From: Lachnospiraceae bacterium | Lineage (GTDB): Bacteria; Bacillota; Clostridia; Lachnospirales; Lachnospiraceae | Assembly (NCBI GenBank): GCA_017443065.1 | Contig: JAFSPF010000055.1 | Location: 1 to 36,593 of the forward strand | DNA: 36,593 nucleotides | Direction: 5' to 3' | In this document: in pieces, positions 1-36,593 of the stretch | Layout of the letters: every line of letters starts with the position of its first letter | Position numbering within the stretch: position 1 is the first letter of the stretch | Program-made: the position numbers and the translations under genes | Notes under the pieces: generated by a model | Told to the model about the DNA's origin: nothing | The model's database searches: none | What the model saw: only the letters and a program-made list of their open reading frames with translations

Positions 1-538
1 AATCAAGGAAGAGATGAACTCTCTTGCATCCACACTCCCTGAGTACTCAACCGTGATGGCAATGCGTGGCGTTGGCAAAACGCTCGGTCCGCAGCTCATG
101 GCTGAGCTTGGTGATATTTCGAGGTTCACTCACCGGGAAGCCATTACGGCCTTTGCCGGCGTTGATCCCGGTGTGGATGAATCCGGCCAGCGTATCAGCA
201 AGAGTAACCGCGCATCTAAATGTGGCTCCGCACGGCTTCGCAAGACACTTTTCCTGATCATGTCTGTCTTGCTTCAATCAAAACCGGATGATGCCGTATA
301 CCACTTCCTTGACAAAAAGCGCTCCGAGGGCAAGCCGTACCACGTTTACATGACTGCTGGAGCAAACAAGTTCCTCAGAATCTACTACGGCAAAGTCAAG
401 GCGGCACTTGCTGCCCAAGCAAACCAAGAGTAAGTCACGCTATCATCGTTTAAAATGTGACCGTCCTGTGTCGACGGCCTGTTTTCAATGTCCAAAAAAC
501 TGCCTACAAAACTTTTTCATTTTGTGCTTGACTTTTTA
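1..538 (+). mobile_element. IS110-family insertion sequence, right-hand part
   Basis: The window opens inside an IS110-type element. It contains the 3' part of the transposase gene and about 105 bases of non-coding right end. After the transposase stop there is a small hairpin (CCGTC at 461-465 pairing with GACGG at 473-477). A TTGACT hexamer at 528-533 looks like an outward-facing -35 box; some IS110 elements carry such a box so that circularisation builds a junction promoter. IS110 elements usually lack terminal inverted repeats, so the exact end cannot be fixed from this side alone. It is placed near 534-545 because the neighbouring SIR2 reading frame breaks off there. Confidence 0.6.
2..433 (+). 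CDS. IS110-family transposase, C-terminal part
   Basis: This is the C-terminal transposase domain (Transposase_20, IS116/IS110/IS902 type) of an IS110 recombinase. The frame is open from the window edge (it reads IKEE before the first ATG at 14), so the N-terminal DEDD/RuvC-like domain lies outside the window. Visible hallmarks are the helix-hairpin-like MRGVGKTLGPQLMAELGD, then FAGVDPGVDESG, then ISKSNRASKCGSARLRKTLF, which matches the family pattern of a glycine-rich loop followed by a lysine-rich segment and LRKxL. IS110 transposases recombine DNA under guidance of an element-encoded bridge RNA and a conserved serine. It is transcribed towards the SIR2 gene, convergent with the minus-strand accessory operon. 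What is visible looks intact. Confidence 0.85.
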   Translation: MKEEMNSLASTLPEYSTVMAMRGVGKTLGPQLMAELGDISRFTHREAITAFAGVDPGVDESGQRISKSNRASKCGSARLRKTLFLIMSVLLQSKPDDAVYHFLDKKRSEGKPYHVYMTAGANKFLRIYYGKVKAALAAQANQE

Positions 539-1096
539 TTAGCAGGCTTTTTGAAGGGCGTTATAACTCTTTCTGTAATCCTTTGTCGTTGCGACAATCG
601 TACTAAGATTGTTAATTGAACCGTGTATTTTCAATACAAATCTGGAATTATCGTCCCAAAAGGAAAAATCCTCTGGAATCGTTATTGGAGTAGCGCCACA
701 ATACTCTTCAAAGTAGGTGTCCCAGTTTGTTGTTATAATTGTACGTATCTGGTAAATATCTGCTAATTCACGGTGGAACGCGGTTGCTTGCCTTTCTAAT
801 TCTGGAAAGGAGTTAATGTATTGAAATCTTTCTCTAATTCTATTTAATAGTTTTTTTCTTCCATCTGGTTTTTTACAATATTTCTCCATCAACTGGCTAA
901 ACGAATGTGCATCATCCTCTATTTCAAGTTCTTTCTTGATAGAATCGTAGAAGGAATACGGAAGAACCATTTTGTTTTCAGTGCTTATGCCAGCTCCGCA
1001 AAACAATACTAGGTTGCCCTCAATTGCCGCAGAAATAAGGGCTTCGGGCATTTGAAATTCTTTATTGTTTCTACAAATTGCACATTCTTCGGTCAT
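539..1096 (-). pseudogene. SIR2-domain protein, probably 3'-truncated
   Basis: This 185-residue product is a SIR2-like NAD-binding protein. It shows a CxxC pair at residues 5-8, the Rossmann loop LFCGAGIS at 31-38, TTNWD at 122-126 and KIHGS at 156-160, where His158 matches the catalytic histidine of SIR2 and SIR2_2 proteins. SIR2 domains of this class occur as NAD-consuming effectors in anti-phage systems (Thoeris ThsA, DSR, SIR2-pAgo), so a defence role is an inference. The frame ends just after TKDYRKSYN, before the strands and the second nucleotide-binding region a complete domain needs. The stop (539-541) sits a few bases from the presumed IS110 right end. I therefore read it as a gene cut by the insertion. 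There is no clear Shine-Dalgarno before the ATG at 1096, and an alternative start at residue 16 would lose the CxxC. It lies 27 bases behind the 78-residue gene and probably belongs to that operon. Confidence 0.65.
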
Positions 1097-1123
1097 AGCG
1101 TTTTACTTAAAAAAAGGTATTGT

Positions 1124-1360
1124 TTATGCTGTTTCTGATATGATATTTCTTTCGTTCGTTTCGCATAACGTCTGTACTAATTCCTTGTAATCTAAGTACT
1201 GAACACCATATTCTCCGTCATGGATCATCTCTGCCAACTCACTGTCGTAGTAAATGCGCATAGCATCCTCCAGAGAGATTTTCTTTGTCTCTGCAAGATA
1301 TGCTATGATTCGCTCTTCCAGGTTTTCCTGATATATCTTCTCTAATACATCTTCGCTCAT
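1124..1360 (-). CDS. Small acidic protein of the DUF3791-DUF3990 operon
   Basis: This is a 78-residue, acidic, helix-rich protein with no signal peptide and no membrane segment. I do not recognise a named family. Its sequence pattern (AYLAETKKISLEDAMRIYY, then SELAEMIHDG) resembles small proteins I associate with DUF3990 genes. It starts 2 bases after the DUF3990 stop, with a strong GGGGAGG ribosome binding site lying inside the end of DUF3990, so the two are almost certainly co-transcribed and may be translationally coupled. Being small, acidic and placed directly behind a putative ADP-ribosyltransferase-fold protein, it could be an antitoxin or a partner subunit. That is inference only. The 65-residue frame overlapping it on the same strand is a shadow. 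Confidence 0.65.
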   Translation of the reverse strand: MSEDVLEKIYQENLEERIIAYLAETKKISLEDAMRIYYDSELAEMIHDGEYGVQYLDYKELVQTLCETNERNIISETA

Positions 1361-1362
1361 GC

Positions 1363-1842
1363 TTAAACCTCCCCAGCCGACTGAAACACCAGAATCTGGT
1401 CGATTGCCCTTTGCGTGATAAAAGCAACCTGGTCATACGAAGGATATACCTTTATTTCTTTTAATGCCCGCTCCTTATCCCATACTCCTGTATGATACAT
1501 ATCAACAACACGGAACACCTTGTCATTAGCCACTTTCCCTGAAATCAGGTCATATTTCAAATATTCCTCTCCACCATCTCTGCAAGAGCATACAAAATCA
1601 ATCCATTCCTCCAGATCCTCCTGAAATGTCTTAACGACAAGGCCGGCGGTGTCCGCTTTCATCTCATAAACGTTGATAATAGCGGTGTCTTTTTTCAGGA
1701 GTGCTGCTTTCCGTCTCGCCCAGCGCTCTGCCTGTTCTTTAACCGTTGTGACATAAAAGCCCTTACCAAAATCAAGCGGTCTGTGAGAGTGTAAGACGTC
1801 CGGCGCTTCTATCACTTCTACTGAACCATGATACACGATCAT
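1363..1842 (-). CDS. DUF3990 protein (ADP-ribosyltransferase-fold)
   Basis: This is a 159-residue soluble protein recognised as DUF3990 from its N-terminal YHGS (residues 4-7), then LDFGKGFYVTT (about 23-33) and QAERWARRKA (about 38-47). This H...FGKGFY.T...QA..WA arrangement is typical of a family placed in the ADP-ribosyltransferase fold group, where the early histidine and the tyrosine after GKGF would contact NAD. The substrate is unknown. The start codon overlaps the DUF3791 stop by 4 bases (ATGA, 1839-1842), which implies coupled translation. DUF3990 and DUF3791 genes are repeatedly paired in Clostridia. A toxin or effector role controlled by its neighbours is plausible but not shown by this sequence. 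Confidence 0.8.
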   Translation of the reverse strand: MIVYHGSVEVIEAPDVLHSHRPLDFGKGFYVTTVKEQAERWARRKAALLKKDTAIINVYEMKADTAGLVVKTFQEDLEEWIDFVCSCRDGGEEYLKYDLISGKVANDKVFRVVDMYHTGVWDKERALKEIKVYPSYDQVAFITQRAIDQILVFQSAGEV

Positions 1843-2054
1843 ACTGACGCCCCTCTTGTTTGCAAGTATTCTTCAATGTCATTAACGATATATTCCGTCC
1901 CTTGTGTATGTAATATCTCATAATGCGGGACAAGATAATCATCGATACACCCGATCTCCTGCAACCGATGGTATACGTCCGACGGGCGCTTATGCCATCT
2001 GTTTGCGCAGGCATGGATCATATATATAACAAACGAAAATGATTCCCTGTCCAT
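1839..2054 (-). CDS. DUF3791 family protein
   Basis: This 71-residue helical protein has the DUF3791 pattern: FVIYMIHACANRWHKRPSDV near the N terminus, GCIDDYLVPHYEILHTQGTEY in the middle and an IEEYL ending. It is the first gene of a compact minus-strand operon, with a ribosome binding site (AGGGAAG, 8 bases before ATG 2054) and an extended -10 promoter just upstream. It overlaps the DUF3990 start by 4 bases. Members of this family usually sit directly upstream of DUF3990, and the pairing suggests regulator/effector or antitoxin/toxin roles, which remain inference. It has no signal peptide and no membrane segment. Confidence 0.8.
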   Translation of the reverse strand: MDRESFSFVIYMIHACANRWHKRPSDVYHRLQEIGCIDDYLVPHYEILHTQGTEYIVNDIEEYLQTRGASV

Positions 2055-2097
2055 GGTCTCACTTCCCTCGTTTCATCTCAAATTTCCGATTTCTATT

Positions 2098-2106
2098 ATT
2101 CTACCA
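2098..2106 (-). promoter_or_regulatory. Extended -10 promoter for the DUF3791 operon
   Basis: On the minus strand TGGTAGAAT gives an extended -10 (TG-n-TAGAAT) about 45 bases before the DUF3791 start codon. The -35 position (about 2121-2126) falls in the terminator stem and reads CTTTAA, which is weak, so recognition would rest on the extended -10. Confidence 0.45.
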
Positions 2107-2122
2107 TATTCGCAGTTCATTT

Positions 2123-2153
2123 AAAGAGAGAGGGGCGCGCCCTCTCTCTTTTT
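2123..2153 (-). terminator. Hairpin terminator downstream of tRNA-Arg
   Basis: A 12-base-pair stem (2123-2134 with 2140-2151) closes a 5-base loop. It lies 36 bases beyond the 3' end of the minus-strand tRNA. U-rich sequence is present in the stem end on both strands (CTCTCTCTTT on minus, TCTCTCTTTTT on plus), so it can end the tRNA transcript and could act in both directions. Confidence 0.6.
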
Positions 2154-2158
2154 CCTCG

Positions 2159-2199
2159 CGTTCCCGGCGGGGCGCACGAGGTCCGACGTTCCCGGCGGG
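2159..2199. repeat. 13-base direct repeat of the tRNA-Arg 3' end
   Basis: CGTTCCCGGCGGG occurs at 2187-2199, where it is the discriminator base, the 3' acceptor strand and the T-stem edge of tRNA-Arg, and again exactly at 2159-2171, 28 bases further out on the 3' side. Duplication of a tRNA 3' end is what tyrosine-recombinase integration leaves behind, so this may be an attachment-site scar. It could also be the stub of a lost second tRNA. Confidence 0.55.
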
Positions 2200-2258
2200 A
2201 ATCGAACCCACAGCTAGCGCTTAGGAGGCGCTTGTTTTATCCGTTAAACTACGGGAAC
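2187..2258 (-). tRNA. tRNA-Arg (anticodon CCT)
   Basis: The 72-base cloverleaf can be folded by hand. The acceptor stem is GTTCCCG with CGGGAAC, followed by discriminator G. The D-arm is GTTT...AAAC. The anticodon stem AGCGC/GCGCT closes the loop CTCCTAA, so the anticodon is CCT, reading AGG. The variable loop is 4 bases, and the T-arm GTGGG-TTCGATT-CCCGC contains the canonical TTCGA. CCA is not encoded. It has its own promoter and a downstream hairpin, so it is a single-gene unit. Confidence 0.93.
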
Positions 2259-2289
2259 ATGGTTCTGCGGCGCATTTGCACCGTCTTTC

Positions 2290-2318
2290 AGTATAGCCCT
2301 TCTCCTGCGTTTCCGCAA
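2290..2318 (-). promoter_or_regulatory. tRNA-Arg promoter
   Basis: On the minus strand TTGCGG (2313-2318) and TATACT (2290-2295) are separated by 17 bases. The predicted start lies about 25 bases before the tRNA 5' end. The spacing and the -10 box are near-ideal for the housekeeping sigma factor. Confidence 0.7.
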
Positions 2319-2350
2319 GAAACTTTTCCGCCTGCCGATGTACGCTGTCC

Positions 2351-3235
2351 TCAGTCCACAAAGTTGACGCCGCCCTGCAGCCAGATGTTGCCCTTGAAGC
2401 GGCGGCCCTTCTTCGGTTCCCCTGTGAGGTCCTGCGTATTGACGCAAAGATCGAAGTACATGTCATTGCACAGCAGCTTCATCAGGCAGATTCTCTCTTT
2501 GCTGTCGACGTTCTCCACGTCCTCGCACTGCACGATCTCGCCCAGCACCGAGTAATGATCGCATTCCACGCCGAAGGGCATAAAGTAGGTATCCACCAGC
2601 GTAAAGACATCGCTCTCCTTGATTTTTTTGGACACGGCGGTATAGGTATCCATGTCCTCCAGGGTCAGCGTTTCCATCGCCTCCTCGTTGCCCTTCTTGG
2701 CGGCGGCGATCAGGCGATAGCGTCCGGCCGCTTTTTTCCGGGAAAAGTTCCGCTCCTTCACGCTTTTCATCACGGGCATGAGGATGGTGCCGCCGTCGGA
2801 AAGCGCCGCGAGCGAAAGGCTTGCCCCCTTGAGCGCATCGCGTTTCTTGTCCAGGCGCTCCATATAATCCGCCATGTTGCGCAGATAGAAAATGAGCGAG
2901 ACGCCGATCCTTGTCTCGTCCACGAGTCCCGCATACCCGACCTGGGAGGAGAGCCGGTCGAGCGAAATCTCCTCCGCCGTGGAAATCCCGTCGCTGTAAA
3001 GAAAAGGGAAATAATACTCGTAAAAAAAGGATTCATTTTCATCCATGGCGCCGCAGACGGCAAGGCCCATGTTCTTTGCATAAAGCTTGTAAAACAGAAC
3101 ATAGGAGATCCCGTCCGCATCCTTTGCCTGTCTGACGAAATCGGCATGCTGCACCGTATCGCCGACGAGGCGCTGGATTTCATCCCTGGTTTGCGCGCCG
3201 GCAAAACCGACCGAACGCAGAAAATGATGCATCAT
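2351..3235 (-). CDS. DUF3881 family protein
   Basis: This is a 294-residue soluble protein of unknown function that I assign to DUF3881, a family largely confined to Lachnospiraceae and related Clostridia. It starts MMHHFLRSVGF, shows no signal peptide, and alternates predicted strands and helices to a C-terminal KGRRFKGNIWLQGGVNF segment. The start codon overlaps the serS stop by 4 bases (ATGA, 3232-3235), so translation is probably coupled to seryl-tRNA synthetase. No catalytic motif is apparent, so no reaction is proposed. Confidence 0.75.
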   Translation of the reverse strand: MMHHFLRSVGFAGAQTRDEIQRLVGDTVQHADFVRQAKDADGISYVLFYKLYAKNMGLAVCGAMDENESFFYEYYFPFLYSDGISTAEEISLDRLSSQVGYAGLVDETRIGVSLIFYLRNMADYMERLDKKRDALKGASLSLAALSDGGTILMPVMKSVKERNFSRKKAAGRYRLIAAAKKGNEEAMETLTLEDMDTYTAVSKKIKESDVFTLVDTYFMPFGVECDHYSVLGEIVQCEDVENVDSKERICLMKLLCNDMYFDLCVNTQDLTGEPKKGRRFKGNIWLQGGVNFVD

Positions 3236-4512
3236 GCCGAAATCCTTTCCTTGCCGCCCATGTACGGCTGCAGCGCCTTCGGGATGTTGACGCTTCCGTC
3301 CGCATTGAGGTTATTTTCCAGAAAGGCAATCAGCATCCTTGGCGGTGCCACCACCGTATTGTTTAAGGTATGCGGCAGGGTATTCGTCTTTTCGCCGCGC
3401 ACGCGGATTTTCAGGCGTCTCGCCTGCGCGTCGCCCAAGTTGGAGCAGCTGCCGACCTCAAAGTATTTTTTCTGCCTCGGCGACCAGGCCTCCACGTCAC
3501 AGCTCTTCACCTTTAAGTCCGCAAGATCGCCGGAGCAGCATTCGAGCGTCCGCACCGGAATATCCAGGGAACGGAAGAAGTCCACGGTGTTCTGCCAGAG
3601 TCTGTCGTACCACACCGGACTTTCCTCCGGCCTGCAGACCACAATCATCTCCTGCTTTTCAAACTGGTGGATGCGGTAAACGCCGCGTTCCTCGATGCCG
3701 TGCGCGCCCTTCTCCTTGCGGAAGCAGGGGGAATAACTCGTCAGCGTCTGCGGGAGCTGCTCTTCGTTTAAGATCTGATCCTTGAAGCGCCCGATCATGG
3801 AATGCTCACTCGTGCCGATGAGATAAAGGTCTTCACCCTCGATCTTATACATCATCGCATCCATTTCCGGAAAGCTCATCACGCCCTCAACGACATTGCC
3901 GTGAATCATGAAAGGAGGGATGCAGTAGGTGAAGCCGCGGTCGATCATGAAATCCCTGGCATAGGACAGCACGGCGGAATGCAGTCTTGCGATATCGCCG
4001 GTCAGGTAATAAAAGCCGTTGCCGGCGACCCTTCCCGCGGCCTCCATGTCAATCCCCGAGAGCTTTTCCATGATCTCCGTATGGTAAGGAATCTCAAAAT
4101 CCGGCACCTTAGGCTCCCCGAAGCGCTCGATCTCCACGTTTTCCGTATCATCCTTTCCGACCGGAACGGAGGGGTCAATGATCTGCGGAATCACCAGCAT
4201 GATTTCGCGGATTTTCTCCGCGATCTGCGGCTCTTTTTCCTCCAGCTCCTCCAGGCGCTTCGCAAAGGCCGCCACCTCTTCCTTGATTTTCTCGGCCTCC
4301 TCTTTCTTGCCTTCCTTCATCAGGCCGCCGATCTGTTTGGAAAGCTCGTTGCGTTTCCTGCGCAGATCATCCGCCTCCTGCTGGACCTCGCGCGCTTCCT
4401 TATCGAGCGCGGCCACCTCGTCCACCAGGGAAAGCTTGTCCTCCTGGAATTTCTTTTTGATGTTTTCCTTTACCAGCTCCGGTTGTTCTCTGATCAGTCT
4501 GATGTCGATCAT
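3232..4512 (-). CDS. serS: Seryl-tRNA synthetase
   Basis: This 426-residue class II synthetase charges tRNA-Ser (and tRNA-Sec where present) with serine in the cytoplasm. The N-terminal third (about 1-110) is the long antiparallel coiled-coil arm, rich in E, K and R, that grips the tRNA variable arm. The catalytic core follows, with TSEHSMIG, the motif 2 region CFRKEKGAHGIEERGVYRIHQFEKQE, EVGSCSNLGDAQARR, and motif 3 (TLNNTVVAPPRMLIAFLENN). It ends ALQPYMGGKERISA. The motif 2 loop and HTLNNT in motif 3 differ from the E. coli/Bacillus type but are, as I recall, a clostridial variant. The start has an AAGGAAG site. There is no room for a T-box leader in the 59 bases behind DUF4446, so any T-box would have to lie further upstream. 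Confidence 0.95.
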   Translation of the reverse strand: MIDIRLIREQPELVKENIKKKFQEDKLSLVDEVAALDKEAREVQQEADDLRRKRNELSKQIGGLMKEGKKEEAEKIKEEVAAFAKRLEELEEKEPQIAEKIREIMLVIPQIIDPSVPVGKDDTENVEIERFGEPKVPDFEIPYHTEIMEKLSGIDMEAAGRVAGNGFYYLTGDIARLHSAVLSYARDFMIDRGFTYCIPPFMIHGNVVEGVMSFPEMDAMMYKIEGEDLYLIGTSEHSMIGRFKDQILNEEQLPQTLTSYSPCFRKEKGAHGIEERGVYRIHQFEKQEMIVVCRPEESPVWYDRLWQNTVDFFRSLDIPVRTLECCSGDLADLKVKSCDVEAWSPRQKKYFEVGSCSNLGDAQARRLKIRVRGEKTNTLPHTLNNTVVAPPRMLIAFLENNLNADGSVNIPKALQPYMGGKERISA

Positions 4513-4571
4513 GTTTGTACTGCTTCCTTTCTCTTTTTCCCGTCTGATCGACGGCTACTCTTAAGAAGTCC

Positions 4572-5042
4572 TTAGTCTCTCGGGCGAAGCGCCTCCGAAA
4601 AAGCCTGCTGCTCCTCGCGGCCGAGTTCGATGGCGCTGACACCCGCCGTGATTTCCTTGATGTAAGAATAACAGCCGTCTGCGGACTGCACGCTGTTTAA
4701 GACAAAGCCGTTGTCCTCCTCATCCAGCATACACAGGGCAAAGGAGAGCTGCCCGCCCATCTGGTGAAAGGCATCGTATTTGATGATGCCGACTTTGCAC
4801 ACATGCGAAGACATGCGCATCTTGATCTCTTCGATGTCCCTTTTGTTGCGGGAACCGTTCTTCATCAGATGCTTGTTGTCCCGGAACAGCCCCTTGATCT
4901 CCGATTCCAGCGACGCGCCTTCCCTGCCCTTGGTAAAGGTTCTGACCCTCCGTTCCAGTCCGGAAACACGAACCAGAAGAAAGACCACCAGCGCCAGCAG
5001 AATCACGACGGCCACAATGAGAATAATGGTGATAATATCCAT
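4572..5042 (-). CDS. DUF4446 family membrane protein
   Basis: This 156-residue protein has one N-terminal membrane helix (about residues 4-26), a basic, coiled-coil-like juxtamembrane stretch (about 27-75), then a compact alpha/beta domain with SSHVCKVGIIKYDAF and GGQLSFALCMLD. That is the DUF4446 pattern. In Lachnospiraceae this gene commonly follows parB, as here (15 bases behind parB, with an AAGGAGC site), which suggests a link with chromosome segregation or the cell envelope. No function is established. Confidence 0.8.
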   Translation of the reverse strand: MDIITIILIVAVVILLALVVFLLVRVSGLERRVRTFTKGREGASLESEIKGLFRDNKHLMKNGSRNKRDIEEIKMRMSSHVCKVGIIKYDAFHQMGGQLSFALCMLDEEDNGFVLNSVQSADGCYSYIKEITAGVSAIELGREEQQAFSEALRPRD

Positions 5043-5057
5043 ATCCCTTTGCTCCTT

Positions 5058-5930
5058 TTATGCCAGAAGTTTTCCGGAGATTTTTTCCAGATCATCCCCG
5101 GAATAAAACTCGATTTCCATCTTTCCGCCGCCGTTTCCTTTGGAAATGATTTCGACGCGCGTGCCGAGGGTCTGCTTGAGACGCTCTGCCAGGTCCTGAT
5201 AAATCGCTTCCAGTGCCTCGTTCTTTTTCTGCTGCCTGCGGATTTTGCCCGGCGTATCCAGCTGCTTGACGATTTTCTCCGCATCGCGCACGCTCAGACG
5301 CTCGTCAAAAATCCTTTGCGCCAGACGATACTGCTCCTCCGCATTTTCCACGGGGATGAGCGCCCTTGCGTGTCCCGTCGTCAGCATCTCGTCGATCACC
5401 ATCTGCTGGACCTCGGGACATAATTTCAAAAGACGCATGGAATTCGTGATATAAACACGGCTCTTTGAAACGCGCTCCGCCACCTCATCCTGTTTCATGT
5501 GAAATTCTTTGATCAGGCGCTCATAGGCCTGCGCTTCCTCGATCGCGTTTAAGTCCCTGCGCTGGATGTTCTCGATCAGCTGGATCTCCACGATCTCGCG
5601 CTCGGTCAAATCATTGCGGATGACGACCGGCACTTCCTTTAAGCCGACCTTCTTTGCCGCCCGCCATCTGCGCTCGCCGGCAACGATCATATAATAATCG
5701 CCGCGCTTGCAGACAAGGAGCGGTTCCAGCACCCCGAACTGCTTGATGGAATCCGCCAGCTCCTCCAGGGCATCCTCGTCAAAATGTTTTCTCGGCTGCT
5801 CTCTGTTGGGCTCGATCTTGTTGATGCCCATCATCGTGCGTTCTTCCGCGGACGTTTGCTCACTGCCCTTTCCCTTTGCGGGCGGGATCAGACTGTCCAG
5901 TCCTTTTCCCAGCGCACGTTTTTTTGCCAT
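5058..5930 (-). CDS. parB: Chromosome-partitioning protein ParB (Spo0J)
   Basis: This 290-residue CTP-dependent clamp loads at parS and spreads on origin-proximal DNA to drive segregation with ParA and to recruit SMC. The N terminus MAKKRALGKGLDSLIP is the ParA-interacting peptide. The ParB/Srx domain carries QPRKHFD (about 45-51) and GERRWRAA (85-92), whose GERR binds CTP. ENIQRRDLNAIEEA (about 119-132) and the helix-turn-helix (about 147-170) follow, with a C-terminal dimer domain ending SGKLLA. It lies 21 bases behind parA with a GGAGAAGAAG site, so the two form an operon. The length is normal. Confidence 0.95.
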   Translation of the reverse strand: MAKKRALGKGLDSLIPPAKGKGSEQTSAEERTMMGINKIEPNREQPRKHFDEDALEELADSIKQFGVLEPLLVCKRGDYYMIVAGERRWRAAKKVGLKEVPVVIRNDLTEREIVEIQLIENIQRRDLNAIEEAQAYERLIKEFHMKQDEVAERVSKSRVYITNSMRLLKLCPEVQQMVIDEMLTTGHARALIPVENAEEQYRLAQRIFDERLSVRDAEKIVKQLDTPGKIRRQQKKNEALEAIYQDLAERLKQTLGTRVEIISKGNGGGKMEIEFYSGDDLEKISGKLLA

Positions 5931-5951
5931 CTTCTTCTCCTCCCCCGCTTT

Positions 5952-6722
5952 TTATGCGTCCCTGTTTTTCTCTATCAGTTCTTTTGCCAAAAGGCGGTAC
6001 GCCTCCGCCCCCGCGCTGCGCGGTTCATATACATTGATCGGCTGCCCGAAGCTCGGCGCTTCCGCAAGCCGGATGTTTCTGGGGATCAGGGTGGTAAAGA
6101 CATGCTCCGACATGTTGCTTCTCACATTTTCCACCACCTGCGCGCTTAAGTTGGTGCGGCTGTCATACATGGTGAAGACCACGCCCTCCACGCTTAGGTT
6201 TTCGTTCAACCGCTCTCTCACCAGACCGACCGTCCGGAGCAGCTGTCCCAGACCCTCCAGCGCATAGTATTCACACTGGATCGGCACCAGGACGGAATCC
6301 GCCGTTGTCATTGCGTTGATGGTCAGAATCGATAAGGAGGGCGGGCAGTCCAGGAGAATAAAATCGTAGGCCGGACGGATCTTTGCAATTTCCTTTTTCA
6401 GGGCATACTCCTTGTCCTCAATGCCGATCAGCTCGATCTCCGCCGCGGCCAGATCCACATTGGCCGGAATCAGGTCGATGTCCGCCTCCCTGATATGCAG
6501 GATGGCATTGGATGCCGTCATCTCCCCGATCATCACCTCATAGGTGGAGTATTCCTGCTCGTTTTTATCGATGCCAAAGCCGCTGGTGGTATTGCCCTGC
6601 GGGTCCGTGTCGATGACCAAAACATGCATCCCCTCCGCGGCCAGGGCCGCTGCGAGGTTGATGGTGGTCGTCGTTTTTCCGACACCGCCCTTCTGGTTTG
6701 CGATCGCAATGCACTTATTCAT
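5952..6722 (-). CDS. parA: Chromosome-partitioning ATPase ParA (Soj)
   Basis: This 256-residue deviant-Walker ATPase dimerises on DNA with ATP and is stimulated by ParB; in Bacillus, Soj also controls DnaA. The Walker A motif KGGVGKTT lies at 11-18 with signature lysines 11 and 16. VIDTDPQGN is the A' motif, and LLDCPPSL is Walker B. I chose ATG 6722 because GGAGAGAGGAGC precedes it and the family starts MxKxIAIANQKGG. A longer in-frame reading to 6836 would translate through a parS site and is not credible. A candidate extended -10 (TGGTACACT, 6751-6759) sits between parS and the start, so ParB bound nearby could affect its expression. Confidence 0.95.
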   Translation of the reverse strand: MNKCIAIANQKGGVGKTTTTINLAAALAAEGMHVLVIDTDPQGNTTSGFGIDKNEQEYSTYEVMIGEMTASNAILHIREADIDLIPANVDLAAAEIELIGIEDKEYALKKEIAKIRPAYDFILLDCPPSLSILTINAMTTADSVLVPIQCEYYALEGLGQLLRTVGLVRERLNENLSVEGVVFTMYDSRTNLSAQVVENVRSNMSEHVFTTLIPRNIRLAEAPSFGQPINVYEPRSAGAEAYRLLAKELIEKNRDA

Positions 6723-6750
6723 ACATGCTCCTCTCTCCTTACAGGAACAT

Positions 6751-6759
6751 AGTGTACCA
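6751..6759 (-). promoter_or_regulatory. Candidate extended -10 promoter for parA-parB
   Basis: On the minus strand TGGTACACT reads as an extended -10 about 30 bases before the parA start and 27 bases from the first parS. No convincing -35 is seen. Confidence 0.4.
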
Positions 6760-6778
6760 TAGAATCTGTTTTTTCGCA

Positions 6779-6808
6779 CCCAAAATGTTTCACGTGAAAC
6801 ATTTTGGG
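6779..6808. promoter_or_regulatory. parS site 1, inside a 30-base perfect palindrome
   Basis: TGTTTCACGTGAAACA at 6786-6801 is a perfect match to the ParB-binding parS consensus. It is centred in a perfect palindrome covering 6779-6808, seven bases longer on each side than the consensus. A half-site (CGTGAAAC, 6813-6820) follows. The location between parA and rsmG is typical for origin-proximal parS. Confidence 0.95.
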
Positions 6809-6831
6809 GCTTCGTGAAACCTTTTTTCGGC

Positions 6832-6880
6832 CCCACAAGATGTCATTTTCATTTTTTTGTTCTCTTCCATATCTTGTGGG
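6832..6880. repeat. 10-base inverted repeat between the two parS sites
   Basis: CCCACAAGAT (6832-6841) and ATCTTGTGGG (6871-6880) are perfect inverted repeats separated by 29 AT-rich bases. No U-tract follows on the rsmG-transcribed strand, so it is not a classical terminator. It lies between parS 1 and parS 2. Confidence 0.6.
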
Positions 6881-6900
6881 AAGGCTTTGCGGGGCAAAAA

Positions 6901-6916
6901 TGTTTCACGTGAAACA
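6901..6916. promoter_or_regulatory. parS site 2
   Basis: TGTTTCACGTGAAACA is a second perfect parS, immediately past the rsmG stop codon (6918-6920) and 100 bases from parS 1. Confidence 0.95.
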
Positions 6917-6917
6917 T

Positions 6918-7664
6918 TCAGAGGGGGCGTTTTTTTGCCATGCCCGCCCTGCGCGGATATTTTTCCGGCGTTCCCTTCACCTTCTCCAAAAAGATCAGAC
7001 GCCGTTCGGTATCGCTGTTCGGAAGCACATAATCCTTCACCTGCAGCACCCTTCCGCCCAGAACCTCCAGCGCATGCGCCGCGCGTTCCGTTTCCTCCTC
7101 CGTCTCCCTGCTTTTATAGGCGACAAAGATCCCGCCAACCTCCAGCAGAGGCATGGCATATTCCAAAAGAACGGACAGCTCCGCCACCGCACGCGCGGTC
7201 ACAATGGAATATCCTTCCCTGTGATCCGGCTCCTGTCCCGCTTCCTCCGCGCGCAGCTGCAGACAGCGGATCCCCGCATCTTCCGGGAAAAGCGCTACGC
7301 GCACCTCCTCCAAAAAGGAAACGCGCTTCGCCTGTGCCTCGATCAGCGTCACCTTCGCTTCCCTTGCAAAGAGCTTCAGGATCATCCCGGGAAAACCCGC
7401 GCCGCTCCCGAGGTCCGCCAGCCGCTCCCCCTTTATTTCACGTGAAACTTTTTCCGGCAAAAAGGCAAGAAGCGCCAGGGAGTCCGTCACATGCAGACGG
7501 CAGAAGCCTTCGAAATCCTCGATCGCCGTCAGATTCATCTGCCGGTTCCGCTCCGATAAAAGTTCATAATACCGTCCGAGCGCTTCCTTCTTTTCCTCCG
7601 AAAGATCCATGTCCCAGGCGGAAAGATCCCTGCTTAAGCCGGACCAGTCATACGCTTTCCTCAT
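6918..7664 (-). CDS. rsmG: 16S rRNA (guanine527-N7)-methyltransferase
   Basis: This 248-residue SAM-dependent enzyme (GidB) makes m7G527 in 16S rRNA; loss gives low-level streptomycin resistance in other bacteria. The SAM-binding loop DLGSGAGFPG is at residues 84-93, preceded by HVTDSLALLAF and followed by TLIEAQAKRVSFLEEV and the VTARAVAEL motif. The start overlaps the mnmG stop by 17 bases, so translation is probably coupled. A near-consensus parS (7434-7449) lies within codons for KVSREI (about 72-77). The C-terminal tail AKKRPL is basic. Confidence 0.95.
   Translation of the reverse strand: MRKAYDWSGLSRDLSAWDMDLSEEKKEALGRYYELLSERNRQMNLTAIEDFEGFCRLHVTDSLALLAFLPEKVSREIKGERLADLGSGAGFPGMILKLFAREAKVTLIEAQAKRVSFLEEVRVALFPEDAGIRCLQLRAEEAGQEPDHREGYSIVTARAVAELSVLLEYAMPLLEVGGIFVAYKSRETEEETERAAHALEVLGGRVLQVKDYVLPNSDTERRLIFLEKVKGTPEKYPRRAGMAKKRPL
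7434..7449. promoter_or_regulatory. Near-consensus parS inside rsmG
   Basis: TATTTCACGTGAAACT matches the parS consensus at 14 of 16 positions, with the central 12 bases perfect. It sits in rsmG coding sequence, 518 bases beyond parS 2, as intragenic parS sites do in other Bacillota. Confidence 0.75.
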
Positions 7665-9627
7665 CGGTCCGCTCCTTTTTTCTTCTCCGCTCCTCCGCTT
7701 CCAGATATACCAGCAGCACGGAAATGTCCGCGGGATTCACCCCGCCGATCCGGGACGCCGCGCCGATGCTTTCCGGCTGAAACTTCGCAAGATGCTGCGC
7801 GGCCTCCCTCCGGAGTCCCTTGATTTCAAGATAGGGCAGGTCTTCCGGAATCCTTCTGGTTTCCATCTTCCGGAACTGCTTCACCTGCTGCTCCTGCCTC
7901 GTGAGATATCCCTCGTATTTGATTTCGATCTCCGCCTGCCTGGTCACCTCTTCATCCAGCAGATCCGTTCCCGTTGCCTTTTCACGTGAAACGATTTCGG
8001 CGCGTTCCGGATCGATCTCCTTTAAGAGATCATAGTCCAGCTCCGGACGGGAAAGCAGGGCCGCGAGGGTCGTCCCGCTTTTCACCGGGGAAGAACCGTT
8101 TCTCTCCAAAAATACCTGCACCTGCTCTGTCGCGCCGACGGTCGTTTTCTTTAAGCGCGCAATCTCCTTTGCGATCCGTTCCCGTTTCCAGCGGGTTCGC
8201 GCAATCTGCTCCTCCGAGACCAGACCGGCCGCATAGCCCTTTTCCCTGAGACGCAAGTCCGCATTGTCCTGCCGCAGTAACAGACGGTATTCGGCGCGCG
8301 CCGTCATCATCCGGTAGGGTTCCCATAAATCCTTATGCACCAGGTCATCCACCAGCACGCCGATATAGCCTTCCGCGCGGTCGATGAAAAGACCCTCCCC
8401 GCCGGTGATATGCGCTGCCGCATTGACCGCCGCATACAGACCCTGCGCCGCGGCCTCCTCATATCCGGAGGAGCCGTTCACCTGTCCCGCAAAGAAAAGA
8501 CCTTTGCAGACGCGGCTTTCGAGGGAGGTGGTCAGCTGCCCCGGCGCGAGACAGTCATATTCGATCGCATAGGCGGGCTTCACAATTTCGCAATGCTCCA
8601 GTCCCGGAACCGTCCGGTAAAACTGTACCTGCACATCCTCCGGCATGGAGGAGCTCATGCCGTCAATATACATTTCCGTGGTGTCCGCACCCTCCGGCTC
8701 CACAAAGACCTGATGTCTGTCCTTATCCGCAAAGCGCACCACCTTATCCTCGATCGAGGGACAATACCGCGGGCCCACCCCTTCGATCACGCCGGCATAG
8801 AGCGGAGAGCGGTGCAGGTTTTCACGTAAAATTTCATGTGTTTTCTCATTGGTATAGGTCAGATAACAGGGAATCTGTTCCTTCTGTACGGAGGCCGGAT
8901 CCGTGTCAAAGGAAAAGGGAACGACGGGCACATCGCCCGGCTGTATTTCCATCCGGGAATAGTCCAGGCTTCCCCCGTCCATCCGGGCCGGCGTTCCCGT
9001 CTTGAAACGGCGCAGCTGAACGCCGATTTCTTTCAAAGCCTCCGAAAGAAGCGTCGCCGCGGGCTGCGCGTTCGGTCCGCTTTCCGTAATCACCTCCCCC
9101 GTCAGGCAGCGTGCCTGCAGATAGGTGCCGCTGCAGATCACGCAGACCTTTGCCTGATAGGAAATGCCGCTGCGCGTCACCACGCCGAGGAACTTCTGCC
9201 GCCCCTCCGCATCTTTCTCACATAAAAGCCCTGCCACCTCTCCCTGGCGCAGGGAAATCAGGGGGTTCTTTTCCAACGACCTTCGCATGTGTGCAGAATA
9301 TTGTTTTTTGTCCGCCTGTGCACGCAGGGAATGCACCGCCGGTCCCTTCGAACGGTTCAGCATCCGCGACTGCAGAAAGGTCTGATCGATTGCATGTCCC
9401 ATCTCTCCGCCGAGCGCATCGATCTCCCGCACCAGATGTCCCTTGGAGGATCCGCCGATATGCGGATTGCAGGGCATGAAGGCCACATGATCCGTGCTTA
9501 AGCAAAACACGAGCGTGCGAAGAGAGCGCTTTGCAAAGGCAAGCGCCGCCTCGCAGCCGGCATGTCCCGCACCGATCACGACCGCATCATATTCCGTTTC
9601 GCTCCTTGCGCGAATAATTGTTTCCAC
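7648..9627 (-). CDS. mnmG: tRNA uridine-34 modification enzyme MnmG (GidA)
   Basis: This FAD enzyme works with MnmE to put carboxymethylaminomethyl groups on wobble U34 of tRNAs. The FAD dinucleotide-binding motif VVIGAGHAGCEAALAF is near the N terminus, followed by CNPHIGGSSKGHLVREIDALGG, KTGTPAR, and the second FAD region SGYEEAAAQGLYAAVNAA. The C-terminal MnmE-binding domain ends in basic residues. I chose GTG 9627 (659 residues), spaced correctly behind AAGGG. An upstream TTG at 9654 would overlap the mnmE stop and add nine residues. A degenerate parS (7978-7993) is inside the gene. It lies between mnmE and rsmG as in most Bacillota. Confidence 0.93.
   Translation of the reverse strand: METIIRARSETEYDAVVIGAGHAGCEAALAFAKRSLRTLVFCLSTDHVAFMPCNPHIGGSSKGHLVREIDALGGEMGHAIDQTFLQSRMLNRSKGPAVHSLRAQADKKQYSAHMRRSLEKNPLISLRQGEVAGLLCEKDAEGRQKFLGVVTRSGISYQAKVCVICSGTYLQARCLTGEVITESGPNAQPAATLLSEALKEIGVQLRRFKTGTPARMDGGSLDYSRMEIQPGDVPVVPFSFDTDPASVQKEQIPCYLTYTNEKTHEILRENLHRSPLYAGVIEGVGPRYCPSIEDKVVRFADKDRHQVFVEPEGADTTEMYIDGMSSSMPEDVQVQFYRTVPGLEHCEIVKPAYAIEYDCLAPGQLTTSLESRVCKGLFFAGQVNGSSGYEEAAAQGLYAAVNAAAHITGGEGLFIDRAEGYIGVLVDDLVHKDLWEPYRMMTARAEYRLLLRQDNADLRLREKGYAAGLVSEEQIARTRWKRERIAKEIARLKKTTVGATEQVQVFLERNGSSPVKSGTTLAALLSRPELDYDLLKEIDPERAEIVSREKATGTDLLDEEVTRQAEIEIKYEGYLTRQEQQVKQFRKMETRRIPEDLPYLEIKGLRREAAQHLAKFQPESIGAASRIGGVNPADISVLLVYLEAEERRRKKERTDEESV
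7978..7993. promoter_or_regulatory. Degenerate parS inside mnmG
   Basis: CTTTTCACGTGAAACG matches parS at 13 of 16 positions with the central TTTCACGTGAAAC intact. It encodes VSRE, as the rsmG copy does. Confidence 0.6.
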
Positions 9628-9638
9628 TCCCTTTGCCC

Positions 9639-11063
9639 TTATTTTCCCATGCAAAACTCGCTGAAGATCCGCTCGATCAGCTCTTCGCTAGCGTCCTCTC
9701 CCGTGATCTGCGAAAGCGCCTGCACCGCCGCCATCAGATCCACCACGTAAAACTCCTCGCTTACCTCCTCCGCGATGCTTTTCTTGAGCCTCGCAAAGGC
9801 CTCCTTTGCCGCAAGCAGCGCTTCCTTATGGCGTTCGCTCGTTAAGAAGTATTCACCCCTTGGCACGGTTCTTTCTTTCAGGAACAGTGCGGTGACGGCT
9901 TCCCGCAGCGCATCCGTCCCTTCTCCCTTCAGAAAGGAGGCCGGCAACACCTCCCGGACCTTCCCCTCCTCCGCAAAAAAACGCTTTGCCGCTTCCTTTG
10001 CGGCATGGCAGGCTTCTTCAGACAACAGATCCGCCTTGTTCAAAAGCAACAGGACCGGCGTTTCCTTTCGCACGGACTTCAGGCTTTCCTTCGCCTCTTC
10101 CAAAGGCTTTGTCATATCCGCGACGAGCAGGACCAGTGCCGCATCCTCCGCTTCTTCCTTTGCCCTTGTCACGCCGATCGCTTCCGCCGCATCTTCCGTT
10201 TGCCGGATGCCCGCGGTATCGCTTAAAAGAAGCGGAAACTCTCCCAGAAAAAGCTGTTCCCGGAGCACATCCCTGGTGGTGCCGGGAAGATCCGTCACGA
10301 TCGCCCTGTCCCTTCCCAGCAGCAGATTCAACAACGTCGATTTCCCCGTATTCGGTGCGCCGATGATCGCGCAGCGGATGCCGTCCTTTAAGAGCATCCC
10401 CTCTTCCGCGCGGGAAAGCAGGCGGTCGATCTCTTCTTCCGTCCGGGACAAAACAGCGGAAAGCCGTTCGCCGTAGCCCTCCAGCTCCTGCGCATAGACA
10501 TCCGGGTCATCCAAAGAGGCCTCGATCAGCGCGCATTCCGAAAGCAGGCTTTCACGCATGCCGCGGATGTTGTTTCCGAGCACCCCCCGCAGCTGCTTTG
10601 CGGCATTGCGCAGGGCAAAATCATGCTGCGACGAGATCATGTCCTGCACCGCCTCCGCCGCGGAAAGGTCCATTTTTCCGTTCAGAAAGGCGCGCTTCGT
10701 AAATTCGCCGGGTTCGGCCGGGCGCACCCTTCCGCCCGTTCCCCTCAGCACGCGCGCCAGGGTCTCCTTTAACACAAAGGCACCGCCGTGGACATTGATC
10801 TCCACAACATCCTCCCCCGTGTAGGAGTGCGGGGCGCGCATCACGGAAACCAGCGCCTCATCGAGAATGCTGCCATCCTCTCTCAAGACATAGGCAAAGC
10901 GGATCGTATTCGCTTCCCTTGCGGAAAGACCGTGTCGCATCCTCGCGTCCGCAAGGATTTCCTCACAGGCTTCGATCGCCTTTTCCCCGCTTACGCGCAC
11001 GATCCCGATGCCCGCATCGTTTAAGGCGCTTGCTATGGCAGCAATGGTATCCGTGTTTTGCAT
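9639..11063 (-). CDS. mnmE: tRNA modification GTPase MnmE
   Basis: This 474-residue potassium-dependent GTPase is the partner of MnmG in U34 modification. It has an N-terminal formyl-THF-binding domain (TDTIAAIASALNDAGIGIVR, then HGGAFVLKETL and PGEFTKRAFLNGKMDL), a helical domain, a G domain with GAPNTGKSTLL (about residue 230), TTRD, DTAGIR and NKAD, and the C-terminal FCMGK containing the catalytic-region cysteine of the C[ILVM]GK box. The ATG at 11063 matches the family N terminus, but there is no adjacent Shine-Dalgarno; a strong hairpin with a TCTTTTT tract directly abuts the start codon. Expression may depend on read-through or a special initiation mode. Confidence 0.95.
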   Translation of the reverse strand: MQNTDTIAAIASALNDAGIGIVRVSGEKAIEACEEILADARMRHGLSAREANTIRFAYVLREDGSILDEALVSVMRAPHSYTGEDVVEINVHGGAFVLKETLARVLRGTGGRVRPAEPGEFTKRAFLNGKMDLSAAEAVQDMISSQHDFALRNAAKQLRGVLGNNIRGMRESLLSECALIEASLDDPDVYAQELEGYGERLSAVLSRTEEEIDRLLSRAEEGMLLKDGIRCAIIGAPNTGKSTLLNLLLGRDRAIVTDLPGTTRDVLREQLFLGEFPLLLSDTAGIRQTEDAAEAIGVTRAKEEAEDAALVLLVADMTKPLEEAKESLKSVRKETPVLLLLNKADLLSEEACHAAKEAAKRFFAEEGKVREVLPASFLKGEGTDALREAVTALFLKERTVPRGEYFLTSERHKEALLAAKEAFARLKKSIAEEVSEEFYVVDLMAAVQALSQITGEDASEELIERIFSEFCMGK

Positions 11064-11095
11064 AAAAAGACGCCGCGGCTTGTCTCACCGCGGCG
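11064..11095 (-). terminator. Hairpin with U-tract abutting the mnmE start
   Basis: On the minus strand CGCCGCGG pairs with CCGCGGCG (8 base pairs, 9-base loop; 11071-11078 with 11088-11095), followed by TCTTTTT and then directly by the mnmE ATG. It has the form of an intrinsic terminator for the rpmH-jag operon, or an attenuator for mnmE. Confidence 0.7.
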
Positions 11096-11123
11096 CAATC
11101 CTTTCCTTCTTCGGCCGCGTTTC

Positions 11124-11753
11124 TTACGACCGTTTCGGTGTCACCACGACGCGCCGGTTCGGCTCCTCGCCTTCCGAATGTGTCGTGACATATCTGTCCT
11201 GCTGTAAGGCGGAATGAATGATCCGGCGCTCGTAGGGGTTCATCGGCTCCAGGGAAACCGGCCTTCTCGAACGCTTTACCTTAAAAGCAATGTTTTTCGC
11301 AAGGTTTTCCAGTGTGGCCTTGCGGCGGGCACGGTAGTTTTCCGTATCCAGCTTCACATGCACATACTCCTCCGCGCCCTTGTTGACCACAAGCGATACC
11401 AGATACTGCAGCGCATCCAGGGTCTGGCCGCGCTTGCCGATGAGCACGCCCATCTCCGGACCCTTCAGCTCCATGTTCAGCGTGTGTTCCGTTTCGTCAT
11501 ACACGCTGTCTGTTTCGACCTCCAGCTGCATCGCCTTTGTCACATCCAGCACGAACTGCTTCGCGGCATCCGTCGGGGAAACGTCCTTCACCGCCGCGCG
11601 GATTACCGCGGGCTTTGCGCCCATCCCGAGGAATCCGCCGGATCCCTCGCTTTCCACCTCATACACCAGCCTGCTACTGGGAACGCCCAGTGCGCGGCAG
11701 GCTTCCGTGATCGCATCATCAACCGTTTTTGCACTGAATTCCTGATATTCCAT
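11124..11753 (-). CDS. jag: RNA-binding protein Jag/KhpB
   Basis: This 209-residue protein has the standard Jag order: an N-terminal Jag_N domain (about 1-52, VSPTDAAKQF following), a KH domain with GVLIGKRGQTLDALQYL (about 102-118) and an R3H domain with NPYERRIIHSALQ (about 172-184). KhpB/Jag binds many transcripts, partners KhpA in streptococci, and affects cell division and envelope synthesis. It lies 11 bases behind yidC with GAGGTAAAGGAAG before its ATG, forming the usual yidC-jag pair. Confidence 0.95.
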   Translation of the reverse strand: MEYQEFSAKTVDDAITEACRALGVPSSRLVYEVESEGSGGFLGMGAKPAVIRAAVKDVSPTDAAKQFVLDVTKAMQLEVETDSVYDETEHTLNMELKGPEMGVLIGKRGQTLDALQYLVSLVVNKGAEEYVHVKLDTENYRARRKATLENLAKNIAFKVKRSRRPVSLEPMNPYERRIIHSALQQDRYVTTHSEGEEPNRRVVVTPKRS

Positions 11754-11764
11754 CTTCCTTTACC

Positions 11765-13096
11765 TCACCGGGGTTTGTTGTTCTTTTCTTCGTAGGCACG
11801 CACGCTGTTTGCGATCGCCAGAAGGGAGTCCTTCCTGGCCTTTCCGCTGTCATAATAACTGCGCGATTTCTCCAGGGCCGCATCCTTCTCCTCCTGGGAA
11901 AGGGTGGTTCCCGAGAAATTCACGTAGGAAGCAAGGGAGCGCGTGTTCATGGACGCGTACTGCGACATGTTCTGCGTGCGCTCGCCCTTTTTCTCCATTT
12001 TCTTTTTGTACTTTTCCTGATTCTCTTCGATCATCGCCTCCAGATCCATCTTATCGATCCAGCGGTTGATGAAGATCTGCTGCACAACGCGGATGACGGC
12101 ACCCGCTATCCAGTAAAGGCCGACACCGACGGGCAGGGAGAAGCAGATAAACGCACTCATCAGGGGCATGAACAGATTCATCGTACGCATCTGGTTTGCC
12201 ATTCTGGCCGCCGGATCATTCGGGTCATTGGAGGCGGCCGCCGCCTGCGGCATGAGCTTCGTGTTCAGCCACTGTGTCGCCGCGGCAAGAACGGGAATCA
12301 GGATGCCCAAAAGCACCATCAGATAATTTCCGGCAGACCAGTTGCTGGTGATCGTGTAGGAAGGAGAGTCCCCGATGTTCATGCCGAGGAAGCTGTTCAT
12401 GCTCTCCACCTTGGCGCGCGTCTCCGACGTGACCACATGCTCCGCGCCGTTATCCACCTCCGGGTATTTTTCCACGATCATATCCCAGTCCGTCGTGGAG
12501 GCGCGGTTTAAGACATCAATATAGGTATTCTGTGCGTACTCGTTTGCCTGGTCCTCCGTAAACGCCTCGTTCTGGAACTGCGCAAGATACATGTTTGCGC
12601 CGCCTAAGCCCTGCATAAACTCCGCGGAGCCGGAAACCCCGAGAAGGCCGACGGCCAGGGGGAAGAAGACGCGCTTGACCTTCGTGACATAGGCGGGAAT
12701 CGCATAGATCACGCGGTACAGGGCCCAGAGGATCGGCAGCTGCACCAGAAGCGGAAGGCAGCTTCCCATCTGGGAGACGCCGTACTTGGCATAGACCTGC
12801 TTCATCTCCTCCTGCTGTGCGTACATGGAGGCATTGTCCCGCCGTCCTTCGTATTTTTTGCGGATGGCGGTCAGCTCCGGATTCATCTTGGCCTGGAGCT
12901 TCGAGAAACGCTGCTGGCGGATGGTCAGCGGCATCATCAGAAGATTCACGATCAGGGTAAAGAGAATGATCGTGACGCCGATGTTTTCAATCCCGACGGC
13001 AGAAAGCAGTTCATAGATGCCGTGCATGATAAAGCCGAGCAGTTTGGAGATCGGGCCGATGATGCGCCCCTGGTTCTGTGTCAGATAATAAATCAC
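11765..13096 (-). CDS. yidC: Membrane protein insertase YidC/SpoIIIJ
   Basis: This Oxa1-family insertase places small membrane proteins in the cytoplasmic membrane alone or with SecYEG. Seen in order: an amphipathic N terminus, TM1 (about 38-58, IGVTIILFTLIVNLLMMPLT), a basic cytoplasmic hairpin, TM2 (SCLPLLVQLPILWALYRVIY), an unusually long acidic extracytoplasmic segment (about 160-250), and later helices including YLMVLLGILIPVLAAATQWL and FMPLMSAFICFSLPVGVGLYW. The C-terminal tail is long and charged. At 443 residues it is larger than Bacillus SpoIIIJ, mostly from the loop and tail. There is no lipobox. The start is GTG at 13096 behind GGGGGAG. It belongs to the rpmH-rnpA-yidD-yidC-jag operon. 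Confidence 0.95.
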   Translation of the reverse strand: MIYYLTQNQGRIIGPISKLLGFIMHGIYELLSAVGIENIGVTIILFTLIVNLLMMPLTIRQQRFSKLQAKMNPELTAIRKKYEGRRDNASMYAQQEEMKQVYAKYGVSQMGSCLPLLVQLPILWALYRVIYAIPAYVTKVKRVFFPLAVGLLGVSGSAEFMQGLGGANMYLAQFQNEAFTEDQANEYAQNTYIDVLNRASTTDWDMIVEKYPEVDNGAEHVVTSETRAKVESMNSFLGMNIGDSPSYTITSNWSAGNYLMVLLGILIPVLAAATQWLNTKLMPQAAAASNDPNDPAARMANQMRTMNLFMPLMSAFICFSLPVGVGLYWIAGAVIRVVQQIFINRWIDKMDLEAMIEENQEKYKKKMEKKGERTQNMSQYASMNTRSLASYVNFSGTTLSQEEKDAALEKSRSYYDSGKARKDSLLAIANSVRAYEEKNNKPR

Positions 13097-13110
13097 TTGA
13101 TTACTCCCCC

Positions 13111-13320
13111 TTACGGTACCGGATCATAGCCCCCGCTGGAAAAGGGATTACAGCGCAGGATCCGGTATGCGGCCATGGCGCTGCCCTTCAGCGCACCGTA
13201 TTTCATAACCGCCTCTTCGCCGTACTCGGAACAGGTGGGAATATAAGGACAGCGGACCGTTTTGCCCGGTGCAATATATTTCCTGTATCCGTGTATCCCC
13301 GCGACGATGATTTTCTTCAT
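13111..13320 (-). CDS. yidD: Membrane protein insertion efficiency factor YidD
   Basis: This 69-residue YidD protein helps YidC-dependent insertion. It shows an N-terminal amphipathic segment ([18 protein letters not shown]), the family signature CPYIPTCSEYGEEA and the ending RILRCNPFSSGGYDPVP, with three conserved cysteines. The start codon shares one base with the rnpA stop (TAATG). Confidence 0.95.
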   Translation of the reverse strand: MKKIIVAGIHGYRKYIAPGKTVRCPYIPTCSEYGEEAVMKYGALKGSAMAAYRILRCNPFSSGGYDPVP

Positions 13321-13724
13321 TAATTAAATACCTTTGCCCTGCCCAGAAGCTGCAAAAGCTCCTGTTGCACTCCCGAAAACGTGAGTGCCGCGGTCGGTCC
13401 GATCCGCACTTCCTTCTTCATCACCACCATAAAATCATGACCCGTTCCGAGGCGTTCTTTCTCTAAACGAAAGACCTCCTTCACCAGTCGTGAAAAACGG
13501 TGTCTTGCCACACTGTTGCCGTTTTTTTTTGAAACGGTGATCCCCAGGCGATTTTCCTTCAGATCATTGCTGCTGACAAAGAGGATGAGCGTCTTTCCCG
13601 CAAAACGTTTTCCCTGCCGGTATCCCTTCCGGAACTCCGAAGGCGTTCTTAAAGATAACAAACGCGAATATGGCCGGCATATCCGCGTGCGTTTCGCTGC
13701 GTTTTCCGAACACGGCGCGCTCAA
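13320..13724 (-). CDS. rnpA: Ribonuclease P protein component
   Basis: RnpA binds the RNase P RNA and improves pre-tRNA 5' leader cleavage. The core is recognisable from [52 protein letters not shown] (the RNR-like basic helix, here ARHR) and [10 protein letters not shown]. The start is uncertain. TTG 13724 overlaps the rpmH stop (TTGA) and gives 134 residues with a 21-residue extension beyond the usual N terminus. TTG 13661 would give the standard length but has no ribosome binding site. I keep the longer form because AGGAAG lies 11 bases before it. Confidence 0.9.
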
Positions 13725-13855
13725 ACGGTCAGGCGCTTCCTGCCTTTGAGTCTTCTCGACGCCAGTACCTTGCGACCGCCCTTGCTTGCCATCCGCGCAC
13801 GAAAACCATGCACGCGTTTGCGCTGTCTTCTGTGCGGCTGATACGTCATTTTCAT
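13721..13855 (-). CDS. rpmH: 50S ribosomal protein L34
   Basis: This 44-residue, very basic protein begins [18 protein letters not shown] and ends [11 protein letters not shown], the complete L34 sequence pattern. It is a structural protein of the large subunit. It is the first gene of the minus-strand operon, with GGAGGAAATACAG before ATG 13855 and a strong promoter 37 bases further up. Its stop codon overlaps the likely rnpA start. Confidence 0.97.
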
Positions 13856-13891
13856 CTGTATTTCCTCCGATATGAACCGTTAATCTAAGAC

Positions 13892-13920
13892 ATTATAAAG
13901 GCAAAGCGCAGTCCAGTCAA
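13892..13920 (-). promoter_or_regulatory. rpmH promoter
   Basis: On the minus strand TTGACT (13915-13920) and TATAAT (13892-13897) are 17 bases apart, close to consensus, with the predicted start about 30 bases before rpmH. It is divergent from the dnaA promoter across oriC. Confidence 0.85.
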
Positions 13921-13964
13921 GCAAAAACAGCGTTTTTTTCCGGTATTTGCAAAGGATGCGGGAA

Positions 13965-14200
13965 ACGGATTAAATAACAAAAAAAATTTTATTCTGTATC
14001 TTGTGCTTTTTTTCTTTATCCACAACAACATGTTGAAACGGTGGATAATTCGTGAATTTCCTCCCTGGGGGTTCCTTCATCCACTTTTTGTGGAAAACCT
14101 GTGGATAAGTACGTCTTTTTCGGCTTTTTTATCCACATTTTTGCAAAATACCGGCCCGGAAACAAAAAAATAAAAAAAGTTATCCACTTATCCACATGCA
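13965..14200. other. Chromosomal origin oriC, dnaA-upstream DnaA-box cluster
   Basis: Four perfect TTATCCACA boxes lie at 14016-14024 (+), 14100-14108 (-), 14129-14137 (+) and 14188-14196 (+). Near matches lie at 14040-14048 (-, 8/9), 14077-14085 (+, 7/9), 14089-14097 (-, 8/9) and 14180-14188 (+, 8/9, overlapping the next perfect box). An A/T-rich block (about 13968-13995) on the rpmH side could be an unwinding element. The position between rpmH and dnaA is the usual place for the Bacillota origin. The whole 412-base gap 13856-14267 is accounted for by this cluster and the two flanking promoters. Confidence 0.92.
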
Positions 14201-14201
14201 T

Positions 14202-14230
14202 TTGCCTTTTTGAAACGCCTCGCTTATAAT
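14202..14230 (+). promoter_or_regulatory. dnaA promoter
   Basis: TTGCCT (14202-14207) and TATAAT (14225-14230) are 17 bases apart. The tandem DnaA boxes at 14180-14196 end just before the -35, which allows DnaA autorepression as known in other bacteria. Confidence 0.75.
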
Positions 14231-14267
14231 GAAGTCCGTTTTCAATCATTTTTCCGGAGGTTTTCTT

Positions 14268-15683
14268 ATGCCGACTGCAGAGACCGTAACACAGACACTT
14301 TCCGCGCATTTTGAGGATGTCAAGCAGCAGATCCGCGAGGACTGCGGTCTGACCAACATTTCCTATGATACATGGATTTTTCCCCTGTCCTTTCTGTCCT
14401 ATCAGGACGGCGTGGTTTCCATTCTGATTCCGACGGACAATCTGTTGCAGCAATCCTACCTGGAGAAGCATTACATCGACTTTTTCCGTGTGGCGCTTTC
14501 GGAGCAGGCGGGCATCAACGTGGACGTGTCCTTTGTGTTGCCGAAGGATACGCCCTCCTTGAAGGAACAGGGCCATGAGACGGACCCCTTTCCGGAGGAA
14601 GAGGAGGCCGCGGTCACATCCTCTTTGTCCGATTTCAGCGGCCTGAACGTCAAATACCGTTTTGACAACTTTGTTGTCGGCGGCAACAACAATTTTGCCT
14701 ATAGTGCGGCCCTGGCCGTTGCGGAATCGCCCGGGGATGCCTATAATCCGCTGTTTCTCTACGGGGGACCGGGGCTCGGAAAAACGCACCTGATGCACTC
14801 CATCGGCCATTTTATCGGCCATAACAAGCCCGGCTCCAAGATCCTTTATGTCACCAGCGAACACTTCACAAACGAGGTGATCGAAGCCATCCGTTCCGGT
14901 CAGAAGGATTCCAAAATCATGTCGCGTTTCCGCGAAAAATACCGCACGGTGGACGTGCTGCTTCTGGATGATGTGCAGTTTATCATCGGTAAGGAAAGCA
15001 CACAGGAGGAATTTTTTCATACCTTCAATGCCCTGAAGGAAGCGGGAAAACAGATCGTCTTGTCCTCCGACAAACCGCCGAAGCAGATGGAAACGCTCGA
15101 AGAACGCTTCCGTTCCCGTTTTGAAAGCGGTCTGATTGCGGATATCCAGGCGCCGGATTACGAAACCAAAATGGCCATCATGAAAAAGCTCGGCGAGCAG
15201 TATCCCGTCGAAATCGATGACGGTGCCTTTGCCTACATTGCAAACAATATCAAATCCAACATCCGCCAGCTGGAGGGTGCCTTTAATAAAATCATCGCTT
15301 TTTCAAGAATCAATAATGTTCCCCGGATCACGGAGGAAATTGCTGCCGAGGCCCTGAAGGACTTCCTGTATCCGGATGCGGACCGGATCGTGACGTACCA
15401 GCGCGTGATTGATACCATTTGCGAGCACTTTTCCATCAGCAAGGACGAGCTGCTTTCCTCAAAGCGCAGCGCCGAGGTGGTTCTTCCCAGGCAGCTTGCC
15501 ATGTATATCAGCCGAAAATACGTACCGAACAATTCCTATAAAGAAATCGGAAAGGAGCTCGGCGGCAAGGATCACACCACGGTGATCAGTGGGGAAAAAC
15601 GTGTGATTGACCTGTTAAAATCAGATTCCGAGGTGGAACGCACCCTGGATATCCTGATTAAAAAAATCAATCCATCCCTCTGA
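14268..15683 (+). CDS. dnaA: Chromosomal replication initiator DnaA
   Basis: This 471-residue AAA+ initiator melts oriC and recruits helicase. Domain I is at about 1-85 (TWIFPLSFLSYQDG), with an acidic linker (about 100-120). Domain III has VVGGNNNFAYSAALAVAE, Walker A GGPGLGKTHL (about 165-174), Walker B LLLDDVQFI and sensor 1 LSSDKPPK, and an arginine-rich FRSRFESGL box. The domain IV helix-turn-helix contains GGKDHTTVISGEKRV. I chose ATG 14268 because GGAGG lies 7 bases before it; an upstream in-frame start at 14229 falls on the -10 box. The gene is transcribed away from oriC. Confidence 0.97.
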   Translation: MPTAETVTQTLSAHFEDVKQQIREDCGLTNISYDTWIFPLSFLSYQDGVVSILIPTDNLLQQSYLEKHYIDFFRVALSEQAGINVDVSFVLPKDTPSLKEQGHETDPFPEEEEAAVTSSLSDFSGLNVKYRFDNFVVGGNNNFAYSAALAVAESPGDAYNPLFLYGGPGLGKTHLMHSIGHFIGHNKPGSKILYVTSEHFTNEVIEAIRSGQKDSKIMSRFREKYRTVDVLLLDDVQFIIGKESTQEEFFHTFNALKEAGKQIVLSSDKPPKQMETLEERFRSRFESGLIADIQAPDYETKMAIMKKLGEQYPVEIDDGAFAYIANNIKSNIRQLEGAFNKIIAFSRINNVPRITEEIAAEALKDFLYPDADRIVTYQRVIDTICEHFSISKDELLSSKRSAEVVLPRQLAMYISRKYVPNNSYKEIGKELGGKDHTTVISGEKRVIDLLKSDSEVERTLDILIKKINPSL

Positions 15684-15816
15684 GCATCCACAGGGAAAAA
15701 TTGTAAAAATAAGCGAAATATTGTATAATAAGGGATGGTTTACACATATTCACCGCTATTAAGAATATGATGATTATATTATCTTTTTTATTTCTTTTTC
15801 CGGGGGAGGAGAAATT
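15684..15816. other. dnaA-dnaN intergenic region, candidate second part of oriC
   Basis: These 133 bases are strongly A/T-rich (15700-15800) and carry two weak DnaA boxes (GCATCCACA at 15684-15692 and ATATTCACC near 15747-15755, both 7/9). In Bacillus the equivalent gap holds the unwinding element of a bipartite origin; by analogy this could too. It also contains the dnaN promoter. Confidence 0.45.
15701..15729 (+). promoter_or_regulatory. dnaN promoter
   Basis: TTGTAA (15701-15706) and TATAAT (15724-15729) are 17 bases apart, about 88 bases before dnaN. Confidence 0.6.
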
Positions 15817-16929
15817 ATGAAATTCATCTGTGCACAACAGGAGTTAAACGCACGCACAGGCGTTGTGCTAAAAGCCGTTCCGGCAAAGACCACCATGTCC
15901 ATTCTGCAATATATTTATATTGATGCGGGAGAGGAAGGAATCCGTTTCTTTGCCAATGACATGGAAAACGGCATTGAAACAAAGGTGGAAGGCACCGTGG
16001 AGGAAGCGGGCTATGTCGCAATCGAGGCGGCGCTCTTTTCTTCGATCGTAAGGACCTTACCCGATAACGAAGTGACCGTGACGGTGGATGATAATTATCT
16101 GGTGACGCTGGACTGTGAGTCCACGCACTTTACCCTGCCCGGACGCAGCGGAGATGACTTTACCTTTCCGCCGGAGGTGGATAAGACGGATGCCGTCACG
16201 ATGCGGCAGGCAACCTTAAAGAACTTTATCGCGCAGACCGTCTTTTCTGTTTCCACAAACGATGCCAACCGCATTATGACAGGTGCGCTCTTGACGATAG
16301 AGGAAAACGAGTGCAGCATGATCGCGCTTGACGGTCACCGCATTGCCATGCGTAAAACAGAATTACAGTCGCCGGTGAGCGGAACAAAAAAAGCAATCAT
16401 TTCCGGAAAGACCCTGCTGAAGCTCAGGGATATTCTTTCGGACCAGGCGGAAAAGGAAGTGCAGATTTATTTCACGCAAAAACTCGCAAGCTTTTCCGTA
16501 TCGGATACCTTCTTTACCACGAGACTGATCGACGGCGAATACTTTGACGTTTCCCAGATGATTTCCGGGGATTATGAGACAAAGATGCAGGTGGGCCGCC
16601 GGCAGTTTCTGGAGGGAATCGAACGTGCCATGACCCTGTCGCATGACGGCGACAAAAAGCCGATCATCCTCGGCATACAGGACCAGGAAATGGAAATCAA
16701 GGTGTCCTCCACCCGGGGCAGCATGAATTCCCTTGTGATGGTGAAAAAGGACGGAAAGGACATCCTGATCGGCTTTAATCCGAAGTTTTTAACCGACGCG
16801 TTGCGCGTGATTGAGGATGACGAATTGTCGATTTATTTTGTCAATCCGAAGGCGCCCTGCTATATCCGCAATGAGGAGAACAACTATCTCTACATGATTC
16901 TTCCGATCAACTTTAAGACGGTGGAATGA
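15817..16929 (+). CDS. dnaN: DNA polymerase III beta sliding clamp
   Basis: This 370-residue ring-forming clamp tethers polymerase III to DNA. Three repeated clamp folds are expected from the length. Recognisable parts are the N terminus MKFICAQQELNARTGVVLKAVPAKTTMSIL, the internal TLPGRSGDDFTFPPEV, ALDGHRIAMRKTEL and the C-terminal YMILPIN, which is part of the peptide-binding pocket (family YLIMPMR/L type). GGGGGAGGA precedes the ATG. The stop overlaps yaaA by 4 bases (ATGA), starting the coupled dnaN-yaaA-recF set. Confidence 0.97.
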   Translation: MKFICAQQELNARTGVVLKAVPAKTTMSILQYIYIDAGEEGIRFFANDMENGIETKVEGTVEEAGYVAIEAALFSSIVRTLPDNEVTVTVDDNYLVTLDCESTHFTLPGRSGDDFTFPPEVDKTDAVTMRQATLKNFIAQTVFSVSTNDANRIMTGALLTIEENECSMIALDGHRIAMRKTELQSPVSGTKKAIISGKTLLKLRDILSDQAEKEVQIYFTQKLASFSVSDTFFTTRLIDGEYFDVSQMISGDYETKMQVGRRQFLEGIERAMTLSHDGDKKPIILGIQDQEMEIKVSSTRGSMNSLVMVKKDGKDILIGFNPKFLTDALRVIEDDELSIYFVNPKAPCYIRNEENNYLYMILPINFKTVE

Positions 16930-17147
16930 GCATGGGGGAGATACGCTTACGCGAGGGTGATGATTTCATCCGTCTCGGGCAGGCAATGAAAAAAGCGGGC
17001 CTTGCCGACAGCGGCGCAAAGGCAACGCAGATGATCCTTGACGGATGTGTTGCGGTAAACGGCGAAAAGGAGGTCAGGCGCGGCAGAAAACTGTATCCGG
17101 AGGATACTTTTAGCGTAAACGGGGAGAAGATAACGATACACAGATGA
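16926..17147 (+). CDS. yaaA: S4-domain RNA-binding protein YaaA
   Basis: This is a 73-residue S4-like domain protein: IRLREGDDFIRLGQAMKKAGLADSGAKATQMI followed by GCVAVNGEKEVRRGRKLYPED, the signature of S4 RNA-binding loops. It is conserved between dnaN and recF in Bacillota and is implicated in ribosome biogenesis. The start (16926) and stop (17147) overlap dnaN and recF respectively by 4 bases (ATGA both times), so all three are translationally coupled. ATG 16932 is an alternative start. Confidence 0.9.
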   Translation: MSMGEIRLREGDDFIRLGQAMKKAGLADSGAKATQMILDGCVAVNGEKEVRRGRKLYPEDTFSVNGEKITIHR

Positions 17148-18259
17148 TCATTCGTTCCGTTGAACTGTCCGATTTCAGAAACTACAAAAGCCTGGCACTT
17201 TCTCCTGATCCTGGCGTAAATATTTTTTACGGGGACAATGCACAGGGAAAGACCAATCTCCTCGAAGCGATCTTTTTGTCCTGCACGACGAAATCCCATA
17301 AGGGCGCCAAAGACAAAGACATCATCCGCTTCGGCGAAAAGGAGGCGCACATCCGCACGTCCGTGGATCAGGACGGAAGGGTGATGCGCGTGGATATGCA
17401 TTTGCGCGCGGCAAAGTCGAAAGGCGTTGCGCTTGACGGGATAAAAATGCGCAGGGCGGCGGATTTTTTGCAGAAGCTCAATGCCCGCATCATCTTTTTT
17501 TCCCCGGAGGATCTTGCCATCATCAAGGGCGGACCCGCCGGAAGAAGACACTTTCTGGATATGGAGCTGTGCCAGTTGGATGCGAACTACATGGAGGCCC
17601 TATCCGTATTCCAGAAGAGCTTAACGCAGCGCGCAAGCGTCTTACGGGATGCCAGGGAGCGCGGAAGCATCGCCGAATTTGCGCCGCTTCTGGATGTGTA
17701 TGACAAGACCCTTGCGGAAAGCGGAAAGGAAATCATCCGCGCAAGAAAGCGCTTCATCGAAGAAATGGAACCGGTAATGCGAAAGACACATGCGCTTTTG
17801 ACGGGTGAAAAGGAGCATCTGCAGTTATCCTATGAGCCGGACTGCACCGAAGGAAGACTCGAGGAAGAGATGCGCGCAAACCGCACAAAGGATGTGCAGA
17901 CCGCGCAGACCAATGCGGGCCCCCACCGGGATGACATGAAGTTTATCGTGCGGGGAAAAGGGACGGAGAAGATCGATATCCGGCATTTCGGCTCCCAGGG
18001 ACAGCAGCGCACGGCGGCGCTCTCCCTGAAACTTTCGGAGATCCAGCTGGTGAAGACCAGACAGAAAGCGCAGCCCGTGATGCTCTTAGACGACGTGCTG
18101 TCGGAGCTGGATGACCACAGGCAGACGCAGCTTCTGGAATCCCTCGGCGGCATACAGACACTCATCACCTGCACGGGACTCGATGATTTTGTCGGAAAAC
18201 GGCTTTCGATCGATAAAATCTTTCATGTGAAAGAAGGAAGCGTAACGGCGGAAAATTAA
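17144..18259 (+). CDS. recF: DNA replication and repair protein RecF
   Basis: This 371-residue SMC-like ATPase helps load RecA at gapped or stalled forks. Walker A GDNAQGKTN lies at 30-38. AGRRHFLDMELCQLD (about 131), the signature region FGSQGQQRTAALSLKLSE (the ABC-type LSxGQ analogue) and Walker B MLLDDVLSELDDHRQ follow. The length is normal. It overlaps yaaA by 4 bases, and gyrB follows after 21 bases. Confidence 0.96.
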   Translation: MIIRSVELSDFRNYKSLALSPDPGVNIFYGDNAQGKTNLLEAIFLSCTTKSHKGAKDKDIIRFGEKEAHIRTSVDQDGRVMRVDMHLRAAKSKGVALDGIKMRRAADFLQKLNARIIFFSPEDLAIIKGGPAGRRHFLDMELCQLDANYMEALSVFQKSLTQRASVLRDARERGSIAEFAPLLDVYDKTLAESGKEIIRARKRFIEEMEPVMRKTHALLTGEKEHLQLSYEPDCTEGRLEEEMRANRTKDVQTAQTNAGPHRDDMKFIVRGKGTEKIDIRHFGSQGQQRTAALSLKLSEIQLVKTRQKAQPVMLLDDVLSELDDHRQTQLLESLGGIQTLITCTGLDDFVGKRLSIDKIFHVKEGSVTAEN

Positions 18260-20242
<1,983 letters not shown>

Positions 20243-20260
20243 GAAGGACAGGACGTGTCA

Positions 20261-22762
20261 ATGGAAGATCAGTTTGAAAAGACGGTAGACAGAGACAGGA
20301 TAGAGGAGGTCGATCTCCAGAAAACGATGGAGACATCGTATATTGATTATGCGATGAGCGTCATCGCGGCCAGAGCCCTTCCCGATGTCAGGGACGGCTT
20401 AAAGCCCGTGCAGAGACGCGTGCTTTATTCCATGATCGAGCTGGGGAACACGCCGGACAAGCCGCACAGGAAATGCGCGCGTATCGTCGGTGACACGATG
20501 GGTAAGTTTCACCCGCACGGCGATTCTTCCATCTACGGTGCGCTCGTCAATATGGCGCAGCCCTGGAACATGCGGGCGCCGCTCGTGGACGGACACGGCA
20601 ACTTCGGTTCCGTGGACGGAGATCCGCCCGCGGCCATGCGATATACGGAGGCGAGGCTTTCCAAAATCTCCACGCAGATGACGGCGGATTTGAATAAAGA
20701 CACCGTCGACTTTGCGCCGAACTTTGACGAAACCGAAAAGGAACCGGTGGTTCTGCCCTCCCGTTATCCGAATCTTCTGGTGAACGGGACGACCGGCATC
20801 GCCGTCGGTATGGCGACCAACATCCCGCCGCACAATCTGCGGGAGACGATCGCCGCGGTGACGAAGATCATCGACAACCGGATTGAGGAAGACCGGGAGA
20901 CGGACGTCGAGGAGCTGATCGAAATCATCAAGGCGCCGGACTTTCCGACCGGCGGCATCATCCTCGGCACGCACGGCGCGGAGCAGGCCTACCGCACGGG
21001 AAGAGGGAAGGTGGTCCTGCGTGCGGTGACGGACATCGAGCCCATGCAGGCCGGCAAAAACCGCATCGTCGTGACGGAGCTGCCCTACCTTGTCAACAAG
21101 GCAAATCTCATCGCAAAGATTGCGGATCTCGTCAAGGAAAAACGCTTAGACGGCATCACGGCCCTGCGTGACGAATCCGACCGCGAGGGCATGCGGATTG
21201 TGATTGAACTCCGGCATGACGTCAATCCGCAGGTTATGCTGAACCAGCTGTATAAGCATACGCAGATGCAGGATTCCTTCGGCATCATCATGCTGGCGCT
21301 CGTAAACGGAGAGCCGAAGGAACTCTCCTTAAAGGCGATGCTGGATCATTACTTAAAGCATCAGGAGGAGGTCGTCACCCGCCGGACGCAGTTTGACTTG
21401 AAAAAGGCGGAGGAGCGCAACCACATCCTGGAAGGGCTGCTGATCGCCCTGGACAACATCGATGAGGTGATCAAAATCATCCGGGGCAGCCGAGACACCG
21501 CATCGGCCAAGGAACAGCTGATGGCGCGCTTTGCGCTTTCCGATGTGCAGGCACAGGCCATCGTCGATATGCGCCTGAGAGCCTTAACGGGTTTGGAGCG
21601 CGAAAAGCTGGAAGAAGAGCATGCGGAGCTCCTCGAAAAAATCAAGGAATACAAGGCCATCCTTGCGGACGAAAAGCTGCTGCTGGGCGTCATCCGCACG
21701 GAGATTACGGAGATTGCCGAAAAATACGGCGAGGACCGGCTCTCCGCGATCGAATACACCGAAGCGGACATTGATATGGAAGACCTCGTGCCGAACGAGC
21801 AGACCGTGATCGCGATGACCTCGCTCGGTTATATCAAGCGCATGGGCGTTGACAATTTCCATGCCCAGAACCGCGGCGGCAAGGGCATCAAGGGCATTTC
21901 CACGATCGAAAACGATTACGTGGAAGACCTGCTGATGACAAAGACGCACAACCATATCCTGTTCTTTACGAACTTCGGGCGCGTCTATACGCTGAAGGCC
22001 TACCGGATTCCGGAAGCCTCGCGCACCTCGCGCGGGGTCGCCATCGTGAACCTTTTGCAGCTTGCGCCGAACGAAAAAATCTCCGCGATCATCCCGATCA
22101 AGGGATTTGAAGAGGGTGCCGGAAAGCATCTCTTCCTTGCGACCAAGAACGGGACGGTCAAGAAAACGCCGATCGAGGCCTTTGCGAACATCCGCAAAAA
22201 CGGCCTCAACGCCATCACGATCCGCGAAGGGGACGAGCTGATCGAGGTGAAGCTGACCTCCGAAACCTCGCATATCTTCATGGTAACGAAGTACGGCATG
22301 AGCATCCGCTTCAAGGAGACGGATGTCCGCGCGATGGGACGAAGCGCCTCGGGCGTTCGGGGCATCATGTTACAGCCCGGGGATGAGGTTGTCGGAATGC
22401 AGCTCGACACCCAGGGTCCCTCCCTCCTCATTGTTTCGGAAAAGGGCTACGGCAAGCGTACAAAGCTGGAGGAATTTACCTTACAGCATCGCGGCGGCAA
22501 GGGCTTAAAGTGTTATAAGATCACCGAAAAAACAGGCGATGTCGTCGGCGTCAAGGCGGTCGGCGACGAGCATGAGCTGATGATGATCACGAATGCCGGC
22601 ACGATCATCCAGCTGCGCATGGATGACATCAATGTGTATTCGCGCATCACCTCCGGCGTCAAGATGATCAATGTGGATGAGGGCGTGACCGTGGCAAAGA
22701 TCGCAAAGGTCCGCGCGGATGCCGATTTCGAGAAGGAGAAAACGGAAGGAGAAGAAGGCTGA
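20261..22762 (+). CDS. gyrA: DNA gyrase subunit A
   Basis: This breakage-reunion subunit has 833 residues from ATG 20261 (AGGA 7 bases upstream; GTG 20255 would add two). The catalytic tyrosine is Tyr128 in AMRYTEARL. The quinolone-determining region reads [17 protein letters not shown]: Ser89 equals E. coli Ser83, but the residue equal to E. coli Asp87 is Gly93. The C-terminal beta-pinwheel carries the GyrA box in [10 protein letters not shown] and repeated G[VI]RG-type blades. The C terminus is acidic ([10 protein letters not shown]). It is co-transcribed with gyrB. Confidence 0.96.
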
Positions 22763-22775
22763 GGGGGAAACCGGG

Positions 22776-24257
22776 ATGACCAGAATCGCATTTTTGATTT
22801 CCGAAATCGTAAGTGAACGCACCAGACGCATCCTTCAGGGCGCCGCACAGGAGGCGGAGAGGACCGGAAGTGCTCTCTTCGTGTATCCGGGGCGCTACCT
22901 TGTCAGCACGGGCAGGGAGGAAACGGAGCATCCGGACTTTTATCAGGAAACGGCGGTCTTTGATTACATCGATCCCGCGAACACGGATGTCATTCTTCTG
23001 GACACACGTGAGATCTGCAAGCATGCCAGCGCACGCAAGAAGGAAAAATTTCTTTCCGCCTTTGCGGGAAAGAAGGTGCTGACCATGCAGGAAACGGAAG
23101 GCTTTCCCTGCGTAACACAGGCGGAAAACGGCAAATATGAGCAGCTCGGGGAGCATGCCGTCAGGGATGCGATCCGCCTCGCAAACAAGGCGCCGGAAAA
23201 AACGGAGGTGAGCGGTCTGACGGAAGAGGAGACGGAGGAAGCGGCCATCAAAACGCCCTCCTCCCGGGGAAGCGCCATGGACGTGCTCTCGAGAGCCACC
23301 CATGCGCTCCTGCATCACAGCTATTATCAGGACAGCAACCCCTATGACACCATTCTCCGCCAGACCCTGGCCTTTGGCAGCCGGTACAGCGCCCTGTATC
23401 TTTTCCGTGAAGCAAGCGAGCACACGGAGCGGAATCCGTGGGAGATCCCTTCGGAAATGCTTCTGATTTCCATGATCCGCGCCGGAAAGGGGACAAAGCA
23501 GGCGGAGGCCAAAAGCGTCAGGACAAAGGACGTATTGAAGCCCTTCCAGGGATTAACGGATGCGCATGCCTTTATCCTGAACAATCTGTTTTTAAACGAG
23601 CGGCAGGTGGGACTGCTTGTCATGGAGCTGACGCCGCATCTTGCGTCCCCCTATGTCAACACGCAGTTTGCCTCCCTTGTTACGGGGGCGGTGCGGCTGA
23701 TTGCCGGAGACCAGGAGCTCCTCCGCGCCCAGGATGAGATCAAGGCCAACAAGCAGGCCATGGATAAGGACCAGTCCGTTCTGGAGCGCCTCGGGGATGA
23801 GGATTATCTGACGAAGCGCTTAAACCGCCGCGGCTTCTTTGCGCAGGCCTATGACGCGCTGCAGAAATCCTTCCGGGAGGGGACGGTTGCGATCGTTGCC
23901 TATATCGATATGGATTCCATCAAATCCATCAATGAATTTTTCGGCAGGGAGGAGGGCGATGCCGCCGTGAGAAGGGTGGCGGACCTGCTCTCCGAAGTGT
24001 TCGGAAAAGAAAGCATCTTGGGGCGTATCCGCGGCAATGAGTTTGCGGTGTTACTTGTAACGGAGGATGCGGGACGGGCGGACGAGCTCAAGGAAGAGAT
24101 GTCACAGCAGAACATGCGGCTGATGAAGGACGAGACGAAGCCCTACATCATCCACCTGCAGTTTTCGATCTGCGCCTTCCGCCATGAGGACAACCTCTCC
24201 TTAAAGGAGATGCTGGCACAGACGGATGACAACCTGCAGAAAATCCGTCAGATGTGA
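22776..24257 (+). CDS. Degenerate-GGDEF signalling-like protein with LacI-type sensor-like N terminus
   Basis: This is a 493-residue cytoplasmic protein with no membrane segment. The first 135 residues (MTRIAFLISEIVSERTRRIL onward) resemble the start of a periplasmic-binding or LacI-type sensor. The middle (about 160-325) looks GAF-like. The C-terminal 150 residues align with a GGDEF domain: LTKRLNRRGFFAQA, AYIDMDSIKSINEFFGREEGD, then RIRGNEFAVLL, where residues 419-423 are RGNEF in place of GGDEF. The changed first glycine and Asp-to-Asn substitution predict loss of diguanylate cyclase activity; no RxxD inhibitory site is seen. It may act as a receptor or scaffold. ATG 22776, behind GAGGGGGAAA, is 13 bases after gyrA, so it is in the gyrase transcription unit. 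Confidence 0.7.
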   Translation: MTRIAFLISEIVSERTRRILQGAAQEAERTGSALFVYPGRYLVSTGREETEHPDFYQETAVFDYIDPANTDVILLDTREICKHASARKKEKFLSAFAGKKVLTMQETEGFPCVTQAENGKYEQLGEHAVRDAIRLANKAPEKTEVSGLTEEETEEAAIKTPSSRGSAMDVLSRATHALLHHSYYQDSNPYDTILRQTLAFGSRYSALYLFREASEHTERNPWEIPSEMLLISMIRAGKGTKQAEAKSVRTKDVLKPFQGLTDAHAFILNNLFLNERQVGLLVMELTPHLASPYVNTQFASLVTGAVRLIAGDQELLRAQDEIKANKQAMDKDQSVLERLGDEDYLTKRLNRRGFFAQAYDALQKSFREGTVAIVAYIDMDSIKSINEFFGREEGDAAVRRVADLLSEVFGKESILGRIRGNEFAVLLVTEDAGRADELKEEMSQQNMRLMKDETKPYIIHLQFSICAFRHEDNLSLKEMLAQTDDNLQKIRQM

Positions 24258-24271
24258 AAGGGGTCCGGAGC

Positions 24272-25039
24272 GTGCGGAAACTGGCTTCATGGAACGTGAA
24301 CGGACTCAGGGCGTGTGTGTCCAAGGGTGCGTTTGAGCACTTTCTGCGGAAGGAAAAACCCGATCTTCTCGGGATTCAGGAGACGAAGCTTCAGGAAGGA
24401 CAGATCTCTCTTTCCCCCGAAGGCTATGACAGCGTATGGAATTACGCGGAAAAGAAGGGTTATTCCGGAACGGCCGTTTTTTACAGAAAGGAATTTGCGC
24501 CTTCCGTCGTCACGAAGGGCATCGGGAAGGAGGAGCATGACAGGGAGGGGCGCGTCCTTACCCTGGAATATCCTTCGTTTTATTTTGTCACGGTATATAC
24601 CCCGAATTCCCAGGACGAGCTGAAACGGCTTTCCTACCAGATGGAGTGGGAGGAAGCGTTTTTATCCTATCTGAACGGGCTGAAAAAGAAAAAGGAGGTC
24701 ATTGTCTGCGGTGATCTCAATGTCGCCCACAAGGAGATCGACCTAAAAAACCCGCAGACGAACCACCATAATCCCGGCTTCACGGATGAGGAGCGGGCGG
24801 CATTTACGCGCTGGCTTCAGGCGGGATACACGGACACCTACCGCCGTTTTTATCCGGACCGGGAGGGGGCCTACAGCTGGTGGAGCTATCGCGGCGGCGC
24901 AAGGGCAAGAAACGCCGGATGGAGAATCGATTATTTTGTCGTAACGGATACCCTGATGCCACGGGTAAAGGATGCCCTGATTTACCCGGAACAAACCGGT
25001 TCGGACCACTGTCCCGTCGGATTACTGCTGGAAGAATAA
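24272..25039 (+). CDS. Exodeoxyribonuclease III (ExoA/Xth family AP endonuclease)
   Basis: This magnesium-dependent enzyme cuts 5' of abasic sites and degrades duplex DNA 3' to 5', for base excision repair. All family motifs are present: ASWNVNGLRA, LGIQETKLQ, TVYTPNSQ, GDLNVAHKEIDLKNP, YSWWSYRGGARARNAGWRIDYF and SDHCPV (catalytic His). I chose GTG 24272, 8 bases after AAAGGGG (255 residues). An upstream GTG at 24254 would overlap the preceding stop. It is in the gyrA-downstream operon. Confidence 0.93.
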   Translation: MRKLASWNVNGLRACVSKGAFEHFLRKEKPDLLGIQETKLQEGQISLSPEGYDSVWNYAEKKGYSGTAVFYRKEFAPSVVTKGIGKEEHDREGRVLTLEYPSFYFVTVYTPNSQDELKRLSYQMEWEEAFLSYLNGLKKKKEVIVCGDLNVAHKEIDLKNPQTNHHNPGFTDEERAAFTRWLQAGYTDTYRRFYPDREGAYSWWSYRGGARARNAGWRIDYFVVTDTLMPRVKDALIYPEQTGSDHCPVGLLLEE

Positions 25040-25042
25040 CAC

Positions 25043-26617
25043 ATGAGAAAAACACCGGAAAAAAAGAGAAAAACGGCAGGAGGCCGTGTGGCGGCACTGT
25101 TTTTGATGTGTCTTTTTGTGCTCACGCACACGACCAGTATCCAGGCCACGGAAGGATACTGGTATTATGAGGAGTTCGGCGTGCAGGAGGCGCATGACAG
25201 GGGAATCGACGGTACCGGCATCTGGATCGGCGAGGTGGATACCATCGTCAACACGGAGGTTCCCTGGCTTTCCGAGGCGAACATCATCCTGAAGGATCAC
25301 GCGATCACGACCTATTACGGCGATGTGCCCGCCATCAGCACGGATTTCGATATCGCCTTTCACGCGACGGACATGATCTCTCTCCTGCAGGGAAACGGCG
25401 AAGGCGCGGATTCAGGCAGGGCGCCCATCGGCGTGGCGCCGGGCGCAACAATCTATCACTATGCCGCCGTGACCAGCGAGGATGATTCCTTGACCGGCGG
25501 GGATGTCTATGAGGTTGCCGTGAACTATGCCCTGCAGGACGGCGTGGATCTGATTTCAATCCCGGCCGGGGGCATGAGCGAGTACGAAAGACAGTATCCG
25601 GTCATTATGGAGGCCATCCGGCGCGGGATTCCGCTGATCGTGGCCCATTCCAATGACCGCACCTCGGTCGACTGGTATGCCGATCCCGACGCCTATACGG
25701 ACCGCGAGAAAAACCGCCTGGAGTTTCATGATATCTTAAGCGCGGACAATGACGACGAAATCTGCTACTGGTACGGTATGGTAACGGTGCAGTCGGTCGG
25801 CGAGGACCGGAACCTGCAGGATTCCTCGCGCACAGAGGATGCGGGGACGGACATTGCGGCACCCGGAGAACACATCTGGATGGAGTTCAACGACTGGGGA
25901 AAGTTTGAGGCGCATGGCGGCGGATGCTCCGCGGCAACGACGATCACGTCGGGCTTTCTTGCCCTGGCGATGCAGCAGTGGCCGGATGCCACGGGCAACC
26001 AGATCCTGCAGCTCATGGTGCGCACGGCCACCTTCCCAGAGGACAACGCCTATCAGTCCGTGCCGGTTTCGGATTCCGCCGCGGGGATTCTTGAGCTGAC
26101 AAGGGATCCGTACTTAGGCTACGGCATCATCAGCCTGGAGAATATGCTGGCAACGGATCCGTCCGTTTATCCTGACGTCAACCCCATCCTTTACAAGGAT
26201 ATTGCGCTGGCGGTCCGCAATGCGGAGGCCTCCGGAAGACCGGAGCTGCTGCAGGAGCCGGAGCTCGTGGCAGTGGCGGAGGTACTGGAAGAACAGTTGA
26301 CGGCCGCCGGAGAGGATATTCCGGATTTTCTCACACGTGTGCTGTCCGGTGGCAGCACGCCCGAAGAGGAGCCGGAGGAGACCCCGCCGGAGGAAGCAGG
26401 TGCGGGAGAGATCGAAAGCGCCGGGGAGGATGAGGAGGCGGAGACGGAAACCGCACCCGCCGTACCCGCGGCACCGGGACCGCTGGATGATGAAGAGGAA
26501 GAGGGAGGCGGCATCGGAACATATCTGCCGCTCATTGTGGCGGGCGTGGTGATTCTTGCCTGCGGCGTGCTGCTTTTGGTGCTGAAGCCGAAAAAAGACA
26601 GGACGGACGTCGATTAA
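25043..26617 (+). CDS. Divergent membrane-anchored subtilisin-like (S8) protein
   Basis: This 524-residue protein has a signal peptide (about 12-36, AALFLMCLFVLTHTTSIQA), an S8-like domain (about 40-360), an acidic Pro/Glu/Ala-rich stalk (about 425-485) and a C-terminal membrane helix (about 493-513) followed by KPKKDR, so it should sit on the outer face of the membrane. The triad is present but in altered settings: Asp66 in GEVDTIVN, His107 in HATDM (consensus HGTHV), and Ser296 in GCSAATT (consensus GTSMAAP). The oxyanion Asn204 is in HSNDR. Layout is like mycosins or other membrane-anchored subtilases, without sequence identity to a named one. GGAAGA precedes the ATG, 3 bases after exoA. 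Activity is uncertain. Confidence 0.75.
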   Translation: MRKTPEKKRKTAGGRVAALFLMCLFVLTHTTSIQATEGYWYYEEFGVQEAHDRGIDGTGIWIGEVDTIVNTEVPWLSEANIILKDHAITTYYGDVPAISTDFDIAFHATDMISLLQGNGEGADSGRAPIGVAPGATIYHYAAVTSEDDSLTGGDVYEVAVNYALQDGVDLISIPAGGMSEYERQYPVIMEAIRRGIPLIVAHSNDRTSVDWYADPDAYTDREKNRLEFHDILSADNDDEICYWYGMVTVQSVGEDRNLQDSSRTEDAGTDIAAPGEHIWMEFNDWGKFEAHGGGCSAATTITSGFLALAMQQWPDATGNQILQLMVRTATFPEDNAYQSVPVSDSAAGILELTRDPYLGYGIISLENMLATDPSVYPDVNPILYKDIALAVRNAEASGRPELLQEPELVAVAEVLEEQLTAAGEDIPDFLTRVLSGGSTPEEEPEETPPEEAGAGEIESAGEDEEAETETAPAVPAAPGPLDDEEEEGGGIGTYLPLIVAGVVILACGVLLLVLKPKKDRTDVD

Positions 26618-26632
26618 GACAGGAGGTGCGGG

Positions 26633-27550
26633 ATGGGTAAAATCAGAAGAAGATTCCTGGCGCTGACGGGAACGCTGTTGGGCGGCTCCTATCTGATCGG
26701 CGCAAATGCCTATGAGGGGCTGATAGCGGCGGGCGGCGAGAAGGAGCCGGCGAAAAAGGAATCCCTGCTGTTTCCGGAGCGGCGCAGGGAGATCTCCATC
26801 GATGCGATCGACGGGATCAGACTGCATGCGGCCTTTGTGCCCGCAGACGGGGAGGACGGGAAAAAAAAGCGCAGCTATTGCCTCCTGCTGCATGATGATA
26901 CGGCATCCCTTGCGCAGTGCGCACCCTACGCCCGGCATTATCAGGAAAAGGGGATGGACATTCTGGCGGCGGATCTGCGCGGTCACGGGGAAAGCGGCGG
27001 CAAATACCGCGGATACGGCTATGATGACCGTCTGGACGTGCTGACCTGGATCCACTGGATTTTGAAGCGGGATCCGGAGGCGCGGATTGTGATTCACGGA
27101 CTGGGCGTCGGTGCGGCCGCGGCGCTTTACGCGCTGCCGGAGCATATCCCGACGGGCGTCTATGCCGTGATTGCGGATTCTTCCTACACCACGCTTTCCG
27201 AATATCTGCTGCGTCTTCTAAAATACAGACAGAATTCCCGGATTCCGGCAAGAATCCGTCTCTTTGTGCTTCGATATGTGACAAAGCTTCGTGCGGGATA
27301 TGACATCAAAGACGCGGACGTCATGCGCGCCGTATCCCGGGCGCAGACACCGGTGCTGTTTCTGCACGGGGACGCGGACCGGACGGTTCCGGTGGAAATG
27401 TCAAGACAGCTGTATGCAAGAGCCCAGTGCACGCGGGATATCAGCATCTTCCCCGGTGCCGGGCATCTGGAGGAATATTCGCTCCATCCTTCGCGCTACC
27501 GGGAAGCCGTGGATGCCTTTCTGGAGAAACACTCACCCGACCGTCTCTGA
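26633..27550 (+). CDS. Alpha/beta-hydrolase-fold protein lacking the nucleophilic serine
   Basis: This 305-residue protein has a hydrophobic N-terminal segment (about 8-27, possible membrane anchor). The fold is recognisable from LLLHDDTAS, DILAADLRGHGESGG (about 108-122), the region of the nucleophile elbow, HGDADRTVP with Asp249 and GAGHLEE with His278. The elbow reads HGLGVGAA (155-162), where residue 158, the usual Ser of GxSxG, is Gly. Asp and His are kept, so a classical esterase reaction is unlikely unless another residue substitutes. AGGAGGTGC precedes the ATG, 15 bases after the subtilase gene. Its last 18 bases overlap the 3' end of murG on the opposite strand. Confidence 0.8.
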   Translation: MGKIRRRFLALTGTLLGGSYLIGANAYEGLIAAGGEKEPAKKESLLFPERRREISIDAIDGIRLHAAFVPADGEDGKKKRSYCLLLHDDTASLAQCAPYARHYQEKGMDILAADLRGHGESGGKYRGYGYDDRLDVLTWIHWILKRDPEARIVIHGLGVGAAAALYALPEHIPTGVYAVIADSSYTTLSEYLLRLLKYRQNSRIPARIRLFVLRYVTKLRAGYDIKDADVMRAVSRAQTPVLFLHGDADRTVPVEMSRQLYARAQCTRDISIFPGAGHLEEYSLHPSRYREAVDAFLEKHSPDRL

Positions 27551-28600
27551 GATGAGCTTCAGAACGGAAGCCACCGCATCCGGCTGGCCGCTTCCCTCCA
27601 TTTTGGAGATGTAGCGGTCCCTGTTTTGGTACACCGCATGGATTTCCTCAAATAAAACATCTTCATCCAGATCCTCGTCCTGAATCACCTCGGAAAAGCC
27701 CTGGTTTTTGAAGGACTGCGCGTTTAAGATCTGGTCACCGCGGGAGTTCTTCGCGGAGAGGGGAATCAGCACGTTCGGAATTTTTAAGGCCAGAAGCTCG
27801 CAGATCGCGTTGGCGCCCGCGCGGGAGACCACCACATCCGCCAGGGCAAAGAGATCCTTCAGCTCGTTTTTCACATATTCAAACTGGGCATAGCCGCTCA
27901 TCGTGAGCTTCAGATTGTCCATCTTGTCATCGCCGCAGATATGCACCACATTGAATTCCTGAAGAAGCTGTTCGAGGATGCCCCGGACGGCGTCGTTGAT
28001 GGAACTTGCCCCGAGCGATCCCCCGAGCACCATGACGACAGGTTTTTTGTCCGTAAAGCCGCAGAACTGCCTCCCCGCCTCGGCATTCCCCTGCCGTAGC
28101 TCCTCGCGGATGGGGGAACCGGTCAGGACCGTCTTGTCCTTGGGGAGATAGTCCATGGTCTCCGGGAAATTACAGCAGATTTTCTTTGCCTTTCCCACAC
28201 AGAGCTTGTTGGCAAGCCCCGGCGTTAAGTCCGATTCATGCAGGATGCAGGGAATCTTGTACCTCGAAGCCGCATGAATTACGGGAACGGAGACAAAGCC
28301 GCCCTTGGAAAAGATGACATCCGGCCGTTCCTGCTTTAAGATCTTTTTCGCCTGACGGTAGCCCTTCAGCACGCGGAAGGGATCCGAGAAGTTCTTGGGA
28401 TCAAAGTAACGCCTGAGCTTTCCCGCGGCAATGCCGTAGTAGCGGACGTCAAAATCCGCCAGCAGTTTATTCTCGATCCCGTCCACCGTCCCGATGTAGG
28501 CGATATCATAGCCCTGTTCCTTAAGCCCCGGAATCAGCGCTAAGTTTGGTGTGACGTGCCCGGCGCTTCCGCCGCCCGTCAGAATGATTTTTTTTGCCAA
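27533..28600 (-). CDS. murG: UDP-GlcNAc:lipid I GlcNAc transferase MurG
   Basis: MurG makes lipid II from lipid I on the inner membrane face, the last cytoplasmic step of peptidoglycan precursor synthesis. It shows the N-terminal LTGGGSAGHVTPN (residues 7-19), DVIFSKGGFVSVP, HESDLTPGLANK, GGSLGASSINDAV and the UDP-GlcNAc-binding region VVSRAGANAICELLALKIPNVLIPL. I chose TTG 28600, 8 bases after AAAGGAG (355 residues); an earlier TTG at 28627 has no such site. It stands alone on the minus strand, head-on to replication, with an extended -10 promoter and a convergent 18-base overlap with the hydrolase gene. Confidence 0.94.
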   Translation of the reverse strand: MAKKIILTGGGSAGHVTPNLALIPGLKEQGYDIAYIGTVDGIENKLLADFDVRYYGIAAGKLRRYFDPKNFSDPFRVLKGYRQAKKILKQERPDVIFSKGGFVSVPVIHAASRYKIPCILHESDLTPGLANKLCVGKAKKICCNFPETMDYLPKDKTVLTGSPIREELRQGNAEAGRQFCGFTDKKPVVMVLGGSLGASSINDAVRGILEQLLQEFNVVHICGDDKMDNLKLTMSGYAQFEYVKNELKDLFALADVVVSRAGANAICELLALKIPNVLIPLSAKNSRGDQILNAQSFKNQGFSEVIQDEDLDEDVLFEEIHAVYQNRDRYISKMEGSGQPDAVASVLKLISETVG

Positions 28601-28637
28601 AACAGAAGTCTCCTTTGCCGCCGTCAAAACTGCTTTC

Positions 28638-28646
28638 AGTATACCA
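28638..28646 (-). promoter_or_regulatory. murG extended -10 promoter
   Basis: On the minus strand TGGTATACT is an extended -10, about 38 bases before the TTG start of murG. The -35 position is only T-rich. Confidence 0.55.
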
Positions 28647-28673
28647 TAAACGAAAAAAAAAAAAAGATAAATA

Positions 28674-28682
28674 TGCTATACT
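28674..28682 (+). promoter_or_regulatory. Sigma-factor gene extended -10 promoter
   Basis: TGCTATACT is an extended -10, 25 bases before the sigma-factor start, preceded by a 13-A tract (28653-28665) that may act as an UP-like element. It is divergent from the murG promoter and shares the A-tract with it. Confidence 0.55.
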
Positions 28683-28706
28683 ACTGGTACGGAGGTTGTT
28701 TCATCT

Positions 28707-29246
28707 GTGCTGTTCATGATGCTGTCCCTGCTCGATGATGAGCAAAGGGAAATAATTGAAAAAATCTTCAGGGAAGATAAGTCCTTCTTTTTTTATGTGG
28801 CAAGAGGCATTCTTGTGTCAAAAGAGGACGCGGAAGACGCTGTTTCGGAAGCTTTGTTGAAAATAGTCGATAATTTAGAAAAAATTTCAAAATTGCCGCG
28901 TAATAAAATGCGTGCCTATTGCATTACTATTGTAAAGAACTGTGCGAGGGAAAAACTGCGACGGGACAAAAGACTGGAATTTACGGAAAACCCCGGGCAA
29001 TATACCGAAGATTTGGGTGAAAGCACAGAAGACCGCTTTTTCAAAACCATTCCGTCGTCGGAGATGCAAACGATGTTGTCCGGTCTTTCGGAGGATGAGC
29101 AACGGCTATTGTTCCTTCGCTATGAGGAAGGAAGGAGTTACAAGGAGATCGCTTGTGTCCTGCAATGCACGGAGAACAGTGCCAGAGTGCGCGGATTCCG
29201 CATCTTGGAAAAGTTGCGAAAGCAGATGGACGGGATCATCAGATAA
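28707..29246 (+). CDS. ECF-like sigma-70 family RNA polymerase sigma factor
   Basis: This is a 179-residue two-domain sigma factor. Region 2 is seen at about 25-92 (SKEDAEDAVSEALLKIVDN, then RNKMRAYCITIVKNCAREKLRRDKR, the -10-recognition helix). Region 4 is at about 118-172 (GLSEDEQRLLFLRYEEGRSYKEIACVLQCTENSARVRGFRILEKLRK, a helix-turn-helix for the -35). No region 3 and no extra C-terminal domain are seen. GTG 28707 follows GGAGGT by 10 bases; ATG 28716 is an alternative. The next gene encodes a membrane protein of the anti-sigma type, so release by an envelope signal is likely. Codon use and A+T content differ from the origin genes, suggesting acquisition. Confidence 0.88.
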   Translation: MLFMMLSLLDDEQREIIEKIFREDKSFFFYVARGILVSKEDAEDAVSEALLKIVDNLEKISKLPRNKMRAYCITIVKNCAREKLRRDKRLEFTENPGQYTEDLGESTEDRFFKTIPSSEMQTMLSGLSEDEQRLLFLRYEEGRSYKEIACVLQCTENSARVRGFRILEKLRKQMDGIIR

Positions 29247-29266
29247 ACAAAACGAAGAGGCAGGGA

Positions 29267-30211
29267 ATGAACAAAGGCATTTCGCCAAATGTAAATAATG
29301 CAGAAGAAATGAACGCATACTTTGAACAGCTGTTTTCCGCAGCGGAAAAAAGTCTCTTGGAAGAGTTACCGCAGCGGGAGCTGTCGGACGAGGGAATCTG
29401 TGTTTTGTGTCAGCAAATCCTTGCGCTTTCCGATACCGGGAAAGAATTGTTCTACGGAAGGTATTGCTATCAGATGTCCAACGATGCCATGCAGACGGTT
29501 TTCGGAACAAGCTTTCCCGCAGGGCGGCTTCAATACTACAAATCGCTTCTGTCCTCAGCGCATAATCTGAAAGAAGGAGAAAGAATCAGTGAGCGTTCTT
29601 ACCAAAAAGCCAGTGAGATGGCACTGGATCAGGATATGGAACGGACGGAGAAAGAAGCGAACAGACAAAAGATGTTAGTATTCCCCGCCGGAACAAAAAA
29701 AATCATCCGCGTCCTGGCAAAAGGAATCGTGGCGGCGATGGTGATATTGACAGTCGGATTCACAACCGCAATAACCGTCAACGCGGAATTCAGAGAAAGA
29801 GTTATCAACTGGTTTATTGAAACATTTACAGAATACAGCAAAGTGCAAACCTCCTCCGATCAGGACATCACGATAGAGGATTTGAGATCCTATTACCCGG
29901 CGCATATTCCGGAGCGGTACACGCATACGGAAACAGTTATATTGGATATTGAAATTGCATATTATTATGAGGATCCTGAGGGAAACACGCTGTATATTCG
30001 TTTCAGTATACCAGGGACAGAGGTCGGAATAAACACAGAAAACATGGAAATAAAAGCATTGGAATTCAGAGGGGAAGAAGCGTTCATGGCATTTGATGAC
30101 GAAAACAGAGGCACATTCGCATTTGTAGTGGACGGTATTCCCATATTTATCGGCGGTCAGATGAGTGAAGAAGAAGCGATGGCAATCGCAAACGGAATAG
30201 AGAAACGATAA
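29267..30211 (+). CDS. Membrane anti-sigma factor-like protein with DUF4367-type C-terminal domain
   Basis: This 314-residue protein has a cytoplasmic helical N-terminal half (about 1-145), one membrane helix (about 150-170, GIVAAMVILTVGFTTAITV) and an extracytoplasmic domain beginning YYPAHIPERYTHTET, with repeated strands (GNTLYIRFSIPG, VVDGIPIFIGG) and the ending SEEEAMAIANGIE. That C-terminal pattern is DUF4367, often found in proteins encoded next to ECF sigma factors. The cytoplasmic half would bind the sigma factor. ATG 29267 with GAGGCAGGGA upstream is preferred; the frame is open further upstream through the sigma-factor gene but without support. It lies 20 bases after the sigma gene and ends before a strong terminator. 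Confidence 0.8.
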   Translation: MNKGISPNVNNAEEMNAYFEQLFSAAEKSLLEELPQRELSDEGICVLCQQILALSDTGKELFYGRYCYQMSNDAMQTVFGTSFPAGRLQYYKSLLSSAHNLKEGERISERSYQKASEMALDQDMERTEKEANRQKMLVFPAGTKKIIRVLAKGIVAAMVILTVGFTTAITVNAEFRERVINWFIETFTEYSKVQTSSDQDITIEDLRSYYPAHIPERYTHTETVILDIEIAYYYEDPEGNTLYIRFSIPGTEVGINTENMEIKALEFRGEEAFMAFDDENRGTFAFVVDGIPIFIGGQMSEEEAMAIANGIEKR

Positions 30212-30236
30212 ACACTCGCGTTTCTTTCCAATGAAC

Positions 30237-30293
30237 AAAACCCTTTTGTCCGCTCTTTCGTAATTTTGAAGGAACGGACAGAAGGGTTTTTCT
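30237..30293 (+). terminator. Terminator of the sigma/anti-sigma operon
   Basis: A 16-base-pair stem with one T-G pair (30237-30252 with 30275-30290) encloses a 22-base loop and ends in TTTTTCTT. It separates the sigma/anti-sigma operon from the next genes. Confidence 0.85.
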
Positions 30294-30328
30294 TCAGCGA
30301 ATAAGATTTCTAAAACTTTTCTAAACCC

Positions 30329-30352
30329 TGTAACAAAACGGCAGGTTCGTGC
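30329..30352 (+). promoter_or_regulatory. Possible ECF-type promoter for the exported-protein gene
   Basis: TGTAAC (30329-30334) and CGTGC (30348-30352) resemble AAC-type -35 and CGT-type -10 elements used by ECF sigma factors, upstream of the gene at 30400. The 13-base spacer is shorter than the usual 15-17, so this is only a candidate. No clear housekeeping promoter is seen. Confidence 0.25.
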
Positions 30353-30399
30353 ATCAGTTATATGTAAATGAAATAAGCACCCCAAAAAAGGAGGCTACT

Positions 30400-30621
30400 A
30401 TGTTCAAAAAGGTTTTACTTGCGGGATTTGTTTCAATTCTTTTGCTGGGTCAATCCATTCCGATCAGTGCTGCGACGGTGACGTCAACAACCATTTCCGA
30501 TGTGGCGGGGCTCAGGTGGAGCGACACGCTGTCTTACAGTATCCATATATCTTCCAACAAAAACACGATTACATCCATAATGAGCGTAGTAGCATTTAAC
30601 ACAAATACGTTTCAAAAATGA
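30400..30621 (+). CDS. Small exported protein, possibly truncated
   Basis: This 73-residue protein has a clear signal peptide (MFKKVLLAGFVSILLLGQ...ISAA, about 1-25) and a mature part of about 48 residues beginning TVTSTTISDVAGLRWSDT. The mature part resembles the start of small secreted beta-sandwich-like proteins I associate with DUF6147 in Clostridia, which are about twice as long, so the gene may be shortened. AAGGAGG precedes the ATG by 5 bases. It lies between the sigma/anti-sigma operon and the lipoprotein gene, and could be a target of that sigma factor. There is no cysteine for lipid attachment. Confidence 0.6.
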   Translation: MFKKVLLAGFVSILLLGQSIPISAATVTSTTISDVAGLRWSDTLSYSIHISSNKNTITSIMSVVAFNTNTFQK

Positions 30622-30652
30622 CGAAGCATTTTGCTCAAAGGAGATGACGTAG

Positions 30653-32770
30653 ATGGGAAAAAAACAGTATCTTGAACGGGTATTGGTTTTTGGGATAGCG
30701 CTTTTTATACTTTCCGGCTGTGTTTTTGGGGAGGCAACTGGCTCCCGTATGGCAGAAAACCCTGGTGAGATGGAAACGGCAGGCAGTACGATCAGCGTGC
30801 GCATGGAAACCCCGGAAATAACAGAGGTTCCGCTTGGGGCAGTATTTAACAGAATTTGCGGCATTCTCCCCTACGGAAACGGCATGACGGTGATAGGTAC
30901 AAAAGATGGTACGGTTCGATTGCTGAATATGGATTCTGAAGGAAACCACGCTGACAGCATTGCATTAAAAGCGCCCGACACAGCCTATCAGATTTATGAT
31001 GTGGGTGGCGATGAGGAGCAAAACATTTATATCTTATATGGCATAAGCACGAAACAGCCCGGCATAAAGTTAATCACATACAATCATCAGGGCAATATGT
31101 TGAAGGAACAGGAAATACCGGCAACAAGAAACTATATGCGGGGACCGTTAATGATAAATGACGATACAAAACTCTTATGGAACGAGGAAAAAATCATTGT
31201 TTGCAGGAAAGATGACTGTATCTCCTTCACGCCGTTTTCCTCCGGCGAAACGATTCATACTATCACAATCGACGCGCAGCAGAGGTGTCATGTGACGGTC
31301 TCAAAGGAAAATAAAGCGGGACTTTACCTTTTTGATCCGGACACTGGAGAAGCAAAAGAAGAAATACTTTCAGAAGAAACAGGTCTCACGGCATATACCC
31401 AATGCATAAGTGAGGACGGAAAGATATTTATCAATACAAACGAGCGCCTTATAGAATACGACGCGGAAAAAAAGCAACTGTTACGTCGTTTTGACTGGGG
31501 TGCCATAAATGGCGGGCAGATCAAGCACCTGGTTGAACATGGAAACAACCAATTTACGTGCGTAAATGCGATAACACCGACGGTTTATTTCATATCGACA
31601 ATTGAAAAAACCACAGAGCGAAAAGTCATCATCATAGGAGCTTTACACGGTTATACTACAGGAAAGTTGGAGAGATTTGTTTCATTCTTTAACATGCATA
31701 ATGAGGACTATTTTGCAAAAATCAAGTATTACGCAGAACCGGATCTGTTACGTGCAGAATGGGTCACAGAGGATGTGCCCAGTGTTGTGAATGTGTATGA
31801 TATGGACATTCCGCAAAATGATGATTTGTTTGTTGATTTACTTCCCTATCTGGAACGCGGAGATGGAATCACAAAAGATGATATTACAGAAAGTATGCTT
31901 CGCTCGTTTCTTTGCGGAGAAAAACTATTCGTTATTCCCTCCGCGGTTCAAATTGAAACGCTGTATGCCCGGACGGAAGATGTGGGAGATCGGATTGGTT
32001 GGACCATGGAAGAAATGCAGGATCTTTTGGCACAAAACGGAGACGCATATCAGCCATTTCCCGGATGGCTTACTCCTATTGAACTGATGAATTGGCTGAT
32101 TTCGTCTGATCTTGGAAGATTTGTGGATTGGGAAAAAGCAAATTGTAGTTTTGACAGTCAGGAGTTCATAGATGAGTTAATGTTGTGCGCAGAAAAAGCG
32201 CCTAAAACGTATCAGCCGTCTCCGAATAGTAAAGTTGGCGTTCATGGCAATGAAGTCCTGCTGGCACCGGAGTGTTTACAAGCGGTAATGAATTTTCCTC
32301 CCGTGCTTCGATGCGCATTTGATGGAAAACCGCTGACGTTTATCGGATTTCCAAACCCCAACGGAAACAATGGCAGTTATTTTTGCGAGGAATCGTTTGG
32401 AATGTTGTTTGGCATACCCGCAACTGCGCCAGATAAAGAGGGCGGATGGGAGATATTAAAAGTCATGCTTTCGGAAGAATGGCAGAGAGAGGAGCATTCT
32501 TTTCCTGTCAACAGATATGTGCTTGAGGAAAGGATGCTGAATTTGAGTTCAGAGACGGAGTATGGCGAGCAGGCACTTACAGACGAAGAAATCAGTAAGT
32601 GTTGGCAGTTAATCAACGGGACAGAGGTATATCTTCGCGAAGATGTCAAGGTTGCCACGATTATTGGGGAGGAAGCAGAAGGCTTTTTTTCCGGAAAGCA
32701 GACAGCCGAAGAAGCCGCAAAGATGATTCAATCCAGGGTGACCTTATATTTACAGGAGCAGTTTCAATAG
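30653..32770 (+). CDS. Lipoprotein with propeller-like region fused to an ABC-type solute-binding domain
   Basis: This 705-residue lipoprotein has an N-terminal signal with lipobox LSGC (20-23; Cys23 would be lipidated). Residues about 65-315 carry repeated strand units of the type GxxxVIGTKDGTVRLLN, QNIYILYG and GKIFINTNERLIEYD, consistent with a beta-propeller. Residues about 322-705 match the extracellular solute-binding protein family 1: KVIIIGALHGYTTGKLERFVSFFNMHNEDY at the start and QTAEEAAKMIQSRVTLYLQEQ at the end. No ABC permease or ATPase gene is adjacent, so it is more likely a surface sensor or a binding protein for a distant transporter. AAAGGAG precedes the ATG. It ends before a bidirectional terminator. 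Confidence 0.78.
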   Translation: MGKKQYLERVLVFGIALFILSGCVFGEATGSRMAENPGEMETAGSTISVRMETPEITEVPLGAVFNRICGILPYGNGMTVIGTKDGTVRLLNMDSEGNHADSIALKAPDTAYQIYDVGGDEEQNIYILYGISTKQPGIKLITYNHQGNMLKEQEIPATRNYMRGPLMINDDTKLLWNEEKIIVCRKDDCISFTPFSSGETIHTITIDAQQRCHVTVSKENKAGLYLFDPDTGEAKEEILSEETGLTAYTQCISEDGKIFINTNERLIEYDAEKKQLLRRFDWGAINGGQIKHLVEHGNNQFTCVNAITPTVYFISTIEKTTERKVIIIGALHGYTTGKLERFVSFFNMHNEDYFAKIKYYAEPDLLRAEWVTEDVPSVVNVYDMDIPQNDDLFVDLLPYLERGDGITKDDITESMLRSFLCGEKLFVIPSAVQIETLYARTEDVGDRIGWTMEEMQDLLAQNGDAYQPFPGWLTPIELMNWLISSDLGRFVDWEKANCSFDSQEFIDELMLCAEKAPKTYQPSPNSKVGVHGNEVLLAPECLQAVMNFPPVLRCAFDGKPLTFIGFPNPNGNNGSYFCEESFGMLFGIPATAPDKEGGWEILKVMLSEEWQREEHSFPVNRYVLEERMLNLSSETEYGEQALTDEEISKCWQLINGTEVYLREDVKVATIIGEEAEGFFSGKQTAEEAAKMIQSRVTLYLQEQFQ

Positions 32771-32801
32771 ATGAAATTAAAGATAATTGCAATCGTCAAA
32801 C

Positions 32802-32832
32802 AAAAAACCGCGGGCGGCACCCGCGGTTTTTT
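32802..32832. terminator. Bidirectional terminator between lipoprotein gene and pgi
   Basis: A perfect 13-base-pair stem (32802-32814 with 32820-32832) closes a 5-base loop, with A6 and T6 ends, so it can terminate both convergent transcripts. Confidence 0.92.
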
Positions 32833-32849
32833 CATCGAAACGCTTTTCG

Positions 32850-34214
32850 TCACAGCCGCTCCTTCAGCGCCTTTGTCATCTCCTCATACCCGGGCTTTCC
32901 GAGCAGGGCAAACATGTTTTTCTTATAGCTCTCGACGCCCGGCTGGTCAAATGGATTGACCCCTAAAAGATAACCGGAGACGCCGCAGGCAAATTCGAAG
33001 AAATAGAAGACCTGTCCCAGCGTGTAGGCATCCTGCGCGGGAAGATGAAGCATCAGGTTCGGCGTACCGCCGTCGGTGTGCGCAAGAACGGTTCCGTTCA
33101 TCGCCTGCCGGTTGACGTATTCCACGGTCTGTCCGGCAAGATAGTTAAGCCCGTCAAGGTCTTTGGAATCCGAGCCGATCACGAGGGAGCGGCGGCTCTT
33201 CTCCACGGAGAGCACCGTTTCAAAGAGGACGCGGTTGCCGTCCTGGATGAACTGCCCCATGGAATGTAAGTCCGTCGTGAAGTCGACGCTTGCGGGGAAA
33301 ATGCCCTTCTGGTCCTTGCCCTCGGATTCCCCGAAGAGCTGCTTCCACCATTCGGAGAGGGAGTGCATCGTCGGTTCGTAATTGACGAGGATTTCCACGG
33401 TTTTTCCCTTGCGGTAAAGGATATTACGCACGGCCGCATAGAGCAGGGGGCCGTTTTCGTCATAGGCCGTATCCAGCGCGTGGGAGCGCATGTCCTGTGC
33501 GCCCTTCATGAGCTGGTCGATGTCCGTGCCGGAAACCGCGATCGGTAAGAGTCCCACGGCGGTCAGGACGCTGAAGCGTCCGCCCACATCATCCGGCACG
33601 ACAAAGGCTTCGTAGCCTTTTTCATCCACCTCCGTTTTCAGGGCGCCCCTGGCCTTGTCCGTGGTGGCGTAGATGCGCTTTGCGGCCTCTTCCTCCCCGT
33701 ATTTCCGGATCAGGATGTCCTTGAAAATGCGGAAGGCGATGCCGGGCTCCGTCGTGGTGCCGGATTTGGAAATAATATTCACGGAAAAATCCCGGTCGCC
33801 GACGAGATCGATGAGATCCGCCAGATAGGAGGCCGAGATGGAGTTGCCGCAGAAATAAATCTCGGGAGAGGGGGCGCCGTCCGCGCCGCGCCTGTCCTTC
33901 GGGGAGCTGTTATAAAAGGCGCCGTGCGTAAATTCGATCGCGGCCCTTGCCCCCAAATAGGAGCCGCCGATGCCGATGACGATGAGCACCTCGGAGTCCT
34001 GACGGATCTTCTCCGCGGCCTTTTTGATCCGTGCAAATTCCTCCTTGTCATAATCCACGGGAAGATTGATCCAGCCCAGAAAATCATTGCCCGCGCCGAT
34101 GCCGCGCGTCAGCGTGTCCTTGGCGCTGAGGGTCTGGATCTCCATCTGTGCGATTTCCGATGCGGAAACAAAGGGGGTCAGTTTGGAGGTGTCAAAACGG
34201 ATGTCTTTGCTCAT
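32850..34214 (-). CDS. pgi: Glucose-6-phosphate isomerase
   Basis: This 454-residue cytoplasmic enzyme interconverts glucose-6-phosphate and fructose-6-phosphate. Family motifs are [16 protein letters not shown], the sugar-phosphate loop [31 protein letters not shown] and [11 protein letters not shown]. The length matches the short Bacillota/Thermotoga-like type. The start has AGGAGCAG, and only one base separates it from the mtnN stop, so it is the last gene of the luxS-mtnN-pgi operon. Confidence 0.95.
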
Positions 34215-34215
34215 G

Positions 34216-34920
34216 TCAGTCTGCTCCTTTCAGCATTTGTATCACCATGCCGGCACAATCCTGTGCCGCTTTTTTCTCAAAGGTCGGGTAATCCACCTTG
34301 CCGCTGCCGTCCGCCTTGTCGGAGATGGCGCGGACAATACAGAAGGGAATACCGTTGAGCCAGGAGGCCTGCGCGATGGAAGCGCCCTCCATCTCACAGC
34401 AGGAGGCCTGAAATTCGCCTATGATGCGCTGCTTCACCGCATCATCTGCGATAAACTGGTCGCCGGAGGCGACACGGCCCTTGAAGCATCCGATATCCGG
34501 CGCCGCCTGCCGGACCGCCCGTTCCAGTTTTTTGCGAAGCGCCTCGTCCGCGGGGAAAAAGGTCATGCCGAGCATGGGGATTTCCCCCTTTGCGTAGCCG
34601 AAGCCGGTGGCCTCCATGTCATGCTGCACCGCATCGGTGGAAAGCACGACATCGCCGATGTTGATCTGATTGTCCAGGGAGCCCGCCACGCCCGTGTTGA
34701 TGATGTGTGTCACATGAAAGAGGTCCGCCAGAATCTGCACGCAGACCGCGGCATTCACCTTGCCGACGCCGCTCCTGACCACGACAACCTCTTCTTTGCC
34801 GATCGTCCCCCTGTGAAAGGTCATGCGGGCAAGGGTCTTTTGCTCTTTTTCTTCCATGGCCTCAATTAAGAGCGCCACCTCGCTCTCCATTGCGCCGATG
34901 ATACCGTATAACTCCGCCAT
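34216..34920 (-). CDS. mtnN: 5'-methylthioadenosine/S-adenosylhomocysteine nucleosidase
   Basis: This 234-residue enzyme removes adenine from methylthioadenosine and S-adenosylhomocysteine; the latter gives S-ribosylhomocysteine, the LuxS substrate. Glu12 in GAMESEV, Glu in EMEGASIA and Asp in SDKAD match the catalytic residues of E. coli [13 protein letters not shown] and NTGVAGSLD are also seen. ATG 34920 with AGGAG upstream is the start; a longer in-frame reading to 34998 runs back into luxS without support. It is 5 bases behind luxS. Confidence 0.95.
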
Positions 34921-34925
34921 AGTGT

Positions 34926-35405
34926 TTACTCCTGATAATGCAGATGCGCTTCGTCCAGATGATACAGGGTGTTTTCCAGATACCGGTCCGCCAGCCACTT
35001 TGCCATCGGCAGATTCTGATCCAGGTAATTGCCGCAGTCATGCGGCGTGGCGCCGGGGATCTCTCCCTCGAAATCACGGATGAACTCATACATCTTCGTG
35101 ATGAGCGGCGCGATCTCCTCGCTCGTCAAATCCCCCGCAAAGACAGCATAAAAGCCGGTGCGGCAGCCCATGGGCCCGAAATAAACGGTTTTGTCCTTCC
35201 ATTCCGGGTCATTGCGGAGGAAGGTGGCACCCAGGTGCTCGATCGTGTGCATTTCCGCGGTGTTCATGACCGGCTCCTTGTTGGGCGCCGTCATGCGCAG
35301 GTCAAAGCTGGTCACGGTTTCCTGACCGACCGGATCCTTTCTTGACACATAGATGCCGGGTTCGAGAATGAGATGGTTCACCTGAAAAGAAGCGATTTTT
35401 TCCAT
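34926..35405 (-). CDS. luxS: S-ribosylhomocysteine lyase LuxS
   Basis: This 159-residue iron-dependent lyase converts S-ribosylhomocysteine to homocysteine and DPD, the precursor of autoinducer 2. Metal ligands His53 and His57 (HTIEH), Cys124 in PHDCGNY and the catalytic Cys81 in GCRTGFY are all present. AAAGGAG precedes the ATG. An extended -10 lies about 40 bases upstream. It leads the operon with mtnN and pgi. Confidence 0.97.
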   Translation of the reverse strand: MEKIASFQVNHLILEPGIYVSRKDPVGQETVTSFDLRMTAPNKEPVMNTAEMHTIEHLGATFLRNDPEWKDKTVYFGPMGCRTGFYAVFAGDLTSEEIAPLITKMYEFIRDFEGEIPGATPHDCGNYLDQNLPMAKWLADRYLENTLYHLDEAHLHYQE

Positions 35406-35444
35406 AAAAAACTCCTTTGGGAAAGGGCTTGCAACAACGTTTCT

Positions 35445-35453
35445 ATTCTAACA
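35445..35453 (-). promoter_or_regulatory. luxS operon extended -10 promoter
   Basis: On the minus strand TGTTAGAAT reads as an extended -10, about 40 bases before the luxS ATG. No good -35 is seen. The short leader leaves no room for a SAM or SAH riboswitch. Confidence 0.5.
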
Positions 35454-35480
35454 TGATTTCCGCAGTTTCGCCATCCCCGC

Positions 35481-36449
35481 TCAGCCGTCGGAATAGTGGA
35501 AGGCACCCTCCTCCTCCAGCGCGGGAAGGTCATGCGTAAACAGCCGGTCCAGCAGCGCGCGCATGTTTTTCATATGGAGGGGCACGTCTTCCGGTGATTG
35601 CAGGCGAAAGACGGAGGCGGGGTCCGCCATCTCCTTCAGCATGTCGTCATTGACCCTTTCGTCATAATGCGTAAAATCCATATAGCGGTCCAGATTCGTG
35701 ATCAGCGCCTCATCGGTGCAGAAATAATAGGCGCTGACGTTGTCGTAGGCCAGAATGCGCGTAAGAAAGGTCTCTTCCTCATACAGGGTCTGTTCCAGCG
35801 TACCCGCACGGTGCGCGGAGTCCCAGAAGAGCATGGAGACCGGCGGAAAGAAGAAGATAAATTCCGCCTCCGGATGCGCCTCCACCAGGGCGATGACGCG
35901 CGCGCAGTTTCTTTCAAAGGCCTCCCCGCCGGAAGCGGGATCCGCCGTCTCCTCGATGCGGGGGTGCCGGGGGTAATTTTGAAGCACCGCAGCCCTGGAA
36001 AAATCCTTGCCCGCATGCCAGCTGTAGCTGCGGGAGGCGTCAAAAAGGGGAGACGAAGACTGCGCAATCGCATAGGGGATGCGACGCAAAAGCACATCCT
36101 TGTTGAGGAGATAACGGATGTCGTTGAAGGGATTGTTGTCCGTAAGATACAGGGGAAAGCCGCTGTCCGAAAGCGTTTCCGTCTCCGGATTGCGGAGCGG
36201 GGCCGCATCCGCGTTAAACAACACCAGCGAGACCGCCCTTGTGGCAAAGGCCGTATCCGCATAGGCGCAAAGATCATGGAAATTGCCCCAGGAGCGGGCG
36301 CCCTTGACAAAGGTTTTGCCAAAGAGCGCATCCGCCTGTGCCAGATCGAAATTGTCGGAATGGGAGCTGCCGAGCAAAAGCGCGTCATAGGCGAAGTTTT
36401 TGAGTGTCCCGTCCACCTGGTATTCCTTTTCCGTGAGCACCGGCCGCAT
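35481..36449 (-). pseudogene. SGNH/DltD-like hydrolase protein, N-terminally incomplete
   Basis: This 322-residue reading frame resembles SGNH-like proteins encoded near surface-polymer acyltransferases in Clostridia. GTLKNFAYDALLLGSSHSDNF holds the early Gly-x-Ser block (about 27-31), EFIFFFPPVSMLFW is the central strand and DFTHYDERVNDDMLKEM fits the terminal Asp-x-x-His block. Relatives carry an N-terminal membrane helix and about 40 more residues. Here the frame is open upstream of ATG 36449 (SVFHKSRYTTFG) to a TGA near 36505, with no start codon and no ribosome binding site. I therefore read it as a gene whose 5' end was lost. A functional shorter protein cannot be excluded. Confidence 0.5.
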
Positions 36450-36593
36450 GCCGAAGGTAGTGTAACGCGATTTATGAAAAACTGAGCCAAAGAAAAAGGC
36501 TCAAACGAACCTTGAAAACTGCAAATATATCGATGAAAATGTGGGGCGCTGCCCCACACCCCGTCCTCGCCGGAAGCAGGAAAGGGTGCGTGC
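36450..36593. repeat. Hairpin-rich non-coding right edge
   Basis: This segment has no credible gene. It holds two hairpins: TGAGCC/GGCTCA (36483-36488 with 36498-36503) and a GC-rich hairpin of GTGGGGC-GCT-GCCCCAC near 36540-36556. Between them CCTTGAAAACTGC resembles sequence found around rRNA operon spacers and some mobile-element ends in Bacillota. It may be the end of a repeat or mobile element that replaced the 5' end of the SGNH-like gene. Confidence 0.35.

Follow-up and report, generated by a model that had tools for sequence, protein, structure and literature searches.

Gene content, composition and transcription units

The window, that is, the whole stretch of DNA analysed (36,593 nt), comes from contig JAFSPF010000055.1 of a Lachnospiraceae bacterium (GCA_017443065.1) and contains a low-GC island at 28674..32832, lying between murG and pgi. 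Its four genes encode an ECF sigma factor, a presumed DUF4367 transmembrane anti-sigma factor, a small exported protein (73 aa) and a lipoprotein, with the following features:

28674..28682, + strand: extended -10-like element TGCTATACT, 5' of the sigma gene (by eye; absent from the promoter-scan list)
28691-28695, + strand: ribosome-binding site GGAGG of the sigma gene
28707..29246, + strand: ECF-type sigma factor gene, 179 aa, GTG start (Pfam; start backed by 11 aligned relatives)
29267..30211, + strand: transmembrane anti-sigma factor gene, 314 aa (DUF4367, 2.1e-5)
29387..29563, + strand: putative divergent sigma region 4 domain in the anti-sigma factor, aa 41-99 (profile comparisons)
29711..29770, + strand: transmembrane segment of the anti-sigma factor, about aa 149-168 (hydrophobic stretch in the alignment; model helix 150-168)
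29777..29830, + strand: V-N-A signal-peptidase-like candidate site and following helix, aa 171-188 (conservation; model helix 173-188)
29891..30199, + strand: DUF4367 extracytoplasmic domain, aa 209-311 (Pfam; models like the RseB C-terminal domain)
30237..30290, + strand: strong hairpin terminator between the island halves (-34.2 kcal/mol, z -7.4)
30400..30621, + strand: 73-aa exported protein gene (signal-peptide-like start, by eye)
30653-32770, + strand: lipoprotein gene, 705 aa, lipobox LSGC (by eye)
30653..31606, + strand: lipoprotein N-terminal part, aa 1-318, with the lipobox cysteine at aa 23 and then a propeller-like region (family profile against solved chains)
31607..32770, + strand: lipoprotein C-terminal part, aa 319-705, solute-binding-protein-like (family profile)
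32802..32832, both strands: end terminator with a T-run on each strand, common to pgi (-20.3 kcal/mol, z -5.3)

The four island genes have a GC content of 0.42-0.45 and a GC3 of 0.45-0.53, compared with 0.55-0.60 and 0.68-0.76 in the flanking murG, pgi, S8 peptidase and hydrolase genes, in agreement with the A+T-rich block noted in the preliminary description. Low GC was not accepted as proof of recent transfer, because other lipoproteins of the same genome (C75, 0.434; C12, 0.426) and of genome G203 (C3, 0.434) are comparably GC-poor. Recent insertion with flanking repeats left no visible trace; the repeat search gave two short two-copy families only.

The sigma protein matched the Pfam families Sigma70_r4_2 (2.1e-14), Sigma70_r4 (3.2e-11) and Sigma70_r2 (2.1e-9), and thus contains regions 2 and 4 above the cut-offs with no region 3 at E ≤ 1, which identifies it as the ECF-type factor it had been taken for. 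The anti-sigma gene starts 20 nt past the sigma stop codon, and its DUF4367 match scores 25.4 bits against a Pfam cut-off of 22.1, confirming the proposed DUF4367 membrane anti-sigma factor. The small exported protein was recovered as the open reading frame at 30400-30621; it matched no Pfam family at E ≤ 1 and returned only itself in a search of its own genome. A by-eye alignment of four proteins suggests that it may be a truncated relative of the exported proteins that follow other anti-sigma factors of this type.

A simple terminator scan listed neither hairpin, and both were assessed by folding energy and z score. The hairpin at the end of the island is the bidirectional terminator that had been described. 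Since a second, stronger hairpin lies between the anti-sigma and exported genes, the island is probably two transcription units, split at 30237-30290. The promoter scan found three promoter-like sites in 4.5 kb versus 7.2 expected, with none upstream of the sigma gene or the 73-aa protein gene, which leaves the claimed promoter boundaries weak. The best two-box motif common to the upstream regions of these two genes reached 10/12, while controls (first-order resampled, n = 60) averaged 10.2 and were as good in 50 of 60 cases; the shared promoter motif for which a search had been suggested was thus not detected. Autoregulation of the sigma gene from an ECF promoter was also rejected, inspection by eye giving only housekeeping-like extended -10 elements at several loci.

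A region-4-like domain in the anti-sigma factor

Profile comparisons indicate that the cytoplasmic part of the anti-sigma factor, which spans 148 aa before the membrane segment versus about 40-85 aa in the usual short DUF4367 N-termini, carries a divergent sigma region 4. The homology was recovered in most comparisons and was weak or negative in some. A profile of the anti-sigma N-termini, run against 391 genomes, retrieved two further such anti-sigma factors and then sigma factors; the match of the C76 protein of the island's own genome is by construction, because this protein sits in the profile. The five anti-sigma places were followed by 72 further rows, of which the 27 best-scoring were examined (including two identical proteins, L121 and L122, and one contig-end fragment, L114); 26 of the 27 carry a Pfam region 4. 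The hhalign test covered 11 of 13 anti-sigma rows; L074 was omitted because it lacks the domain, and the C23 fusion because its region 4 is plain to see. Profile A5 was built from seven of these 11. Among 28 other DUF4367 places, four (L141, L149, L151 and L158) were too short to show the N-terminus, and none of the 24 judgeable proteins had the domain. The preliminary description could not have seen this feature.

The recognition-helix stretch counts 2.5 K/R in the anti-sigma domain versus 6.75, so that most basic residues are lost and the helix no longer qualifies as basic. Positions L47, L54, Y66 and L95 are invariant in the domain across separate families. Retention of a domain with invariant positions after the loss of its DNA-binding charges is what a conserved function in protein binding would predict. 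We tentatively propose that such anti-sigma factors may have arisen when a duplicate of region 4 from the sigma factor itself became attached to a DUF4367 membrane protein. They may then inhibit by self-mimicry, with a membrane-tethered decoy that lacks DNA-binding charges occupying the region-4 place until proteolysis.

A rather unlikely alternative is that the domain is the leftover of a sigma-anti-sigma fusion (IutY/ECF243 or ECF48/52/53 type) minus region 2, in which aa 100-148 would inhibit and the domain itself would have little function. Whole fusions of this kind are known (PMC8999054), and the same genome holds a sibling gene in which a well-matching region 4 is joined directly to the TM/DUF4367 part, with region 2 missing. 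Moreover, the distant relatives G566, G486 and G945 have a stretch resembling the usual short N-terminus after the region-4-like domain (hhalign E = 0.00045 with the membrane-near tail), a hint that depends mostly on the tail (E = 0.034 without it). However, a usual N-terminus hidden in the island anti-sigma factor was rejected, a profile of 17 short N-termini giving no significant match in this protein or its lineage, and the domain is conserved in separate families while its DNA-binding charges are lost.

On the outer side, residues V171, N172, A173, E174, F175 and R176 are identical in 8/8 aligned anti-sigma rows, and inspection by eye gave a V-N-A-type site in most of the other DUF4367 proteins. 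The model places a helix after V-N-A, where it might shield the site; its hydrophobic moment was not above that of shuffles in 8/8 sequences, which does not bear out an amphipathic character. Structure modelling suggests that the DUF4367 sensor domain resembles the C-terminal domain of RseB, which would be a first structural lead for DUF4367.

The lipoprotein family and recurrence across genomes

The island lipoprotein alone matched no Pfam family. In a profile of 24 family members, beta-propeller chains matched the N-terminal half and solute-binding proteins the C-terminal half (CbpC, 4.5e-45), and SBP_bac_1 was found in 19 of the 24 members but not in the island lipoprotein. The propeller and SBP parts attributed to it are thus supported by the family profile and not by the single sequence. 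No viral relatives were matched, and no permease genes lie beside the island lipoprotein, whose neighbours are pgi, murG, the hydrolase and the S8 peptidase. The family has 10 matches in the island's genome, scattered apart from the switch.

None of the other genomes sampled yielded the exact four-gene set, whose absence elsewhere had been named as a refutation. The order that recurs is a sigma gene, an anti-sigma gene and, behind them, an exported or lipoprotein-like gene that differs between loci (10/15 loci, by eye). As an observation, the preliminary description therefore stands for the four genes, the low GC, the end terminator and the propeller/SBP architecture, and not for a single unit, its promoters or exact four-gene recurrence.

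That the lipoprotein (or the 73-aa protein) binds a ligand, signals through the anti-sigma factor and is itself a sigma target, as first suggested, appears improbable. SBP-type proteins generally bind ligands, which counts in favour of this model, as does the position of the lipoprotein gene in the island; on contig C23 of the same genome an SBP lipoprotein gene again precedes sigma and anti-sigma genes, and at loci L072 and L069 a propeller-SBP lipoprotein lies 3.4 and 4.9 kb away, respectively. However, the island lipoprotein probably belongs to a separate transcription unit beyond a terminator, the upstream regions of the sigma and 73-aa protein genes yielded no common motif better than shuffles, and the genes downstream of the pair vary between loci. 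The family is mostly found away from such switches in its own genome and G203, often adjoining sugar-ABC permeases or other exported genes, and among 61 genus genomes only its own has both lipoprotein and switch at the cut-offs used. On these four grounds (terminator, motif, family location and co-occurrence), a role of the 705-aa lipoprotein as sensor or target is unsupported.

A proposed signalling switch

The sigma factor and a membrane anti-sigma factor with an RseB-like extracytoplasmic DUF4367 domain fit a surface-sensing switch, and the exported or lipoprotein-like gene directly downstream at 10/15 loci gives some support to a link with exported proteins. The surface-sensing idea is thus partly supported, through the pair, the outer domain and the exported-gene link, but not for the lipoprotein as sensor or target. 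We regard the chances as about even that the locus encodes a one-gene-pair surface-signalling switch combining RsiV-like proteolysis with region-4 mimicry. Its computed basis is the gene set, the region-4 homology, the lost basic residues, the RseB-like model and the recurrence of the pair with exported genes.

We infer the inhibition and its manner, the cleavage, the signal and the targets as follows. At rest, the region-4-like domain would hold the sigma factor by substituting for region 4, contacting either sigma region 2 or the part of the polymerase to which region 4 binds. Once the outer DUF4367 domain received a signal, the V-x-A site would become accessible to signal peptidase, and a site-2 protease would then release the sigma factor. 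The exported protein and the propeller-SBP lipoprotein, probably transcribed apart from the pair, may be targets or may present a ligand, and they differ from one locus to the next. It is very improbable that a proteolysis-freed anti-sigma fragment acts instead as a co-factor whose region-4-like domain works with sigma region 2, like SigO/RsoA of Bacillus subtilis. Jointly acting split sigma domains are known (PMC8103513), but this sigma factor has its own region 4 and the anti-sigma copy is without most basic recognition-helix residues.

Relation to known systems and significance

The proposed switch shares features with several known systems. As in RsiV/sigma-V of Bacillus subtilis (DUF4179, lysozyme receptor), an ECF sigma factor stands beside a single-pass anti-sigma factor with a signal-peptidase-like site and helix directly after the membrane segment and a sensor domain outside (PMC6066255), cleavage being predicted here. 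Unlike RsiV, the island protein has DUF4367 and not DUF4179 (not listed by Pfam at E ≤ 10), adds a putative region-4-like cytoplasmic domain, and has a sensor that models like RseB and not like a lysozyme-binding domain. PhyR of the alphaproteobacterial general stress response also binds a protein partner through a degenerate sigma-like domain (PMC4598750; PMC8103513), a use that is proposed here. However, PhyR is an anti-anti-sigma factor with region-2-like and region-4-like parts and a receiver domain, whereas the island protein shows region 4 only, in a membrane protein encoded as a presumed anti-sigma factor; Pfam listed neither a receiver domain nor a region-2-like part for it. The fusions IutY/ECF243, ECF48, ECF52 and ECF53 similarly join sigma sequence to a transmembrane regulatory part (PMC8999054), but retain the whole sigma factor, whereas here an intact sigma factor lies beside a region-4-only protein. 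The anti-sigma factor's extracytoplasmic domain models like the C-terminal domain of RseB/MucB, the partner of RseA/MucA, although RseB is a separate periplasmic Gram-negative protein and the domain here lies within the anti-sigma factor. The C-terminal half of the lipoprotein is, by family profile, like sugar-binding ABC lipoproteins (SBP_bac_1; CbpC), but the protein has an extra propeller-like N-terminal half and the island no permease gene.

ECF signalling receives its input mainly through membrane anti-sigma factors. None with a region-4 domain was found in the open-licence papers searched. The present analysis separates the lipoprotein family from the sigma/anti-sigma switch. How new sigma/anti-sigma pairs originate without cross-talk is an open question in the field (PMC7406223). 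If the proposal is true, there would be one direct route to a new anti-sigma factor, namely to duplicate part of a sigma gene, strip its DNA contacts and tether the product, and the island would encode an anti-sigma factor made out of its own target.

Organization of the island

The window is one contig of a 144-contig, 2.83-Mb genome. Between murG and pgi it carries the four-gene block reported in the preliminary description, which is poorer in GC (0.42-0.45) than the adjoining genes (0.55-0.60):

27533-28597 or slightly longer, minus: murG, left flank
28707-29246, plus: ECF-type sigma factor gene
29267-30211, plus: transmembrane protein with DUF4367 (anti-sigma)
30237-30290: hairpin between anti-sigma and exported gene (-34.2 kcal/mol, z -7.4)
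30400-30621, plus: 73-aa exported protein gene
30653-32770, plus: 705-aa lipoprotein gene
32802-32832: hairpin at the island end (-20.3 kcal/mol, z -5.3)
32850-34214, minus: pgi, right flank

A relative (G203) keeps the order pgi, murG, hydrolase and S8 peptidase (88, 78, 48 and 52% identity), and its murG-pgi interval lacks the sigma/anti-sigma/exported/lipoprotein island. An NYN-type gene, a relative of which was found elsewhere in the window's own genome, occupies the island's place, and a lipoprotein of 29% identity lies about 3.6 kb past murG. The S8 peptidase adjoining murG (window 25043-26617) is subtilase-like and membrane-anchored.

Neither hairpin was among the hits of a simple terminator scan, and promoter hits of a simple scan across the island were below chance expectation. 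Given the two hairpins and the scarcity of promoter hits, the island was read as two units, namely sigma with anti-sigma and exported protein with lipoprotein. The preliminary description is partly confirmed: its four genes and end hairpin were recovered, and its bounding promoters are weak, with an extended -10-like element read by eye ahead of the sigma gene. A promoter motif shared by the sigma and 30400 genes did not emerge either, as no two-box motif beyond chance was common to the regions upstream of both units.

A region 4-like domain in the anti-sigma factor

The cytoplasmic part of the anti-sigma holds a divergent sigma region 4 (aa 41-99; 29387-29563). We ran a profile of such N-termini on 391 genomes; it matched two further anti-sigmas of this kind and then sigma factors. 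Of the 72 rows ranked below the five anti-sigma places, the 27 best were examined, and Pfam region 4 was present in 26 of them (25 by each model). DUF4367 proteins in class-level genomes occurred at 30 places in 24 of 118 genomes; 28 of these (two own ones excluded) scored at most 3.7 bits with the profile and, after four too short for judging were left out, all 24 lacked a region 4-like N-terminus. Other DUF4367 proteins enter the membrane at about aa 40-100, whereas the segment here begins near aa 149, and the recognition helix of the region 4 copy has lost most basic residues (2.5 versus 6.75 K/R per 21 residues).

On another contig of the same genome (C23), a plus-strand gene (L015:7409-8113) joins region 4 directly to a membrane segment and DUF4367, with sigma region 2 absent from the protein. 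Its region 4 retains a Pfam match (8.7e-10) and shares 66% identity across 56 aa with the sigma factor encoded on that contig, and an intact, converging sigma/anti-sigma pair with an SBP lipoprotein adjoins it. The fusion may have arisen by deletion or may encode a functional protein, with some residual chance of an assembly error.

Co-occurrence across loci

Anti-sigma relatives were found at four places in the own genome (E<=1), in 7/61 genus-level genomes and in 2/150 family-level genomes, the named ones being Butyrivibrio. We counted 15 loci, comprising anti-sigmas with the region 4-like domain and the C23 fusion (own genome, 4; six other genus genomes, 8; plus G566, G486 and G945). Because several are near-duplicates (G154/G162, G186/G204, G205/G169), independent cases number fewer than 15. 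An exported or lipoprotein-like gene, with signal peptides judged by eye, starts within about 200 nt downstream at 10 loci (window, C76, C23 fusion, one of two in G205, G162, G154, one of two in G186, G204, G566, G945) and at none of the others (C23 pair, second G205 and G186 loci, G169, G486). The encoded proteins vary in size and kind, and G039, with an anti-sigma that is without the domain, has the same gene order. A propeller-SBP or SBP lipoprotein adjoins only two loci (window, C23 pair) and lies within 5 kb at two more (L072, L069). The proposed surface-sensing system is partly supported: the ECF pair recurs with an exported-type gene, but the lipoprotein is mostly elsewhere.

After the sigma/anti-sigma pair of contig C76, two small exported ORFs follow in succession (L016:1651-2596), the first weakly matching a bacterial Ig-like domain (0.00046, below cut-off). 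Two loci of this pair (L067:838-14859, L071:4211-5407) have a relaxase nearby, and L067 further holds an integrase and an actin-like gene; their surroundings are probably a mobilisable element.

The lipoprotein family

Searched singly, the 705-aa lipoprotein matched no Pfam family. A 24-member profile supports its propeller-SBP architecture: roughly positions 113-311 match propeller chains (best hit about 5e-13), and positions 328-713 match solute-binding proteins (CbpC, 4.5e-45). Relatives occur at ten places in the own genome, itself included (E<=0.001), and in 4/61 genus-level (E<=1e-30) and 14/150 family-level genomes (E<=1e-20). Since members stand beside varied other genes, identified by eye except where a Pfam search was used, the family appears largely independent of the switch; it is a surface-protein family with a life of its own that sometimes adjoins the sigma/anti-sigma pair.

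Small exported proteins adjoin members at L018, L076 and L078. At L081, L083 and L022, a pair of sugar-type ABC permeases and an adaptor resembling HlyD, all identified by eye, are lined up with propeller-SBP lipoproteins, an uncommon mixture of import and export components. An agr-like locus (AgrB, LytTR response regulator; Pfam) adjoins a small exported protein and two SBP lipoproteins in tandem at L084:6257-14059. Near another SBP lipoprotein, two small ORFs with like starts (L021:1591-1899 and 6870-7184), the second matching no Pfam family, both hold a leader-peptide-like LDGVAGG stretch.

Possible mechanism

Surface sensing through an ECF pair is ordinary; the region 4 domain within the anti-sigma is the new aspect, and no description of it was found in the open-licence literature searched. 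Relatives in principle are the sigma mimic PhyR (PMC4598750, PMC8103513), whole sigma-anti-sigma fusions of the IutY type (PMC8999054) and the split sigma SigO/RsoA (PMC8103513). With moderate confidence, we propose an RsiV-like switch, with a putative V-x-A signal-peptidase-like site and a following modelled helix after the membrane segment, in which the region 4 mimic would supply the cytoplasmic grip on the sigma factor. The main rival, which we regard as less likely, is that the domain is a remnant of a sigma-anti-sigma fusion and that another stretch inhibits. Three distant relatives may carry a segment resembling the usual DUF4367 N-terminus after the region 4-like domain; if they do, the domain would be an addition to the anti-sigma and not a replacement.
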